Both the position numbers and the translations under genes were made by a program. Of a stretch of DNA of 64,000 nucleotides, positions 1 to 64,000 are shown one piece after another; positions within the stretch are counted from its first letter, which is position 1, and the number at the start of each line of letters is the position of its first letter. The DNA lies in contig JALHMR010000008.1 of NCBI GenBank assembly GCA_022843945.1, forward strand, positions 1 through 64,000, written 5' to 3'. The DNA is from Rhodospirillaceae bacterium. Its GTDB lineage: Bacteria > Pseudomonadota > Alphaproteobacteria > CACIAM-22H2. The notes beneath the pieces were generated by a model. That model was not told where the DNA came from. It was given only the letters and a program-made list of their open reading frames with translations, and did not search any database.

Positions 1-2
1 AG

Positions 3-632
3 CCGCCACAGGCCGGTGCGCAGGCGCAGGGCGCACCCGCAGCGGGCCCGGCCGGCGGCGGCATCATCCTGGCCCGCGCGCCGATCAGCCCGGCGGGCAG
101 CCTCGTCGGCATTCGCAATCTCGGCGCGCTGGCGCCGGCCGGCCAGCAGGCGGTGAAGATCGTGGCCCAGGCGGGGCAGGCGCCGCCGCCGCTCGGCCCT
201 AACACGACGTTCGAACAGTTGCGTCATATTAAGGAAGCGGGCGGCAACGGAACGGCGACGTTCACCTCCCAGGCGATTCCCATGAATGTCACCGGTGGTT
301 CGGGCACAGCAACGTATACGATCACTATGAGCTACAATTTCGGCACCGCGGCGCGGAGCGGAAACGTCTCGCTAACGCTGGCCGGCGGGTGGGGCACCCC
401 CGGCACCGGCAACTTCGCGCTGATTAACAACCCGCCATTCGCGACGGGCACGGGCCCGGTGAACGGCCAGGATTCTGGTGGCGTGGGCACTATCGGAGGC
501 AACGTCACCGTGAACTACAGCTTCCTCAACAACAACAACGCCCTCATGAGCGGGCTCAAGAGCAACGTGACCTACACCCAGGGCCCGAGGACCGCGACCG
601 GCCAGGCGGTGACGCCCCGTCAGCAGCAGTAG
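3..632 (+). CDS. C-terminal part of an unrecognised Ala/Gly-rich protein (5' end outside window)
   Basis: The reading frame is open from base 3, so the start lies upstream of the window. The visible part is about 209 residues: a Pro/Ala/Gly-rich linker, then a Thr/Asn/Gly-rich segment with alternating hydrophobic residues that suggests beta structure, ending in QQQ and a TAG stop. A GTG at 153 could be an internal start but I see no reason to prefer it over read-through. It looks like the exported end of a surface or periplasmic protein, but I recognise no family. A strong terminator follows 28 bases after the stop. Confidence 0.6.
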   Translation, partial: PPQAGAQAQGAPAAGPAGGGIILARAPISPAGSLVGIRNLGALAPAGQQAVKIVAQAGQAPPPLGPNTTFEQLRHIKEAGGNGTATFTSQAIPMNVTGGSGTATYTITMSYNFGTAARSGNVSLTLAGGWGTPGTGNFALINNPPFATGTGPVNGQDSGGVGTIGGNVTVNYSFLNNNNALMSGLKSNVTYTQGPRTATGQAVTPRQQQ

Positions 633-660
633 CGCCACGCGCGCCGGAAGAAAGAAAAAA

Positions 661-684
661 GGGCCGGGCTTTCGCCCGGCCCTT
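661..684 (+). terminator. Rho-independent terminator
   Basis: A 9-bp perfect stem (GGGCCGGGC / GCCCGGCCC) closes a TTTC loop and is followed by TTT; an A-rich run lies just before it on the plus strand. It ends the gene stopping at 632 and, because of the A-run, may also work on transcripts from the minus-strand Crp gene. Confidence 0.85.
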
Positions 685-801
685 TGAGTTTGCAAAGGGG
701 AGAGGTGACCGCCGGAGCGGCTACCACGCACACCCTACGAGACCCCGCAGGGGCGATATGTGCGTTAGATCACACTTTCGCCGATTAATTTTGGCGCCGA
801 T

Positions 802-1530
802 TTAATCGCCGCGGAATTCCTTGACCATCTTGGTCAGGCGGGAGACGTCGCGCAACACCAGCGCGTCGCTTTCGCGATCCACGATGCCCTTGCGCGACAG
901 GTCGCTCAGCACCCGGGCCACCGTCTCGCGGGTAGTGCTGACCCGGGCCGCGATATCGGAATGGACCGGAATGGGCCGGATGCTGGCCTGGTTGACGCCC
1001 TTGTCGAAGGCCTTGGGATCGCTGACCCGGGCCTCGCGCAGCAGCTCTGCATAGACCCGGTTGTGAGCGCCCAGCGTGCTCAGATCCATGATCCGGTCGG
1101 TCGAATCGCGCACCACCTCGGCCAGCCGCTTGAGCAGGGCGGAGCCGACCGGGAAATGGGTCTCCAGGATCTCGCGGAAGGCCGCGGCCGGCAGCGAGGC
1201 GGCGAGGGTGGGGCGCACCGCCACCACCGAGGCCGAGCGCGGCTGCCCGTCGATGGCGGCCAGCTCGCCGAAGCAGCCGCCGGCCCCGATCTCGTCGAAG
1301 CTGACCTCCCGGCCGGCCGGCGAGAAATTGACCACCCGGGCCATGCCGTCGACCACGAAGAAGACATCCTGTGAATCATTCTCGCGGTCGATGATCTGCT
1401 CGCCCTCGGCATAGCTCCGCCAGCGGCAGCGCCGCTCCACGACCTGGCGCTGGCCCGGCGGCAGGGCGGCGAACAGCCCGATATTGGCAAGGCTCTGGGC
1501 CAGCTTGGCCGGGGGAGGGCTGGGCGGCAT
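802..1530 (-). CDS. Crp/Fnr family transcriptional regulator
   Basis: The 242-residue product has an N-terminal cyclic-nucleotide-binding beta-roll (about residues 15-130, starting at IGLFAALPPGQR, with FGELAAIDGQPRSASVVA as the phosphate-binding-cassette region) and a C-terminal Crp-type winged helix (about 150-230, with the recognition helix around STTRETVARVLSDL). No N-terminal cysteine cluster is seen, so it is not an Fnr-type oxygen sensor. The ATG at 1530 was chosen because coding character upstream of it is lost, although the frame stays open to 1770. It is divergent from the MaoC gene. Confidence 0.9.
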   Translation of the reverse strand: MPPSPPPAKLAQSLANIGLFAALPPGQRQVVERRCRWRSYAEGEQIIDRENDSQDVFFVVDGMARVVNFSPAGREVSFDEIGAGGCFGELAAIDGQPRSASVVAVRPTLAASLPAAAFREILETHFPVGSALLKRLAEVVRDSTDRIMDLSTLGAHNRVYAELLREARVSDPKAFDKGVNQASIRPIPVHSDIAARVSTTRETVARVLSDLSRKGIVDRESDALVLRDVSRLTKMVKEFRGD

Positions 1531-1723
1531 GGTTTTCCCGCTAAACGAGGACTCCGCGAGGCGTCGGCAACCACAGGATAGCGATGCGACCGAGCCCGGA
1601 GCAAGGCGAAGCGGTAAGCCCTTGGCCGGGCCGCCCGGTTGCCCCCCCGTCGCGGCGCGTTTATAGTCCGCCGACCCATCGCACCGCAGCATGGCACGGC
1701 GATGCCGGCGAGAGTGGAGCCGC

Positions 1724-2191
1724 ATGAGCAACCTCGAAGAACTCCACGGCTTTTTTTTCGAAGACCTCAAGGTCGGACAGACGGCGATCTACGCCCGCAC
1801 CCTCACCGAGACCGACATCGTCCTGTTCGCCGGCATCACGGGGGACAACAACCCCGTGCATATCAACGAGGAATTCGCGGCGAACACCATGTTCTCGGGG
1901 CGCATCGCCCACGGCATGCTGACCGCCTCGTTCATCTCGACCGTGCTGGGCGTCAAGCTGCCTGGGCCGGGCGCCATCTATGTCAGCCAGACCGTGCGCT
2001 TCAAGGCGCCGGTGCGCGCCGGCGACACGATCACCGTGCGCGCCACGATCACCGATCTCGTGCCGGAGAAGCGCCGCGCCACCCTGTCGACCGTGGTCAC
2101 CGTCGGCAACAAGGCGGTGCTCGAGGGCGAAGCCGTGGTCATCGTGCCCAACCGTGCCTCCATCCAGGGGGCGGGCGCGCGTCCCGCCTGA
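1724..2191 (+). CDS. MaoC-family (R)-specific enoyl-CoA hydratase
   Basis: The 155-residue protein is a single hotdog fold of the PhaJ/MaoC type. The hydratase-2 signature is complete around GDNNPVH, with catalytic Asp41 and His46. Such enzymes hydrate trans-2-enoyl-CoA to (R)-3-hydroxyacyl-CoA, feeding polyhydroxyalkanoate or fatty acid routes; a phasin-like gene at 53,513 fits PHA metabolism but is far away. The ATG at 1724 has GGAG five bases upstream; an in-frame ATG at 1691 has no such site. Confidence 0.88.
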   Translation: MSNLEELHGFFFEDLKVGQTAIYARTLTETDIVLFAGITGDNNPVHINEEFAANTMFSGRIAHGMLTASFISTVLGVKLPGPGAIYVSQTVRFKAPVRAGDTITVRATITDLVPEKRRATLSTVVTVGNKAVLEGEAVVIVPNRASIQGAGARPA

Positions 2192-2237
2192 TCTCCCGGC
2201 CCTTCCGCTTCAAGCGTTCCGGCCTGTCAGCCGGCTG

Positions 2238-3266
2238 ATGCGCATCCACCGCCACATCGACGCCTTGCCTGCCGCCGCCCGCGGCGGCGTGGTCGCCGTC
2301 GGCAATTTCGATGGCGTGCATCGCGGCCACCAGGCGGTGATCGGCGAGGCCGTGCGCCGTGCCCGCGGCCTCGGCGCGCCGGCCGCGGTGCTGACCTTCG
2401 AGCCGCATCCGCGCCGTTTCTTCCAGCCGGACACGCCGCCCTTCCAGCTCACCCGCTTCCGCACCAAGGCGCGGGTCATGGCCGGCCTGGGCGTCGACCG
2501 GTTGTTCGTGCTGCGCTTCAACCGGGCGATGGCCGAGCACAGCGCCGAAAGTTTCATCGATGACTTCCTGGCGCGCGACCTCGCCGCCCGGCACGTCGTG
2601 GTCGGCTACGATTTCGTCTTCGGCAAGGGCCGCAAGGGAAATCCCGAGCTGCTGCGCAGCCGCCTCGACGGGCGCGGTATCGGCGTCACGGTCATGGCGC
2701 CGGTCGTGGCGCCCGATGCCGGCGTCGACGCCGAGCCGGAAGCCGCCGCCTTTTCCTCGACCGGCGTGCGCGATGCGCTGCGCGCCGGCGATCCGCCGGC
2801 CGCGGCACGTCTGCTCGGCCGGCTCTTCGAGATCGAGGGCCGGGTCAATCGCGGCGATGCCCGTGGTCGGCAGCTTGGTTTTCCCACCGCCAATCTCTGG
2901 CTCGGCGACTATCTGCGGCCGGCATTGGGCGTCTACGCCGTGCGGGTGGCGGTGGTGCGTCCGGGCACCGGCACGGCGCTGAGCGACGACGTCACCTGGC
3001 ACGACGGCGTCGCCAATCTCGGCCTGCGGCCGACCTTCGGCGGCCTGGCCGAGCCGCGGCTCGAAGTGCACCTCTTCGATTTCGACGGCGATCTCTACGG
3101 TCGCCGCCTGCGGGTCGCCCTCATCGAGTACCTCCGGCCGGAGCGCAAGTTCGACGGCATCGATTCTCTCAAGGCGCAGATCACGCTGGATGCCGAACCG
3201 GCGCGCCGCCTCCGGGCGGCGCCGGCGGCGCGCCGCCGCATGCCGCCCCCGCTGGAACCCGGTTGA
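2238..3266 (+). CDS. ribF: bifunctional riboflavin kinase / FAD synthetase
   Basis: The 342-residue protein converts riboflavin to FMN and FMN to FAD. The N-terminal nucleotidyltransferase domain carries GNFDGVHRGH at residues 22-31, and the C-terminal kinase domain carries the FPTAN motif (GFPTANLWLG). It is slightly longer than usual because of an Arg/Ala-rich tail after residue 325. The ATG at 2238 gives the expected N-terminus; the upstream open frame overlaps the MaoC gene and is a shadow. Confidence 0.96.
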   Translation: MRIHRHIDALPAAARGGVVAVGNFDGVHRGHQAVIGEAVRRARGLGAPAAVLTFEPHPRRFFQPDTPPFQLTRFRTKARVMAGLGVDRLFVLRFNRAMAEHSAESFIDDFLARDLAARHVVVGYDFVFGKGRKGNPELLRSRLDGRGIGVTVMAPVVAPDAGVDAEPEAAAFSSTGVRDALRAGDPPAAARLLGRLFEIEGRVNRGDARGRQLGFPTANLWLGDYLRPALGVYAVRVAVVRPGTGTALSDDVTWHDGVANLGLRPTFGGLAEPRLEVHLFDFDGDLYGRRLRVALIEYLRPERKFDGIDSLKAQITLDAEPARRLRAAPAARRRMPPPLEPG

Positions 3267-3299
3267 CGCGTTGCGACCGCGTTCCTATGATCCGCCGCC

Positions 3300-3428
3300 A
3301 TGAACGCGAGCATCCTTGCGCGCACGACTAGCGGGCGAATTACCGGCCCGGCCCCCAGCGGGGGTCGGGACGTTTTCGTCCGTTTTTCGCTGCCGTTCCA
3401 GGAGCTTGCGTATCATGTCTGCGACTGA
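3300..3428 (+). CDS. possible 42-codon upstream ORF before the ACT/ileS operon
   Basis: An ATG at 3300 opens a 42-codon frame ending TGA at 3428, so it overlaps the first codons of the next gene (ATG 3415). Its last third is rich in Phe and Tyr (around FVRFSLPFQE). It may be a leader peptide coupling translation to the downstream gene, but it has no run of Ile codons as a classical ileS or ilv attenuator would, and no convincing Shine-Dalgarno sequence. It could be chance. Confidence 0.2.
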   Translation: MNASILARTTSGRITGPAPSGGRDVFVRFSLPFQELAYHVCD

Positions 3429-3711
3429 TTTCCGATCCCATCCCGTCTGGTGCTTCTCCGTCTTCGCCGCCCCGGAAGCGTGCGTGATGCCGCGCGTGCT
3501 TGAGTTCTTTGCCAAGCGCGGCCTCGTTCCGTCCCGCTTCCACGGCGACGTCGTCGACAATGGGACGGACGGTCTGGTCGTCGACGTTCATGTCGGCGAC
3601 CTGCCCGCCGAGACCGCCGACCACATTGCCGCCTGCCTGCGCGAACTCGTCCATGTCGAGCGCGTGCTGACCGCGGTGAAGCGACCCGCCCTTCAGGTTT
3701 ACGCGCAATGA
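3415..3711 (+). CDS. ACT-domain-like small protein co-transcribed with ileS
   Basis: The 98-residue protein resembles a lone ACT domain of the acetolactate synthase small-subunit (IlvH/IlvM) kind: a first strand FSVFAAP, then PRVLEFFAKRGLVPSRF matching the strand-helix of ACT domains, and a closing LVHVERV strand. ACT domains bind amino acids and regulate enzymes. AGGAG lies 11 bases before the ATG. Its TGA overlaps the ileS ATG (ATGA at 3708), so the two are probably translationally coupled. The amino-acid ligand and any partner are unknown. Confidence 0.65.
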   Translation: MSATDFRSHPVWCFSVFAAPEACVMPRVLEFFAKRGLVPSRFHGDVVDNGTDGLVVDVHVGDLPAETADHIAACLRELVHVERVLTAVKRPALQVYAQ

Positions 3712-6566
3712 CCGATTACAAAGCCACCGTCTTCCTGCCGCAGACCGCGTTCCCCATGCGCGGCGACCTGCCCAAGCGCGAGCCCGACCTGCTCGCCCGC
3801 TGGCAGAAGATGGAGTTGCAGAAGAAGCTGCGCGCCGCCTCGAAGGGCCGCGAGAAATACGTGCTGCATGACGGCCCGCCCTACGCCAACGGCAACCTGC
3901 ATATCGGCACCGGCCTCAACAAGATCCTCAAGGACGTGGTGAACCGTGTCCACCAGATGATGGGTCAGGACGCGAACTACGTGCCCGGCTGGGACTGCCA
4001 CGGCCTGCCGATCGAATGGAAGATCGAGGAGGAGTACCGGGCCAAGGGCAAGGACAAGGACAAGGTCGACATCATCGAGTTCCGGCGCGAATGCCGCGAG
4101 TTCGCCCAGAAATGGATCGAGATCCAGCGCGACGAGTTCAAGCGGCTCGGCGTCGAGGGCGACTGGACGGATTACTACGCCACCATGACCTACCCGGCCG
4201 AGGCGCAGATCGTGCGCGAGCTGGGCAAGTTCGTGATGAACGGCGGCCTCTACCGCGGCTCGCGCCCGGTCATGTGGTCGGTCGTGGAGAAGACGGCGCT
4301 GGCCGAGGCCGAGATCGAGTACCACGATCACACCTCGACCACCGTGTTCGTGCGTTTCCCGATCCTGCGCTCGGATCACAAGCAGCTCGAGGGCGCGGCG
4401 ATTCCGATCTGGACGACCACGCCCTGGACCCTGCCGGGCAACCGCGCCATCGCCGCGGGGCCGGAGATCGAATACGACCTGCTGACCGTAAAGTCCGTCG
4501 CCGAGGGCTCGCTGGTGAAGGTCGGCGACCGGCTGCTGGTCGCCAAGGCTCTGTCGTCGGATTTCGTGCAGGCGACCGGCATCGTCGAGGCTGAGTACGA
4601 CTGGAGCCTGCGTCTCAAGGGTCTCCAACTCAAGGGCACGGTCTGCGGCCACCCGCTGCGCGGCCAGGGTTATGAGTACGACGTGCCGGTGCTCAAAGGC
4701 GACTTCGTCACCACCGAGGCGGGTACCGGCTTCGTGCATATCGCGCCGGGACACGGCGCCGACGACTATGAGCTCGGCTCGTCCAACGGCATCGAGGTGC
4801 CGCAGACCGTCGACGAGGACGGCAGCTATTTCGCGCATGTGCCTCTCTTCGCCGGCAAGAAGGTCTACAACCACCGCGGCAAGCCGGGCGACGCCAACGA
4901 GGCGGTGATCGAGGCGATCCAGGCGGCCGGCGGCTTGTTGGCGCGCGGCAAGCTCGTGCATTCCTATCCGCATTCCTGGCGCTCCAAGGCGCCGCTGATC
5001 TTCCGCAACACGCCGCAGTGGTTCATCTCGATGACCACGAACGACCTGCGCGCCAAGGCGCTCAAGGCGATCGACGACACGAGCTGGCATCCGCCCGGCG
5101 GCCGTAACCGTCTCCACGCCATGATCGAGAGCCGCCCCGACTGGTGCATCTCGCGCCAGCGCGCCTGGGGCGTGCCGATCGCCGTGTTCACGAGCAAGAA
5201 GACCGGCGAGCTCCTGCGCGATCCCGAAGTGATCGAGCGCATCGCCCAGGTCTTCGAGAAGGAAGGTTGCGACGCCTGGTACACCAGCGAGCCGTCGCGC
5301 TTCCTCGGCAACAAGTACAACGCCGCCGACTACGACCAGGTGAAGGACATCGTCGATGTCTGGTTCGAATCCGGCTGCACGCATGCCTTCGTGCTGGAGA
5401 AGCGCGCCGACCTGAAATGGCCGGCCTCGCTCTATCTCGAGGGCTCCGACCAGCATCGCGGCTGGTTCCATTCCTCGCTGCTCGAATCCTGCGGCACGCG
5501 CGGCCGGGCGCCGTATGACGCGGTGCTGACCCACGGCTTCGTGCTCGACGAGCAGGGCCGCAAGATGTCGAAGTCGCTGGGCAACGTGGTCGCCCCGCAG
5601 GAGGTCGCCAACAAGCTCGGTGCCGACATCCTGCGCCTGTGGGTGGTGAGCTCCGACTATTCAGAAGACCTGCGCATCGGGCCGGAAATCCTCAAGCACC
5701 AGGCCGAGCTCTATCGCCGCCTGCGCAACACCCTGCGCTACCTGCTGGGCAATCTGGCCGGCTTCAGCGCGGAGGAGAAGCTGGCGCTCGACACCGCCGC
5801 CGATCTCGCCAAGCTGCCCGAGCTGGAGCGCTGGGTGCTGCACCGCCTCAGCGAACTCGAGGCCGTGCGCCGCAAGGCGACCGACGACTACGCCTTCACT
5901 GCCTTCTACACGGCGTTGCATAACTTCTGCGCCGTCGACCTCTCGGCCTTCTATTTCGACATCCGCAAGGACTCGCTCTACTGCGATGCGGTGGGAAGCG
6001 CCCGCCGCCGAGCCTGCCGCGCCGTGCTCGACCAGGTATTCCACTGCCTGGTGACCTGGCTGGCACCGGTCCTGTGCTTCACCGCCGAGGAAGCCTGGCT
6101 GGCGCGCTTCCCGGGCGACGACGACAGCGTCCATCTGCAGCTTTTCCCCGACCTGCCGAAGGCCTGGACCGACGAGGCGCTCGGCGCGCGCTGGAGCCGT
6201 ATCCGCGACCTGCGCCGCGCCGTGACTGGCGCCATCGAGCTGGCCCGGGCGGAGAAGAAGATCGGCTCGAGCCTGCAGGCAGCGCCTGAGGTGTTCGCCG
6301 ACGACCAGTATCTCGCGGCCATGGACGGCCTCGACGCGCCGGAGATCTGGATCACCTCCGGCGCGGTTCTCAAGCCGGCCGCGCAGCGTGGCGGCGATGA
6401 CGGGCTCTTCACCCTTGCCGACGTGCCGGGTGTGTGGACGCGCTTCGTCGCGGCCGACGGCACGAAGTGCGAGCGCTGCTGGCGGGTATTGCCGGAGGTG
6501 GGTAGCCACGGCGCGCATCCGACCCTGTGCGGCCGCTGCACCGACGCGGTCGCGTCGGCAAAGTAA
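3708..6566 (+). CDS. ileS: isoleucyl-tRNA synthetase
   Basis: The 952-residue class I synthetase charges tRNA-Ile with isoleucine. The HIGH-type motif is at residues 65-68 (PPYANGNLHIGTG) and KMSKS at 619-623. The CP1 editing domain lies between them (TTTPWTLPGN region), and the C-terminus carries the zinc-finger cysteines (CERCWR ... CGRC). Length is normal for a bacterial IleRS. It lies between the ACT-like gene and lspA. Confidence 0.98.
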   Translation: MTDYKATVFLPQTAFPMRGDLPKREPDLLARWQKMELQKKLRAASKGREKYVLHDGPPYANGNLHIGTGLNKILKDVVNRVHQMMGQDANYVPGWDCHGLPIEWKIEEEYRAKGKDKDKVDIIEFRRECREFAQKWIEIQRDEFKRLGVEGDWTDYYATMTYPAEAQIVRELGKFVMNGGLYRGSRPVMWSVVEKTALAEAEIEYHDHTSTTVFVRFPILRSDHKQLEGAAIPIWTTTPWTLPGNRAIAAGPEIEYDLLTVKSVAEGSLVKVGDRLLVAKALSSDFVQATGIVEAEYDWSLRLKGLQLKGTVCGHPLRGQGYEYDVPVLKGDFVTTEAGTGFVHIAPGHGADDYELGSSNGIEVPQTVDEDGSYFAHVPLFAGKKVYNHRGKPGDANEAVIEAIQAAGGLLARGKLVHSYPHSWRSKAPLIFRNTPQWFISMTTNDLRAKALKAIDDTSWHPPGGRNRLHAMIESRPDWCISRQRAWGVPIAVFTSKKTGELLRDPEVIERIAQVFEKEGCDAWYTSEPSRFLGNKYNAADYDQVKDIVDVWFESGCTHAFVLEKRADLKWPASLYLEGSDQHRGWFHSSLLESCGTRGRAPYDAVLTHGFVLDEQGRKMSKSLGNVVAPQEVANKLGADILRLWVVSSDYSEDLRIGPEILKHQAELYRRLRNTLRYLLGNLAGFSAEEKLALDTAADLAKLPELERWVLHRLSELEAVRRKATDDYAFTAFYTALHNFCAVDLSAFYFDIRKDSLYCDAVGSARRRACRAVLDQVFHCLVTWLAPVLCFTAEEAWLARFPGDDDSVHLQLFPDLPKAWTDEALGARWSRIRDLRRAVTGAIELARAEKKIGSSLQAAPEVFADDQYLAAMDGLDAPEIWITSGAVLKPAAQRGGDDGLFTLADVPGVWTRFVAADGTKCERCWRVLPEVGSHGAHPTLCGRCTDAVASAK

Positions 6567-6571
6567 TCGCC

Positions 6572-7072
6572 ATGCTCGCCTTCGGCGGCTCACAACGCCT
6601 TGGCCTGATCCTGGTGGTCGCGATCATCGTGGCCGACCAGCTCAGCAAGCACTGGATTTACCAGGCATTGGTCGTCGAGGGGCCGCGCGCGATCCTGGTC
6701 ACGCCGTTTTTCAACCTGGTGACGGTATGGAACTACGGCGTCAGCTTCGGCATGTTCAATAGCGGGTCGTCGGCCGCCTCCTGGATCTTCATCTTGCTCG
6801 CTCTGGCGATTTCCACCGTGCTGGCGGTCTGGCTGGTGCGCACAGACCGCCACCTCGTTGCCGCCGCCCTCGGCCTGATTCTCGGCGGGGCGATCGGCAA
6901 TGTGATCGACCGGGTGCGATACGGCGCGGTTTTCGATTTTCTCGACTTCCACGTGGCTGGCTGGCACTGGCCGGCATTCAACGTGGCCGATGCCGCTATT
7001 TGCGTGGGGGTTGCCGTTTTGTTCATCGACTCCTTGTTTGGCGAGGGTAAGGAGGGTAAAAAAGCGACATGA
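6572..7072 (+). CDS. lspA: lipoprotein signal peptidase (signal peptidase II)
   Basis: This 166-residue inner-membrane aspartyl protease cleaves the signal peptides of prolipoproteins. It has four predicted membrane segments and both catalytic aspartates: Asp113 in GNVIDRVRYG and Asp140 in FNVADA. The ATG at 6572 lies 6 bases after the ileS stop, and the TGA overlaps the next start (ATGA). The following gene encodes one of its likely substrates, a lipoprotein. Confidence 0.97.
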   Translation: MLAFGGSQRLGLILVVAIIVADQLSKHWIYQALVVEGPRAILVTPFFNLVTVWNYGVSFGMFNSGSSAASWIFILLALAISTVLAVWLVRTDRHLVAAALGLILGGAIGNVIDRVRYGAVFDFLDFHVAGWHWPAFNVADAAICVGVAVLFIDSLFGEGKEGKKAT

Positions 7073-7641
7073 CTCCGCGTCCTGCCGCCACGCTTCCCTT
7101 GTTGATCCTTGCCGCCAGCCTTCTGGGCGGTTGCGGCGACGCGCGCAAGGCCCTGGGCTTCGACAAGTCCAGCCCCGACGAGTTCAAGATCGTCAGCCGT
7201 GCCCCGCTGTCCCTGCCGCCCGACTATGCCTTGCGCCCGCCGCAGCCAGGCGCTGTCCGGCCGCAGGAGCAGGCGATCCCGCAGCGGGCTCAGGCCGCTG
7301 TGACCGGCGTTGCCGGTGTTCCGGCGCGGGCCAACGACGCCACCGCCAGCGGCAGCGTGGGTGAGAACGCGTTGCTGGCGAAGGTCGGCGCCGCCCGCGC
7401 AAATCCGGATATCCGCGACATTATCGACCGCGAGTCCACGTCTCTGGCTGAGGCCGATATCACCTTCCTGGATCGCGTGATGTTCTGGCGCAAGCCGGAA
7501 GACACCTCGCCGCTGGTGGATCCGGAGCGTGAGACCCAGCGCCTGCGGGAGAACGCCGCTCTCGGGCGCCCGGTCAACGAAGGTGATACGCCGACCGTCC
7601 GTCGCCGCAAGAAGGCCCCGCTCGAGGCGCTGTTCAACTGA
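7069..7641 (+). CDS. DUF3035 lipoprotein, BamF-like
   Basis: The 190-residue protein begins with a lipoprotein signal peptide whose lipobox LLGGC places the lipidated Cys at residue 22. Next comes the DUF3035 signature, SPDEFKIVSRAPLSLPPDY followed by ALRPP. Members of this family in Caulobacter are BamF subunits of the outer-membrane beta-barrel assembly machine; that assignment is from family knowledge. The rest is low complexity. An SD sequence (GGAGGG) precedes the ATG. Its place directly behind lspA suits a lipoprotein. Confidence 0.8.
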   Translation: MTPRPAATLPLLILAASLLGGCGDARKALGFDKSSPDEFKIVSRAPLSLPPDYALRPPQPGAVRPQEQAIPQRAQAAVTGVAGVPARANDATASGSVGENALLAKVGAARANPDIRDIIDRESTSLAEADITFLDRVMFWRKPEDTSPLVDPERETQRLRENAALGRPVNEGDTPTVRRRKKAPLEALFN

Positions 7642-7727
7642 CCGCTGCGCCGACGCTGCGACCCGGCGTCGCTGATTGTAACTGGACCCTTGCCCCAAGG
7701 GCCGCGACAATGCGGCGGAGGCTTGCC

Positions 7728-9077
7728 ATGATACTGATCTCCCTTATCGTCCGCCGAACCGCTGCGCTGTTCTGCGCGCTGCTGTGCCTGACGGCCGGTG
7801 CCAAGGCCCAGGTCTTCAGCCCCGAGACGGTGACGCTGGCGAACGGCCTACAGGTCGTGGCCATCAACAACCCGCGTGCGCCCGTCGTTGCCCATATGGT
7901 GTGGTATCGAATCGGCGCCGCCGACGAACCGCCGCGCAAATCCGGCATCGCTCATTTCCTCGAGCATCTGATGTTCAAGGGCACGAAGGATATTCCGCCC
8001 GGTGAATTCTCCAAGATGGTCGCCAATAACGGGGGGCGCGACAACGCTTTCACCAGCTACGACTACACGGGGTATTTCCAGAATATCGCGCGCGACCGGC
8101 TGGAGCTGGTGATGCGCATGGAAGCGGACAGGATGTCGAATCTCATTCTGACCGATGCCGAGGTGAATCCCGAGCGGGAGGTGATACGCGAGGAGCGCCG
8201 CTCGGTCGTCGACAACAATCCACGTTCGCGTCTGCGCGAGCAGATGAATGCCGCGCTTTATCTGAATCATCCCTACGGCCGCCCGATCATCGGTTGGGAC
8301 CATGAGATCCAGGGTCTGACCACCGAGGACGCGCTCGCCTGGTACCGGGCCTACTACGCGCCCAACAACGCCGTTCTGGTGGTGGCCGGCGACATCACCA
8401 TGGCCGAGCTCAAGCCGCTGGCCGAAAAGTACTACGGCGTGATTCCGGCCAAGCCGGTGGCGCAGCGCCTGCGGCCAACCGAGCCGGTGCCGCAGGCCGC
8501 CCGTCGCATCGAGCTCAAGGATGCCCGTGTTCGGCAGGTCAGCCTCAGCCGTACCTATCTGGCCCCCAGCTATGTGGCCGGCGAGACCGAGCATGCCGAC
8601 GCGCTCCAGGTTCTGGCCGAGATCTTCGGTGGCGGCGTCACCGGCCGCCTGCATCGCGCGCTGGTTCTCGACAAGCCGCTCGCCACCGGCGCGGGCGCCT
8701 ATTACGACCCCGATTCTCTCGACCTGACGGGCTTCGGTGTCTCGGCTTCGCTGCGCGGCGAGGCCAAGCTCGAGGATCTGGAGGCGGCGCTGGAGGCGGA
8801 GCTGCGCCGGCTCATCGAGGAGGGGGTCACGGAAGAGGAAGTCGCTCGCGCCAAGACCCGGCTGCGCGCCGCTGCCATCTATGCCCGCGACAGCCTGCAG
8901 GGTGGGGCACGGGCCATTGGCACCGCGATCGTCACCGGCACCGGCATCGAGCAGGTGGAGACCTGGCCGCAGCGCATCGCGGCGGTGACCGCGGCGCAGG
9001 TCACGGCGGCTGCCCGTGCGGTGCTGCGCGAAGAACGCTCGGTCACCGGTCTATTGCTGCCCAAGCCCGGCAGTTGA
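7728..9077 (+). CDS. M16-family zinc peptidase (catalytic subunit type)
   Basis: The 449-residue protein has an N-terminal signal peptide ending near AKAQ, then two M16 peptidase domains. The inverted zinc motif HFLEH is at residues 76-80 and the downstream zinc ligand lies in NPEREVIREE, so it should be active, probably in the periplasm. The ATG at 7728 was chosen because GGAGG sits 6 bases upstream; an ATG at 7710 is in frame. It is followed 10 bases later by a partner lacking the zinc motif. Confidence 0.93.
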   Translation: MILISLIVRRTAALFCALLCLTAGAKAQVFSPETVTLANGLQVVAINNPRAPVVAHMVWYRIGAADEPPRKSGIAHFLEHLMFKGTKDIPPGEFSKMVANNGGRDNAFTSYDYTGYFQNIARDRLELVMRMEADRMSNLILTDAEVNPEREVIREERRSVVDNNPRSRLREQMNAALYLNHPYGRPIIGWDHEIQGLTTEDALAWYRAYYAPNNAVLVVAGDITMAELKPLAEKYYGVIPAKPVAQRLRPTEPVPQAARRIELKDARVRQVSLSRTYLAPSYVAGETEHADALQVLAEIFGGGVTGRLHRALVLDKPLATGAGAYYDPDSLDLTGFGVSASLRGEAKLEDLEAALEAELRRLIEEGVTEEEVARAKTRLRAAAIYARDSLQGGARAIGTAIVTGTGIEQVETWPQRIAAVTAAQVTAAARAVLREERSVTGLLLPKPGS

Positions 9078-9087
9078 GGGTTTGCTC

Positions 9088-10476
9088 ATGACGTTCATCG
9101 TTCGGCTTCTTCTCGTTCTGCTGGCGCTGGCGCCGCTTCCCGCAGCTTCCATGACCATCGACCGCGTCACCAGCCCGGGCGGCATCGAGGCGTGGCTGGT
9201 GCGGGACAACAAGATTCCCGTGGTGGCGCTGGAATTCACTTTCCGCGGCGGCGCCGCGTCCGAACCGGGCGGCCAGGAAGGGTTGGCGAGCCTGCTCGCC
9301 TCGATGCTGATCGAGGGAGCCGGTGATCTCGACTCGCGGAGCTTCCAGTCGGCTCTCGAGGACCGCGTCATTTCACTGGGCTTCGAGGCGGGGCTCGACA
9401 CGTTCGGCGGCTCGCTCAAGACTCTGACCGAGAATCTCGACATCGCCGCCGACTTGCTGCGGCTGTCGCTGACGGCACCGCGTTTCGAGGCGGCCGATCT
9501 GGCGCGGGTCAAGGACCGCGTCATCATCGGCCTGCGTCGGTCCGCCGAGGAGCCCAACACCATCGCGGGGCGGACCTGGATGGAGACGGGCTTTCCCGGC
9601 CATCCCTACGGCCGCCCGACGCGCGGCACGCCCGACAGCGTGGCCAACCTGACGGCGGAGCCGCTGCGCGGCTTCCTGCGGCAGACCCTGACGCGCGACA
9701 ACCTGATCATCGGGGCTGCGGGCGATATCACGCCCGAAGGGCTGGGCCGCCTGCTCGACCATGTTTTCGGGGGGCTGCCGGCGCGCGGCGAGCGTGAAGC
9801 GGTGCCCGAAATCAAGCCGCATAATCTCGGCCGCACGCTGATCGTGCGCAAGGCGGTGCCGCAGAGCGTGATGACGTTTGGTCATGCCGGTGTAAAGCGT
9901 GACGATCCGGACTTCTATACCGCCACGATCCTGAACTACATCCTGGGCGGCGGCGGGTTCAATTCGCGCCTGACCACCGAGGTCCGCGAGAAGCGCGGCC
10001 TGGCCTACTCGGTCTATTCCTATCTCGGCTCCTACGACTATGTCGGGCTGATGATGGGCGGCACGGCGACCGAGAATGCGCGGGTCGCGCAGTCGCTGGA
10101 GGTGATCCGCCGCGAGTGGCAGCGGTTCGGCGATGAAGGCCCCACCTCCGATGAACTGGCCAACGCCAAGACGTACCTGACCGGCTCATTCCCTCTTCGC
10201 CTTGACGCCTCGAACCGCATCGCCCGGCTTCTGGTCTCCATCCAGTACGACAATCTCGGCATCGACTACATTGATCGACGCAGCGCGCTCATCGAGGGCG
10301 TGACGATGGCGGATGCGCGCCGGGTCGCCAGGCGGCTGTTCAAGGCCGACGATCTGTTGACTGTGGTGGTCGGGCAGCCGGCCGGGCTCGAGGGCACCGA
10401 GGTGCCGGCCAGCGCACCGACGGGCAGCGGCTCGCCGCCGCCGGCCCGCGCGCCGTCATCAAGCGGCGGCGGCTGA
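9088..10476 (+). CDS. M16-family peptidase-like protein lacking the zinc motif
   Basis: The 462-residue secreted protein (signal peptide [15 protein letters not shown]) shares the M16 fold. Where the active subunit has HFLEH, this one reads QEGLAS, so it cannot bind zinc there. It keeps the C-terminal Arg-Tyr signature ([12 protein letters not shown]) used in substrate binding. Paired active/inactive M16 subunits forming a heterodimer are well known, and this arrangement fits. The C-terminal tail is Ser/Pro/Ala rich. Confidence 0.92.
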
Positions 10477-10504
10477 AGCGGGTCGGGGGGCCGGGGGCGA
10501 ATTC

Positions 10505-12307
10505 ATGCCGATCCGCCGCCTGCCGGAAACCGTCGTCAATCGCATCGCCGCCGGCGAGGTCATCGAGCGCCCGGCGGCGGCGGTCAAGGAGCTGGTCGAG
10601 AACGCCATTGACGCCGGCGCCCGCCGCATCGACGTGACGCTGGCCGAGGCCGGCCGCAACCTGATCGCCGTGGTCGACGATGGCAGCGGCATGGATGCGG
10701 GCGAACTGTCGCTGGCCGTCGAGCGTCACGCCACCTCCAAGCTGCCGGATGATGACCTGCTGCACATCGCGACCCTGGGGTTTCGCGGCGAGGCCCTGCC
10801 GTCGATCGGCTCGGTCGCGCGCCTGACCATCACCAGCCGGCAGCGGGGCGGCGATGCCGCCTGGGCGATCGCGGTCGAAGGCGGGCGCGTCGGCAAGCCC
10901 GCGCCGGCCGCCCATCCGCCGGGGACCCGGGTCGAGGTCCGTGACCTGTTCTACGCCACGCCGGCCCGGCTCAAATTCCTCAAGGGCGACCGGGCCGAGC
11001 TTTCGGCGGCCGTCGATGCGGTCGAGCGCCTGGCGATGGCGCACCCCGCCGTTGCCTTCTACCTGACGGCCGACGGGCGCGCCGTAGTGAAGCTCGCCGC
11101 CGCTCCCGGCCTGGTCGACGATCCGGTGCGCGCGCGGCTGGACCGCGTGGCGGCCGTGGTCGGCAAGGAATTCTTCGACAATGCCATCGCCGTCGACGCC
11201 GAGCGCGAAGGCATCCGACTGACCGGCCATGCCGGCTTGCCGACCTATCACCGGGCCACCGCGGCGGCGCAGTATCTTTTCGTCAATGGCCGGCCGGTGC
11301 GCGACAAGCTGCTTGCCGGTGCGGTGCGCGGGGCGTACGCCGATTTCCTGGCGCGCGACCGTCATCCCGTGGTCGCGCTGTTCCTCGACATCGCGCCGGA
11401 GCAGGTGGACGTCAACGTGCATCCGGCGAAGGCGGAGGTGCGCTTCCGCGATGCGGGGCTGGTCCGCGGCCTGATCGTCGGCAGCCTGCGGCATGCTTTG
11501 GCCGAAGCGGGGCATCGCGCCTCGACCACGGTGGCCATCGGGGCCTTGGGCGCCCTGCGGCCGGGCAACGGCAGTGGTCCCGCTCTTCCCTACGGGTCGC
11601 CGGGTTATGCACCCCGTCCGTCCTTCGGCCTCGCCGAGGCGGCCGCAGCCTATCAGGCGCCGCTGGCCGACATGGCGCCCGCCGCGAACGCGCCGTCCAC
11701 GGCCCCTGTCTCTCCCGACACGGTCCGCTGGCCGCTGGGCGCGGCGCGGGCGCAGATCCACGCCACCTATATCGTCGCCCAGACCGGCGACGGTATCGTC
11801 ATCGTCGACCAGCATGCGGCGCATGAGCGCCTGGTCTACGAGCGCATGAAGGACCAGATCGCCGCCGGCGGGATCGCGCGCCAGGCGCTGCTGGTGCCGG
11901 AGATCGTGGAGATGGACGAGGCGGCCGCGAGCCGTGTCGTGGCGCGCGCCGCCGAGTTCGCCGAGCTCGGCTTGGTACTGGAAGCCTTCGGCCCGGGAGC
12001 GATCGCCGTGCGCGAGGTGCCAGCGCTGCTCGGCGATGTCGACGTGCCCGGGCTGGTGCGCGACCTGGCCGACGAGCTCGCCGAATACGGCACGGCGCTG
12101 GCGCTCAAGGAGCGATTGGCCGATGTCTGCGGCACGCTCGCCTGCCACAGCAGCGTGCGGGCGGGGCGCGCGCTCAACGCCGATGAGATGAATGCGCTGC
12201 TGCGCCAGATGGAGGCGACGCCGCATTCCGGACAGTGCAATCACGGCCGCCCGACCTATGTCGAGCTGAAGCTGGCGGATATCGAGAAGCTGTTCGGGCG
12301 GCGATAG
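10505..12307 (+). CDS. mutL: DNA mismatch repair protein MutL, endonuclease type
   Basis: The 600-residue protein has the GHKL ATPase motifs ([27 protein letters not shown]), a Pro/Ala-rich linker (about 345-400) and the C-terminal dimerisation domain. [12 protein letters not shown], starting at residue 435, fits the metal-binding endonuclease motif DQHA(X)2E(X)4E, supported by CHSSVRAG and the C-terminal GQCNHGRP. It therefore probably nicks DNA itself rather than relying on MutH. ATG at 10505. Confidence 0.97.
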
Positions 12308-12324
12308 GCCGAGGAGGCACGATC

Positions 12325-12762
12325 ATGGCAGGCGAAGCAACGACGGTCACCGTCGAGGAATCGGGTCCCGGCATGCTGGCCGAGATCGTCAAGGCCGGCC
12401 GCCATGTCCTGTCGGCCGACGAGCCGTTCGCGGCCGGGGGCACGGATACGGGGCCCAGCCCCTACGAATACCTGCTCGGCGCCCTGGGGGCCTGCACGGC
12501 CATGACCCTGCGGCTTTATCTCAAGCGCAAGGGCTGGCCGGTTGGCCGCATCTCCGTGCATCTGTCGCACGACCGCGTGCATGCCGAGGACTGCGCCGAG
12601 TGCGAGGCCAAGGACACGAAGCTCGACCGCATCCAGCGGGTCATCAGCTTCGAAGGCGATCTCGACGACGAGCAGCGTCAGCGCCTGCTCGACATCGCCA
12701 ACAAGTGCCCGGTACACCGCACCCTGACCTCGGAGATCAGAGTTGTGACGACGCTGGCCTAG
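12325..12762 (+). CDS. OsmC-family peroxiredoxin-like protein
   Basis: The 145-residue OsmC/Ohr-fold protein has the typical PYEYLLGALGACTAM segment with Cys57 and a second conserved cysteine at 128 (NKCPVH). These two thiols reduce organic hydroperoxides in family members. The SD GAGGAGG sits 7 bases before the ATG. The stop codon lies within a CTAG that also supplies the stop of the convergent rsmD gene. Confidence 0.92.
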   Translation: MAGEATTVTVEESGPGMLAEIVKAGRHVLSADEPFAAGGTDTGPSPYEYLLGALGACTAMTLRLYLKRKGWPVGRISVHLSHDRVHAEDCAECEAKDTKLDRIQRVISFEGDLDDEQRQRLLDIANKCPVHRTLTSEIRVVTTLA

Positions 12763-13322
12763 CGCCGGCGCAGGAAAGTCAGCTTCGCCTTGCCGTAGCG
12801 CCGCTCGTCGACTGCCTCGAACCCCGGCGGCGCGCTGATCGTGTCGCGCAGCCCGGTCTCGACCACGGCAATGGCGGCGGGCGCGAACCAGCCGCCATCG
12901 GCCAGGGCCGCGAGGGCCGGCGTGGCCAGGTCCTCGCCGTAGGGTGGATCAAGAAAGACGAGCGTGCACGGGGCCGGGGCGCGTGGCGGCTTGCGGACAT
13001 CGCTCTGCAGGAACCGGCTGTGCTCGGTCTCGCCCAGGTTCTGGGCGTTGGCGCGGGCGAGACGCAAGGCGGCGGTATCGCTGTCGAGGAAGATGGCCGA
13101 GGCCGCGCCCCGCGACAGGGCTTCGAGCCCCAGCGCGCCGGTGCCGCAGAAGGCGTCGAGCACCACGGCGCCGCGCACCGGCGAGAGGCCGCCGGTCGCC
13201 AGCTTGCCGTGCTCCAGGATGTTGAACAGGGATTCGCGCGCCCGGTCGCTGGTCGGCCGCACCGCGGCGCCCTCGGGGCTCTGCAGCGGTCGGCCGCGAT
13301 GACGTCCGGCGACGATCCTCAT
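12759..13322 (-). CDS. rsmD: 16S rRNA (guanine966-N2)-methyltransferase
   Basis: The 187-residue SAM-dependent methyltransferase starts MRIVAGRHRGR, the classic RsmD N-terminus that binds rRNA. Motif I is LDAFCGTGALGLEALSRG and the catalytic motif IV is FLDPPYG. The ATG at 13322 overlaps the TGA of the upstream pseudouridine synthase gene (ATGA), so the two rRNA modification enzymes form an operon. Confidence 0.95.
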   Translation of the reverse strand: MRIVAGRHRGRPLQSPEGAAVRPTSDRARESLFNILEHGKLATGGLSPVRGAVVLDAFCGTGALGLEALSRGAASAIFLDSDTAALRLARANAQNLGETEHSRFLQSDVRKPPRAPAPCTLVFLDPPYGEDLATPALAALADGGWFAPAAIAVVETGLRDTISAPPGFEAVDERRYGKAKLTFLRRR

Positions 13323-14086
13323 TGCGACCTGGTGCGCAGCTTGGGCAGCACGTCGCCGAGCTGGTCGAAGAGCACCTTGGGCGGGATCTCGACGCAGGCG
13401 CGGGCCGGCACGTCGCCGAGAAGGAACGGCCCGTAGGAGAGCCGGATCAGCCGGTTGACGATCAGGCCGAGACTCTCGAGGACGCGCCGCACCTCGCGGT
13501 TCTTGCCCTCGGTCAGGGTCATGGTGAGCCAGCAATTGGTCCCTTGCGTGCGGTCGATCGTCGCCTCGATCGGCCCATAGCGCACGCCCTCGACCGTGAC
13601 CCCACCCTTGAGCAGGGCGAGGGCCTCGGGGTTGGGGATGCCGTGAGCGCGCACGCGGTAGCGCCGCGTCCAGCCGGTGGCCGGCAACTCGAGATGGCGT
13701 TTGAGCTCGCCATCGTTGGTCAGCAGCAGCAGCCCCTCGGAGTTGAAATCAAGGCGGCCAACCGGCATCAGGCGCGGCAGTTCCGGCGGCATGCCGTCGT
13801 AGATCGTGGGCCGGCCGTGCGGGTCGTGCGCGGTGGTCAGCATGCCCTTGGGCTTGTGGAAGCGGAACAGGCGGGCGCGCTCGGCACCCGGCAGGTCGCG
13901 GCCGTCGACCGTGATGCGGTCGGCCGGCGTCACCACGACGGCCGGCGTGGTCAGGACTTTACCGTTCACAGCAATACGGCCGTCCTCGATCCAGCGCTCG
14001 GCGTCGCGGCGCGAGCACAGGCCGGCGCGGGCGACGACCTTGGCGATGCGCTCGCCGGCCTTCTGGGGCGCGGAAGCCTGTTTCAC
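13319..14086 (-). CDS. rRNA pseudouridine synthase, RsuA/RluB family
   Basis: The 255-residue protein has an N-terminal S4 RNA-binding domain (RIAKVVARAGLCSRRDAERW) and the RsuA/RluB catalytic domain with the active-site Asp in GRLDFNSEGLLLLTNDG. It probably isomerises a uridine in 23S (RluB/RluE) or 16S (RsuA) rRNA; I cannot tell which from the sequence alone. Translation appears to start at GTG 14086, overlapping the SDR stop (GTGA). The next ATG is inside the catalytic domain. Confidence 0.92.
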   Translation of the reverse strand: MKQASAPQKAGERIAKVVARAGLCSRRDAERWIEDGRIAVNGKVLTTPAVVVTPADRITVDGRDLPGAERARLFRFHKPKGMLTTAHDPHGRPTIYDGMPPELPRLMPVGRLDFNSEGLLLLTNDGELKRHLELPATGWTRRYRVRAHGIPNPEALALLKGGVTVEGVRYGPIEATIDRTQGTNCWLTMTLTEGKNREVRRVLESLGLIVNRLIRLSYGPFLLGDVPARACVEIPPKVLFDQLGDVLPKLRTRSQ

Positions 14087-14856
14087 CGGGCCGTCCAGCC
14101 GCCGTCGACCGGCAGGGTAACGCCGGTGATGCCGCTCGCCGCGTCGCCGGCGAGGAAGGTGATGGCGTCGGCCACCTCGCGCGGCTCGATCAGCCGGCCC
14201 AGCGGCGTGTTGGCCAGGATCGCCTGCTCCATGGCCGGATCGGCGAGCAGCTTGGTGGTCAGCGGCGTGCGGGCGAAAGCCGGGGCCACCGCGTTGACCC
14301 GGATGCCGCGCGCCGCCCATTCCAGCGCCAGGGCGCGCGTCCAGTTGACCAGCGCGCCCTTGGTCGCCTGATAGGCGGGATTGGGATAGAGCCCGCCGCC
14401 CACCAGCCCCATGATCGAGGCGACGTTGACGATTGATCCCCGGCCGGTGGCCAGCATGGATTTTCCCGCCTCGCGGGCGCAGCGGAAGGCGCCGGTCATG
14501 TTGACCGCGATCACCCGCTCCCAGGCGGCGGTGTCGAGCTCTTCCGAGGGCATGCGGGCCCCGATGCCGGCATTGTTGACCAGGATGTCGATGCGGCCCT
14601 GCAGGTCGGCCACGGCATGGATGACCCGCGCCGTGCCCGTCTCATCGCTAACGTCGAGCTCATGGGCTTCGGCCCGGCCGCCCGCCGCCGCGATCTCCTG
14701 GGCGACGGAGGCCGCCGCCTGGCGCGAGGCATCAGTGACGACAACGTGGGCGCCCAGGCTTGCCATGGTGTGGGCCGTCTCCCGGCCGATGCCGCTGCCG
14801 GCGCCGGTGATCAGCGCCACGCGGCCGTCGAGCCGCAGGCGGGCGGCGAGCGCCAT
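14083..14856 (-). CDS. short-chain dehydrogenase/reductase
   Basis: This 257-residue classical SDR has the NAD(P)-binding TGAGSGIG (residues 17-24), NNAG (94-97), Ser147 and the catalytic YQATK (Tyr162, Lys166). Asp42 after the second strand (VVTDAS) suggests preference for NAD(H). The substrate is unknown. It is followed by the pseudouridine synthase with a 4-base overlap and preceded by the glutamine amidotransferase-like gene 3 bases away. Confidence 0.92.
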   Translation of the reverse strand: MALAARLRLDGRVALITGAGSGIGRETAHTMASLGAHVVVTDASRQAAASVAQEIAAAGGRAEAHELDVSDETGTARVIHAVADLQGRIDILVNNAGIGARMPSEELDTAAWERVIAVNMTGAFRCAREAGKSMLATGRGSIVNVASIMGLVGGGLYPNPAYQATKGALVNWTRALALEWAARGIRVNAVAPAFARTPLTTKLLADPAMEQAILANTPLGRLIEPREVADAITFLAGDAASGITGVTLPVDGGWTAR

Positions 14857-14859
14857 GGC

Positions 14860-15579
14860 TCAGCCCTTGCCGCGCGCGGCGGCGATGAAGGCGTTGAAGA
14901 TCTTGGTATCGCCGGGATCGATGGCGTATTCGGGATGCCACTCGACGCCCAGGCAGAAGCGCCGGCGCGGATCCTCGATGCCCTCGATCACGCCGTCAGG
15001 GGCGGTGGCGTTGACGCGGATCTCCGGGCCCACTGTCTTCACCGCCTGGTGGTGGGCGCTGTTCACCGACATCCGCAGCGAGCCGGTGCAGCGGTGAAGA
15101 AGGGTGCCGGGCACGACGTCGACCGTGTGCCCGGGCTCGGTGCGCGGGTTGGGCTGCTCGTGGGCGAGCGCGCCTGGAATCTCGTCAGGGATATGCTGGA
15201 CGAGCGTGCCGCCGAGCACCACGTTGAGCAATTGCTCGCCCCCGCAGATGCCGAGCATGGCCTTGTCCGCCTCGTGGCAGGCCCGCACGATGGCGAGCTC
15301 GAAGGCCGTGCGGCGGTCCTTGGTCTTGACCGTGGCGTGGCGGGAAGCGGCGCCGAACAGCGCCGGGTCGACGTCGAAAGCCCCGCCGGTGATCACCAGC
15401 CCGTCGAGCCGGGCCAGGTAATCGGCCGCCAGGTCCGGCTCGTGCGGCAGCGGGACGGGCAGGCCGCCGGCGGCCGCAATCGCGCCGCAGTAGTTTTCGC
15501 GCAGGGCGTACCAGGGCAGCTTCGAGTAGCCGCCGGGCGGTTCGGAGTCGAGCGTGATGCCGATAACGGGTCGGGTCAT
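14860..15579 (-). CDS. class I glutamine amidotransferase-like hydrolase (PuuD/peptidase C26 type)
   Basis: The 239-residue protein matches gamma-glutamyl-gamma-aminobutyrate hydrolases: nucleophile Cys112 in LGICGGEQLLNV, and His215 and Glu217 in GVEWHPEY. Such enzymes hydrolyse gamma-glutamyl amides in polyamine catabolism, but other gamma-glutamyl substrates are possible. The ATG at 15579 starts MTRPVIGITLDSE. The divergent tadA start lies about 76 bases away, so promoters must sit in that gap. Confidence 0.88.
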   Translation of the reverse strand: MTRPVIGITLDSEPPGGYSKLPWYALRENYCGAIAAAGGLPVPLPHEPDLAADYLARLDGLVITGGAFDVDPALFGAASRHATVKTKDRRTAFELAIVRACHEADKAMLGICGGEQLLNVVLGGTLVQHIPDEIPGALAHEQPNPRTEPGHTVDVVPGTLLHRCTGSLRMSVNSAHHQAVKTVGPEIRVNATAPDGVIEGIEDPRRRFCLGVEWHPEYAIDPGDTKIFNAFIAAARGKG

Positions 15580-15655
15580 GATGCGGGCGACTTTAGAAGC
15601 CTGCGTGACTCCGCGCAACTTGACCGCGCTGCCGCGGCTGGCCAAGGTGCGCGGC

Positions 15656-16108
15656 GTGACCCAGACCAGCTACATGGAGATGGCGCTCGCTGCCGCAGAG
15701 GCGGCCGGGCAGGCCGGCGAAGTGCCGGTCGGCGCGGTGATCGTCGACAGTTCCAGCGGCAAAGTCCTGGCGCAGGCCGGAAACCGCACCGAGGCCGATG
15801 CCGATCCGACGGCGCATGCCGAGCTGCTCGCTATCCGTGCCGCGGCCGCGGCGCTCGGCACGGCGCGCCTCGCCACCTGCGATCTCTACGTCACCCTCGA
15901 GCCCTGCCCGATGTGCGCCGCGGCAATCGGCTTTGCCCGGCTGCGCCGCCTGTATTACGGCGCGGGCGACCCCAAGGGCGGCGGCGTGGAGCACGGGCCG
16001 CGTATCTTCAACCAGCCCACCTGCCACCACCGGCCCGAGGTTTATGGGGGCCTGGAAGAAGGTCGGGCGGCCACGCTGCTGCGGGATTTTTTTCGGGCGC
16101 GGCGGTGA
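15656..16108 (+). CDS. tadA: tRNA-specific adenosine deaminase
   Basis: The 150-residue zinc deaminase converts A34 to inosine in tRNA-Arg(ACG). The zinc and catalytic residues are HAE (His54, Glu56) and PCPMC (Cys84, Cys87). The GTG at 15656 gives the usual short N-terminus before YMEMALAAAEAAG; the ATG at 15674 is an alternative, and upstream in-frame ATGs near 15554-15578 would overlap the divergent gene. Confidence 0.93.
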   Translation: MTQTSYMEMALAAAEAAGQAGEVPVGAVIVDSSSGKVLAQAGNRTEADADPTAHAELLAIRAAAAALGTARLATCDLYVTLEPCPMCAAAIGFARLRRLYYGAGDPKGGGVEHGPRIFNQPTCHHRPEVYGGLEEGRAATLLRDFFRARR

Positions 16109-16268
16109 CCTTTTCGCGATCTCCATCGGGAGTAGCCCCGGCAAAGCTCTGATCGGCCACACGATTTAGCCGCCGTGTCGACGGCCCCGACTGCGGTTCA
16201 CGCAACACACACAGAACTCCGACTTTGCATCCCCACTTTATTTTTTACGGGGGCAACGGAGGTCGGTC

Positions 16269-16631
16269 ATGCTCACCAAGGTCTTCGGTTTGGCACTCAT
16301 CACTACCGGCGCTATCGCCGCAGCGGCACCCGCCAGCGCCCAGATGGCGCCGGGCCAGGTTCCACCCTGCGGCCCCCGCACCATCGTCGTCGAACAGCTT
16401 CAGCGCGACTTCTCTGAATCGATCGTCAGCCGGGGCCTGGCCTCGAACGGCACGATGCTCGAACTCCTCGTCTCGCCGCACGGCACCTGGACCATGCTGA
16501 TCTCGCTGCCTAACGGCAACTCGTGCTTCGGCGCGGCCGGCGAGATGTGGGAGGAACTGGCCAAGGACGAAACCGGCGCCAGCCCCAGCAAGCTCGAACG
16601 TCCCGCCAGTCTCAAGCTGCGGTCGTTCTGA
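16269..16631 (+). CDS. small secreted protein of unknown function
   Basis: A 120-residue product with a clear Sec signal peptide (cleavage near APASAQ, about residue 24). The mature part has two Cys residues (PPCGPRT and NSCFGAAG) and a central segment, GTMLELLVSPHGTWTMLI, that looks like a small beta domain. I recognise no named family. GGAGG lies about 9 bases before the ATG. It stands alone between tadA and the convergent CBS gene. Confidence 0.8.
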   Translation: MLTKVFGLALITTGAIAAAAPASAQMAPGQVPPCGPRTIVVEQLQRDFSESIVSRGLASNGTMLELLVSPHGTWTMLISLPNGNSCFGAAGEMWEELAKDETGASPSKLERPASLKLRSF

Positions 16632-16656
16632 TATCCAATCGCGAGACTGGCGCGGC

Positions 16657-17079
16657 CTAGAGCCGCTGCCAGAGCTCGTACTGATCGTCGACGCAGGCGA
16701 CTTCGTCGCCCCAGAAATCACGCTGCGACAGGATGCCGAGTATTTGCCCGCCGTCGACGACGGGCAGGTGGCGATAGCGCCCCTCGCGCATCAGGCGTAG
16801 CGCCTCCACCGCCAGATGGCGCGGGCCAACCGTATCCGGCTTAGGAGTCATCACCTCGGAGACCGGCGTTTCGTTGGGGTCGCGTCCCTGCGACACTACG
16901 CGCCGCAGCAGGTCACGTTCGGTGAAGATGCCGACCAGCGCGCCCGCCTGGTCGACGACCAGCACCGCGCCGACATTGCGCACGTCCATGCCGCGCGTGG
17001 CCTCGCGCACCGACAGAGCCGGATCGACCGTCAGCACGTCCTGATCGTGCACCAGATCGGAAACCACGCGAAACGCCAT
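16657..17079 (-). CDS. tandem CBS-domain protein
   Basis: The 140-residue protein is a pair of CBS motifs: the first around VGAVLVVDQAGALVGIFTERDLLRRVV, the second around YRHLPVVDGGQILGILSQRDF. CBS pairs bind adenosyl nucleotides and act as energy or redox sensors. No catalytic domain is attached, so it probably regulates a separate protein. ATG 17079 has a GAGGGGG stretch upstream; GTG 17082 is an alternative. Confidence 0.9.
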   Translation of the reverse strand: MAFRVVSDLVHDQDVLTVDPALSVREATRGMDVRNVGAVLVVDQAGALVGIFTERDLLRRVVSQGRDPNETPVSEVMTPKPDTVGPRHLAVEALRLMREGRYRHLPVVDGGQILGILSQRDFWGDEVACVDDQYELWQRL

Positions 17080-17145
17080 CACGCCCCCTCTGGCCGCGGC
17101 GGTACGGCCGTCTTCCTTCCATTATAGCAAAGAGCTGGCGGCCGT

Positions 17146-18198
17146 TCAGGCGCGGCGGAAGCGCCAGATATCGTCGATCTTCTCACGGCGCGCCCGGCCT
17201 TCCCATTCCAGGAAATGCAGATGGGCCAGCGCCTCGCCGACCGCGAGGCCCATGTTGCCGGGCCCGATCTCCCGCCGGAACAGCAGGCTGAAGCATTCCG
17301 TCGCGGCGCGCGGCGGGTCGAGGGCGGCGGCCAGCGCGTCGAGGCGGCTGGCGTGGTGGGCGCGCAGATCGGCGATGCGGCTGTGGATGCCCCGGTAGGG
17401 CAGGCCGTGCGCCGGCAGGATCAGCGTATCGGCCGGGACATGGCTGAAGCCGCCCAGCGAATCGAGGTAGTCGCGCAACGGATTGGCCAGCGGCTCGTTG
17501 GGCCAGACGCTGATGTTGGGGGAGATGCGCGGGAGCAGGATATCGCCGCCGATCAGCACGCCGAGCTCCGCGCACCACAGGCAGGCATGCTCGGGCGCGT
17601 GGCCACGGCCGATGATCGGGAACCAGGCATGCCCGCCGATCTCGACCGGCACGCCGCCCGAGATGCGACGGAAGGCCGGCGGAATCTCCGGCACGCCGCG
17701 CCGGTAGATGTTGTTGGGTTCGGCGAAGGGGCCGATGCCGTCGGCCGCGACACCGTTGCCACGATAGAAAGCTACGCGGGCGGCGACATCGGCCGGGCTG
17801 CCGTTGGCATGGACCGAGCGCGCGGTGAACCACTCGCCGCCGGTCATCCACAGCTCGGCATTCCAGCGGTCACACAGCCACGAGGCCATGCCCATGTGGT
17901 CGGGGTGGAAATGGGTGACGATGATCCGGCTCACCGGCAGCTCGCCGAGCACGGTGGCGAAGATCTGCTCCCAGTACGCCTTGCCGTCGTCGCGGTGGAG
18001 GCCGGTATCGACGATGGTCCAGCTCGTCTGGGCGCCGCGCGGACCGTCGGCGAGCAGCCACAGGTTGATGTGATCCGGCGGGAAAGGCAGCGGCATGCGC
18101 AGCCAGTGCACGCCGGGCGCGATCTCGAACGTGGTCCCGGGGGCGGGAGGGTTCTCGTGCGGATAGGCCAGGCGCGGCGGGGCCGGGTCGTGACTCAT
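17146..18198 (-). CDS. MBL-fold metallo-hydrolase
   Basis: A 350-residue metallo-beta-lactamase-fold protein with the two-metal motif THFHPDHMG (HxHxDH), a further His in [10 protein letters not shown], Asp in GGDILLP and His in [10 protein letters not shown]. The C-terminal third is a helical domain like LACTB2/hydroxyacylglutathione-hydrolase-like enzymes. The substrate is unknown. Its ATG overlaps the purD stop (ATGA at 18195-18198), so it follows purD in an operon. Confidence 0.9.
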
Positions 18199-19508
18199 CG
18201 CTTGAGCCCGCGCAGCTTTCGCCAGCTCGGGATTGCCCGCCAGCCGATGTCGTTGCGGCAGAATCCCTCCGGCCACTGGATGCGATCGACCGCCTCGTAG
18301 GCGCTGGTGAAGGCGGCGGGCAAGGTGTTGGCGACCGCCGTCACCGCCAGGATCCGGCCGCCATTGGCCAGGACCTTGCCGTCTTGGGCCTTGGTGCCGG
18401 CATGAAAGACGGTGACACCCTGGATCTTGCCAGCTTCGTCGAGGCCGCCGATCACCGTGCCCCTGAGCGGATCATTGGGATAGCCGCGCGCCGCCATGAC
18501 TACGGCGAGAGCTGCCCGATCCTGCCAGCGCAGGGCGAAGTTCTTGAGCTGCCCGTCGCGCGTGGCGATCAGCGCCGGCAGCAGGTCCGACATCAGGCGC
18601 GGTATTAGCACCTCGCATTCCGGATCGCCGAAGCGCACGTTGAACTCGATCAGCTTCGGTCCGGAATCGGTGATCATCAGCCCGGCGAACAGGATGCCCT
18701 TGAACGGGCGTCCCATCGCCGCCATGCCCGCGAGTGTCGGGCGGATGATCTCCGCCATCACCTGTTCGCTGAGCAACGGGGTCATCGCCGGGGCGGGCGA
18801 GTAGGCGCCCATGCCGCCGGTATTCGGGCCCTCGTCGCCGTCTCCGACGCGCTTGTGATCCTGGGCCGAGCCGAAGGGCAGCGCCGTCGTACCGTCGCAC
18901 AGCGCGAAGAAGCTGACTTCCTCGCCGATCAGGCATTCCTCGATGACCACTTCGTTGCCGGCCGTGCCGAAGCGCTTGTCGAGCATCGCCTCGTCGATGG
19001 CCGCGAGCGCGTCCTTGGGATCCGGGCAGACGGTGACGCCCTTGCCGGCAGCCAGGCCGTCGGCTTTGACGACGATACCTTTCCCCGGATGGTTCTTGGC
19101 GTAGGCCTGGACGAAGGCCTTGGCCTGGCCGGCATCGCGGAAACGCTGATACATCGCCGTCGGCACCTTGCAGCGCGCGGCGAGATCCTTCATGAAGCCC
19201 TTCGAGCCTTCGAGCTCGGCGGCCTTGGCGCTCGGTCCGAAGGCCTTGATGCCCGCCGCTTCCAGCGCGTCGACCAGCCCGGCCACCAGCGGCGCCTCCG
19301 GCCCGACGACCACGAAATCGATCTGCTTGTCCCTGGCGAAGGTCACCAGCGCCGGGATGTCCTCCGAGCCGATCGCCACGCATTCCGCCTCGCGCGCGAT
19401 GCCGGCATTGCCGGGGGCGCAGTAGAGCTTCTTGCACAGGGGGGAGCCGGCGATGGCCCAGCACAGGGCGTGCTCGCGGCCGCCCGATCCAACAACCAGT
19501 ATCTTCAT
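18195..19508 (-). CDS. purD: phosphoribosylamine-glycine ligase
   Basis: The 437-residue ATP-grasp enzyme joins glycine to phosphoribosylamine in step 2 of purine synthesis. It starts [15 protein letters not shown], the family hallmark, and contains the ATP-grasp segments ([13 protein letters not shown]) and the RFGDPECE metal-binding motif. ATG 19508. It is divergent from xseA with a 95-base gap. Confidence 0.97.
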
Positions 19509-19603
19509 GAGTCGCTTGCGGATTCCCGTCGCTATTCGGCTGGGATTCGGTTCGTGGATACCTCGCCACGGCCCCGGCCGGCTTGTATCATATCTTCATT
19601 CCG

Positions 19604-21040
19604 ATGTCCGAGATTCGCAGCCCCGCCGTCGCCAGCAACCTGCCCGAATACACCGTCAGCGAGGTCTCGCAGGCGGTAAAGCGGACCCTTGAGACCTCCT
19701 TCGAGCGGGTTCGGGTGCGCGGCGAGCTGTCAGGCTTCAAGCGCCATACCTCCGGCCATTGCTATTTCACGCTCAAGGACGCCGAGGCGGCGATGGACGG
19801 CGTGTGCTGGCGGGGTACCGCCATGCGACTCGGCATCAAGCCCGAGGACGGCATGGAGGTGATCTGCACCGGGCGCATCACCACCTACCCCGGGCGCTCC
19901 AAGTACCAGATCGTCATCGAGTCGATGGAGCTGGCGGGCGAGGGCGCGCTCCTCAAGATGATCGAGGACCGGCGCAAGCGCCTGGCCGCCGAGGGCCTGT
20001 TCGATGCCGAGCGCAAACGCCAGCTGCCCTTCCTGCCCGAGGTGATCGGCGTCATCACCTCGCCCACCGGGGCCGTGATCCGCGACATCCTGCACCGCCT
20101 GGCCGACCGCTTTCCGCGCCATGTCCTGCTCTGGCCCGTCATCGTGCAGGGCGAAGGGGCGGCCGAGCAGGTGGCCGAGGCGATCCGCGGCTTCGGCGCC
20201 TTGCCCGAGGGGGGTGCAGTACCTCGACCCAATGTGCTGATCGTGGCGCGCGGCGGCGGCAGCCTCGAGGACCTGATGGCCTTCAACGAGGAGATCGTGG
20301 TGCGCGCGGCGGCGACCAGCCGCATCCCCCTGATCTCGGCCGTTGGCCACGAGACGGATACGACCCTCATCGATCACGCCTCGGATCGCCGCGCCCCGAC
20401 GCCGAGTGCTGCCGCCGAAATGGCCGTGCCGGTGCGCGCCGACCTGATCGCCGATCTGCAGCGCGACGGCCAGCGGCTCGCCTCGGCGCTGACCCGCGCC
20501 CTGAGCGAACGGCGCTCCCAGCTCGATGGGCTGGCGCGCGGCCTGGGCGATCCGCGCCGCCTGATCGAGGACCGCGCCCAGCGGCTCGACGACTGGGGTG
20601 ACCGGTTGAAGCTCGGCCTGACCAACTGGGTGCAGCAGCGCCGCGCCAAGATCGCCGAATCCGCCGGCCGGCTGATGGCGTTCCGGTCGAATGCCGCCCG
20701 GCGCTTCGAGCGTGAAGACAAGCATCTGGCGGAACTCGGCGGGCGGCTCAGGCGCTGCATGACGGCGTTGACCGAGCGCCTGGCGCGCGATCTTGAGTCG
20801 CTGGGCCGCCATTTGAGCAGCGTCTCCTACGAGAAGGTCCTGGAGCGCGGTTTCGTGCTGGCGACCGATGCCGCGGGCCATCCGGTGCAGAAAGCGGCGG
20901 AGACCCACGCGTCGATGGCGCTCCGGCTTCACTTCCACGACGGCACCGTCGGCGCCACGGTGACCGAGGGTGCCGCGCGCAAGCCGGCCAGGCCGGCGGC
21001 GGTATCGGACGCGCCGAAAAAACAGGGCACGCTTCTATGA
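19604..21040 (+). CDS. xseA: exodeoxyribonuclease VII large subunit
   Basis: The 478-residue protein starts with the OB-fold (YTVSEVSQAVKRTLE, RVRGELSGFKRHTSGHCYFTLKD), then the catalytic domain with GAVIRDI, RGGGSLEDLMAFNEE and GHETDTTLIDHASDRRAPTPSAAAE, then a long coiled coil. It degrades single-stranded DNA with the small subunit XseB, whose gene is not in this window. ATG 19604 is preferred over 19583, which adds seven atypical residues. Confidence 0.96.
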   Translation: MSEIRSPAVASNLPEYTVSEVSQAVKRTLETSFERVRVRGELSGFKRHTSGHCYFTLKDAEAAMDGVCWRGTAMRLGIKPEDGMEVICTGRITTYPGRSKYQIVIESMELAGEGALLKMIEDRRKRLAAEGLFDAERKRQLPFLPEVIGVITSPTGAVIRDILHRLADRFPRHVLLWPVIVQGEGAAEQVAEAIRGFGALPEGGAVPRPNVLIVARGGGSLEDLMAFNEEIVVRAAATSRIPLISAVGHETDTTLIDHASDRRAPTPSAAAEMAVPVRADLIADLQRDGQRLASALTRALSERRSQLDGLARGLGDPRRLIEDRAQRLDDWGDRLKLGLTNWVQQRRAKIAESAGRLMAFRSNAARRFEREDKHLAELGGRLRRCMTALTERLARDLESLGRHLSSVSYEKVLERGFVLATDAAGHPVQKAAETHASMALRLHFHDGTVGATVTEGAARKPARPAAVSDAPKKQGTLL

Positions 21041-21849
21041 TCCGCGTTCTGCTGGCCCTGCTCCTGCTGGCAAGCCCGGCCGCCGCGCAGGTCATGTTCG
21101 ACAAGCCGCTTGTCCAGGGCGGCCTGGCCTTCGGCCGCGCCGCGCCGGGCACGCAGCTGCTCTTCGAGGGGCGACCGATGCGCGTCTCGCCCCAGGGCGA
21201 GTTCGTCATCGGCGTTGGCCGCGACGCCAAATCCACCGCGACTCTCGAAATCACCCATCCCGACGGGCGGCGCGAGACGCAAACCCTGCCAATCGGCGCC
21301 CGCCGCTTCGATATCCAGCGGATCGAGGGCCTGCCCGAGCGCCAGGTCAGCCCGCCGCCCGAGGATCTCGCGCGCATCCGCGATGAGAACGCGCTGGTGG
21401 CTTCGCTGCGGACGCGCGACACGGCCGAGGCCCTGTTCCGTTCCGGCTTCGTCTGGCCGGTGATCGGTCCGATCTCCGGCGTCTACGGCAGCCAGCGCAT
21501 CCTCAACGGCCAGCCGCGCGCCCCGCACTGGGGCGTGGATGTCGCCGTGCCGACAGGTACGCCGGTGGTGGCGGCGGCCGATGGCATCGTCAGCCTCGCG
21601 CACCCGGACCTTTTTTTCACCGGCAAGACGCTGCTCCTCGACCACGGCCACGGCCTGAGCTCGGTCTATTCGCATCTCAGCGAGATCGCGGTGAAGGACG
21701 GCGAGCGGGTGAAGCAGGGCCAGCTCATCGGCAAGGTCGGCGCCACCGGCCGGGCCACGGGGGCCCATCTGCACTGGGGCATGACCCTGTTCGACATCCG
21801 CATCGATCCGGCCCTGCTGGTGCCGCCGATGCCGCGGCCCGGTGGCTGA
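21037..21849 (+). CDS. M23-family peptidoglycan endopeptidase
   Basis: The 270-residue protein has a signal peptide (LLALLLLASPAAAQ), a central beta region, and a C-terminal LytM/M23 domain (about 155-265). Zinc ligands are visible in HWGVD and in the HLHWG motif, so it should be active on peptidoglycan cross-links in the periplasm. Its ATG overlaps the xseA TGA by 4 bases. Confidence 0.94.
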   Translation: MIRVLLALLLLASPAAAQVMFDKPLVQGGLAFGRAAPGTQLLFEGRPMRVSPQGEFVIGVGRDAKSTATLEITHPDGRRETQTLPIGARRFDIQRIEGLPERQVSPPPEDLARIRDENALVASLRTRDTAEALFRSGFVWPVIGPISGVYGSQRILNGQPRAPHWGVDVAVPTGTPVVAAADGIVSLAHPDLFFTGKTLLLDHGHGLSSVYSHLSEIAVKDGERVKQGQLIGKVGATGRATGAHLHWGMTLFDIRIDPALLVPPMPRPGG

Positions 21850-21855
21850 TCGGTC

Positions 21856-22413
21856 GTGGACGAGGCGACGCGGCGGCTGACCGATCTGATCGCCGCCGAT
21901 CGCGGGGCGATGGCTATCCTGTGCACGTTGCGCGACCTCAAGCTCAACGACTGGGCGATCGGCGCCGGCTTCGTGCGCAACCGGGTCTGGGACGCGGTCA
22001 GCGGGCACCGGACGCCGACCGTGCCGGGCGATACCGATGTTCTCTACTACGACGCTGGCGATCTGCGGCCGGAAACCGAGACCACGCTGGAGGCCCGGCT
22101 GCGGGCGGTGATGCCCGACGTGCCGCCCTGGTCGGTGACCAACCAGGCGCGCATGCATACAGAGAACGGTGACCGCCCCTATACCTCGACCACGGATGCG
22201 CTGTGGTTCTGGCTGGAGACGCCGACCTGCGTGGCGGTGCGGCTGGAGCGCGACGAGACGATCACGGTCCTGGCGCCGCACGGGCTCGATGACCTGTTTG
22301 GCCTGCATGTGCGCCCGACGCCCAATGGCCGCACCAGGATCGAGGCCTATCGCGCGCGGATCCAGGCCAAGAACTGGCCGGCGCGCTGGCCGGGCGTTTC
22401 TATCGAGATGTAG
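21856..22413 (+). CDS. nucleotidyltransferase-family protein (DUF925/NTP_transf_6 type)
   Basis: The 185-residue protein matches the family with GAGFVRNRVWD and the metal site DTDVLYYD, followed by TTDALWFWLETPTCVAVRL. Family members are predicted nucleotidyltransferases of unknown substrate. Translation begins at GTG 21856, 6 bases after the M23 stop. The 3' end overlaps the convergent lpxK gene by 14 bases. Confidence 0.85.
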   Translation: MDEATRRLTDLIAADRGAMAILCTLRDLKLNDWAIGAGFVRNRVWDAVSGHRTPTVPGDTDVLYYDAGDLRPETETTLEARLRAVMPDVPPWSVTNQARMHTENGDRPYTSTTDALWFWLETPTCVAVRLERDETITVLAPHGLDDLFGLHVRPTPNGRTRIEAYRARIQAKNWPARWPGVSIEM

Positions 22414-23371
22414 TCAGGAGCGGCTCGAGCAAGGCATCGAGCTTTTCCGGCTCGTCGAAGCGCAGGCCGACACCAACCGCCGTGACGTGTGCACGCTGGC
22501 TTTCCGGCAGCCGCACGAAGTCCTTCTCAGTGGTGACCAGCACGGCGCCGGCGCGTTGCGCGGCCTCGATCAGCCGCGCCACTTCGTCCTCGCGGTAGGG
22601 ATGGTGATCGGCGAAAGCCGTGAGGCTCACCAGCTCAGCGCCCAGCCCGCGCAAGGTCTCGGCGAACTTCTCTGGCCGGCCGATGCCGGCAAAGGCGGCG
22701 ACGCGGCGGCCTTTTAAGGCAGTGGCCGCCTCGTTCGGCACCAGGCGCGCGCGGAGCACCGGCAGGGCGGTGGCGACCGGCATCTCGCCGTCGCCGATCA
22801 GCACGATGGCCTGGCCGCGGGCCAGGCCGCGCGCCACGGGCTCGCGCAAAGGGCCCGCCGGCAACACGAGGCCATTGCCGATGCCGTAGCCGGCATCAAT
22901 GACGATCAGTGACAGGTGCTTGTGGAGCGACGGGTTCTGCAGCCCGTCGTCCAGGACAACCACGTCGGCGCCTTCGGCGATGGCGGCGCGGGCCCCGTCC
23001 TTGCGGTCCCGGGCGATCCAGGCGCTGGCGACGCGCGCCAGCAGCAAGGGTTCGTCGCCGACCTCGGCCGCGGTATGGCGGGCGGGATCGACCTGCAGTG
23101 GCCCGCGCTCGCTTCCGCCGTAGCCGCGCGACAGGCAGGCGACCGACAGGCCGCGGCTTTGCAGCCGCCCGGCCAGCGCCAGCACGGTGGGCGTCTTGCC
23201 GGCCCCACCGACCGTGAGATTGCCCACACAGATCACCGGCACGGGCGCGCGCCACGGCGTCACACCGAGAGCGCGCCAGCGCCCGAGCGCGCCATAGGCG
23301 GCCCCCAGCGGCGCCAGCAGCCGCGCCGCCAGGCTGTCCGGTGGGCCGTGCCAGAAGTCAGGCGCGTGCAC
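22400..23371 (-). CDS. lpxK: tetraacyldisaccharide 4'-kinase
   Basis: The 323-residue inner-membrane kinase phosphorylates the 4' position of the lipid A disaccharide. The P-loop NLTVGGAGKTP is at residues 51-61, and the family segment LSRGYGG follows. Translation appears to start at GTG 23371, inside the waaA gene end (14-base overlap), matching a coupled waaA-lpxK pair. It is the last gene of the lipid A block. Confidence 0.96.
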   Translation of the reverse strand: MHAPDFWHGPPDSLAARLLAPLGAAYGALGRWRALGVTPWRAPVPVICVGNLTVGGAGKTPTVLALAGRLQSRGLSVACLSRGYGGSERGPLQVDPARHTAAEVGDEPLLLARVASAWIARDRKDGARAAIAEGADVVVLDDGLQNPSLHKHLSLIVIDAGYGIGNGLVLPAGPLREPVARGLARGQAIVLIGDGEMPVATALPVLRARLVPNEAATALKGRRVAAFAGIGRPEKFAETLRGLGAELVSLTAFADHHPYREDEVARLIEAAQRAGAVLVTTEKDFVRLPESQRAHVTAVGVGLRFDEPEKLDALLEPLLTTSR

Positions 23372-24653
23372 GATCCGCTTCCTTGCCGGCCAACGGAGCG
23401 AGCAGCGGATCGAGCGCGTTCAGCACCCGCTCCACCGTGCCGCGGCCGGAATCGGCGATCGCGCGCGCCGCCTGCGCGCGGGAGGCGACCAGCGCCGGAT
23501 CGCTCAGCAGGCGATCGATGGCCGGGGCGAGTGCCGCGGCGTCGGCAATCTGCTCGGCCCCGCCGGCGGCCAGCAGAACCGGCGTCACCTCGGGGAAGTT
23601 GAACATCTGCGGGCCGAGCACCAGCGCCGTGTCGAGGCGCGCCGCTTCCAGCGGATTCTGGCCACCATGGGGAACCAGCGAGCCGCCGATGAACACGGGC
23701 TTGGCCAGGCGATAGAACAGGCCGAGCTCACCCAGCGTGTCGCCGAGGTAGATGTCTGTCGCCGCATCGGGCCGCGTTCCCTCGCTGCGCCGCGCGGCGG
23801 ACAGCCCGGCACTGCGCGCCACCTCGGCAATGTCGGCGCCGCGCTGCGGATGCCGCGGCACGACGAGGGTGATGAGATTCCTGTGACGGGCGGCGAGCGC
23901 CTGGTGCGCCGCGATCACGGCTGGTGCTTCGCCCGGCTGGATGCTGGCGGCCAGCCAGGCCGGGCGGCCGGCGAGGGCACTTTGCAGCCGGGCCAGTTCG
24001 TCCGGATCCGCGGGCAGCGGCTCGGCGTCGAACTTGAGATTGCCGAGGCAGCTCACGGCACTGCCGCCGAGGGCCACCAGGCGTGCCGCGATCGTCTCGT
24101 CCTGCGCCAGGCACGGCGCGAAAGCGTCGAGCGGCGGACGGATCAGCGGCGCCGCGAGGCGCCAGCGTCCGAAGGAGCGCGGCGACATCCGGGCATTGAC
24201 CAGGGCCAGCGGAATGCGTCGCCTGCGGATAGCGGCGATGGTATTGGGCCAGAACTCGCTCTCGATCCACAGCACGGCGCCGGGTCGCCAATGGTCGAGG
24301 AAGCGATCGACCCAGGCGGGCACGTCGACCGGGGCGTATTGATGGACGCAGCCGGGCGGCAGGCGTTCGGCCATCAGGCGTGCCGAGGTCACCGTGCCGC
24401 TGGTGAAGACGATGCTGACGGCGGGCCAGCGCGCCCGCAACGCGGCGACCAGCGGCATCACCGACAGGGCCTCGCCCACGCTGGCGGCGTGCATCCAGAC
24501 CACGGCGCCGGGCGGGCGGGCTCGGCTGGCCACGCCCATGCGTTCGTCGAGCCGCAGCGGGTCCTCCTTGCCGCGACGCTGACGCGCCTGCAGCCAGAGC
24601 CGCAGGGCCGGCGCGCCCGCGGCGGTCAGGCCGCGATAGAGGGTCTCGATCAC
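23358..24653 (-). CDS. waaA: 3-deoxy-D-manno-octulosonic acid (Kdo) transferase
   Basis: The 431-residue GT30 transferase adds Kdo to lipid A precursor. It has the N-terminal acceptor motif with the catalytic Glu in RLDERMG, HAASVGE, IESEFWPN, and C-terminal GGSLVPHGGQNPLE. The start is GTG 24653, overlapping the stop of the acyltransferase gene (GTGA). Presence of waaA and lpxK shows the organism makes Kdo-bearing lipid A. Confidence 0.96.
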   Translation of the reverse strand: MIETLYRGLTAAGAPALRLWLQARQRRGKEDPLRLDERMGVASRARPPGAVVWMHAASVGEALSVMPLVAALRARWPAVSIVFTSGTVTSARLMAERLPPGCVHQYAPVDVPAWVDRFLDHWRPGAVLWIESEFWPNTIAAIRRRRIPLALVNARMSPRSFGRWRLAAPLIRPPLDAFAPCLAQDETIAARLVALGGSAVSCLGNLKFDAEPLPADPDELARLQSALAGRPAWLAASIQPGEAPAVIAAHQALAARHRNLITLVVPRHPQRGADIAEVARSAGLSAARRSEGTRPDAATDIYLGDTLGELGLFYRLAKPVFIGGSLVPHGGQNPLEAARLDTALVLGPQMFNFPEVTPVLLAAGGAEQIADAAALAPAIDRLLSDPALVASRAQAARAIADSGRGTVERVLNALDPLLAPLAGKEADRARA

Positions 24654-25369
24654 GCGACGCGCGGGTCGGCGGCCGGCTCGGCAGCCGGCGCCGGTTCGAC
24701 AGGCACGCGATGACAGAGGCGATCGGCCTCGACGGTAATGGCGTTGAGCCGCCGTTCGAGCTCGATCCGCGCCGCTTCGAGCGCCTGGTCGTCGGCATCG
24801 GGACGAATCCACAGGTGCTCGCCAGCGATGAACACGCCCTTGCCGAAGGGCAGGGCAAACAGGAAACGGTCCCACGAGCGCAGGACGCGGCCGTTCTCCA
24901 CCGAAAAGGTGATCGGCACGATCGGCGCGCCGCTCAGCCGGGCCAAGGCGATGATGCCGGGCGAGACGCGCATGCGCGGGCCGCGCGGTCCGTCGGGCGC
25001 GATGCACACCGCACCGCCGTCGGCCAGCACGCGGGCCATCTCGCGCAGCGCCCGGGCGCCGTGCTTCGACGACGAGCCGATGATCGACCCCACGCCGAAG
25101 CGCCGCAGGGTGCGCAGGATGAGCTGGCCATCGCGATGGGGCGAGCCCAGCAGGTACATGGGCATGGCGAAGCGCCAGAACTTCGGCATCAGGATCATCC
25201 GGCCGTGCCAGAAGCAGACGATGAACGGCTTGCCCGCGGCGGCGCGCGCCACCACCTCGGCATCGCCGATGTGTGTCCAGCGCGTCAGGCGAAAGACGAA
25301 GCGGATATAGAGGGCGATCAGCCAGGCGAGGGCGCGCTGCACCGGCTCGCGCTTGAGGAGGTCCTTCAC
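24650..25369 (-). CDS. lysophospholipid-acyltransferase-like protein (DUF374)
   Basis: The 239-residue protein has one N-terminal membrane helix and the acyltransferase signature FWHGRMILMP (H-x4-equivalent motif), then IAPDGPRGPR. DUF374 proteins regularly sit beside waaA and lpxK in Alphaproteobacteria and are thought to act on lipid A or a lysolipid. Translation starts at GTG 25369; upstream coding character is lost. The gene is 19 bases behind the msbA-like gene. Confidence 0.87.
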   Translation of the reverse strand: MKDLLKREPVQRALAWLIALYIRFVFRLTRWTHIGDAEVVARAAAGKPFIVCFWHGRMILMPKFWRFAMPMYLLGSPHRDGQLILRTLRRFGVGSIIGSSSKHGARALREMARVLADGGAVCIAPDGPRGPRMRVSPGIIALARLSGAPIVPITFSVENGRVLRSWDRFLFALPFGKGVFIAGEHLWIRPDADDQALEAARIELERRLNAITVEADRLCHRVPVEPAPAAEPAADPRVA

Positions 25370-25388
25370 CGGCCCGCGTCCCGCGATC

Positions 25389-27173
25389 TCAGGCGCGCGC
25401 CCGCGCGGCCTCGACACCTGCCTCGCCGGCCTGCAAAGCGTGAAGGCGGGCGTAGGTCCGGCCGCGCGCCAGCAGCTCGGCGTGGCGGCCGTGCTCGACG
25501 ATACGGCCGCCATCGACGACATAGATGATGTCGGCATCGACGATGGTCGACAGGCGGTGGGCGACGACCAGCGTGGTACGGCCCTGCATCAGCGTCGCCA
25601 GCGCGGTCTGCACGGCGCGCTCGGACTCGCTGTCGAGGGCCGAGGTCGCCTCGTCGAGGAGCAGGATGGGCGCGTTCTTCAGCAGGGCGCGGGCGATGGC
25701 GATGCGTTGCCGCTGGCCGCCGGAGAGCTTGGCGCCGCGCTCGCCGACCAGGGTGTCGTAGCCCTGGGGCAGGGCATCGATGAACTCGGCCGCACCCGCC
25801 AGGGCCGCGGCGCGGCGGATGTCGGACTCGTTGGCCCCGGCGCGTCCGTAGGCGATGTTGGCGCGCACCGTGTCATGGAACAGGCTGACCTCCTGGCTGA
25901 CCAGGGCGATGCGCGCGCGCAAGGAGGCGATCGTCACCTCGCGCACGTCGTGGTCGTCGATGGTCACCCGGCCGCTATCGACATCGTAGAAGCGCGGGAT
26001 GAGGTTGAGCAGCGTCGACTTGCCGCCGCCCGACGGGCCGACCAGGGCCACGGTCTTGCCGGCGGGGATGGCGAGCGAGACGCCCTCGAGGGCGGGGGCG
26101 TCCGGGGCGTAGCTGAAGTTCACGCCCTCGAAGCGGATCTCGCCGGGGCCGGCGGCCAACGGCCGCGCGCCGGGGCGGTCCTGGATCTTTGCCTGGCGGT
26201 CGAGCAGGGAGAAGACGCGCGCCGCGGCGGCCAGCCCTTCCTGCAGGCTGGCGTTGAGATTGGCCAGATTCTTGACCGGCTGATAGGCGAGCAGCAGGGC
26301 GGTGATGAAGGAGAAGAACACGCCCGGCGTGGTCGCTCCGGCGATCACCTGGCTGCCGCCATAGAAGATGACCAGCGCGATGGCGAGGCTGCCCAGGGTC
26401 TCCATGATCGGATGCGAGGCGGCGCGGGTGCGCGTGCCCTTCATGGTCAGGCGGTAGAGATTCTCGATGACCGTGGCGGCGCGCTCGGTCTCACGCTGTT
26501 CCATGCCGTAGGCCTTGACGTGGCGCGCGCCCTGGAAGGTCTCGTCGAGCAAAGACGCAAGCGTGCCGATCTCGGCCTGGGTGTTGGTCGAGACCTTGCG
26601 CATGCGCCGGCCGATCCTGACGATCGGCAGGATGGCGACCGGGAAGACGAAGAAGGCGAGCAGCGCCAGCTGCCAGTCCTGGTAGAACATCAGCGCCACC
26701 AGGAAGACGACGGTGAGCAGGTCCTTGGCGATACCGGTGAGCGCCTGGGTGACGGCACCGCGCATCATCGCCACGTCGTTGGTGAAGCGCGAGATCAGGC
26801 TGCCGGTCGGCGTGTCGTGGAAGAAGGAGAGATCGGCGCGCATCAGGTGGCCGAACAGCTTGACCTGCAGGTCGGCGATGATGCGCTGGCCGATGCGCGT
26901 CATGATCAGGGCCTGGGCGTAGGTCGCCCCGCCCTTGGCGAGGGCGGCGCCGACCACGGCCAGCGGCACGAGATAGAGCATGGTCGCATCGCGGCGCACG
27001 AAGACGTCGTCGAGCACGGGTTCCATCAGCCAGGCATTGGCAGCGGTCGCGGCAGCGGCCACCGACATGGTGGCGACACCCAGGAAAACCCAGAGCGCGT
27101 GCGGCCGCAGATGGTCGACCAGCAGTCGCCGCACGAGGGCGCGGGTTGTCGCCGGCGCTGGGGGCGCACTCAA
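25389..27173 (-). CDS. MsbA-like lipid exporter (ABC transporter, fused TM and ATPase)
   Basis: The 594-residue half-transporter has six N-terminal membrane helices and a C-terminal ATPase with Walker A GPSGGGKST, signature LSGGQRQR, Walker B ILLLDEATSALD and H-loop VAHRLS. Context with waaA, lpxK and DUF374 supports lipid A core flipping. Its first codon appears to be TTG (27173); no ATG lies near the expected N-terminus. It is the first gene of the lipid A operon. Confidence 0.9.
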   Translation of the reverse strand: MSAPPAPATTRALVRRLLVDHLRPHALWVFLGVATMSVAAAATAANAWLMEPVLDDVFVRRDATMLYLVPLAVVGAALAKGGATYAQALIMTRIGQRIIADLQVKLFGHLMRADLSFFHDTPTGSLISRFTNDVAMMRGAVTQALTGIAKDLLTVVFLVALMFYQDWQLALLAFFVFPVAILPIVRIGRRMRKVSTNTQAEIGTLASLLDETFQGARHVKAYGMEQRETERAATVIENLYRLTMKGTRTRAASHPIMETLGSLAIALVIFYGGSQVIAGATTPGVFFSFITALLLAYQPVKNLANLNASLQEGLAAAARVFSLLDRQAKIQDRPGARPLAAGPGEIRFEGVNFSYAPDAPALEGVSLAIPAGKTVALVGPSGGGKSTLLNLIPRFYDVDSGRVTIDDHDVREVTIASLRARIALVSQEVSLFHDTVRANIAYGRAGANESDIRRAAALAGAAEFIDALPQGYDTLVGERGAKLSGGQRQRIAIARALLKNAPILLLDEATSALDSESERAVQTALATLMQGRTTLVVAHRLSTIVDADIIYVVDGGRIVEHGRHAELLARGRTYARLHALQAGEAGVEAARARA

Positions 27174-27257
27174 GCGATTGGTTCCGTTCGCGGATTCACC
27201 CGCGCACGTATAGCACGCGCCGCCGTTTAATAGCGAGGGTGGCCGGCTTTCGCGGTA

Positions 27258-28349
27258 TTAACGCACCAGGTCCTGGCGGACCGGGCGCAGGTGCTCGGCA
27301 AACTGCCGGCCGGCCTCGGCCCAGGAAAAGCGGAGGGCATGGGCTCGCGCCGTTTCTCGCTTGATGTCCAGCGCCCGCAGGCAGGCCGCCCGCAGGTCCT
27401 CGTCCAAGGCTCCAGCCGCCGAGCCGCCGATCACGTCGATTGGCCCGGTCACCGGGTAGGCGGCCACCGGCAGGCCGCAGGCCAGGGCCTCCAGCAGGAC
27501 CAGGCCAAAGGTGTCGGTCTTCGAAGGGAAGACGAAGACGTCGGCGGCGGCGTAGTAGCGGGCGAGCTGGCCCTGCGAGAACACACCGGCGAAATAGGTC
27601 TGCGGATACTTGCGCCTGAGCTCGGCGAGCGCCGGCCCCTCGCCGACCACCCATTTGGTGCCCGGCAGATCGAGCCTGAGGAAGGCCTCGACGTTCTTCT
27701 CCACCGCCACGCGGCCGACATAGAGGAAGATCGGCCGCGTCTCACTGAGGAAGTTGCGCGGGTTGTCGCCGCCGGGCGCGGGATTGAAGATCTCGACATT
27801 CACGCCGCGCGACCACTGCACCACGTTGGTGAAGCCCACGGCTTCGAGGTCGCGCTGCACGACGGCGGTCGGCACCATGACCCGCGCCGCGCGCCCATGG
27901 AAGCGGCGCATCACCGCGTAGCTCCAGGCCAGCGGAATGCCGAAGCGCGCCTGGATGTATTCGGGAAAGCGCGTGTGATAGGCGGTGGTGAAGGGCAGGC
28001 CGTGCTTGAGCGCGTAGGCGCGCGCCGCCCAGCCCAGCGGTCCCTCCGTGGCGATATGCAGCGCGTCGGGCCGGAAGCGCTCGATCAGCCGCGCCACCTT
28101 GCGCGCCGGGTTGAGCGACAGGCGGATCTCGGGATAGGTCGGGCAGGGCAGGGTGGGGAAGAGGAGCGGCGTGATCATGCGCACCGTGTGCCCCATGGCC
28201 TTGAGCTCGCGCCGTGTCTCGGTCAGCGTGCGCACCACGCCGTTGACCTGCGGCCGCCAGGCATCGGTGACGATGCACACCTTCATCGGCGAGTCGTCGA
28301 CGGCGCGCGGGATCGTCGTGGTCGTGGCAGCAGCATCCGGCGGCGTCAT
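27258..28349 (-). CDS. GT4 glycosyltransferase, probably glycolipid-forming (Agt-like)
   Basis: The 363-residue GT-B enzyme starts its first Rossmann fold at MKVCIVTDAWRPQVNGVV, has the acceptor region HTRFPEY, and the nucleotide-sugar motif SKTDTFGLVLLEALACGLPV. Its ATG overlaps the stop of the PlcP-like phosphoesterase gene (ATGA at 28346). In rhizobia and marine Alphaproteobacteria a GT4 enzyme next to PlcP makes glycosyl-diacylglycerols when phosphate runs out; I infer that role from this pairing and the Pho box at 29,282. Confidence 0.82.
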   Translation of the reverse strand: MTPPDAAATTTTIPRAVDDSPMKVCIVTDAWRPQVNGVVRTLTETRRELKAMGHTVRMITPLLFPTLPCPTYPEIRLSLNPARKVARLIERFRPDALHIATEGPLGWAARAYALKHGLPFTTAYHTRFPEYIQARFGIPLAWSYAVMRRFHGRAARVMVPTAVVQRDLEAVGFTNVVQWSRGVNVEIFNPAPGGDNPRNFLSETRPIFLYVGRVAVEKNVEAFLRLDLPGTKWVVGEGPALAELRRKYPQTYFAGVFSQGQLARYYAAADVFVFPSKTDTFGLVLLEALACGLPVAAYPVTGPIDVIGGSAAGALDEDLRAACLRALDIKRETARAHALRFSWAEAGRQFAEHLRPVRQDLVR

Positions 28350-29170
28350 TGCATGACCTCCATCATCGGTATCTGGCGGACTTCCGCCCAATGCAGGATT
28401 TCCAGCCGTCCGTCGTGGTGCTCGACCAGCGCGGTGCAGCTCTCCACCCAGTCGCCGTCGTTGCAGTAGAGGATGCCGTCGATGTCGCGCATCTCGGCGC
28501 GGTGGATGTGGCCGCAGACCACGCCGTCGGCGCCGCGACGCCTGGCCTCGGCGGCCACCGCCGTCTCGTAGTCGCTGATATAGCTGACCGCGTTCTTGAC
28601 CCGGTGCTTGAGGTAGGCCGAGAGCGACCAGTAGGGATAGCCCAGCGCCAGGCGCGCCTTGTTGAACCAGTGGTTGACCACGAGGGCCGCGTTGTAGGCG
28701 CGGTCGCCGAGGAAGGCGAGCCAGCGCGCGTAGCGCACCACGCCGTCGAAGGCGTCGCCGTGGATGACCAGCAGCCGCTTGCCGTCGGCGGTGCTGTGCA
28801 TCGCCTCGCCGGTGACGTAGACGCCGCCGAAATGCAGGTCAAGATAGTCCCGCATCATCTCGTCGTGATTGCCGGGGATGTAGACGACCTTGGTCCCCTT
28901 GCGCGCCTTGCGCAGCAGCTTCTGCACCACGTCGTTGTGCAGCTGATTCCAGTACCAGCTGCGGCTCAGGCGCCAGCCATCGATGATGTCGCCGACGAGG
29001 TAGAGATAGTCGGACTCGTTGTGCTTGAGGAAATCGAGAAGGAAGGCCGCCTTGCAGCCTCGGGTCCCGAGATGGACATCGGAAATCCAGATGGCCCGGT
29101 AGTGCTGCTCCTTCGCCGGGCTCCCACGGTCGAGGCCGTCGGGTTCGCGGGTCGCGGCCAATCGGGTCAT
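28346..29170 (-). CDS. metallophosphoesterase, PlcP-like (LpxH superfamily)
   Basis: The 274-residue enzyme carries all calcineurin-type metal motifs: SDVHLG (Asp31, His33), GDIID (Asp61), GNHDE (Asn101, His102) and GHIH. It is often auto-annotated as UDP-2,3-diacylglucosamine diphosphatase, but this longer subfamily includes Sinorhizobium PlcP, a phospholipase C that strips phosphate headgroups from phospholipids under phosphate limitation. Overlap with a GT4 gene and a nearby Pho box favour PlcP over lipid A synthesis. GAGAGG lies 6 bases before the ATG. Confidence 0.82.
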   Translation of the reverse strand: MTRLAATREPDGLDRGSPAKEQHYRAIWISDVHLGTRGCKAAFLLDFLKHNESDYLYLVGDIIDGWRLSRSWYWNQLHNDVVQKLLRKARKGTKVVYIPGNHDEMMRDYLDLHFGGVYVTGEAMHSTADGKRLLVIHGDAFDGVVRYARWLAFLGDRAYNAALVVNHWFNKARLALGYPYWSLSAYLKHRVKNAVSYISDYETAVAAEARRRGADGVVCGHIHRAEMRDIDGILYCNDGDWVESCTALVEHHDGRLEILHWAEVRQIPMMEVMQ

Positions 29171-29281
29171 GCCGGCCTCTCGTCGAGTCGTGTTGATTTT
29201 CAGTATTTTTCTAAGAGATGTTGTGGTACTGGATCAAGTTATCCACTGGTCAATACTGAATTTAATTAATAGTTCCCGTGA

Positions 29282-29299
29282 CTGTCATAATGCTGACAT
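29282..29299 (+). promoter_or_regulatory. Pho box (PhoB operator)
   Basis: CTGTCATAATGCTGACAT is two 7-bp direct repeats (CTGTCAT and CTGACAT) separated by four bases, which is the PhoB-site layout with only one mismatch between the repeats. It lies 22 bases before the GTG of the diacylglycerol-kinase-family gene and 111 bases from the divergent PlcP-like start. Orientation favours the plus-strand gene, but the AT-rich gap could serve both. Confidence 0.8.
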
Positions 29300-29321
29300 C
29301 AACGAATACTTCGGGGCGGGC

Positions 29322-30197
29322 GTGAATCTTCTGATCATCTACAACCCGGTCGCCGGGCAGCGCCGCCGGCGCCGCTTCGCCGCCGTGCTCGCCGATCTGC
29401 ACCGGCACGGGCTCGAGCCAACGCTGAGGGCGACGACGCGGCGCGGCGATGCCGAGGCCTTCGCCCGCGCGGCGCGCGATGGCGGCTATGACCGCGTGGT
29501 GGTGGCCGGCGGCGACGGCACCATCAACGAGGCGATCAACGGGCTCGCCGGCAGCGCCGTGCCGCTGGCCATCGTGCCGCTGGGCACGGCCAACGTGCTG
29601 GCGGCAGAGATCGGGCTGGGCGGCCGGCCGCGCGACATCGCCGCGGCGATCGTCAGCGGCACGCCGCGACCGATCGCGCTGGGCCGCCTGGCCACCGGGT
29701 CGGGCGCGCGACGCTTCGCCATGATGGCCGCTATCGGCTTCGATGCGCAGGTCGTGGCGCGTGTTGATCCGGGCTTGAAGCGCCTGACCGGCAAGTTTGC
29801 CTACCTCACGGCAGGGGCGCGCGAGCTGCTCCGCGGACCCGGTCTCACCTTCCGCCTCGACATCGATGGCCGGGTTCACCAGGCCGCCTCGGCGATCATC
29901 GCCAAAGGTCATTTCTACGGCGGCCGCTTCGTCGTCTGCCCGGAGGCGCGGCTGGAGGAACCCTCGCTCCAGGTCTGCCTGTTCGGCAAGACCGGGCGCT
30001 GGCATGTCGTGCGCTACGCCGTGGCGCTGGCGCTGGGCCGCCTGTCGGCGCTGTCCGATGTCACGGTGGTCCCGGCGCGGCGCATCGTGATCGACGGCCC
30101 GCCGGGCGAGCCGCTGCAGGTCGACGGCGACAGCGATGGCCGTCTGCCGGCGACCATCGATATCGAAGCCGGCGCGCTCAACCTCGTCTATCCCTAG
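29322..30197 (+). CDS. diacylglycerol-kinase-family lipid kinase (YegS/DagK type)
   Basis: The 291-residue protein has the lipid-kinase catalytic domain: IIYNPVAGQ near the start, the ATP-binding GGDGTINEAINGL and PLGTANVLA. The C-terminal beta domain ends in IDIEAGALNLVYP. It likely phosphorylates diacylglycerol, so it could recycle the DAG released by the divergent PlcP-like enzyme. The GTG at 29322 starts the recognisable domain. The last 45 bases have a diverged second copy at 32,082. Confidence 0.87.
   Translation: MNLLIIYNPVAGQRRRRRFAAVLADLHRHGLEPTLRATTRRGDAEAFARAARDGGYDRVVVAGGDGTINEAINGLAGSAVPLAIVPLGTANVLAAEIGLGGRPRDIAAAIVSGTPRPIALGRLATGSGARRFAMMAAIGFDAQVVARVDPGLKRLTGKFAYLTAGARELLRGPGLTFRLDIDGRVHQAASAIIAKGHFYGGRFVVCPEARLEEPSLQVCLFGKTGRWHVVRYAVALALGRLSALSDVTVVPARRIVIDGPPGEPLQVDGDSDGRLPATIDIEAGALNLVYP
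30153..30197 (+). repeat. 3' end of lipid kinase gene: left copy of diverged direct repeat
   Basis: These 45 bases encode the last 14 residues and stop of the lipid kinase. They match 32,082-32,126 at 39 of 45 positions by hand alignment; four of the six differences are third-codon-position changes, the others give Ile/Val and Asn/Asp. The two-gene cassette lies exactly between the copies. Confidence 0.85.
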
Positions 30198-30389
30198 GCT
30201 GCGGCACTCTGCAACTTTCGACTGTATAAAAGTATTGACTGCATCTTACTAGTAGCGGCTCATATCGGTGTCCGTTGGGTTCCGGCGGCAGCAAGAAACG
30301 CGTCATGGCTGCAGGACGCCCCGCTCTTAGGCGCGCCGAACAGCAGGCATCGAGGACCGAAGGCGCTTCGTTGAGAAGGAGCCTTGCGC

Positions 30390-31160
30390 ATGAGCGACGA
30401 ATACCTGTGGGATATCTACCCCGATATCGTCAACGGACGGGAGCCCCCGTTTGTGCTGCTTATTCCCACACCCGAAGACGAAGACCATGTCCACTTCGCC
30501 TTCGTCGAGGATGTGGAGGAAGTCGAAGAGCCGGCGGCGCTCGAGGCGCCGGACGCAAGCACGATGGTCGGAAAACATCCGGTGTTCAGAAATCAGGCGG
30601 TTCGCTTCCGTACCAGCGGTCCCGACGCCAGGATGTTTCTTGATGCCGTGGCTGGGTTTGATCAGCTTGATGCGGACAACATCACGGATGCGCAGCGACA
30701 GAAGCGCAGGGCGCAACTTCGCGAGTTCTTCAAGAAGGTGCCGCTGCCCATCATCGATATCTATGTGTCCAAATTCGATGCGGACTACAAGGCGATAAAG
30801 CAGACGTTGCTGCCCGGAAGCTGGACGCTCGTGGTCTTCCGTGACGGCGCGCTGGAGGCGGGTCTGCGGCCGGTGATCTATGGTGCGCCTGAGTTCCAGC
30901 CGGCAGAGCGGATTCGCTATGCGCGCCTCCGATCCCTGGCCGCGGTCACACCGCCGGTTGAGCTACGGCTGCGCGATATTTTCTCGTTCAATCATATTCG
31001 GGATGCTGACATCAGCACCGAGGATGACGGCTCTGCGACGCCGCAACCGAAACCGCAGCCCATGCCTGGCCTTGATGCGGCAAATCCGTGGAAGCAGACG
31101 CACAGGCAGGAAGACTACGCTCAGAAGGCCGTGCAATACCAGAAGCTGACCCAAGGCTGA
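30390..31160 (+). CDS. unrecognised protein, first gene of the cassette
   Basis: The 256-residue protein belongs to no family I know. It has an acidic stretch (VEDVEEVEEP, about residues 44-53), a mixed alpha/beta middle (DIYVSKFDADYKAIKQTL, WTLVVFRDGALEAGL) and a Pro/Gln-rich linker (PQPKPQPMPG) before a short charged tail. No signal peptide or membrane helix is seen. AAGGAG lies 8 bases before the ATG. Nine bases separate it from the MBL gene, so the pair is an operon. A role as partner, regulator or antidote of the MBL protein is a guess. Confidence 0.85.
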   Translation: MSDEYLWDIYPDIVNGREPPFVLLIPTPEDEDHVHFAFVEDVEEVEEPAALEAPDASTMVGKHPVFRNQAVRFRTSGPDARMFLDAVAGFDQLDADNITDAQRQKRRAQLREFFKKVPLPIIDIYVSKFDADYKAIKQTLLPGSWTLVVFRDGALEAGLRPVIYGAPEFQPAERIRYARLRSLAAVTPPVELRLRDIFSFNHIRDADISTEDDGSATPQPKPQPMPGLDAANPWKQTHRQEDYAQKAVQYQKLTQG

Positions 31161-31169
31161 GAGGGCGCC

Positions 31170-32063
31170 ATGTCTTCTGAAAGAGCGCGCGAGCTGATTG
31201 TCGGCGGAGACTTGGCTCAGATCGACGGCTTCAATCCACTTGCCGAGGTCGAGTCACTGAACGGAGTTAGGGTGTACGACGTTGGGCAGGGTGACAGTAT
31301 CGCTATCCTCGACAATCGTGACCGCCCCGTTCTGCAGATCGACTATGGGGGCCGGCAGGACAGCCCGTTCAGGGATCAATCTTCAGAATACATCGACAAG
31401 TGCATGCCGGCAGGGGATTGCCGGCTCGTCATGGTCACGCATTGGGATGAAGACCATTGGTGCTCCGCGGCGCGTGCGGCGGCCGTCCGCGGTGCGACTT
31501 GGCTTGTGCCTCGGCAGGTAACCTCCCCGAGGGCCGTACGATTCTCCACTGAGCTGACGGATGTTTCATGCATCCCGGAAAGCCGGGTCGGTCAGGCCTT
31601 CTGTTTCAAGGCCATGAATGGCGATGAAGTCTGGTGGGAGAAGATCGCCGCGTCAGAGCCTGACGCGTCGAAGCATGAGGACTGCAACAGAACGGGAGTT
31701 GCGCTGGCGGTCGTCAAGCGCACGCCGTCGGGAGAAGGCACCGTCATTCTCGTGCCGGGTGACGCGCCCTTTGGCCGCGTGCGCTACTATGAACATCTGC
31801 GCGCGCAGAAGCTGACCTTGAGGGGGCTGGTGGCGTTTCACCATGGCTCCCGATCGCACTGGACGGAGGCTACGCGTCGGCTGCTGCGGACCTGGCCCGT
31901 CAACCGGTGGGACGTGCGCACTGTCTTCTCATGCTCCCGGGACAATCCGTTCAGGCATCCACATGTGGAGAACTATGAAGAGGAAATGGGCGAAACGATC
32001 GAAATCGTCCGAACACCATCGTGCCGTGTCGGCAACGACCGCTATATCGACATAGCCTTCTGA
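31170..32063 (+). CDS. soluble ComEC-type MBL-fold hydrolase, second gene of the cassette
   Basis: The 297-residue protein matches the metallo-beta-lactamase domain of ComEC: VYDVGQGDSIAI at 35-46, metal motif HWDEDH at 91-96 (HxDxDH as in ComEC), PGDA with Asp198, and FHHGSRSH with His225. It lacks the ComEC membrane domain and any signal peptide, so it is cytoplasmic. ComEC-type MBL domains are predicted nucleases or phosphodiesterases. All metal ligands are kept, so it should be active. Substrate unknown. It ends one base before the diverged kinase-end remnant zone. Confidence 0.88.
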   Translation: MSSERARELIVGGDLAQIDGFNPLAEVESLNGVRVYDVGQGDSIAILDNRDRPVLQIDYGGRQDSPFRDQSSEYIDKCMPAGDCRLVMVTHWDEDHWCSAARAAAVRGATWLVPRQVTSPRAVRFSTELTDVSCIPESRVGQAFCFKAMNGDEVWWEKIAASEPDASKHEDCNRTGVALAVVKRTPSGEGTVILVPGDAPFGRVRYYEHLRAQKLTLRGLVAFHHGSRSHWTEATRRLLRTWPVNRWDVRTVFSCSRDNPFRHPHVENYEEEMGETIEIVRTPSCRVGNDRYIDIAF

Positions 32064-32081
32064 CGACTGCCTGCCGCGCCC

Positions 32082-32126
32082 ACCATCGATGTCGAGGCTG
32101 GCGCGCTAGACCTCGTCTATCCGTAG
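32082..32126 (+). repeat. displaced, diverged copy of lipid kinase 3' end (right copy)
   Basis: Read in frame it encodes TIDVEAGALDLVYP and a TAG stop, against TIDIEAGALNLVYP in the live gene. Weaker similarity extends leftwards to about 32,064 with a small indel. There is no upstream kinase sequence, so this is a remnant marking the far edge of the cassette. Confidence 0.85.
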
Positions 32127-32236
32127 TCGTGGGCAGCATCCCGTCATAACCGAGGCGCGAGTGGGCGACGCGCGGCTTTCCGGCGACCCGCCGAGCCGTC
32201 ATCCTGGCAGCAAAGAAGCCGTCCGGGAGGATCCTC

Positions 32237-33202
32237 ATGATGCTGCGTTCACTTGCCGTTGCCATGCTGCTCGTTGCAGGTGGTGCACTGCCCGCCGCCG
32301 CCGAGAAGCTCGCCGTCACCCAGTACGGCCGCATCACCGGCTCGCTGCCCTGGGCGGTCGCCATGAAGAAGGGCTGGTTCAAGGAAGAGGGCCTGGTCAT
32401 CGAGGAGATCGTCTCGGGGGCCGGCGGCGGCACGGCGCTGCGCAACATGCTGGCCAGCGGCCTGCCCTATGCCGAGGTAGCGACCTCGGCGGCGCTGGCG
32501 GCCATGAAATCCGGCGTCGAGCTGCGCATCGTCAATTCGGCCAGCAACCACATCGGCGAGATCGCGCTGGTGACCGTCCCCACCAGCCCGGTGCGCAGCG
32601 TCAAGGACCTGGCCGGGCGCAAGGCCGGCTTCACCGCCCCGCGCTCGACCAGCGAGATGCTGATCCGCATGGCCTTCGAGAAGGAGGGGCTCACCGGCAA
32701 GGTCGAGTTGCTGGCCACCGGCGGCTTCGGGCCGGGCCTCACCATGCTCGGCGTGGGCGCCATCGACGCGGCGACCCTGACCGATCCCATCCTCACCCTG
32801 CAGCCCGACAAGTACCGGCCGCTCCTGGCCTTCGCCGACGTGATCCCGCGCGTCACCTGGCTGGTTGGCGTGACGACGCCGCAATTCGCCGCCAGCCAGC
32901 CGGACAAGGTGCGCGCCCTGATCCGGGTGCGCCGCAAGGGCGTGGATTTCATCTACGCCAACCGCGCCGAGGCGGCGGCGATCTACGCCGAGGTCTGGGA
33001 GACCAAACGCGAGGAGGTCGACCGTTTCTTCCCCAAGTATTTCGACATGCCTGGCGAATGGACGCGCGGCGAGTTCGACAAGGAAGGTCTGGCGACCATG
33101 TCGGCGGGCCTGCAGCTGATCGGGGAGGTCGACAAGCCGGTGGACTGGAACGCGATCATCGACCAGCGCTTCCTGCCCGAGGAGCTGCGCCGGCCGCTGT
33201 AG
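32237..33202 (+). CDS. ABC transporter substrate-binding protein (SsuA/NMT1-like)
   Basis: The 321-residue periplasmic protein has a signal peptide (cleavage near LPAAAE) and the aromatic-sulfonate/nitrate-type binding fold: AMKKGWFKEEGLVIE, ASGLPYAEV, then the DLAGRKAGF hinge segment. No permease or ATPase gene is adjacent, so it is an orphan that may serve a transporter elsewhere. GGAGG lies six bases before the ATG; a second ATG follows directly. Confidence 0.88.
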   Translation: MMLRSLAVAMLLVAGGALPAAAEKLAVTQYGRITGSLPWAVAMKKGWFKEEGLVIEEIVSGAGGGTALRNMLASGLPYAEVATSAALAAMKSGVELRIVNSASNHIGEIALVTVPTSPVRSVKDLAGRKAGFTAPRSTSEMLIRMAFEKEGLTGKVELLATGGFGPGLTMLGVGAIDAATLTDPILTLQPDKYRPLLAFADVIPRVTWLVGVTTPQFAASQPDKVRALIRVRRKGVDFIYANRAEAAAIYAEVWETKREEVDRFFPKYFDMPGEWTRGEFDKEGLATMSAGLQLIGEVDKPVDWNAIIDQRFLPEELRRPL

Positions 33203-33270
33203 GTTCCTTGACCGGGCGCGCTTCCTATAGTGCGATGGGCGTTCCTGGAGTCTCGCACTAAGGACAGACC

Positions 33271-33972
33271 ATGAGCAAAGGGCGGGTGCTGATCACCGGC
33301 GGCGCTTCCGGCATCGGCCGCGCGACGGCCGAGCGCTGCCGGGCCGACGGCTACGACGTGGTGGTCATCGACCGGGAGCCGGGCGGCATCCAGGCCGATC
33401 TGAGCAAGCCCAGGGACACGGAGGCGGCGCTCAAGGAAGCGCTGCGCGGCGGGCCGATCACCCGCCTGGTCAACAATGTCGGCGTGGTGCGGCCCGGCCC
33501 GGTCGAGGAGCAGACGATCGAGGATCTGGAAGCCGCCGTGTCGCTCAACCTGCGTTGCGCCATCCAATGCCTGCAGGCGCTGCTGCCGGGCATGAAGGAG
33601 CAGCACTTCGGCCGGGTGGTGAACATCGCCTCGCGCGCCGCGCTGGGCAAGGAGCTGCGCACGGTCTATGCCGCGACCAAGGCCGGTCTCATCGGCATGG
33701 CGCGGGTCTGGGCCCTCGAGCTTGGAAGCTTCGGCATCACCGCCAATGCCATCGGTCCGGGCCCGATCCGCACGGCGCTGTTTGATCGGGCCAACCCGCC
33801 CGACAGCCCGCGCACCCAGGCGATCATCGACGCGGTGCCGGTGCGCCGCATGGGCACGCCCGACGACGTCGCCAACGCGGCCGCCTTCCTGCTCGATCAG
33901 CGGAGCGGCTTCGTGACTGGCCAGGTACTCTATGTCTGCGGCGGCATGACCGTCGGCGTCGCTTCGGTCTAG
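33271..33972 (+). CDS. short-chain dehydrogenase/reductase
   Basis: The 233-residue SDR has the nucleotide-binding TGGASGIG (9-16), NNVG, and the catalytic pair in YAATKAG. Asp after the second strand (VVIDRE) suggests NAD(H). It lies 68 bases behind the substrate-binding protein gene and may act on its ligand, but no sequence evidence shows this. Confidence 0.9.
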   Translation: MSKGRVLITGGASGIGRATAERCRADGYDVVVIDREPGGIQADLSKPRDTEAALKEALRGGPITRLVNNVGVVRPGPVEEQTIEDLEAAVSLNLRCAIQCLQALLPGMKEQHFGRVVNIASRAALGKELRTVYAATKAGLIGMARVWALELGSFGITANAIGPGPIRTALFDRANPPDSPRTQAIIDAVPVRRMGTPDDVANAAAFLLDQRSGFVTGQVLYVCGGMTVGVASV

Positions 33973-33995
33973 CGACCCTTTGCCGGAAAGCGCGG

Positions 33996-34018
33996 GGCCG
34001 CGTCCGGGAGACGCGGCC
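33996..34018 (+). terminator. terminator-like hairpin after the SDR gene
   Basis: A perfect 9-bp stem (GGCCGCGTC / GACGCGGCC) with a CGGGA loop lies 24 bases after the SDR stop. No T-run follows, so intrinsic termination is uncertain. Confidence 0.45.
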
Positions 34019-34357
34019 GCTCCTTGTGCGCCGTTGCTCCTTGGCGAGACCGAGGTCGACCGGCAGCGTCGTCAGGGTGATGGCGCCGTCTCGGTCGGTC
34101 AGGCGTGTTGGCGACCTTAACCTTGCCCAAAACATCTTCGTGTCGGCGACGCGTCTTTCATGGGGCCGCTCGTTCACAGCCCGCATTCCTGCTCGAATTT
34201 CCCCGCAGAACCGGGACGAAACTGCGATTTCTTGCCGAGTTTCTCGAACATATCTGTGACGGGACGTCACAGGCCCGCGCCGCGGCCGAGGCATACCCAT
34301 CTCTGAGACTGACGAACCCAGGCGCGAAGGATGCGTTCGGGTCAGCGCAGGAAAGGC
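34019..34357. other. intergenic gap with one palindrome
   Basis: No convincing gene is seen in this 339-base stretch. A minus-strand frame around 34,030-34,110 reads somewhat protein-like (RDGAITLTTLPVDLGLAKEQ) but has no start or wider homology I can see, so it may be a gene remnant. A perfect inverted repeat lies at 34,254-34,272. Confidence 0.4.
34254..34272. promoter_or_regulatory. inverted repeat, possible Crp/Fnr-like operator
   Basis: CTGTGACG-GGA-CGTCACAG has perfect 8-bp arms. It resembles a Crp site (TGTGA ... TCACA), but the inner spacing is 7 rather than 6. It lies 85 bases upstream of the gene at 34,358, and a Crp-family regulator is encoded at 802-1530. Confidence 0.35.
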
Positions 34358-34795
34358 ATGGAGAAGGATATGCGAGTTGCGGGTTTGACCATGGCGGTTG
34401 CCTTGAGCATTGGTGTCGCGTCGTTTCCCGGCAAGGGAATGGCGGCATCCCCGGAGCCGCACAGCAGCTACACGCCCCCGACGGCCGAGCAGATGGCCAG
34501 CATCGGCTGCATCGTCGCGGGCACGGCGACGGCAGCACTCGTGGGAACCGTCGGTGCGATGGGTGTCGCCGCAAGCGGCGGCAGCGCCGCGATCTACAGC
34601 ATCGAGGCGCTTCCCGTTCTAGGCGCGGCGTTTGCCGCGGGCTGTGGCGTCGGGATGATGGCGGCGCCGGGTGCTACCTGGCTCCTCGGCCAAGTCAGCT
34701 ATCTAGTCAGTGGGCGCGGCGAGGCCGACGATGGCTATCGTGGGCGCGACGCCGTGCACGACGGTGTTATCGTGGAACTGGCTGCGGACAAGTGA
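34358..34795 (+). CDS. small membrane or exported protein of unknown function
   Basis: The 145-residue product has a signal-peptide-like N-terminus (RVAGLTMAVALSIGVASFPG) and two Ala/Gly-rich hydrophobic segments (IGCIVAGTATAALVGTVGA and VLGAAFAAGCGVGMM), each with one Cys. The charged C-terminus contains DDGYRGRD. ATG 34358 follows AGGAAAGG; ATG 34331 and 34370 are alternatives. I recognise no family. Confidence 0.7.
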   Translation: MEKDMRVAGLTMAVALSIGVASFPGKGMAASPEPHSSYTPPTAEQMASIGCIVAGTATAALVGTVGAMGVAASGGSAAIYSIEALPVLGAAFAAGCGVGMMAAPGATWLLGQVSYLVSGRGEADDGYRGRDAVHDGVIVELAADK

Positions 34796-34951
34796 CGGCG
34801 CACCGCTAGGCCTCCTTCGCGCCGATAACGGCCGGTACCGCCTCGCGGCGCGGCCGATGGCGGGTTGCGTATGGGCGCAGCTTGAGGGCGGAATACCCCA
34901 CCCTGTCCTGTCGTTGTCCGTAGGGGGGGTCGCCCGCGATCTGGAGCGAAA

Positions 34952-36817
34952 TTGGAAACGGCGCCGACATCACCGCAACGCGCTGGACAGTCACCGCGCC
35001 GCCGGAGGCCCTGGCTGCTGGCGGGGCTGCTATGCGCCGGGCTGCTGGGGCTTGCAGGCGCGCTCGCCTGGAGCTACCGCACCGATCTAACGGTCCAGGT
35101 GGTACAGCGGGCGCTGGAACGGCAGGGTCTTGGCCCCGCTCGGTTCATCGTCGACCGGGTCGATTTCCGGGAGCTGCATGTCCGCGATGTCAGCCTGCGC
35201 GGCGGGGCGCTGCGGGCGGCGGGCCTCATCGTCACCTATTCGCCGATCGCGCTGGCAACCGGACGCATCGGTCAGATCGAGGTTGTCGGCCTGCGCCTCG
35301 CGCTTACCGGCAGCGAAAAAGGACTCCTGCTCGGGGGCGGTCCACTCGGCGGATCGTCATCGTCGGCGGGTGAAACGCCGATGGGCGGTGGCCGGATCGA
35401 CGCCATCAGGATCACCGATGCGCAGGTGGTTTTCGAAAGCGGAGGCCGCCGCTATCAGGCGACCGTCTCCGCCGATGCCGCGCTCGACGGCACCCGGCTG
35501 CGTGCCAGATCCGTCGTCGCCGACGTTGCTCTGCGGCGGGGCGACGTCCGTCATGGTTTGCATATCGTGGCGCCGACGCTCGACCTGACCCTCGAAGGCG
35601 ACGGGCTTGGCGTCGCGTTCACAGGCGTATCCTTCGCGTCAGCCGATCCGCCATGGGCGCTGGAGGGAGTCGATGGCGAGCTCCGCTGGCGCGCCGGACA
35701 GGCGAGCGCCGAGATCGTCTCGGGGACAGTGTCCAGCCGGCACACCCCGCCGCTTGTTCAGCCGGCGAGCCTGCGCGGGGGCGTCACGCTGAAAGAAAGC
35801 CGGGTGGACTTTGCCGGGCAGCTGGTGGTCGAGGCGCCCGGGGGTAAAGGAAAGCTCGCACTCGACGCCAAGGGTCGGCACGACACCGTGTCCGGCAGCG
35901 GCTCCGCGGAGCTGATCATGGCGCCGGTCGTTTTCCGGCCCGGCGGTTTGCAGCCTGCCGATTTCTTTCCCGGCCTCGATGCCGAGATGGGCCGCATCGG
36001 CGGATCCGTAGCGCTGTCAGGGCCCGTGCGCTGGAGCGCGGGCGCACTGACCTCCGACATCGTCGTGCGCCTCGCGGACGGGTTGTACGAATCAGCGCAA
36101 GGGCACCTCACGGGGCTACACGGCGAGGTGAGGGTCGTGGGCCTCCTGCCGCCGGCGACCGCCCCAGGCCAGGAGCTGGCGGGCGTGGTGGAGGCCGGCG
36201 GCCTGCCGCCCGGCAAGGCGGCGCTCCGCTTCCAGCTTCGTCCGGACTCGATCCTGGCCGTCGAGAGGACGGCGTTCGAGGTGGCCGACGGCCGGATCGT
36301 CACGTCTCCTTTCGTCATCGATCCCGCGGAGTTGAAGGTCGAAACCGTGCTGCAGGCGGAGAATGTCGATCTCTCCGAGCTCCTGCGGCTTGTCGGCACG
36401 GAGGGGCTCAGCGGCACAGGCCGGCTCGGTGGCCGGATTCCGCTTGCCGTGGACGGCAGCCGGTTCACGATCCGCGACGCGAGCCTGGCGGCGGGTGGCC
36501 CCGGTGTGCTGCGCATCAAGAGTGATAGACTGCCGCCGGCCGTTGTCGGCGCGGGCGAGGAGATGACGCTGGTCCTCCGCGCGCTGGAGGATTTCCACTA
36601 CGACAGCCTGTCGCTCGAGCTCGACAAGCGGGACACCGGAGAAGGCACGATCTTGCTCCGTCTCCGGGGTGCTAATCCGGCCGTGCTTGCTGGCCATCCG
36701 TTCAACTTCAACATCAAGTTCGAGAGCAATTTCGATCGCCTGACCGACCTTGCGCTCCGCAGCCTGACCGCCACCCAGGAGCTGCTGCAGCGCGCAGAAA
36801 GGAGCCTGACCAAGTGA
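34952..36817 (+). CDS. YdbH-family intermembrane lipid transport protein
   Basis: The 621-residue AsmA-like protein has one N-terminal membrane anchor (LLAGLLCAGLLGLAGALAW) and a long repetitive beta-rich periplasmic part ending in the YdbH domain. In E. coli, YdbH bridges inner and outer membranes for phospholipid transport, capped at the outer membrane by the lipoprotein YnbE. Both neighbours downstream are YnbE- and YdbL-like, which secures the call. The first codon is TTG 34952, with GGAG six bases upstream. Confidence 0.88.
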   Translation: METAPTSPQRAGQSPRRRRPWLLAGLLCAGLLGLAGALAWSYRTDLTVQVVQRALERQGLGPARFIVDRVDFRELHVRDVSLRGGALRAAGLIVTYSPIALATGRIGQIEVVGLRLALTGSEKGLLLGGGPLGGSSSSAGETPMGGGRIDAIRITDAQVVFESGGRRYQATVSADAALDGTRLRARSVVADVALRRGDVRHGLHIVAPTLDLTLEGDGLGVAFTGVSFASADPPWALEGVDGELRWRAGQASAEIVSGTVSSRHTPPLVQPASLRGGVTLKESRVDFAGQLVVEAPGGKGKLALDAKGRHDTVSGSGSAELIMAPVVFRPGGLQPADFFPGLDAEMGRIGGSVALSGPVRWSAGALTSDIVVRLADGLYESAQGHLTGLHGEVRVVGLLPPATAPGQELAGVVEAGGLPPGKAALRFQLRPDSILAVERTAFEVADGRIVTSPFVIDPAELKVETVLQAENVDLSELLRLVGTEGLSGTGRLGGRIPLAVDGSRFTIRDASLAAGGPGVLRIKSDRLPPAVVGAGEEMTLVLRALEDFHYDSLSLELDKRDTGEGTILLRLRGANPAVLAGHPFNFNIKFESNFDRLTDLALRSLTATQELLQRAERSLTK

Positions 36818-37056
36818 GTGATCCATTGCTGCAGCCCGCGCAGGCCTGCTCTCCGCCCGGCCCCGAGGGGGGCGGACGGCGGGGCTTCCTGCCAATGCTG
36901 CTGGGCCTGGTGGTCGCCGCCTGCACGCCGACCGTCAAGGTCGAGGCGCCGTCCGAGCCGATCACCATCAACCTCAACATCAAGCTCGATGCCGACGTTC
37001 GGCTGAAGATCGAGGAAAAGGCGAAAGAAGATGTCGGAACAAAGCCGATCTTTTGA
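36814..37056 (+). CDS. YnbE-family outer-membrane lipoprotein
   Basis: The 80-residue product has a lipobox VVAAC (Cys37), then the YnbE signature: TPTVKVEAPSEPITINLNIK, the beta strand that pairs with YdbH. Start is GTG 36814, overlapping the YdbH stop (GTGA), with AAAGGAG about ten bases upstream. The N-terminal extension before the signal is longer than usual; a later start is possible. Confidence 0.88.
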   Translation: MSDPLLQPAQACSPPGPEGGGRRGFLPMLLGLVVAACTPTVKVEAPSEPITINLNIKLDADVRLKIEEKAKEDVGTKPIF

Positions 37057-37414
37057 ATTCAGGCCGGCGCGCCGGCGCTTCGGTCTCTGGCTCGCAGGCT
37101 GGGCGGTCATCGGCCTGGCGGCGCCGGCCGCCTTCGCCCAGGGCGAGGGGCGTTTGCTCGACGCGCCACGGGCGGCTGGCCTGGTGGGCGAGCGCTTCGA
37201 CGGCCTGGCGGTGGCGCGCGGCAGCCTGCCGCCGGATGTCGCGGCGCTGGTCGCGCGGGTGAACGCCGAGCGCAGCGCGATCTATGCCCAGCGGGCCGCG
37301 GCCCAGGGCGTGCCGGCCCTCGAGGTCGGCAAGGTCTATGCCGCCGAGATCCTGAAGAGCGCGCCGGCCGGCACCTGGTTTCTGGCCGAGAACGGCCAGT
37401 GGACGCGCCGCTAG
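37031..37414 (+). CDS. YdbL-family (DUF1318) periplasmic protein
   Basis: The 127-residue protein has a signal peptide ending near AAFAQ and the DUF1318 features: LVGERFDGL, VNAERSAIYAQRAAAQGV and GTWFLAENGQWTRR. In E. coli YdbL modulates the YdbH-YnbE bridge. It overlaps the end of the YnbE gene by 26 bases, so the three genes form one tight operon. Confidence 0.9.
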   Translation: MSEQSRSFEFRPARRRFGLWLAGWAVIGLAAPAAFAQGEGRLLDAPRAAGLVGERFDGLAVARGSLPPDVAALVARVNAERSAIYAQRAAAQGVPALEVGKVYAAEILKSAPAGTWFLAENGQWTRR

Positions 37415-37423
37415 CGGCTGTTG

Positions 37424-37738
37424 CTATGGCCTGACTTCGATGCGGAACCGGATCGTGTCGCCGGGGCGGATCTTCTCCTTCTCCCGCACCTCGGCCTTGA
37501 GCGGCAGGATATAGGCGCCGGCCTTCCTGTCCGGGAAGATGGAGGTCTTCCAGCTCGTCTTGCCGATCGTCACCAGGACGGGGAGCGAGCCCCAGCCGCG
37601 TTTGAGGCTGCCGAAGAAATGGCTGATCGCCGCCGACTCCTTCTTTGGCAGGACGAGAAAATGCCAGACCGCCTTGCTGCCCTCGTAGAGCGTGACTTTG
37701 CCTTGCAGCTTGTACTGATGCAGCGGTGTTTCGGCCAT
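37424..37738 (-). CDS. DUF1905 protein
   Basis: The 104-residue protein matches DUF1905: GKVTLYEGSKAVWHFLVLPK, GSLPVLVTIGKTSWKTSIFPDRK and the closing KIRPGDTIRFRIEV. The function of the family is unknown; its fold is a small beta barrel. It lies eight bases behind the radical SAM gene and converges with the YdbL gene. Confidence 0.88.
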   Translation of the reverse strand: MAETPLHQYKLQGKVTLYEGSKAVWHFLVLPKKESAAISHFFGSLKRGWGSLPVLVTIGKTSWKTSIFPDRKAGAYILPLKAEVREKEKIRPGDTIRFRIEVRP

Positions 37739-37746
37739 CGACAGAT

Positions 37747-38856
37747 CTATAGCAGACTGAGCTGATCTCCAGCGCGCGGCGGCACCTTGAACAGCGATAG
37801 GTCAGGGTTCCAGTCGTTCTTGTTAAGGCCGAGCCGCTGGCAGGCCAGCGCGAAGCGCTTGCGCAGCAGCTGGGCATAGGGACCCTCGCCGCGCATACGG
37901 CTGCCGAAGCGGGGATCGTTGAGCCTGCCGCCGCGCGTCTCGCGCACCAGGTTCAGCACGTGCTTGGCCTTGAGCGGCGCGTGCGTCTCCAGCCATTCCT
38001 CGAACAGCTCCTTGATCTCGAAGGGCAGGCGCAGCAGCGTGTAGCCGGCGGAGCGTGCCCCCGCGGCTTGCGCCGCCTCGAGGATCGCTTCCAGCTCGTC
38101 GTCGTTGAGCGCCGGGATCATCGGTGCCGCCATCACGCCGGTCGGCACGCCGGCCTCGTTGAGCGCCTTGACCGCGGCCAGGCGTCGCGTCGGCGTCGAG
38201 GCGCGCGGCTCCATCGTGTTGGCCAGGTGCCGGTCGAGCGTGGTGATCGAGACGAAGACACGCACCAGGTCCTTCTCGGCCATCGGCGCGATGACATCGA
38301 GGTCGCGGATGACCAGCGCCGACTTGGTCACCAGGCTGAACGGATGATTGAAGTCGCGCAGCACCTCGAAGATGCCGCGGGTGATCTTCATCTGCCGCTC
38401 CAGCGGCTGGTAGGGATCGGTGTTGGTGCCCAGCGCGATCACCGACGGCTTGTAGCCGGGTTTGGCCAACTCGGCGGCGAGCAGGCGCGGGGCGTCCGGC
38501 TTCACCAGGATCTTGGTCTCGAAATCGAGGCCGGTCGACAGGCCGAGATAAGCGTGGCTCGGCCGGGCGAAGCAGTAGATGCAGCCGTGCTCGCAGCCCC
38601 GGTAGGGATTGATCGAGGTGTCGAACGGCACGTCGGGCGAATCGTTCTTGTTGAGGATGCTGCGCGTGGCGTCGCGCATCACCGTGGTGCGCACCGGGGC
38701 CTCGCCGTCCTCGCCCCCACTCCCTTCACCAAAATCGCCGGCGTGGACCGGCCAGCCGTCGTCGGTGGCGAAACGACTTGCGGGTTCAAAACGCCCCACC
38801 GGGTTGCTGATGGCGCCGCGCCCTTTGCGCGGCCGCTCGGGAACGATGTCGACCAT
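37747..38856 (-). CDS. PA0069-family radical SAM protein
   Basis: The 369-residue protein has the [4Fe-4S] motif CEHGCIYC with the family lead-in INPYRGCEHG, then the FETKILVK and ALGTNTDPYQP segments typical of the PA0069/Rv2578c group, related to spore photoproduct lyase-like enzymes. Substrate unknown. ATG 38856 starts MVDIVPERPRKGRG; ATG 38877 is an alternative. Confidence 0.9.
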   Translation of the reverse strand: MVDIVPERPRKGRGAISNPVGRFEPASRFATDDGWPVHAGDFGEGSGGEDGEAPVRTTVMRDATRSILNKNDSPDVPFDTSINPYRGCEHGCIYCFARPSHAYLGLSTGLDFETKILVKPDAPRLLAAELAKPGYKPSVIALGTNTDPYQPLERQMKITRGIFEVLRDFNHPFSLVTKSALVIRDLDVIAPMAEKDLVRVFVSITTLDRHLANTMEPRASTPTRRLAAVKALNEAGVPTGVMAAPMIPALNDDELEAILEAAQAAGARSAGYTLLRLPFEIKELFEEWLETHAPLKAKHVLNLVRETRGGRLNDPRFGSRMRGEGPYAQLLRKRFALACQRLGLNKNDWNPDLSLFKVPPRAGDQLSLL

Positions 38857-38946
38857 GCCCGGATTATGGGCTAGCATCGGAACAAATCAAGAACATTGTC
38901 CGAAGGATCTAGATCTGGTATGGTCAGCCCGTACGGAGCCCTATCG

Positions 38947-39330
38947 ATGGCACGCAAACGCGATAACGCCGGCCTCACGCCCCCGCAGATAAAGACGATT
39001 CGCGAGATCGCGCGCGAGCGCGGCCTGGAACTACCCGACGGCTGGGAAAGCGACGCCGCTTACGGCCGGGCGCTGCTCGATTGCCTGGCCATTCACCGCC
39101 AGGACCGGCCGCTGGCCGAGGTGGTGCGCTTCGTCAACAACCTGGTGGCCGAGGTCGAGCACGGCGCCACGGCCGACGATCTCCGGCAGAAATACCGGCT
39201 GCCGGTGAAGCTCGCCGTGACCCTGCATCGCTATGCGCTGAAGCAGCTCGGCTGGCGCGGCGCCGAGGACTGGTTCAGCGACCGCGAGCTCCTGAACCGC
39301 GCGCTCGAAGACGAAGGCGCCGCCGTCTAG
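38947..39330 (+). CDS. conserved hypothetical helical protein
   Basis: The 127-residue protein is predominantly helical and charged (TPPQIKTIREIARERGLELPDGW near the start in two segments, WFSDRELLNRALEDE at the end). No signal peptide, membrane helix or known domain is seen. GGAG lies a few bases before the ATG at 38947. It is divergent from the radical SAM gene. Confidence 0.7.
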   Translation: MARKRDNAGLTPPQIKTIREIARERGLELPDGWESDAAYGRALLDCLAIHRQDRPLAEVVRFVNNLVAEVEHGATADDLRQKYRLPVKLAVTLHRYALKQLGWRGAEDWFSDRELLNRALEDEGAAV

Positions 39331-39662
39331 CGCCGTTTCGCCGATCGTTCGGCGTCTCAGAACTTCCTGGTGAGGGTGAGGCAAGGCGCCGCCGCGTCAG
39401 GTCATAGACACGCCTGTCTTTGGCACGAGCTGAGGAAGATCCCCCGCGCCGGGCCGGTATGATCTTTTCTCACGCGCCGCAAATTGCATTTGTCGAGGAC
39501 GCGTTAAGCCGTTGAAAGATCGGTATAAACCGGAAGAGTCCGAAAAACGCCCCGTAACGTCTCATTAAGAGCGCGCTTCTACGGTCGCTCGCACATCGCT
39601 CGGCACGGAGCGATTCGCATTCGACGAAGCAGAGCGCAGAAAACAAACAAGGGGGCAAGCAG
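39331..39662. other. intergenic region upstream of the chemoreceptor gene
   Basis: This 332-base gap holds a small hairpin (CGCCGA / TCGGCG, 39,339-39,354) after the upstream gene, which may terminate it, and a run of AT-richer DNA from about 39,450 that probably contains the chemoreceptor promoter. I see no gene, clear -35/-10 pair or repeat. Confidence 0.4.
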
Positions 39663-41405
39663 ATGGCCGATCGTTCGTTCCAACCGGTGCCGACAGAGGA
39701 GAGCCTGATCCGCAGGCCGAGTGTCGCGCGGATCATCGTCCTCGTCATGAGTGTCCTCGTTGTTACCATCGGTATCGCCACGGCCGTCTTCCTCAAGAGC
39801 TTCAGCGAACTGAAGGTGCATGGACCGGTCTACGACGACATCAAGAGCGCCAGCGATCTGACCGCGGATATCCTCCCTCCGCCGCTCTATGTCATCGAGA
39901 CCTACCTGACGCTCTATCAGCTGCGCGCCGCGAAGAGTCCCGGTGAAGTCAGGAAGCTCGAGGACAGCCTGCAGACGCTCAAGAAGGATTTCGACGCGCG
40001 GAAAGTGTTCTGGGCGAAGAAGAACAGCGATGAGTTCCCCGCCGAGCAGAAGCGCGTCCTGGAGCGGGATGTGGAGCCGCCGGCCCAGCAGCTGTTCACG
40101 ACGGTCCAGACGAAGTTCCTGCCCGCGCTGCGCGAGGGGCGCGACCAGGATGTCGAGGCGGCGCTGGCGGAGATCACGGATCTGTATGCCAAGCATCGCA
40201 GCGGCGTGGATGAGCTGGTCAGGCTCGCGGCAGCGGCCGTCGAAGCATCCGAGGCCGCGGCCAGGGGCAGAAGCACCTTTCTGCTGTCGCTCGTCTATGC
40301 CCTGATCGCCGCGACGGTGATCGTCGCGGGTCTCGGCGCGATGACGCTGATCCGCCGGATCTCAAAACCGGTGCATCGCATGACGGCCGCGTTGATGTCC
40401 CTGGCCGGGGGCAACAATGCCGTGGAGATACCGGAGGCCGGCCGCAAGGACGAGATCGGCGACATGGCCAAAGCCGTTCAGGTGCTGAAGGAAAGCATGA
40501 TCGAGGCCGACGAGGTGGCCGCAACACAAAAAGCCGAGCAGGAAAAGAAGGAAGCGCGCGTCAAAGCCGTAGAGGGCTACATCGGCGCCTTCGACACCTC
40601 GGTGTCCGGGGTACTTCAGATGGTGTCCTCGGCCTCCACCGAGCTGCAAACCACGGCGCAATCGATGTCGACCACGGCGGAGGAGGCGAACCGCCGGGCG
40701 GCCGCCGTGGCGGCCGCATCCGAGCAGGCCTCATCGAATGTGCAAACCGTCGCCAGTGCGGCTGAAGAACTGTCGAGCTCGATCGGAGAGATCGGTCGGC
40801 AGGTGGGAGAGTCGACGCGAATCGCCAGTCATGCCGCCGAGCAGGCCCGCCAGACCAACGCCCAGATCCAGGGGCTTGCGGATGCAGCGCAGCGGATCGG
40901 CGACGTGGTGAAGCTGATAACCGACATCGCCGGCCAGACCAATCTCCTGGCGCTGAACGCGACCATCGAGGCGGCGCGCGCCGGCGAAGCCGGCAAGGGC
41001 TTCGCCGTCGTCGCCTCGGAGGTCAAGAGCCTGGCCAATCAGACAGCAAAGGCAACCGAAGAGATCGGCGCCAAGATCGCCGAAATGCAGGCGGCGACGG
41101 GCAGTTCCGTCAAGGCCGTGCAGAACATCGGCCAGACGATTGAGCGGATCAACGAGATTGCAACCACGATAGCCTCGGCGGTCGAACAGCAGGCCTCGGC
41201 AACCAGGGAGATCGCACGCAATGTGCAGCAGGCCTCCGCCGGAACCAACGATGTCTCGTCCAATATTTCAGGCGTGACCAAAGCGGCCGCCGACACCGGC
41301 GCCGCCGCCACTCAGGTCCTCGGCGCTTCCACCGAATTGTCCAGGCAGTCCGAGACGCTGCGTCTCCAGGTCGATGGGTTCCTGGACAGGATGCGTTCCG
41401 CGTAG
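39663..41405 (+). CDS. methyl-accepting chemotaxis protein
   Basis: The 580-residue receptor has two membrane helices (about 23-45 and 207-232) framing a helical ligand-binding domain of about 160 residues, then a HAMP domain ([19 protein letters not shown]) and a signalling domain with the invariant hairpin tip [20 protein letters not shown]. The ligand is unknown. No other chemotaxis genes lie in the window. An AGGGGG ribosome site precedes ATG 39663. Confidence 0.95.
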
Positions 41406-41450
41406 GCAGGGCGAAAATGCTGAGCCGGAGAGAGGCTTTCCTCTAGGGCT

Positions 41451-42680
41451 CTAGTCCTGCAGCTCGTTCCAGATGCGGTCCATGTCCTTGTGGTGCCGCT
41501 TGAACAGGTCGATGAGCTTGGGATCGAAATGGGCGAGCGGGTTGATGCGCTCGTCGCCCTCGACGATGATCTTGTACGCCTCTTCGTGGCTGTAGCCGTT
41601 CTTGTAGGGCCGCGGGCTGCGCAGGGCATCGTAGACGTCGGCGAGCTGCACCAGCCGCGCCGAGAGCGGGATCTGCTCGCCCTTGAGGCCGCGCGGGTAG
41701 CCCGTGCCGTCCCATTTCTCGTGGTGGCAGAGCGCGATCTCGGCCGCCATCTTCAGGCGGTCGGACTGCAGCAGGATCTGGTGGCCGTATTGCGGATGCA
41801 GGTTCATCTCCAGGCGCTCCTCGGGCGTCAGCCGGCCCTTCTTCTTGAGCACGGCTGAATCGACGCTCATCTTGCCCACGTCGTGGAGCTGCGCCGAGTA
41901 GCGGATCTCGTCGCAGAACTCGGCCGGCATGCCGATCTTCTGGGCGAGCATGTAGGCGTATTCGTTGACCCGCACGATGTGGTTGCCGGTGTCCTCGTCG
42001 TGCAGCTCGGCGGCCCGTGCGAGCAGGCGGATCGAGATCTGGAACGCCTCTTCGGTCTGGTCCTTGAGCGCGTTGATGCGCTTCCGCTGGCGCTGCAGGG
42101 TCCGGCTGCGCTCCTTGAGTCGCCGGTTCTGCTCCTGGATGCGCTCGATCATCAGCGCCCGTTCGATGGCGCCGCCGACGATGTGGTTGATCGGCTGGAT
42201 GAGGGCGGCGTCCTCGCTCGAGAAGGCGAGCGGCCCCTTGCCGGCGGGGTCGCGCTTGTTGATCAGCTGCACCACGCCAATGACTTCCTCGGCGTAGTTC
42301 TTCAGCGGAAAACACAGAACCGAACGCGAGCGGAAGCCCGTCACCTTGTCGCTGTCGGGATTGAACTTGTAGGGCTTGTCGGCCGGGATCTTGTAGACGT
42401 CGTCGATGCGGATGCGCTCGCCGGTGCGGGCCACGTAGCCGGCGATCGAGCTGGCGTCGATCGGCAGCTTGAGCGCTTCCGGCGGCACGGCGATGATGTC
42501 GTTCTGCAGGCTGGCGATCTCCAGGATCTTCTTCCGGCCGCGCGCCCGGACGGTGAAGATCGAGCCGGCCTCGGCCCCGGTCAGCTTGCGGCTTTTGACC
42601 AGCACCCGGTGCAGCAGGTCGCTCACGGCGGGCTGGGGCCCACCGCTGATGAATTCCACGAATTCGAGGAGAACGCTCAC
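41451..42680 (-). CDS. GAF and HD-GYP domain protein, probable c-di-GMP phosphodiesterase
   Basis: The 409-residue protein has a GAF sensor (about 20-175), a coiled-coil linker (about 175-210) and an HD-GYP domain with HD at 266-267 (LHDVGK) and HHEKWDGTGYP at 319-329, followed by GLKGEQIPLSARLVQLADVYDAL. All catalytic residues are kept, so it should degrade cyclic di-GMP. Start is GTG 42680; the frame is open further upstream but without coding character. Confidence 0.92.
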   Translation of the reverse strand: MSVLLEFVEFISGGPQPAVSDLLHRVLVKSRKLTGAEAGSIFTVRARGRKKILEIASLQNDIIAVPPEALKLPIDASSIAGYVARTGERIRIDDVYKIPADKPYKFNPDSDKVTGFRSRSVLCFPLKNYAEEVIGVVQLINKRDPAGKGPLAFSSEDAALIQPINHIVGGAIERALMIERIQEQNRRLKERSRTLQRQRKRINALKDQTEEAFQISIRLLARAAELHDEDTGNHIVRVNEYAYMLAQKIGMPAEFCDEIRYSAQLHDVGKMSVDSAVLKKKGRLTPEERLEMNLHPQYGHQILLQSDRLKMAAEIALCHHEKWDGTGYPRGLKGEQIPLSARLVQLADVYDALRSPRPYKNGYSHEEAYKIIVEGDERINPLAHFDPKLIDLFKRHHKDMDRIWNELQD

Positions 42681-42687
42681 ACCGGTA

Positions 42688-43695
42688 TTATTGCATGGCG
42701 CTAAAAAATTTCGCCAGCCGTTCGGCGTCGAGGGCCTCGGCGATGGCCTGCCGGGCGAGCGTGCGGGCCGCCGGCTCCAGCACCCGCTCGGCCCCGCTGA
42801 CCTGGAAGGCGGCGTAGGCGGCGGTGGTGCGCAACGCCACCAGGCGGGCAAAAGGCTGCAGCCACGGCCGCAGCGCGCGGGAAGCCGCCGCGCCCCGGGC
42901 CTTGAAATAGGCATCGAGGAAGCGCTGGCGGTCCGCCGCGCTCAGGCGCTCGCCGGCCCGGCCCCAGGCCACGGCCATGGGCAGCGTCGCGTGGGCCAGG
43001 TCGATGGCGGGCGAGGCGTATTGGCCGCGCTCGAGATCGAGGCAGATCGCCCGGTCCCTGCCGGAGCGGGCGTCCCTGACGATGAGGAAATTGCGCGGAT
43101 GGCCATCGGTGACGATCAGCGTCCGCGGGGCTGTTCGCAGCTTTTTGGCATGGTCGCGGGCGAAGTCGCGGGCCCAGCGCCGTTCGGCGTCGAGGATCGC
43201 CTTGGTCTCCGGAGTCAGGGCCGAGGCGCCACGCTCCAGGTTCTGCTCGATCAGGGCCAACGTCGCGGCGAAGGGCTCCGCGGGGGCCGGAATGGGGGCG
43301 CGGACCCGCGGCACCTTCAGGCCATGGATGGCGGCCAGGGCCGTGGCGATCGCCACAAGATTCTCTGGCACGCGCGGGACCTCGCCGCCGACCGCCTCGA
43401 CCAGCAGGGCGCCGGACGGCAGGTCACGCGAGGGCGGCAGGACGGCGTGCAGGGCCGGCGTGTGGCCGCTGGCCGCGGCGCGCTGGAAGATCGCGGCCTG
43501 GCGGGTGAGCAGCGGGGCGCTGCCGGGCAGGATCGGCACCCGGAGCACGAGGCCGCGTCCCTTGAGGCGCCAATGCCGGTGGGCGAGGCCGTGGCGCGGC
43601 AACTCCTCGAGGGTGGCGGCACGCACGTTCGCGCCCGCGGCGTTTAGTGCCGTCACTAGGGCGCGACGACCGGGGACGATCAGCCGGGATGACAT
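42688..43695 (-). CDS. aminoglycoside-phosphotransferase/choline-kinase-like protein
   Basis: The 335-residue protein has a kinase-like fold: catalytic-loop-like TDGHPRNFLI and the metal-binding Asp in AICLDLERGQYASPAIDLAH. The loop order differs from the classical HGDxxxxN, so activity is uncertain. It lies seven bases upstream of the HD-GYP gene. The substrate is unknown; it is probably not a resistance determinant. Confidence 0.75.
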   Translation of the reverse strand: MSSRLIVPGRRALVTALNAAGANVRAATLEELPRHGLAHRHWRLKGRGLVLRVPILPGSAPLLTRQAAIFQRAAASGHTPALHAVLPPSRDLPSGALLVEAVGGEVPRVPENLVAIATALAAIHGLKVPRVRAPIPAPAEPFAATLALIEQNLERGASALTPETKAILDAERRWARDFARDHAKKLRTAPRTLIVTDGHPRNFLIVRDARSGRDRAICLDLERGQYASPAIDLAHATLPMAVAWGRAGERLSAADRQRFLDAYFKARGAAASRALRPWLQPFARLVALRTTAAYAAFQVSGAERVLEPAARTLARQAIAEALDAERLAKFFSAMQ

Positions 43696-43742
43696 GGTCG
43701 TTACATAACCCGGCCTGAGTCCCGGTGCTATCATCCTGAGCG

Positions 43743-44411
43743 ATGCTGAGCCTGGTGATCCCGACGCTGAATGCCGCGAGCGGCCTGCCGACGACCCTCG
43801 CCGCGCTGGGCGAGCGGCCGGCCGGCAGCGAGATCGTGATCTGCGATGGCGGGTCGGGCGACGGCACGGTTTCCATCGCACAAGAGCAGGGAGTGCGTGT
43901 CGTCACGGCGCCGCGCGGCCGCGGCCCACAGCTGATCGCCGGAGCACAAGCAGCGCGGGGCGACTGGCTCCTGTTCCTGCACGCGGATACGCGGCTGGAA
44001 GCGGGCTGGTCGAGGGCGGTCGCCGATATTTGCGCCTCCCCCGCAGCGGCCGAGCGCGCTGCCTATTTCCGTTTTGCCCTGGATGATCAGTCGGCCGCCG
44101 CCCGGCGCCTCGAGGCGCTGGTCGCCGTGCGCTGCCGGTTGTTCGCGCTGCCGTACGGCGATCAGGGGCTGCTGATCAGCGCCGCGCTCTATCGGGCGCT
44201 GGGCGGTTACCGCCCGCTGATGCTGATGGAAGACGTGGATCTCGTGCGCCGGCTGGGCCGCCGCCGGCTGCACGGCCTCGCTCATCCCGCTGTCACCTCG
44301 GCGGCGCGTTATCGAGACGGATACGTTCGGCGTTCGGCCCGCAATCTCGCCTGCCTGTCTCTCTATTTCGCGGGCGTGGCGCCGGCGCGCATCGCCCGGC
44401 TTTACGGATGA
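43743..44411 (+). CDS. TIGR04283-type family 2 glycosyltransferase
   Basis: The 222-residue GT2 enzyme starts LSLVIPTLNA, with the nucleotide-sugar Asp in ICDGGSGDGT, then LLFLHADTRL and LMEDVDLVRR. The TIGR04283 group co-occurs with rSAM/selenodomain and arsenosugar synthesis genes elsewhere, but no ArsS-like gene is present here. Its TGA overlaps the next ATG (ATGA at 44,408). Confidence 0.87.
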   Translation: MLSLVIPTLNAASGLPTTLAALGERPAGSEIVICDGGSGDGTVSIAQEQGVRVVTAPRGRGPQLIAGAQAARGDWLLFLHADTRLEAGWSRAVADICASPAAAERAAYFRFALDDQSAAARRLEALVAVRCRLFALPYGDQGLLISAALYRALGGYRPLMLMEDVDLVRRLGRRRLHGLAHPAVTSAARYRDGYVRRSARNLACLSLYFAGVAPARIARLYG

Positions 44412-45001
44412 CCCGGCGCACGCTCGTCATCTTCGCCAAGGCGCCAGTGCTCGGCCGAGTGAAGAGCCGGCTCGCGGCCGGCATCGGCAGTGCTGCCGCG
44501 CTGGCTTTCTATCGCCGCACGCTGGCCGGCGTGCTGCGCCGCGTGGCGCGGGACCGCCGTTGGCAGACCATTCTGGCCGTGACCCCAGACAGTGCGGCGC
44601 GCTCGACGCGACGCTGGCCGATGAAGCTCGAGCGCCAGTCCCAGGGAACAGGCGATCTCGGTGCGCGGATGGCGCGCGTTCTCGAGCGTGGCCGGCCCGG
44701 CCTCGTGCTGATCGTCGGCTCCGATATTCCGGATATCACGCCCACGCTTGTCTGGCGCGGGTTCCGCGCCCTGGGCGCATCCGATGCCGTATTCGGTCCG
44801 GCGCGCGACGGCGGCTACTGGCTGGTCGGTGCGCGTCGCGGCTTGAAGCTGCGCGGTTCGTTCAGGGATGTGCGCTGGTCAAGCCAGCATGCGCTGGCCG
44901 ATACATTGAGTAATTTGAAGCATCGTCGCGTTGCCCTGGTCGACGAGCTCGACGATATCGACGACGCCAGCGTACTGCAGCGCTGGCGCGCTTCCAGCTA
45001 G
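44408..45001 (+). CDS. TIGR04282-type nucleotidyltransferase-like glycosyltransferase
   Basis: The 197-residue protein starts LVIFAKAPVLGRVKSRLA, the hallmark of the TIGR04282/DUF2064 group, with the IVGSDIPDITP metal site and GPARDGGYWLVGA. It is the standard partner of the upstream GT2 gene. The pair probably builds and transfers a sugar nucleotide; the product is unknown. Confidence 0.88.
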   Translation: MTRRTLVIFAKAPVLGRVKSRLAAGIGSAAALAFYRRTLAGVLRRVARDRRWQTILAVTPDSAARSTRRWPMKLERQSQGTGDLGARMARVLERGRPGLVLIVGSDIPDITPTLVWRGFRALGASDAVFGPARDGGYWLVGARRGLKLRGSFRDVRWSSQHALADTLSNLKHRRVALVDELDDIDDASVLQRWRASS

Positions 45002-45062
45002 GCCTTATCCCATTTGGAACTGGCTTATCCCCAAGGCGTTCTGATCCCGTAAGGGAGTTGAC

Positions 45063-45266
45063 ATGAATTTCGACCCCAGCGGTTGGCTGTGGTTCCTGCT
45101 CGACGTGCTGGCCACCGGAATCCTGGCGCTGGCCATTCTCGTCGCCTATCGCAGCTTCCAGCAGCGCTTCGAGGCGCCGGCGGCGCGGCGCCGCCGTGAG
45201 ACCGACGAGACGCAGGCTGAGCTTTTGCGCGCACAGGCCGAACGTCAGCGCCTCAGCCGCTCGTAG
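45063..45266 (+). CDS. small single-pass membrane protein
   Basis: The 67-residue product has one N-terminal membrane helix (WLWFLLDVLATGILALAILVAY) followed by a highly charged helix rich in Arg, Glu and Gln. AAGGGAG lies about eight bases before the ATG. Its last 22 bases overlap the convergent hydrolase gene. No family recognised. Confidence 0.6.
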   Translation: MNFDPSGWLWFLLDVLATGILALAILVAYRSFQQRFEAPAARRRRETDETQAELLRAQAERQRLSRS

Positions 45267-46306
45267 AGCCAGTCGGCGACCAGCGGTCGCCAGGCCCACG
45301 GCATGTTGTTGACCACGTGATTGCCGTGCTCGTACATCGCCAGATGTTTATCGCTTGAGGCGATCTCGGCATACAGCCGTTCCGCCTGCGCGGGCGGGAT
45401 CAGCCGGTCCTGCTTGCCGAACACCACCAGTGTCGGCACCCGGATCCTGCCGGCGACGCCTTCCAGGTTGAGCCGCTGCGCTGCCTTCTTCGCGGCGGCC
45501 AGGTCGGGCGAGTGGCTGCGGAAGCGGAAAGCCTGCTGGGTGAGCGACGGCACTTGGTCGAAATGGGCGCCGAAGTCGTAAGGCCCGCCGACCGGGGCCA
45601 CGCCGCGCAACCGCGTCTCGAAGGCCGCCGCGCGGGCCACGTAGTAGCCGCCGAGGCTGACCCCCGTGGCGCCGACGCGGGTGCCGTCGACATCCTTGCG
45701 CCCGGCCAGCCAGTCGAGCGCGGCCGTTGCCACCTTCTCGAATTCGGGCTCGATCGGCAGCTTTTCCGATTCACCCTGGCCGGGCCCGTCGAGGGTGAGC
45801 GTGGCCATGCCGCGGCGATGGAACAGCGGCTCGAAACTGTTCATCTCCTCTTTCACCGAGTCGAGGCCGACGATGATCAGCACCACCGGCGGTCGCTCGA
45901 CCCCCGCCGGCTTGCGCAGGTAGCCCGGCAGCTCCGTGCCGGCATAGGGCACGCCGATGCGTTCCGCGGGGGGATCAAGATGCGCGATGGCCTTGCGATA
46001 GTTGCCGTGGGTCGCGGCGTCGGCCTTGCGATACTCGTCCATCTTCTCGAAGAAGACGAACTTGCCGAAATGGTGGCAGAGCGAGGCGCGCACCCAGGCG
46101 TCGGCGGCCGAGACGGGGCTGCGCCGAGCCTCGGCCTCCCGGGCCAGGGTTTCATGCTTGGCCGCGGTCTTCGACCACTCGCCGCACCACTCCTCCCAGC
46201 GCGTTATGCGGGCCGTGGTGGTGACGAAGTCGTTGTAGTCGATGCCATTGGCGATCATCCGCGGCGCCCAATGGCCGACCGCGGCCTGGATCCGCGCATC
46301 GCTCAC
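45245..46306 (-). CDS. alpha/beta hydrolase, FrsA/DUF1100-like
   Basis: The 353-residue protein has an N-terminal helical cap (about 1-130) and an alpha/beta hydrolase core with nucleophile elbow GVSLGG, Asp in FGKQDRLIP and His in YEHGNHVVN. It resembles 2,6-dihydroxypseudooxynicotine hydrolase and related C-C or ester hydrolases. It is the last gene of the ABC uptake operon, so it may act on the imported compound. Confidence 0.87.
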   Translation of the reverse strand: MSDARIQAAVGHWAPRMIANGIDYNDFVTTTARITRWEEWCGEWSKTAAKHETLAREAEARRSPVSAADAWVRASLCHHFGKFVFFEKMDEYRKADAATHGNYRKAIAHLDPPAERIGVPYAGTELPGYLRKPAGVERPPVVLIIVGLDSVKEEMNSFEPLFHRRGMATLTLDGPGQGESEKLPIEPEFEKVATAALDWLAGRKDVDGTRVGATGVSLGGYYVARAAAFETRLRGVAPVGGPYDFGAHFDQVPSLTQQAFRFRSHSPDLAAAKKAAQRLNLEGVAGRIRVPTLVVFGKQDRLIPPAQAERLYAEIASSDKHLAMYEHGNHVVNNMPWAWRPLVADWLYERLRR

Positions 46307-46312
46307 GAGGGG

Positions 46313-47359
46313 CTACTCTTTGCAGTTGCCGATGGTCACCGGGCCGCCGAGCTTGGCCATCGCCTCCTTGGCCAGCGATTCGTCGACCACCTGCTCGAAG
46401 CTCGGCTTCTTGGCCGGTTCGATGTCGCCGTTGGCCACGGCGTTGTCGATCGACCACTCGGTGCGCTGGCGGTTGACGCCCGTGTTGACCGACCAGACGC
46501 AGTTCTTGGTGAGCTGCGCGAGGGCATACTCGACCGCCGGCTTCGGCTTTTCCGTGGCCTGGACGATATGCGGGATGACCTTTTCCTTGTCCTGGTACAT
46601 CAGCCGGTTGGCTTCCATCATCGCGGCGATGGTGTCGACCAGGGTGGCCCGCTCGGCGGCGATCATGCCGTCCGAGGCGCCGTAGGCGTTGAAATAATAG
46701 TTGGGCAGCAGCTCGGCCATGACGACCAGCGGGTGGACACCCGGCTTCTGCTGCTGGGCGAGATGGACATCCTCGGGATGCAGCGCCACGCCCTCGATCT
46801 GGCCGGTGACCAGGCCGGGCAGGCGGCCGGCGGTGCCCTGGCTGACGAACTGCACGTCGTCGACCGTCAGGTTGGCGGTCTTCAGCACCTCGCGGCCGAC
46901 GCGCCAGTTGAGGCTGCCGACACCGCCGCCGGCGGCACTCATGCGCTTGCCCTTGAGGTCGGCGGCGGTCTTGATGCTCTCGGCCACCACGTAGGCCTGC
47001 GGCATGCGCGGGGCGAGGCCCCAGATCTGCTTGGCCCTCACCCCGCCGCCGATCGCCGTCTCGGTGATGTTGGAGATGGCCTGGCCGCGCGACACGGCGG
47101 CCACCGCCGTGGCCGACAGGCCGCCCTCGAACTGGATGATGTTGGCCTCGACACAGCGCTTGGCGAACAGGCCGAGCGCCTTGGCGACGTAAGGGCTGGT
47201 GTGCACGACGTTCGGCGGCGAGACCGAGACGCCGACGTTGATCTTGCGCATGGCCGGGCAGGCCTGCGCGGCGGCGGGCGTTGGCTCGACGGTGACCAGC
47301 AGGGCGGCAACAGCGGCTGCTCCGGCCAGAAGGCGACGATCGATGGTGGTCTTCGTCAC
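46313..47359 (-). CDS. ABC transporter substrate-binding protein
   Basis: The 348-residue periplasmic protein has a signal peptide (cleavage near PAAAQA) and an NMT1/SsuA-like fold (SPYVAKALGLFAKRCVEANI, DLKGKRMSAAGGGVGSL). Four Cys residues in the mature part may form disulfides. Six bases separate it from the hydrolase gene downstream; the permease gene lies 36 bases upstream. Confidence 0.88.
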   Translation of the reverse strand: MTKTTIDRRLLAGAAAVAALLVTVEPTPAAAQACPAMRKINVGVSVSPPNVVHTSPYVAKALGLFAKRCVEANIIQFEGGLSATAVAAVSRGQAISNITETAIGGGVRAKQIWGLAPRMPQAYVVAESIKTAADLKGKRMSAAGGGVGSLNWRVGREVLKTANLTVDDVQFVSQGTAGRLPGLVTGQIEGVALHPEDVHLAQQQKPGVHPLVVMAELLPNYYFNAYGASDGMIAAERATLVDTIAAMMEANRLMYQDKEKVIPHIVQATEKPKPAVEYALAQLTKNCVWSVNTGVNRQRTEWSIDNAVANGDIEPAKKPSFEQVVDESLAKEAMAKLGGPVTIGNCKE

Positions 47360-47395
47360 GGCATCCTCCCTCGTTTTAAGCCTGTCCTGAGTTTT

Positions 47396-48247
47396 TCAGT
47401 CCTTCTCCGTCGCCGCCGTCCAGGGGGCCACGCGCTTCTCGACCAGCCGCAGGATCGCGGTGAGCGTGATGCCGAGCAGGCCCAGGGTGACGATCGGCAC
47501 GAACATCTTGTCGATGCGGTAGGTGCTGGCGGTGCGCACGATCAGGTAGCCGATGCCCGAGATCGCGGTGTAGAGGTCGGCCAGCACCATGCCGATCAGG
47601 CCGCGGCCGACCGCGAGGCGCAGGCCGGTGACGATGAAGGGCAGCACCGCCGGCAGTACGATGTTCCACCACAGCTGGCGCTCGGAGCAGCGGAAGGCCT
47701 TGCCGACCTCGACCAGCTTGGGATCGACGTTCTTGACCCCCTGGTAGGTGTTGATGACCAGCGGGAAGAAGGCGAAGAGGAAGAGGATGATGATCTTGGC
47801 CGTCGACTCGAATCCGGCCCACAGCACGATCAGCGGCACCAGCGCCACCGTCGGCGTGGCGTAAAGAAACGTGATGTACATCTCGAAGGCCACGTCGAGC
47901 GTGCGGTAGCGCGCCAGGATCAGGCCGATGCCGATGCCGAACACCGCGGCCAGAGCCAGGCCGTTGAGCAGCACGATCAGGCTCGGCCACAGGTAGTTCC
48001 ACAGCTCGCCGCTGGCCAGCATGGTGACGGCGGCCGCGGCGATGCGGCTCGGGGTGGCGAAGAGCACCGGGTCGAGGTGCCCGCCGGCCACCTCCCAGGT
48101 CGTCAGGACCACGACCAGCGAGGTAAGACGAATGCCGATCTCGCGCCAGCGCCGGCGCCGGCGCCGCCCGGCCGCGGCCTGGCGGTGCTTCGCCTGCTCG
48201 GCGGCGAGGTCGATGCTGGCGCTTGGGGCGGCGGTGCCTTCGGCCAT
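47396..48247 (-). CDS. ABC transporter permease (SsuC/TauC type)
   Basis: The 283-residue protein has six predicted membrane helices and the permease EAA-like loop around VEVGKAFRCSERQLWWNIVLPAV. It belongs to the nitrate/sulfonate/taurine permease family. The Arg-rich N-terminus (AAAGRRRRRRWRE) is cytoplasmic. It starts two bases after the ATPase stop, so coupling is likely. Confidence 0.93.
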   Translation of the reverse strand: MAEGTAAPSASIDLAAEQAKHRQAAAGRRRRRRWREIGIRLTSLVVVLTTWEVAGGHLDPVLFATPSRIAAAAVTMLASGELWNYLWPSLIVLLNGLALAAVFGIGIGLILARYRTLDVAFEMYITFLYATPTVALVPLIVLWAGFESTAKIIILFLFAFFPLVINTYQGVKNVDPKLVEVGKAFRCSERQLWWNIVLPAVLPFIVTGLRLAVGRGLIGMVLADLYTAISGIGYLIVRTASTYRIDKMFVPIVTLGLLGITLTAILRLVEKRVAPWTAATEKD

Positions 48248-48249
48248 GC

Positions 48250-49071
48250 CTAGTCTCCCGCCGCCGCGAAGGCCGAGGACGCGTCGAGCCTGGCCGGGCG
48301 CAGCCCGTCCCAGATATGGGCGCGCAGCTCGGCGAAGCGCGGATCGGCGCGCACCACGTTGACGTCGCGCGGCCAGCCCCAGGGCATCTCGAGGATCTCC
48401 TTGATGCGCCCGGGCCGCGCGGTCATCACCGCCACGCGGTCGCCGAGCAGGATGGCCTCGTCGATCGAATGGGTGATGAAGACCACCGCCTTGCGCTCGC
48501 TCGGGCGCTGCATCAGGCCGAGCAGTTCCTCCTGCAGCACCTCGCGCGTCTGCGCATCCAGCGCCGCGAAGGGCTCGTCCATCAGCATCACCGATGGGTT
48601 CATGGCCAGCGCCCGGACCAGGCCGACGCGCTGCTGCATGCCCCCGGACAGCTGGTAGGGATAGTGCTTCTCGAAGCCGGCGAGGCCGGCGAGCGCCAGG
48701 TAATGCGACACGCGCTCCTTGATCGTCGCCGCCGGTGCGTTGTTCATCGCCAGGCCGAAGGCGGCGTTGTCCCACACCGTCTTCCACGGCAGCAGGCCGA
48801 AATGCTGGAAGACCATGGCGACACCTTCGGGCGGCCCGGCGACCGGCCTGCCATGCACCAGCAGGCGGCCAGCGCTGAGATCCGCGAGGCCGGCGATGCA
48901 GCGCAGCAGCGTGGTCTTGCCGCAGCCCGAGGGGCCGACGATGCACAGGATCTCCTGCGCGGCGATGGAGAGAGACAGGTCGTGGAAGGCGACGACGGCG
49001 CCGTCGAGGAAGAGCTTGCTGGCTCCCTCGATGGTGATCGCGGCCGGACGCTGCGTGTCGGACGACACCAT
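48250..49071 (-). CDS. ABC transporter ATP-binding protein (SsuB/TauB type)
   Basis: The 273-residue ATPase has Walker A GPSGCGKTT, Q-loop FQHFGLLPW, signature LSGGMQQR, Walker B VMLMDEP and H-loop FITHSIDEA. It is the first gene of the four-gene uptake operon and lies 68 bases downstream of a LacI-type palindrome. Confidence 0.95.
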   Translation of the reverse strand: MVSSDTQRPAAITIEGASKLFLDGAVVAFHDLSLSIAAQEILCIVGPSGCGKTTLLRCIAGLADLSAGRLLVHGRPVAGPPEGVAMVFQHFGLLPWKTVWDNAAFGLAMNNAPAATIKERVSHYLALAGLAGFEKHYPYQLSGGMQQRVGLVRALAMNPSVMLMDEPFAALDAQTREVLQEELLGLMQRPSERKAVVFITHSIDEAILLGDRVAVMTARPGRIKEILEMPWGWPRDVNVVRADPRFAELRAHIWDGLRPARLDASSAFAAAGD

Positions 49072-49138
49072 GGCGTGACCTTGTTTCCATCCCCGAACGG
49101 TCGGTCTTGCCGGGTTGGCCGCCGACTTCCTGTTTCAG

Positions 49139-49154
49139 ATGCAATCGTTTGCAT
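49139..49154. promoter_or_regulatory. LacI/GalR-type operator palindrome
   Basis: ATGCAATCGTTTGCAT is an inverted repeat with perfect 6-bp arms (ATGCAA / TTGCAT) around TCGT. On the minus strand it reads ATGCAAACGATTGCAT, close to the LacI-family consensus with a central CG. It lies upstream of the ABC operon in the position of a promoter-overlapping operator. Confidence 0.55.
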
Positions 49155-49215
49155 ACTTTGGCGCAGGGCGCAACGCGGCGTTGATCAGGCGATAGAAAAG
49201 CGCCGGCCTACGGCG

Positions 49216-49232
49216 ACGCCCGTAGCGGGCGT
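49216..49232 (-). terminator. terminator-like hairpin behind the eRF1-like gene
   Basis: A perfect 7-bp stem (ACGCCCG / CGGGCGT) with a 3-base loop lies 34 bases after the minus-strand gene that ends at 49,267. There is no T-run, so it may need Rho or may be only a structural element. Confidence 0.35.
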
Positions 49233-49266
49233 TCCGCGAGCCGTGCGGCAGGCCGGATCGGGGCGC

Positions 49267-49665
49267 TCAGCCGCGCTGGGTGCGCATCCGGTCGGCGGCG
49301 TGGAAATAGCGCCGCGCGTGGTCGAGAAGCTCGCCGTCGGTCGGATGATCGGCGCTCTCGACGCCGACGATCTTGCGGGCGATCTCCGGCCAGTTCTTGT
49401 CGATGTGCTGCTTCAATTCGAGCTTGGCGCCGGCCGGGCCGGTGATCAGGATCTCGCCGGCGCTTTCTATCGCCTGCACGACCCGGTCGAGATAGGCCGG
49501 ATCCGGTGCGGCACGCCCGTCGCCGATGCTGTTGGCCTTACGATGGAGGTGGGGCTGCGTCAGATGCGCGTGAATGACGAGCTTCTCCGCTGCCGCCGCA
49601 TTGAAAGCGAAGATGCGCGCGTCCCGGTGGTCGATCCAGACGACGGCGTGGAAATGGCTGGCCAT
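49267..49665 (-). CDS. 'translational machinery' protein, bacterial archaeo-eukaryotic release factor-like
   Basis: The 132-residue protein starts MASHFHAVVWIDHRDARIF and contains ITGPAGAKLELKQHI and DHPTDGELLDHARRYF, matching small alphaproteobacterial proteins annotated as translational machinery proteins with an eRF1-domain-like fold. A ribosome role is presumed from the fold and not proven. ATG 49665 was chosen over an upstream in-frame start at 49,725. Confidence 0.75.
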   Translation of the reverse strand: MASHFHAVVWIDHRDARIFAFNAAAAEKLVIHAHLTQPHLHRKANSIGDGRAAPDPAYLDRVVQAIESAGEILITGPAGAKLELKQHIDKNWPEIARKIVGVESADHPTDGELLDHARRYFHAADRMRTQRG

Positions 49666-49775
49666 GATGCTTTTGCCCCTGGAGGATGGAGCAGGCATCA
49701 GGCACCAGCCGCCCGCCGGCGGCATTGATCTCGATCAACCGGGCCGCGATCCCTCGCGCGGCCCGCTCTCCGGCC

Positions 49776-50738
49776 TTACTCCGGCTGGATGCCGGCCGCC
49801 TTGACGATCTCCGCCCACTTCTTGGTCTCGGAGACCACGAAGGCCTTGAGCTCCTCGGACGAGCTCTTCTCGGCCTCGATGCCGGCGGCGAGCATGCGGT
49901 CGGTGGTGGCCTTGTCGGCGAGGGCGGTGTGCAGCGCGCCGCGCAGCTGGTCGACCACGGGCTTGGGTGTCTTGGCTGGCGCGAAGGCGGCGAACCAGGC
50001 GGTCAGCTCGTAGCCGGGCACGCCGGCCTCGAGCATGGTGGGCAGGTCCGGAGCCAGCGGCGTACGTTGGGCGCTGGACACGCCGAGACCCGTGACCTTG
50101 CCGTCCTTGATCTGGGGCAGGGTGGTCGAGAGGTCGGCGAAGATCAGCTGGATATGGCCGCCGAGGATGTCGGTGATGGCCTGCGGGTTGCTACGGTAGG
50201 CGACATGCACGATGTCGATGCCGGCCAGGCTTTTGAGCATCTCGCCGGCCAGGCGCGAGGAGCTCGACCCGGCGCCGAAGCTCATCTTGCCCGGGTTGGC
50301 CTTGGCGTAGGTGACGAGGTCGCGCACGTTCTTGGCCGGCACCGAGGGATGGGCGATGAGCGCCAGGACGATGGTGCCGATCTTGGTGATCGGCTCGAAA
50401 TCGTTCACCGCGTCATAGGGCATCTGCTTGAGCAGGCTCTGATTGGCGGCGTGGGTCGTGTTGGTGGCGATCAGCACCGTGTAGCCGTCCGGCGCCGCGC
50501 GGGCCACGGCCGCGGCCGCGATCACGCCGCTGCCGCCGGCCATGTTCTCGACCACGACCTGGGTGCGCAGGGTTTTCGAGGCGTGATCGCCCAGCACTCG
50601 CGCCAGGGTGTCAGTGGCGCTGCCGGCGGCGAAGGGCACCACGAACTTGATCGGCCGCGTCGGATAGGTTTGCGCGGAGGACGGCGCGATGCCGGCCAGG
50701 CACAGCGCCAGCGCGGTTGCGGCGAGGGTCTTGATCAT
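49776..50738 (-). CDS. Bug-family (TctC-like) tripartite tricarboxylate transporter binding protein
   Basis: The 320-residue periplasmic protein has a signal peptide (LCLAGIAPSSAQ) and the Bug fold: YPTRPIKFVVPFAAGSATD, NMAGGSGVIAA, PDGYTVLIAT. No TctA/TctB membrane genes are adjacent. Its ATG overlaps the stop of the AtuA-related gene (ATGA at 50,735), so it is part of the atuA operon and may bind the compound that operon handles. Confidence 0.92.
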   Translation of the reverse strand: MIKTLAATALALCLAGIAPSSAQTYPTRPIKFVVPFAAGSATDTLARVLGDHASKTLRTQVVVENMAGGSGVIAAAAVARAAPDGYTVLIATNTTHAANQSLLKQMPYDAVNDFEPITKIGTIVLALIAHPSVPAKNVRDLVTYAKANPGKMSFGAGSSSSRLAGEMLKSLAGIDIVHVAYRSNPQAITDILGGHIQLIFADLSTTLPQIKDGKVTGLGVSSAQRTPLAPDLPTMLEAGVPGYELTAWFAAFAPAKTPKPVVDQLRGALHTALADKATTDRMLAAGIEAEKSSSEELKAFVVSETKKWAEIVKAAGIQPE

Positions 50739-51130
50739 GACGTTTCTCCCTGATTGAGCTTGATGAGATTGCCAAAGCGGGCGGCGAGGCCGGCATCGAG
50801 GCGCACGCTGGCGCCGAGCAGCAGGAAGGACAGGCTTTTGCCGTGCCCGTCGAGGCCGAGGCTGGCGTTGACGCCACCCTCGAGCACGTCGTCGAGGACG
50901 AAATTGAAGGCCTGCAGCCGGGGCAGGTCGTAGCGCTTGACCGAGGACGGGTGCCGCGTGGCGAAGATCGCGGCCACCCGCTCGGTCGTCACCTGCGTGG
51001 CCAGCGTCTCGTAGAAGGCCGGGTCGCGGCAGACGAGGACGATATTGAGCCGGTTGCCCTTGTCGCCGGCGCGGGCGTGGGCGATGTCGTGCAGGCGGAC
51101 CTCGATGGCGTTCCTGGACTGGGCGCTCAT
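50735..51130 (-). CDS. AtuA-related small protein
   Basis: The 131-residue protein has the segment HDIAHARAGDKGNRLNI, the hallmark of the small domain found fused to or beside AtuA proteins. Its function is unknown. It overlaps the AtuA-like stop by 4 bases at 51,127-51,130. Together with AtuA it is likely one functional unit. Confidence 0.88.
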   Translation of the reverse strand: MSAQSRNAIEVRLHDIAHARAGDKGNRLNIVLVCRDPAFYETLATQVTTERVAAIFATRHPSSVKRYDLPRLQAFNFVLDDVLEGGVNASLGLDGHGKSLSFLLLGASVRLDAGLAARFGNLIKLNQGETS

Positions 51131-52506
51131 GCCGGCTCTCCCGGGAAGGAGACCGTCGGCCGGACGCGGTCGCGCTCGATCAGGCAGGAGGCGCTGGCCA
51201 GGCGCGGCGTGATGCGCGTGCGCACGCCGCCGCCGCCGGCCGGCCCGGCGCAGTACAGCGCTTCGACCTCGGCGTTGAGCAGCTCGAGCGGCTCGCGCTG
51301 CATGGCCTCGGCGGCGAAGCGGATGCGCACATCGGCCGGCTCGGCGCGGGTCTGTTCCAGGCTCTGCCCGGCCGTATCGCCCAGGATGCTGACCAGGCCG
51401 ATGGCGTCGGCGCGCAAGGTCAGGCCGGGCGCGCGCCGGGCCATGCGGCTGCGGATCGTCTGGATGGCCAGCCGGGCCCGCGCCGCCGCGTTGGGGCCGG
51501 CATAGGAGATTTCCGCCTCGGCCAGCAGTCCGCCGTCGATGCACACCGTGGCCTTGAGCGTCTCCGGCCGCGGCTTGCCGCGCGCCCCGGTGACGCGGAT
51601 GCGGTCGCGGCCGGCCTGCGCCAGCTCGACCTGCGTCAGGTCGAGGATCACGTCCGGCGTCAGGTAGGAAGCGGGATCGTGGATCTCGTAGAGCAGTTGC
51701 TCGGTCACCGTGCGGCGATCGACCAGGCCCCCGGTCCCCTCCGGCTTGGTGATGACGAACTCGCCCGAAGCCTCGATCTCGGCGATCGGGTAGCCGATCG
51801 TGTCCATGCCGGGCACGTCCTTGAACCCGGGATCGGCGAAGTAGCCGCCGCTGACCTGCGAGCCGCATTCCAGCAGGTGCCCGGCCAGCGTGCCCGCGGC
51901 GAGGCGCTGCCAGTCGTCCAGCGCCCAGCCGAAGCTGTGGATCAGGGGGCCCAGCGCCAGCGACGGATCGGCGACCCGGCCGGTGACCACCACCTGCGCC
52001 CCCTGGTCGAGTGCCTCGGCAATCGGCGCGGCACCCAGATAGACATTGGCGGCGATGATCGCCGGCTTGTCGCGCAGCAAGGTCCAGCCGGTCTCGCGCG
52101 CGGCGAACTGCTCGGGCGACAGCAGCGCGGTCAGGTCGTCGCCCTCGACCACGGCGATGCGGACGGACGGAAAGCCGAGGCGCCGCGCCATGCCGGCGAT
52201 GCGGGCGGCGGCGGCGCGCGGGTTGGCGGCGCCGAAATTGCCGACGATGCGGATTCCGGAGCGCAAGGCGTCGCCCAGCACCGGCTCGAGGAAGCGTTCG
52301 AGCAGCGGGTTGTAGCCGCGCTCGGGATCACGCCGCCGCTCGATCTGGGAGAGGGCCAGCGTGCGCTCGCCCAGGGTCTCGTAGATCAAGAAGCGCGGGC
52401 CGGCGCGCCCGGCGAGCTCACGCACGATCGGCACGGCGGCGTCGGTACGGTCGGCGGCGAAGCCGGCCCCGCAGCCAATGAATACCTTGTCGGCCCTGTC
52501 TGCCAT
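51127..52506 (-). CDS. AtuA-family (DUF1446) protein
   Basis: The 459-residue protein starts with IGCGAGFAADRTDAA and contains NFGAANPRAAA, VTGRVADPSLALGPLIHSFGW and LLECGSQVSGGYFADPG, typical of the acyclic-terpene-utilisation AtuA family (DUF1446). AtuA is needed for growth on citronellol-type compounds in Pseudomonas, but related genes occur in other acyl-CoA routes. No Atu carboxylase or dehydrogenase genes are seen here, so the substrate is open. Confidence 0.9.
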   Translation of the reverse strand: MADRADKVFIGCGAGFAADRTDAAVPIVRELAGRAGPRFLIYETLGERTLALSQIERRRDPERGYNPLLERFLEPVLGDALRSGIRIVGNFGAANPRAAAARIAGMARRLGFPSVRIAVVEGDDLTALLSPEQFAARETGWTLLRDKPAIIAANVYLGAAPIAEALDQGAQVVVTGRVADPSLALGPLIHSFGWALDDWQRLAAGTLAGHLLECGSQVSGGYFADPGFKDVPGMDTIGYPIAEIEASGEFVITKPEGTGGLVDRRTVTEQLLYEIHDPASYLTPDVILDLTQVELAQAGRDRIRVTGARGKPRPETLKATVCIDGGLLAEAEISYAGPNAAARARLAIQTIRSRMARRAPGLTLRADAIGLVSILGDTAGQSLEQTRAEPADVRIRFAAEAMQREPLELLNAEVEALYCAGPAGGGGVRTRITPRLASASCLIERDRVRPTVSFPGEPA

Positions 52507-52536
52507 GCCCGGGACCGTACGGCGCCCTATATATCA

Positions 52537-52552
52537 GGTCAAATAACTGACC
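52537..52552. promoter_or_regulatory. LysR-type operator between atuA and lysR genes
   Basis: GGTCAAATAACTGACC has perfect 5-bp arms (GGTCA / TGACC) spaced by six bases, fitting the dyad shape of LysR-family sites. It lies in the 70-base divergent gap, so the LysR protein could control both its own gene and the atuA operon. Confidence 0.6.
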
Positions 52553-52562
52553 CTTTTTGATT

Positions 52563-52568
52563 TATAAT
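52563..52568 (+). promoter_or_regulatory. -10 element of the lysR gene
   Basis: A perfect TATAAT stands 8 bases before the ATG at 52,577, so transcription would start almost at the start codon and the mRNA would be nearly leaderless. No good -35 is visible, which suits an activator- or autoregulator-dependent promoter overlapping the palindrome at 52,537. Confidence 0.5.
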
Positions 52569-52576
52569 GCTGGTCT

Positions 52577-53488
52577 ATGAACCTGACGATTCGCCAGCTC
52601 GAAGTCCTGGTGGCGGCGGCCGATGCCGGGACCTTCAGCGCCGCCGCCGAGCGGCTCGGCATCTCGCAGCCGGCGCTGAGCGAGACCATCCGCCGGCTGG
52701 AGGCGGAGACCGGCCTGCGCCTGTTCGACCGCACCACGCGCTCCCTGGCGCTGAGCGCCGACGGCCGCCACGCCGTTTCCATCGCCCGCGAGGTGGTGCG
52801 CAATTTCCGCGCCTCGCTGGCCAGCATCGCCGACCGCTCGCAGGGGCGCCGCGGGCGCATCACCCTGGCCGCGCTGCCCTCGATCGCCTGCGCCCTGCTG
52901 CCGCGGGCCTTGCGCGGCTTCCGGCGCGAGTTCGCGGGCATCGACGTGGCCGTCCACGATGTGCTGCACGAGCGCGCGGTGGCTTTCGTGGCCGACGGCA
53001 TTGCCGATCTCGCCCTGACCACGCGGCCCCATCTCACCCGGCTGGGGCGGCTCGATGAGCTGGAGTTCGAGGAGCTCGGGGCCGACGAGCTGCGCCTGGT
53101 CTGCCCGAAGCGCCATCCGCTCGCCCGCCAAAGCCAAGTGGCTTGGCGCGAGCTCGCCGCCTATCCGTTCGTGGCCATGGCGCGCACCTCCTCGGTGCGC
53201 CGGATGACCGACGCCGCCTTCATCAACAGCGAAACCGCGGTCGATCCCGCCTACGAGGTTGAGCAGATCCCCTCGGCCGCGGCGCTGGTCGCGGCCGGGC
53301 TCGGCGTGACCGCGCTTCCCGCCCTGACCCTGGCGATGTTCAGGGGCCAGGGCCTGGTGACACGGCCGCTGGTGCGGCCGACCATGCGCCGGCCGGTCGG
53401 TCTGGTGCGCCTGGCCGGCCGCGCCCCGGCCGAGTCGGCGCGCCGCCTCATCGCCCATCTGCGCGACAGCTTCGCGCAGATGGGTTGA
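52577..53488 (+). CDS. LysR-family transcriptional regulator
   Basis: The 303-residue regulator has the N-terminal winged helix (LTIRQLEVLVAAADAGTFSAAAERLGISQPALSETIRRLE) split over residues 3-42, and a C-terminal periplasmic-binding-protein-like effector domain from about 90. It is divergent from the atuA operon and almost certainly controls it; the effector is unknown. Confidence 0.95.
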   Translation: MNLTIRQLEVLVAAADAGTFSAAAERLGISQPALSETIRRLEAETGLRLFDRTTRSLALSADGRHAVSIAREVVRNFRASLASIADRSQGRRGRITLAALPSIACALLPRALRGFRREFAGIDVAVHDVLHERAVAFVADGIADLALTTRPHLTRLGRLDELEFEELGADELRLVCPKRHPLARQSQVAWRELAAYPFVAMARTSSVRRMTDAAFINSETAVDPAYEVEQIPSAAALVAAGLGVTALPALTLAMFRGQGLVTRPLVRPTMRRPVGLVRLAGRAPAESARRLIAHLRDSFAQMG

Positions 53489-53512
53489 GGTTCCGAAGCT
53501 CGGGCTCGGCCC

Positions 53513-53962
53513 TTACTCGGCGGCCTGCGTGCCGTAGCGCCGCACGGCCGAGGCGGTGCGGTCCTGCAGCTCGCGGGTCATCGCCGTCTGGGCGGAGAGA
53601 TCGGCTTCGTAGACCCGCAGGTAGAGGTCCGAGGTCTGCTTGACCTGGGAGATCCAGGTCTGCTGGAGCTTGAGCGTCAGGTCGAGCGTCCGGTCGACCG
53701 AGGAGCGCATGCGCTGGGCCCACTCGCGATTGAAGTTGCCCATTTCCTGCATGAGCTCGGCGTAGGGTTGCAGCATCGCGGAGGCGGTGAGTTCGGTAAC
53801 CGCCTGCTGCGCATGCCGCATCGACGATTGCGCGTCGCGCGCCGCCGATTGCGATTCGCGGTTGAACTGATCGCGCCCGAACTGCCCTTCACGAACGCCG
53901 AATTGACCCTCGCGGCTTGTCGCCTGCTTGTCGCTGGTGTCGTCTTGAGGTTGCTTGGCCAT
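53513..53962 (-). CDS. phasin-like helical protein
   Basis: The 149-residue protein is almost wholly helical, with a Gln/Arg-rich N-terminus containing the internal near-repeat EGQFGVREGQFGRDQF and an amphipathic region (SMRHAQQAVTELTASAMLQP, WAQRMRSSVDRTLDLTLKL). Phasins coat polyhydroxyalkanoate granules; this assignment rests on length and helix pattern. ATG 53962 follows a GGGAGCAA stretch. Confidence 0.6.
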   Translation of the reverse strand: MAKQPQDDTSDKQATSREGQFGVREGQFGRDQFNRESQSAARDAQSSMRHAQQAVTELTASAMLQPYAELMQEMGNFNREWAQRMRSSVDRTLDLTLKLQQTWISQVKQTSDLYLRVYEADLSAQTAMTRELQDRTASAVRRYGTQAAE

Positions 53963-54030
53963 CGTTGCTCCCTCGGAGTTTGCTGGTGATGGCGGCGCCA
54001 CCGCGGCGCACGCTAGAGGGACAACCGGCG

Positions 54031-54060
54031 ATGGCGCGCGCGGTTCCGCGCGAGCGCCAT
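54031..54060. terminator. long hairpin between DUF1127 and phasin-like genes
   Basis: ATGGCGC / GCGCCAT outer arms and GCGCGG / CCGCGC inner arms fold with a TT loop and a 2-base bulge, giving 13 base pairs. It lies downstream of the DUF1127 gene and upstream of the phasin-like gene, both on minus. No T-run follows, so it could be a terminator or a 5' mRNA structure. Confidence 0.4.
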
Positions 54061-54217
54061 TACAGTTGGGGATAGAAACGCTGCGTCGAAGCTCGATGCC
54101 GGTTGTGGTGGCATCGCCGGCACAGGGCGGCAGGAATGCCGCAGTCGGGATTGGCGCCAGCCCGGACTAACGAGCCGTAGAATCTTGCGGGCGTTGGCTA
54201 GGCAGTCAAGGTGACTC

Positions 54218-54451
54218 TCAATCCTCGGGCGAGGGCACCAGGCAGGCGGGATGAGCGAGGGAGCGGCGCAGGCCGATATCGGCCAGCAGATGCGGATCGA
54301 GCGCAGCGACATCGCCGCAGTTCTGCGCGGCACCGAGCCGGCGGCCGAGCGCCTGGGCGGGAAGTTTCAGAAGCGCCAGCGGCCAGGTGAAGGCCGGGCG
54401 TGCTTGCGCGTCACGCGAGAAGAGGTCGTCGGTGAGGGAGCGGGGGAGCAT
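54218..54451 (-). CDS. DUF1127-like small protein
   Basis: The 77-residue protein ends with a DUF1127-like segment, ALDPHLLADIGLRRS, in which LxDIGLxR is the family core. DUF1127 proteins are small Arg-rich proteins, some of which bind RNA or act in phosphate and carbon adaptation. The first half is unlike typical members, and the domain has fewer arginines than usual. ATG 54451 has a weak ribosome site. Confidence 0.6.
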   Translation of the reverse strand: MLPRSLTDDLFSRDAQARPAFTWPLALLKLPAQALGRRLGAAQNCGDVAALDPHLLADIGLRRSLAHPACLVPSPED

Positions 54452-54517
54452 GGTGAGAAACTCGTAAGGCTGGTGCCGCGCGGGCGGCGGGTGCCGCCAC
54501 CCGCGCGGATAGGGTTG

Positions 54518-54853
54518 CTAGCGGGCCTGCTCGTAGCGGTCGTACCAGTGCCAGCACAGGGTTTCGTCGCCGGCCGCGGCGAAGTTCTTGGCGGCGAGGA
54601 GCAGCTGCCTCGCGACCTCGCGGGTCGTGCCGGGGCTCTGCTGCATGACGTGCAGTCCCGGGTTGGCCCAGTTGCGCGCGACGATCTTACCGCACGCCGC
54701 GGGGTCGCCCGTCACCTGCGCCTGCTGATGCGCCACCGACGGCGGTGTCGCCACCGGCGTGTTGGGCTGCGCGTAGCTCTGGGCAAAGGCGCCGGCGCTG
54801 CCCAGGGCCAGGGTGGCGACGACGACGGCGGCAGCAAGGGATGACTTGAGCAT
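54518..54853 (-). CDS. small secreted protein of unknown function
   Basis: The 111-residue product has a signal peptide (LAAAVVVATLALGSAGAFAQ, cleaved about residue 25). The mature part has two Cys (AACGKIV and TLCWHWYDRY) that could form a disulfide, and is otherwise helical. GGAGA precedes ATG 54853. I recognise no named family. Confidence 0.75.
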   Translation of the reverse strand: MLKSSLAAAVVVATLALGSAGAFAQSYAQPNTPVATPPSVAHQQAQVTGDPAACGKIVARNWANPGLHVMQQSPGTTREVARQLLLAAKNFAAAGDETLCWHWYDRYEQAR

Positions 54854-55070
54854 CGCAATTCTCCAGTGAGGTCCTGTCCGCACGCAACTGTGCGGTACCA
54901 CCCTCACTTCGGAGCTCGCGGCGTCCGCTTCAAGCAACGGCGGGGGCACCCTTGTGCCCTCCGGGAAACTACCGAAGACAAGCGGTTACAGCAGGTTAGG
55001 GACGGGTCATGCGTTTCCCGAGGGGCAGCGCCTCGTTCGCGCGGGCTCAACCCGGCGCAAGCCTAGGCGA

Positions 55071-55156
55071 TTAAACCGTCGTCTTCGGCTTCTGCCTGAG
55101 GTGCTCCTGCAGGCGCGGCATCGGCTCGACGAGGGTGCAGGGCCGGAAGCTGTTGT
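55071..55156 (-). repeat. displaced, diverged copy of the moaB 3' end
   Basis: On the minus strand it encodes FRPCTLVEPMPRLQEHL then RQKPKTTV and a TAA stop, against FRPCNLVELMPRLQEHL and QQKPKATV in the live moaB. By hand alignment 76 of 86 bases match 55,892-55,977. No further moaB sequence precedes it, so it marks the far edge of the toxin-antitoxin insertion. Confidence 0.9.
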
Positions 55157-55178
55157 TCCGCTGTCCCGCACGGAACGG

Positions 55179-55511
55179 CTACCCGCCGTACATCTCGGTG
55201 ATCAGGCGTCGAATCTGCGCCGCGGACTGAACGTCCAGCCGGTCCAGTTTTCGGCCCAACCGCTCCTTGCTGACCGTCCGTATCTGGTCGACGGCCACCT
55301 CGGCTCGCCGCCCCGCACAGACGACTTGAAAGCGGCTGCGCCAGCGCGGATGAAGCTTCGTCGTCAGCGGGCAGACCACGACCGTGTCGAGATATCGGTT
55401 CATCTCGTCCAGGCTGACGATGACGACTGGCCGTGTCTTGGCGATTTCCCGGCCCCGGGTCGGATCGAGATCGGCGAGGTAAATCCCGTAGCGTTCGACG
55501 CGCGCTACCAC
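55179..55511 (-). CDS. MazF/PemK-family toxin
   Basis: The 110-residue protein has the MazF/PemK fold: GIYLADLDPTRGREIAKTRPVVIVS near the start (the GxxKxRPxvivs motif region) and a closing VSKERLGRKL motif. Family members are ribonucleases that cut mRNA at short sequences. Translation starts at GTG 55511, overlapping the antitoxin 3' end by seven bases. It ends about 23 bases before the moaB remnant. Confidence 0.92.
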   Translation of the reverse strand: MVARVERYGIYLADLDPTRGREIAKTRPVVIVSLDEMNRYLDTVVVCPLTTKLHPRWRSRFQVVCAGRRAEVAVDQIRTVSKERLGRKLDRLDVQSAAQIRRLITEMYGG

Positions 55512-55777
55512 CGTTCCGCCGGATCTAGCCCGTCGGCTAGCGTCGCGTCGAAATCGCCCCAGTCCTCTCGCTCGTGGGCCATCTCGCGGAACGTATCGGC
55601 CCACGAAAGCCGGCTGTCTTTTCGTTGCCCGCGCAGGAGAAGCCCGTCGGCCCGCTCTTCGGCAACGAGAGTGCCGGTGATGCCGTATTTCTGCAGCGTC
55701 GCTTTGGGCAGGCGTACGCCGCGCGAGTTGCCGATCGGCACCAGCTTCAGCTCAACAGTTCGCGGGCGCTTTTCCAT
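55505..55777 (-). CDS. MazE/AbrB-family antitoxin
   Basis: The 90-residue protein has an N-terminal SpoVT-AbrB DNA-binding domain (VELKLVPIGNSRGVRLPKATLQKYG) and an acidic C-terminal tail (WGDFDATLADGLDPAERW) that would bind and block the toxin. Its ATG (55775-55777) lies inside the palindromic operator, so the transcript is probably leaderless or nearly so. Confidence 0.92.
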   Translation of the reverse strand: MEKRPRTVELKLVPIGNSRGVRLPKATLQKYGITGTLVAEERADGLLLRGQRKDSRLSWADTFREMAHEREDWGDFDATLADGLDPAERW

Positions 55778-55798
55778 GTAATTACCGTAATTACATGG
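55774..55798. promoter_or_regulatory. palindromic operator of the toxin-antitoxin operon
   Basis: A perfect inverted repeat with 12-bp arms (CCATGTAATTAC and its complement) around one central base overlaps the antitoxin start codon. AbrB/MazE antitoxins bind such AT-rich palindromes to repress their own operon, so this is the likely autoregulatory site. Confidence 0.8.
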
Positions 55799-55891
55799 GC
55801 GGCACGTGTCAACGCCGCCGTTCAGCCTTGCGGCGACGGGACGCCTCCATCGCGTCGGAAGGAACCGTGATGCTCCAAGGCGCTGGCGAGG

Positions 55892-55977
55892 TTAGACCGT
55901 CGCCTTGGGCTTCTGCTGGAGATGCTCCTGCAGGCGCGGCATCAGCTCGACCAGGTTGCAGGGCCGGAAGCGGTTGT
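55892..55977 (-). repeat. 3' end of moaB: live copy of the diverged direct repeat
   Basis: These bases form the final 28 codons and stop of moaB and pair with 55,071-55,156 at 76 of 86 positions. Over the aligned codons only four amino acids of 25 differ, and several other differences are silent. Confidence 0.9.
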
Positions 55978-56449
55978 CGAGCTGCCAGCGCAGGATCTCC
56001 TCCCAGCCGTCGCGGCAGGCGGAGGGCGAGCCGGGTAGGGCGAAGAGATAGGTGCCGCCGGCGACACCGCCGGTGGCACGGCTCTGCAGCGCCGAGGTGC
56101 CGATCTTCGGGAAGCTGATCATGCGGAACATCTCGCCGAAGCCGTCGATCTTCTTCTCGAACAGCGATTCGAAGGCTTCCGGAGTCACGTCGCGGCCGGT
56201 GACGCCGGTGCCGCCGGTCGAGATCACGCAGTCGATCGCCGGGTCGGCGATCCAGGCGCGCAGCTGGGCGATGATCGCCTTGACGTCGTCGCGCACGATG
56301 GCGCGGGCCGCTGCCTTGTGGCCGGCGCCCTCGATCAGCTCGACCAGCGTGCGGCCCGACTTGTCGTCGTCGAGCGTGCGCGTGTCGGAGATGGTGAGGA
56401 CGGCGATGTTGACCGCGAGGAACGGCCGGGTTTCGTCGATCTTGGGCAT
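55892..56449 (-). CDS. moaB: molybdenum cofactor biosynthesis protein B
   Basis: The 185-residue MoaB/Mog-fold protein has the molybdopterin-binding motif STGGTGVTGRDVTPEA and the LPGSPSAC loop. It adenylylates molybdopterin or acts in an equivalent step of cofactor synthesis. ATG 56449. Its last 86 bases are duplicated in diverged form beyond the toxin-antitoxin pair at 55,071. Confidence 0.95.
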   Translation of the reverse strand: MPKIDETRPFLAVNIAVLTISDTRTLDDDKSGRTLVELIEGAGHKAAARAIVRDDVKAIIAQLRAWIADPAIDCVISTGGTGVTGRDVTPEAFESLFEKKIDGFGEMFRMISFPKIGTSALQSRATGGVAGGTYLFALPGSPSACRDGWEEILRWQLDNRFRPCNLVELMPRLQEHLQQKPKATV

Positions 56450-56506
56450 GGGCCGAGTATAGCCCGGCGCGGGTCCCCCGCGCTAATGCGCGGGCCGGCA
56501 ACCGCG

Positions 56507-58732
56507 CTAACGCGCGGCTTTCTTCTTCTTGTCGACGGCGGCCTTGCTGGCTTTCACCGGCACCGCCTTCTTGGCCACGAGATCGGCCGGGCGTGCGGCG
56601 GGCGGCAGCGGCAGGGCGGCGGCAGTCAGGACCGGTGCGGCCACGGCGGCAGCGGTGCCGCCGATCGGCAGCCGCGTGTCCAGACGCGGTTCGATCTTCG
56701 ACAGCTCGCGTGACGGCTCGAGACTGACCAGCTCGATCCGCGTGGCGGGAGGCGGGGCCGGCGCGGCAGCGGGGACAGGCGCGGGGGCGGCGGTGGGCTC
56801 CGGGATGGCGGCGGGCGCGGCGGCAGCCGGCACGATGTTCGCCGTTTGCGGACCCTGCGGGGCGCGCGGCGCGGCGGCGACCATGGTCGACGGCGCGGCC
56901 TCGGCCGGGCCATAGGTTGGCCAGTCGCCGGCGGCGATCAGGTCGAGCGAGGGCGTCGGATGGCCGAGGCGCTCGGAGTACATCCAGTAATTATAGAGGA
57001 CGCGGGTGATGTAATGCCGCGTCTCGGGGGCGGGCACGGTCTCGATGAAGAGCAGCGCGTCGTCGCCGGGATCACCGCGCATGTCCTGCTTGCGCTTCCA
57101 CTTGGCGAGATTGCCGGGGCCGCCGTTATAGGCAGCGGCGAGGCGCAGCAGGTCGCCGCCGACATCCGGGTTGTCGAGCAGGTGCTTGAGATACTTCTGG
57201 CCGAGCGCGATGTTGAGGCCGGGCTCGTAGAGATCGGGCAGCCTTGTCTTGAAGCTGCGGTTGCCGTCCATGAGCTGCGCCGTGCCCGGCATCAGCTGCA
57301 TCAGGCCGCGCGCGCCCGCCCGCGACAGCGCCTTGGGGTTGAACGCCGATTCCTGGCGCATGACGGCGTAGATCAGCGCCGGGTCGATCTCGAAGCCTTT
57401 CTCCGGCTTCCACGGCGGGATGGGATAGAGCGCGCCGTCGTAGCGCCGTCCGTCGAGCTCCGAGAGTTCGCGGCCGAGGCGCATCGACAGCGACGGCATG
57501 CCGGCGCGCATGGCGACACCGAGCAGGGCGCGCAGGAAGGGCACGCCGCCGGTGGGCCTGAGGCGCGCGAATTCGCGCTCGGCGCGGCCGTATTCGCCGA
57601 CCTGGACGAGGGCGAAGGCGCGGCCGCCGGACGCCGTGCCGAGGATGGAGTCGACGTCGTTCTTCGACAGCGAGGGCGGATCCCAGGCCAGCGCCGGGGC
57701 GACGCTCATGGTGCGCGCCGCGAGCAGGCCGTAGAAGGTGCGCGGATATTCGGCCGCCTGCAGCGTCCAGTAGCTCACCACCTCGGGGCGGCGGCCCTGC
57801 AGGTAGGAGCGGCCGGCCCAGAAGGCGCCGGCGGACAGGTCCCACGGCGTGGCGTTGTGCGTGCGGGCCAGCGCTTCGAAGTAGCGTGCCGCCTCGAGGT
57901 AGCGTCCCAGCTTGTAGAGCGACAGGCCGGCGATCCAGTTGGCGCGCGGCACGGCCTGGCCGGAGCGCGAGGCGGCCTCGGAGGCGAGCTCATGGGCGCG
58001 GTTGTCCTGGCCTTGCGCGAACCAGCCGGCGGCCACGCGAGCTTTCCAATAGTCATACTCGCCGTCGGAGAGCAGGCGCGTGGTCTCGCGCGTGCGCAGC
58101 AGCTGTTCGGCGCCGTTCAGATCGCCGGCGCGCAGGCGCTGGCTGATCTGGCCCTTGATGCCCGAGGCCTTGCCCAGCGCTTCGCCGATCAGCTTCGGCC
58201 CGGGCGGCGAGGGCGCATCGGCGATCTCGGTCGTCTCGTCGGGCGATTCGGGCGCCTCTTCCTCGTCGTCGAACCAGCCGGCCTGGAGCTTCTCGACCGT
58301 CGGCCGGCGCAAGGGGGCGGCACCCTTCTTGGGGGCGCGGCTGAGGGCGAGGCGATAGAGGATGCCGGCGTCGGGATGGTCGGCGTAGTCCTTGAGCCAG
58401 GCGGCGAGCTCGCCATAGGCCGAGCGATAATTCTTGTGCAGGTAGCGCTGCGCCAGCGCGTGGCCGACCAGGCGCTTGTCCTTGAGTTTGGCGATCTCGC
58501 GCTCGGCGGCCGGCCAGTCTTCGGCGTTGTTGGCGGCGAAGATCTTCTTGTAGAGCGCGATGTCCGCGGCGCTCAAAACCTGCGGCAGGTCAAGCGCCCA
58601 CTGGGCCTGGAGATCGACGCGGCTCAGCGCCGCCGTTTCGGTCTTGGCGGCCGCCCATAGTGGAGCCGGCGCCAGCAGGGCCAGCGCGACGGCCGTCGCG
58701 GCGATGGTGTATGGACGCAAAAAGCCCCTCAA
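56507..58732 (-). CDS. soluble lytic murein transglycosylase (GH23)
   Basis: The 741-residue periplasmic enzyme has a signal peptide (ALALLAPAPLWAAA), a long TPR-like alpha-superhelical ring domain (about 40-430) and a GH23 domain with the catalytic Glu in MRQESAFNPKALSRAGARGLMQLMPGTA. An Ala/Pro-rich tail of about 110 residues ending in KKKKAAR is unusual and could bind peptidoglycan or nucleic acid. It cuts glycan strands to anhydro-muropeptides. Confidence 0.95.
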   Translation of the reverse strand: MRGFLRPYTIAATAVALALLAPAPLWAAAKTETAALSRVDLQAQWALDLPQVLSAADIALYKKIFAANNAEDWPAAEREIAKLKDKRLVGHALAQRYLHKNYRSAYGELAAWLKDYADHPDAGILYRLALSRAPKKGAAPLRRPTVEKLQAGWFDDEEEAPESPDETTEIADAPSPPGPKLIGEALGKASGIKGQISQRLRAGDLNGAEQLLRTRETTRLLSDGEYDYWKARVAAGWFAQGQDNRAHELASEAASRSGQAVPRANWIAGLSLYKLGRYLEAARYFEALARTHNATPWDLSAGAFWAGRSYLQGRRPEVVSYWTLQAAEYPRTFYGLLAARTMSVAPALAWDPPSLSKNDVDSILGTASGGRAFALVQVGEYGRAEREFARLRPTGGVPFLRALLGVAMRAGMPSLSMRLGRELSELDGRRYDGALYPIPPWKPEKGFEIDPALIYAVMRQESAFNPKALSRAGARGLMQLMPGTAQLMDGNRSFKTRLPDLYEPGLNIALGQKYLKHLLDNPDVGGDLLRLAAAYNGGPGNLAKWKRKQDMRGDPGDDALLFIETVPAPETRHYITRVLYNYWMYSERLGHPTPSLDLIAAGDWPTYGPAEAAPSTMVAAAPRAPQGPQTANIVPAAAAPAAIPEPTAAPAPVPAAAPAPPPATRIELVSLEPSRELSKIEPRLDTRLPIGGTAAAVAAPVLTAAALPLPPAARPADLVAKKAVPVKASKAAVDKKKKAAR

Positions 58733-58901
58733 CCCCTCGTCCCCCGATCCCCTTGCCCCGATACGATGCCCCCACCCCTAGACGGGTAGGGTTAACAGCA
58801 TCGCTTGGAGTTTTTAATAAGTGATCAAAGCGTGGGCGGGCAAGGAAAAACAGCCGCCGGGACTACAAAAGTATAGGCAAGTTTTGCCCAGTCCCTGTGG
58901 G

Positions 58902-59783
58902 CTATTGGTTTGTCACAGTGATGCCCAAAGATCGCATTTTACTTTGGAGAGACAGTAAATCGCGCCAGGACTCGCGTTTCTGTGCTGGTGAACGCAGTAA
59001 ATACGCAGGGTGGAAGGTCGGCAAGGTGGGTAACGCCCCGTCGAGGCCGGGAATCGCCAGCTCGCGCCACTTGCCGCGCAGGCGGATGATGCCCTCGGTC
59101 GTGTTGAGCAGCGTCTTGGCCGAGGTTCCGCCCAATAAAACCAGGACCTTAGGCTTGACCAGGGCGATATGGCGCTCGACGAAAGGCACGCAAGCGGCGA
59201 TCTCGGCGCCGGTCGGCTGGCGGTTGCCGGGCGGCCGCCAGAACAGGATATTGGTGATGTAAACCTTTGATCGGTCGAGGTTTATCCACTGCAGCATGCG
59301 GTCGAGCAGCTGCCCCGAGACGCCGACGAAGGGCTTGCCCTGGCGGTCCTCGTCGGCGCCCGGCGCCTCGCCGACAAACATGATCTCGGCCAAGGGGTTG
59401 CCGTCGGCGAACACGGTGTTGCTGGCGGTCGCCTTGAGGGCGCAGCCGGTGAACGAGCGCACCGCCGCCTCGAGCTCGGCCACCGAGTTCGCCCCCGCCG
59501 CCAGGGCTGCCGCCGAGGCGACCGCCGCCGAAGGCGCCGAAGAAGAAGCCGCCGAAGATCCCCCCGAGATTGTCCGCGAGGAACCCGCCGAGGAACCCGC
59601 CGAGCGGGCCGACGAAGGTTGCATGGTGCCGGCCGGGCGGGCCCGAGCGGGCGCGGCCGGCTGCCGGACCGGCGCGGCGGCGGCCGGCGCCTGGGGCAGG
59701 GCAAAGCGGTCGACCGGTTCGTCGCCTATCGCCTCGTCGGCGCCCATGTCGATCTGCCATTGCAGAGTCGCGAGATCGGTCAT
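58902..59783 (-). CDS. family 4 uracil-DNA glycosylase lacking the full Fe-S cysteine set
   Basis: The 293-residue enzyme has a low-complexity Ser/Ala linker (about 35-95) and a family 4 UDG domain: [19 protein letters not shown] with the catalytic loop, [13 protein letters not shown] and the C-terminal [10 protein letters not shown]. It removes uracil from DNA. Only two Cys are present (GCALK and ACVPF), so the four-Cys [4Fe-4S] site of classical family 4 enzymes is not complete; this is common in alphaproteobacterial homologues. Confidence 0.92.
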
Positions 59784-59805
59784 CGGGGCGAGCCTAACAT
59801 GGGCC

Positions 59806-59880
59806 GGGGATCAGGAGCGCTCTCGCGCAGTCGCAGACGACTGCGCTGCCGCGCGATCGCGCAACCGAAGACGGTTGCGC
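59806..59880 (-). repeat. double-hairpin intergenic repeat, copy 1
   Basis: Two adjacent perfect stems, GCGCAGTCG / CGACTGCGC (59,825-59,846) and GCGCAACCG / CGGTTGCGC (59,859-59,880), lie directly behind the stop of the beta-helix gene. The unit recurs at 62,658 behind the related gene, with compensating stem changes. It may act as terminator or mRNA-stability element on minus. Confidence 0.75.
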
Positions 59881-61517
59881 TAGGGTCCGCAGCTCGCCGC
59901 GTTGTTGAACGCAATAACCGCGCCCGACCCCGCAGCGGTGATCGTGCAATTGCCGCCGTTGTTGGTGTTGCCGGTGGAGCCGGCGGCGATCACCGCGGTG
60001 CCGAGATCCACTGCCCGGCTGTTGCCGGCGTTGGAGCCCGACGCGCTCAGCGTGTTCCCGGCGACCGTGGCGCCGGAGGCCGAGACGACGATCGCCGTCG
60101 CCGTGCTGGTGGTCGAGCTGGCGGTGGCCGTGTTGTTGCGCACCGCGATGCCGCTCGCCCCGGTGACGACCGCGATGGCGATGGCCGCGCCGCCCGTGGC
60201 CGAGGCGCTCAGCGTGTTGTTGGCGATGGTGGCGCCGCTGACGGCGTTGGCCCGCACCGCGACGCCGCCGGTCGCCTGGCTGTTGCTCACGCTCAGGCCG
60301 GAGAGCGTGCTGTTGCTCGCCATGTCGACCGTCGGGTCGAAGCCGGCGATGACGCCGGCGATGGTGGCCGTGGACGTGGTCAGGGTGGCGGTGCGGCCGG
60401 ACGGGCTGCGCACCGTCAGCGTGCCGGCCCCCATCAGCGTCTGTCCGCCGGCCAGCGTGGTGATCGCGGTGGTGTTGAAGGTCCCCTGCAGGATGACGAT
60501 GCTGTTCGCTCCCGCCGCCGTCACCGCCGCCGGCAGGGCGGCGCCGGCGGTGCTGGCGCTGCTGATCACCGTGATGCCGGCGCCGCCCGCCGTGGCGCTG
60601 ACGATCTCCGTGATATAGGCACCGGCTTGGGCGACCACGTCGATGTCGCGCACCACCGGATCGGTCATGCGCCGCTCCATCGCCGTCAGGCGCGCGGGCT
60701 CGCCGCCGAAGAGCTGCAGCGGCAGGCGCAGCCGGGCCGAGGCGAAGCCGGTGGTGCCGCGCGGGCCGTCGTTCTGCACCTCGCCGCCCAGCGCGAAGCG
60801 CGAGCCCGACCACAGGAACGGCACTTCATCGAACACGAGCTCGGCCCTCGCCCGGGGACCCTGCACCGGGTTCACGCCCTCGGCCGTGAAGCGGTAGGCG
60901 CCGGCGAAGACGCGGAGCTGCCGGCCGGAATTGGCGTCGAACAGCGGCAGGCGCCAGCCGATCTCGCCGTCGAAGCCGCTCAGCGAGCGCTCCTCGCCGC
61001 CGCGGAAGAGGACCGTGGTCCCCGACATCTCCGCCGTGTTCAGGCTGTCGACGTTGCGGCTGCGCCGCCCCTGCGGCAGGTAGGCGTTGAACCGGACATC
61101 CCAGTCGAGCGACAGCGCCTCGGCGCCCAGCGTCACCTGGTTGAAGTAGTTGTCGTGCTCGCTGCGCCGGCGGTCGAAATAGCCGTAGCCGCCGAGGTTC
61201 CAGCCGCTGTCCAGCATGTGCCGCAGGCCGAGACCGATGTTGCCCTCGCGGCTGGCCTCGTCGTCGAACCGCCCCTTGAGATTGCCGAAGAGCAGCGAGC
61301 TGCCGTTCTGCAGCAGCGGCACGAAGAGGTCGCCCTCGCCGAGGTTGCGCTTGTTGCCCGCCTTGCCCTCGAGGTCGAGATGCGGCCCCCATTTCAGGGG
61401 CGGGGACGGCGGCGCCGTCACCGTCTGCGCGGCCAGGGGGGCGGCCAGGAGAGCGAGCGCCAGCGCCACGGCACGCGCGATACCTCGACCGCTCGCGATG
61501 TCGATCCCCTGTGGCAC
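59880..61517 (-). CDS. inverse autotransporter barrel with beta-helix passenger
   Basis: The 545-residue protein has a signal peptide ([14 protein letters not shown]), a beta-barrel domain of the inverse-autotransporter (intimin/invasin) kind at about 40-280 with [21 protein letters not shown] and FNAYLPQG, then a Thr/Ala/Asn-rich right-handed beta-helix passenger ([15 protein letters not shown] and similar turns) ending in [22 protein letters not shown] in two pieces. The passenger should be exposed at the cell surface (type Ve secretion). Ligand unknown. Confidence 0.82.
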
Positions 61518-61635
61518 GCCCCCCCGCTGCCGTTATGCGGATCCCGCTCCGGCTATTAACCATGTCGGCTAAGAGCCGGCAACGGGGGCGCTCCGGCGCA
61601 ACGGCCCGTCGCCGAAGGTCGGCCCGAGGGCCGCC

Positions 61636-62559
61636 TCAACGATCCTCCTCGTCTGTGTCGATCGTGCCGACCACTTCCGGGAAATCGTGGTAGTTGGCGG
61701 TCCAGCGGATCATGTCCCCCGGACTTTCGGGGGCCGACATGCCCTTGATCTCGATTTGGCTGCCGGTGACGATCTGCCATTCCTGGAAGCCTTCCTGCTG
61801 GATCCGCTGCACCTTCGCCGTCAGGGTCCAGTTAACGTACTGCAAGGGCACCCAGCATGCTTGGGGATGCGTGCCGCTCTTGAACACGAGGGCCATCACG
61901 AATTCATCGTTCTGGATGATCGTCTCGAACTTCCGGGGCAGCCACGTGTAGGGGCTGTCGTTCGTCTCCAGCCGGCCGGTGACCGGCACCGGGTTGCAGT
62001 AGAGATAGGTCTGCGCGCCCTCCTTTATGTCGAGGGCCTGCTCGTTGTTCGTCCAGCGCCGGATCATGTCTCGGCCCTGGATATAGGCCGTGTCCCCCTC
62101 GATGAGCTGGATCGCGCAGAGCTGTCCGTTGGGCGAAAGGCCGGTCGGGTCGACCTCGAAGATGAAATCGATCGAGCCGACGATGGCCGGTGTCCCTTTG
62201 ATGCGCTCCAGCTTGAGGGGCTCGGGATCGACCTCCGGCATCATCAGCGTCGGGGCGAGGATCGTGACGATCCAGCAATACTCCTCCTTCAACCACGCGC
62301 CGCCGCCCAGCAGCCAGATGACGCTTGCCTCGACGATTTCCTGGCCGCCGCGCCGCGCCACGAACGTGACCTGCAGGGTGCTGCCGGTCTGGAGGTCCAG
62401 CCATTCGCCACGGTGGATGTCGCCGCGGAAGCCGCCGCACGGGCAGGTGCCGCCGGAAAACTGCCAGGTGATGCCGGTGGGGATTCGACCTTGCGTGTTC
62501 CCGATCTCCAGGACGATGGGGACACCCACCTCCGCCGTGAACTGGACGTATTGCGGCAT
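61636..62559 (-). CDS. unrecognised beta-rich protein between the two beta-helix genes
   Basis: The 307-residue protein has no signal peptide. Visible features are CPCGGFRGDIHRGEW (a Cys pair), WLLGGGAWLKEEYCW, and many beta-prone segments with Trp, such as WTLTAKVQRIQQEGFQEW. Less Ala-rich and GC-biased in composition than its neighbours. I recognise no family; a structural or phage-derived origin is possible. ATG 62559 has a GGGGG stretch upstream; a TTG at 62589 is in frame. Confidence 0.75.
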   Translation of the reverse strand: MPQYVQFTAEVGVPIVLEIGNTQGRIPTGITWQFSGGTCPCGGFRGDIHRGEWLDLQTGSTLQVTFVARRGGQEIVEASVIWLLGGGAWLKEEYCWIVTILAPTLMMPEVDPEPLKLERIKGTPAIVGSIDFIFEVDPTGLSPNGQLCAIQLIEGDTAYIQGRDMIRRWTNNEQALDIKEGAQTYLYCNPVPVTGRLETNDSPYTWLPRKFETIIQNDEFVMALVFKSGTHPQACWVPLQYVNWTLTAKVQRIQQEGFQEWQIVTGSQIEIKGMSAPESPGDMIRWTANYHDFPEVVGTIDTDEEDR

Positions 62560-62657
62560 GTCGCCCCCGGAAACGAGGAGGGACGGCAAAAACGCGCCGC
62601 GGCGCGCCTTGCCGGACGATGCTAAGACGCGCGGCGGGCCGCTTTGTGAAGCGGGGC

Positions 62658-62736
62658 GGGGATATCAGGAGCGCTCTCGCGCAATCGCGGACGATTGCGC
62701 TGCCGCGCCATACGCGCAGCCGCAAAGCGGCTGCGC
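62658..62736 (-). repeat. double-hairpin intergenic repeat, copy 2
   Basis: Stems are GCGCAATCG / CGATTGCGC (62,679-62,700) and GCGCAGCCGC / GCGGCTGCGC (62,714-62,736). Compared with copy 1, the sixth pair of each stem switches between G-C and A-T on both arms, which keeps pairing. It lies three bases after the beta-helix gene stop. Confidence 0.75.
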
Positions 62737-62739
62737 TGG

Positions 62740-63999
62740 CTAAGGACAGCTCGTGATCGTGCCGGTGAAGCTGATCGTGCCGGTGTTGCCGCCGCCGTTG
62801 GTGCAGATTCCGGCGTTGGCCGTGTTGCCGGTCGAGCCGGCATTGATCGTGGCGTTGGTGAGATTGGCGGCGCTGTTGGTACCGCCGCCGCTCGCGCTCA
62901 GCGTGTTGCTGCTCACGGTTGCTGTCGCGTTGTTGACACGCACACCGTCGCTGCTGACCGTGAGCGCGCCGCCGCCGGTGTTCGTGCCGTTGCCCGTGGC
63001 GCTCACGGTGTTGCCGCTGAAGGTCGTCGTGCCGCCGGTGGCGTCGAGGCCCCGGGCGATGACCGTGGTGGCGCCGCTGGTGTCGCTCGAGCCGGTGGCC
63101 GAGAGGGTGAAGCCGTTGCTCGACCCGGTCACCGTCGAGGCGCCCTGCACGAAGAGGCCGCGCGCCGTGGCCTGGACCGTGTCGGCGGCGCCGCCCCCGG
63201 TCCGGGTGGCCGAGGCGGTGGCGGTGAAGGTATTGCCGGTGGCGGTGACGGTGGCGATGTTGGCGCTGATGGCGTTGACGGTGACGCCCATCGCGTTGGC
63301 CGTCGCCGTCGCCGAGCCCGACAGCGTGCCGCTGTTGCCGGTCAGCGTGGCGGTCGAGTTGGCGACGCTGATTCCCGTCGTGGTCGTGCCCGTGCCGCTG
63401 GAGCTGATGTTGATGGTGTTGCCGCTGACCGTCGTATTGGTCGCATTGGTGAGGATGGTGACGCCGGTCATGCTGCTGGCGCTCGTGGCGCTCATGGTGA
63501 TGGTATTGCCGGAAATGGTGGCGCTGGAGCCGGCGCCGTTGACCTGGATGCCCAGGCCGACGCTGGTGGTGTTGCTGGTGGTGATCCGGTTGCCGCTGAT
63601 GGTGACGTTGGTCGAGCCGCCGGTGACGTCGATGCCGTGCGCCGTGCTGCCGCCGGAGGCCGTGGCGTTGATCACGTTGTCGATGATCCGCACGTTGCTG
63701 ACGCCGCTGACCTCGACGCCCTGGGCGTTGTTGCCGCTGCCGTCCGTGTTGCTGATGGTCATGCCCTGGAGCGTGCTGTTGTTGGCCATGACGATGCTGT
63801 AGTTGGCGCCAGAGACATTGGCGGTGATGCTGGCGCCGGTCGAGGTGGTCAGCACGGCGGTGCGGCCGGAGGGGCTGCGCACCGTAACCGAGCCGTTGCC
63901 CATTACGGTCTGGCCGGCGGCCAGGGTGACGATGCCGCCGGCGCCGGCGGTGGTGGTGAAGGCGCCGGAGAGGATCACGGTCGAGTTGGCGCCGGCGTT
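62740..63999 (-). CDS. beta-helix passenger protein, C-terminal part (5' end outside window)
   Basis: The frame is open to the window end, so the N-terminus and any barrel lie beyond. The visible 419 residues are a Thr/Ser/Asn/Gly-rich right-handed beta-helix with ISGNTI-type turns. It shares VRSPSGRTA and a C-terminal STGNT...C...C ending with the inverse autotransporter at 59,880, so the two are paralogues and this one probably also carries a barrel upstream. Start unknown. Confidence 0.8.
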   Translation of the reverse strand, partial: NAGANSTVILSGAFTTTAGAGGIVTLAAGQTVMGNGSVTVRSPSGRTAVLTTSTGASITANVSGANYSIVMANNSTLQGMTISNTDGSGNNAQGVEVSGVSNVRIIDNVINATASGGSTAHGIDVTGGSTNVTISGNRITTSNTTSVGLGIQVNGAGSSATISGNTITMSATSASSMTGVTILTNATNTTVSGNTINISSSGTGTTTTGISVANSTATLTGNSGTLSGSATATANAMGVTVNAISANIATVTATGNTFTATASATRTGGGAADTVQATARGLFVQGASTVTGSSNGFTLSATGSSDTSGATTVIARGLDATGGTTTFSGNTVSATGNGTNTGGGALTVSSDGVRVNNATATVSSNTLSASGGGTNSAANLTNATINAGSTGNTANAGICTNGGGNTGTISFTGTITSCP

Positions 64000-64000
64000 G

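What the first reader, a model, noticed from the sequence alone, without database searches (positions are those of the whole stretch)
30153..32126. Unknown two-gene cassette with a soluble ComEC-type MBL protein, bounded by diverged copies of a core gene end
Between two imperfect 45-base copies of the lipid kinase 3' end sits an operon of a 256-residue protein of no known family and a soluble ComEC-like MBL hydrolase with all metal ligands kept (HWDEDH, PGDA, FHHGSRSH). Composition is clearly lower in GC than the host gene (36 and 35 of 60 versus 46 of 60 in hand-counted lines). Free-standing ComEC-type MBL proteins paired with an unknown partner suggest a nuclease or phosphodiesterase effector with a sensor or antidote, a plausible new defence or toxin-antitoxin-like module.
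Basis: partly seen in the sequence, partly recalled or inferred. Interest (0 to 1): 0.86.

Follow-up and report, generated by a model that had tools for sequence, protein, structure and literature searches.

The report
ComEC-type nuclease pair in defence islands
A pair of genes, one encoding a probable DNA-cutting enzyme and one an uncharacterised partner, was pasted in behind a core gene of this bacterium, and the same pair turns up in other bacteria beside known anti-virus genes, so it is probably an undescribed anti-phage (or bacterial-warfare) module.

Summary
The window carries a two-gene operon, A (256 aa, no known family) and B (297 aa, soluble ComEC-type MBL with every metal-ligand motif). 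It lies between the lipid kinase 3' end and a 39/45-identical copy of that end, found only twice in the genome. It has foreign codon composition (GC3 0.71 against about 0.9) and is absent from 60 sampled relatives. In the one same-genus genome, the kinase runs straight into the SDR gene.

The A-B pair recurs as a unit: Caulobacter (B 48% identical), Bosea (46%; partner frameshifted) and two more distant alphaproteobacteria. All three closest B relatives lie within 0.65-1.3 kb of known anti-phage genes: PD-T7-1/Septu-like genes near Tn7-like transposase genes, complete Kiwa, and Avs3. Remoter relatives lie beside SIR2-HerA, a GajB-like helicase and Mrr genes. In two distant genomes the pair instead follows a peptidoglycan-binding gene whose family occurs next to VgrG (type VI secretion).

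Best reading: a two-gene conflict module, most likely anti-phage, in which B is the DNase effector and A restrains or triggers it. It resembles the gated MBL pro-nucleases of Hachiman, Avs, Lamassu and canu, but shows no protease partner and no large gating insertions. The function of A, DNase activity and phage protection are untested.

The parts
29322..30197 (+). YegS-type lipid (diacylglycerol) kinase, the host core gene whose 3' end borders the cassette
   Evidence: Pfam DAGK_cat 5.4e-31 and YegS_C 2.4e-20; 74% identical in the same-genus genome G001
30153..30197 (+). Repeat copy 1: last 45 bases of the kinase gene (TIDIEAGALNLVYP*)
   Evidence: 39/45 identical to copy 2; score 64 vs null maximum 36; only two copies in the genome
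30198..30389 (+). A+T-richer leader with AAGGAG RBS before gene A; no sigma-70-like promoter found by the consensus scan
30390..31160 (+). Gene A, 256 aa partner of no known family: alpha/beta N-terminal part, proline-rich hinge, C-terminal helix. Residues invariant in five homologs (first Met and S2 aside): F38 E40 R106 L110 G143 W145 L194 S199 H202 D207 D213 P218 P222 P224
   Evidence: no Pfam/PADLOC hit and only a sub-threshold NCBIfam hit; homologs; low-confidence AF2 model pLDDT 52.6
30978..30995 (+). Core of the A-family signature (I/V)(F/I)S-x2-H (here IFSFNH), followed by an acidic stretch and the Pro-rich hinge
   Evidence: alignments
31170..32063 (+). Gene B, 297 aa free-standing ComEC-type MBL hydrolase, predicted DNase effector
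   Evidence: PDB profile hits only to ComEC at E<=0.01 (7.8e-5, 9.6e-4); Foldseek best hit 9ic4, ComEC beta-lactamase-like domain, E 1e-8
31440..31457 (+). B metal motif HWDEDH (HxDxDH)
   Evidence: alignment A3
31755..31766 (+). B metal motif PGDA
   Evidence: alignment A3
31836..31850 (+). B metal motif FHHGS
   Evidence: alignment A3
31944..31961 (+). B ComEC-type N-x3-HP motif
32082..32126 (+). Repeat copy 2: diverged kinase 3' end remnant (TIDVEAGALDLVYP*) 18 nt after gene B

Best explanation
A horizontally acquired two-gene conflict module, most likely anti-phage. B is a soluble MBL-fold DNase of the ComEC family and acts as the effector. A is made first from the same transcript, pairs with B, and keeps it inactive until a trigger (most likely infection) frees or activates it; B then cuts DNA and stops phage growth or kills the cell. 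The module entered the host at the 3' end of a lipid kinase gene, leaving a gene-end copy on each side, as an att-flanked element without its own integrase would. Shown: foreign composition, absence in relatives, the flanking repeat, the recurring A-B pair, defence-island context, ComEC-type fold and motifs. Inferred: DNase activity, A-B binding, the direction of control by A, the trigger, the route of entry.
For: A lies directly upstream of B in every assessable locus: window, Caulobacter L004 (A stop abuts B ATG; B 48% identical, A 26%, E 9e-12), Bosea L005 (overlapping, A frameshifted; A vs Caulobacter A E 4e-10), G398 and G769. Known defence genes adjoin all three closest B relatives: L004 PD-T7-1-like (6.6e-53), Septu PtuAB-like HNH (2.6e-46) and Ppl-like ATPase (7.9e-29) with TnsA and Mu/TnsB-type transposase genes; L005 complete Kiwa (KwaA 7.8e-70, KwaB 1.7e-121); L009/L014 Avs3a (6.7e-191) plus an integrase. 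Remoter B relatives: after SIR2-HerA (HerA 3.3e-160), GajB-like helicase (4.2e-45), Mrr and SIR2-like genes. B resembles ComEC in sequence and predicted fold. ComEC MBL domains (PMC8579336, abstract) and defence MBL proteins of this type (PMC12799240) are reported metal-dependent or protease-activated DNases. Foreign composition and absence from 60 relatives.
Against: No activity or phage data. In the window the pair sits alone among core genes. The second clade (G398, G769) follows LysM/peptidoglycan-binding genes of a kind found next to VgrG. The fold of A is unresolved (pLDDT 52.6; no PDB fold match at E<=0.001) and the linked A-B model gave no confident interface. The family is rare, so the context rests on few loci. 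Its kinship to the functionally tested gated nucleases is weak by sequence (LmuA profile 0.0011).
Confidence: 0.5

Rival explanations
1. Interbacterial toxin pair: B is a DNase delivered by a type VI-like machine, and A is its adaptor or immunity protein; the chromosomal cassette is a stray or immunity copy.
For: In G398 and G769 the pair is preceded by a LysM-like, Ig-like, PG_binding_1 protein; a homolog of that protein follows VgrG in a Thiodictyon plasmid.
Against: No such gene beside the window cassette or the three closest B relatives, all of which lie in defence islands (the upstream side of L009 is cut off). Another plasmid homolog of that protein has no VgrG annotated nearby.
Confidence: 0.2
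2. Gated pro-nuclease system proper: A is a protease that cuts gating loops of B, as in Hachiman-HamM, Avs1 or canu.
For: B belongs to the same ComEC-like MBL group; such nucleases are reported beside several protease families and in defence islands (PMC12799240). A has an invariant S199, H202 and two Asp.
Against: A matches no protease family and has no conserved Cys. B is about 297 aa, against 42 kDa for HamM; ComEC is matched by 251 aa over 218 model positions; low-confidence loops in the B model are 10 residues or shorter.
Confidence: 0.12
3. Addiction (toxin-antitoxin) module: A antidote, B toxin, kept by post-segregational killing rather than by anti-phage use.
For: Two-gene operon with the candidate antidote first; patchy distribution; mobile context.
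Against: Neighbouring genes are mostly defence systems rather than plasmid maintenance genes; nothing tested on toxicity. It overlaps mechanistically with the best reading.
Confidence: 0.12
4. Ordinary hydrolase operon (nucleotide, phosphodiester or other small-molecule metabolism) picked up by transfer.
For: The MBL superfamily is functionally broad; the substrate of B is not shown.
Against: Best match by sequence and fold is ComEC; recurrent placement among defence genes; no metabolic neighbours in common.
Confidence: 0.06

Closest known systems
Gated MBL pro-nucleases of Hachiman (HamM), Avs, Lamassu, DRT and the canu caspase-nuclease system (PMC12799240)
   Same: Soluble ComEC-like MBL protein in a short operon, in defence islands and near transposases, moved between sites with its partner
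   Different: Partner A shows no protease match; no large active-site insertions seen in B; the pair stands alone instead of being fused to HamA, Avs1a or LmuA; B is downstream of A, as in canu, not upstream as in the trypsin-linked systems
ComEC/Rec2 MBL domain (TIGR00361; PDB 9vc6, 9ic4)
   Same: GQGD, HxDxDH, GD, HHGS and N-x3-HP motifs; best fold match
   Different: B has no transmembrane or competence domain and is paired with A; far below the ComEC cut-off (15.9 vs 190 bits)
6A-MBL anti-phage system (NF058524)
   Same: MBL-fold protein in an annotated anti-phage system
   Different: B scores 10.9 bits (cut-off 220); members found here are followed by a large gene that reads to my eye as E2/E1-like, not by A
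Cis-mobilizable att-flanked elements (CIMEs) and gene-3'-end integrating islands (own knowledge, not tested)
   Same: Cargo between two diverged copies of a gene 3' end with the gene left intact
   Different: No integrase in the cassette; crossover and excision not shown; repeat at other pair loci not examined
Type VI secretion effector cassettes with PG-binding carriers
   Same: The second A-B clade follows such a gene
   Different: Absent beside the window pair and its closest relatives

Membership tests
ComEC-type MBL hydrolase superfamily | Metal-ligand motifs HxDxDH, GD, HHGS and N-x3-HP | tested here: met
   Present in the window and relatives
ComEC-type MBL hydrolase superfamily | MBL fold closest to the ComEC MBL domain | tested here: met
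   Foldseek 9ic4 E 1e-8, TM 0.58 by target; sequence profile 9vc6 7.8e-5; the model is a linked A-B chain with only moderate confidence
ComEC-type MBL hydrolase superfamily | Metal-dependent DNase activity | not testable with these tools
   Needs protein
Gated MBL pro-nuclease with partner protease | Partner gene encodes a trypsin-, caspase- or other-family protease | tested here: not met
   No protease family match for A; a novel protease is not excluded
Gated MBL pro-nuclease with partner protease | Two disordered insertions over the active site | tested here: inconclusive
   Only loops of 10 residues or fewer at low confidence in the B model; size near ComEC MBL; no superposition on HamM was made
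Gated MBL pro-nuclease with partner protease | Located in defence islands or near transposases | tested here: met
   Three of three closest relatives; not the window itself
6A-MBL system | Score above the NCBIfam cut-off and the system's own partner | tested here: not met
   10.9 vs 220 bits; different neighbour
Lamassu/Avs/Hachiman system | Core sensor genes in the operon | tested here: not met
   None beside the window pair (by reading the ORFs); Avs3a adjoins one relative only
Toxin-antitoxin module | B toxic alone, neutralised by A | not testable with these tools
   Needs expression
Att-flanked integrative or mobilizable element | Direct repeat of a gene 3' end at both borders and an empty site in relatives | tested here: met
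   Repeat; kinase next to SDR in G001, though the adjacent NMT1-like gene is missing there too
Att-flanked integrative or mobilizable element | Integrase or excision | tested here: not met
   No integrase-sized extra ORF in the 1.9-kb cassette; integrases elsewhere in the genome not searched

The most novel reading that the evidence does not exclude
A new two-gene anti-phage system in which a ComEC-type DNase is controlled without proteolysis by a dedicated partner of a new protein family, and which moves both as island cargo and as a small att-flanked cassette.
Probability: 0.4. Interest if true: 0.68.

Novelty: new variant of a known kind. Interest (0 to 1): 0.55.

Why it matters
MBL pro-nucleases linked to proteases were recently reported as interchangeable parts of several immune systems. 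A pair with no recognisable protease would show a second way of holding the same nuclease type in check, and would add a protein family (A) not found in the Pfam, PADLOC or NCBIfam libraries searched. The small bordered cassette also offers a case of a defence module moving alone into a core gene end. The system is two small genes, so it is directly testable in a laboratory strain.

Tried and rejected
(1) Fusion of A to the MBL in distant relatives: by eye the N-terminus of the Paraburkholderia protein L018 looked like A, but HMM search and profile-profile comparison gave no support; dropped. (2) Fold of A: low-confidence model, no significant match; a run of OB-fold/SSB chains at E 0.3-1.6 is not evidence. 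(3) A-B interface from a chain read through the stop codon: no confident arrangement. (4) Search for A alone in 385 class genomes, plasmids and viral contigs: nothing beyond the window. (5) B profile in two large orders: 0 of 189 and 0 of 177 genomes, so the family is rare in the genomes sampled; which orders these are is not known. (6) Membership in 6A-MBL: rejected. (7) Relatives of B in phage records and E. coli: none.

Full report
What is there. Downstream of a YegS-type lipid kinase (29322-30197) lie two genes on the same strand: A (30390-31160, 256 aa) and B (31170-32063, 297 aa), 9 nt apart, A with a good ribosome-binding site. Eighteen bases after B stands a 45-base copy of the kinase end, 39/45 identical to it. 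The alignment scores 64 where 8000 other places in the window reach at most 36, and only these two copies exist in the genome. The copies read TIDIEAGALNLVYP* and TIDVEAGALDLVYP*. With mismatches 2/0/4 by codon position, copy 2 looks like the end of another working allele rather than a decayed duplicate, though six mismatches are few.

Foreign origin. GC3 is about 0.71 in A and B, 0.89 in the kinase, and 0.92 and 0.91 in the next two genes. A has no match in 60 relatives sampled from the genus, family and class; B has only one marginal hit there (E 1.5e-4, 73 residues, G044). In the same-genus genome G001 the kinase (74% identical) is followed about 50 bp later by the SDR gene that stands at 33271 in the window (93% identical), with no cassette. 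The NMT1-like substrate-binding gene between cassette and SDR (32237-33202) is also missing there, so this is an empty site but not a clean single-event one.

What B is. B has no Pfam match. NCBIfam gives a weak ComEC_Rec2 hit (0.0028) covering residues 32-282, and PADLOC a weak LmuA hit (0.0011). A five-member profile matches solved ComEC proteins at 7.8e-5 and 9.6e-4 and nothing else at E<=0.01. The predicted model has the ComEC beta-lactamase-like domain 9ic4 as its best fold match (E 1e-8). GQGD, HxDxDH, GD, HHGS and N-x3-HP are all kept.

What A is. A has no family above cut-off in three libraries and no PDB sequence match. Its relatives are the genes directly upstream of the B relatives: Caulobacter 26% identical, E 9e-12; Bosea, broken by a frameshift, E 4e-10 against the Caulobacter one; G398 by profile; G769 by alignment only. 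The common plan is an alpha/beta part, the signature (I/V)(F/I)S-x2-H, an acidic stretch, a proline-rich hinge and a variable C-terminus. The model is poor and yields no fold.

The pair elsewhere. The single genome scan with B gave two good loci, both with A upstream; the viral collection gave a third B (48%) at a contig end, so its upstream gene cannot be seen. All three lie beside known defence genes. Caulobacter: a PD-T7-1-like gene 1.1 kb upstream, a Septu-like HNH gene 0.7 kb downstream and a Ppl-like ATPase, with TnsA-like and Mu-transposase genes about 4-5 kb downstream. Bosea: complete Kiwa 1.3 kb downstream. Viral contig: Avs3a 0.65 kb downstream, then an integrase. Remoter MBL relatives (about 25-32% identical, no recognisable A, usually a different N-terminal domain) adjoin SIR2-HerA, a GajB-like helicase, and Mrr plus SIR2-like genes; one lies near an integrase, VapBC and a short ThsB-like TIR gene. 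Only a few loci were available; no matched-control statistic was computed.

A second setting. In two distant genomes of one genus the pair is preceded by a LysM-like, Ig-like, peptidoglycan-binding protein (the LysM part is by eye, Pfam shows PG_binding_1 and a weak MG4). A homolog on a Thiodictyon plasmid follows VgrG; another on an Eleftheria plasmid does not. The pair may therefore also serve in contact-dependent warfare. Both settings fit a nuclease effector with a controlling partner.

Mechanism. Defence MBL proteins of this type are reported to be pro-DNases freed by partner proteases (PMC12799240). B is smaller, with no large low-confidence insertions in its model, and A has no protease signature, so control by binding is my preferred reading. 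A as activator, sensor or novel protease remains possible. Gene order (A first, overlapping or abutting B in most loci) fits tight stoichiometry. DNase activity, binding, trigger and protection are all untested.

Mobility. A repeat of a gene end at both borders with the gene intact is what site-specific integration into a gene 3' end leaves. No integrase lies in the cassette, so mobilisation in trans, a decayed larger element, or homologous exchange with a donor are all possible.

Verdict. The interpretation as a mobile defence-type module is supported by context; its function is inferred. It is filed as a new variant of a known kind: MBL-nuclease conflict modules with a partner family that I could not assign.

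Noticed in passing
L005:7226-7944: The Bosea copy of gene A is split by a frameshift near 7640 while B stays open; either a real inactivation or a sequencing error.
   Followed up: no
L004:4833-16187: Caulobacter island with PD-T7-1-like, PtuAB-like HNH and DEDDh exonuclease genes, TnsA-like endonuclease and a Mu/TnsB-type transposase, plus a Ppl-like ATPase at 33-2300; looks like Tn7-like cargo. A small predicted membrane gene (6784-7236) overlaps the start of the A homolog.
   Followed up: partly
L010:7579-10410 and L015:6730-10830: Pairs of the A-B type with longer A proteins (extra C-terminal domain) behind LysM-like, Ig-like, PG-binding genes; possible secreted or T6SS-linked version.
   Followed up: partly
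L007:7488-8963, L019:7386-8900, L006:7593-8876: Single-gene relatives: a conserved N-terminal domain of about 150-200 aa fused to the same MBL type; in L016 the domain is a separate ORF (6851-7402). It has no Pfam match in the two members tested and is not demonstrably related to A.
   Followed up: partly
L006:2532-8876: Rhizobium plasmid pRLa11 stretch with a second ComEC-like MBL gene, a patatin-like phospholipase gene and an MBL fusion; no PADLOC hit for the two neighbours tested.
   Followed up: no
window:32237-33202: NMT1-like substrate-binding protein gene beside the cassette, of native composition but absent at this site in the same-genus genome G001.
   Followed up: partly
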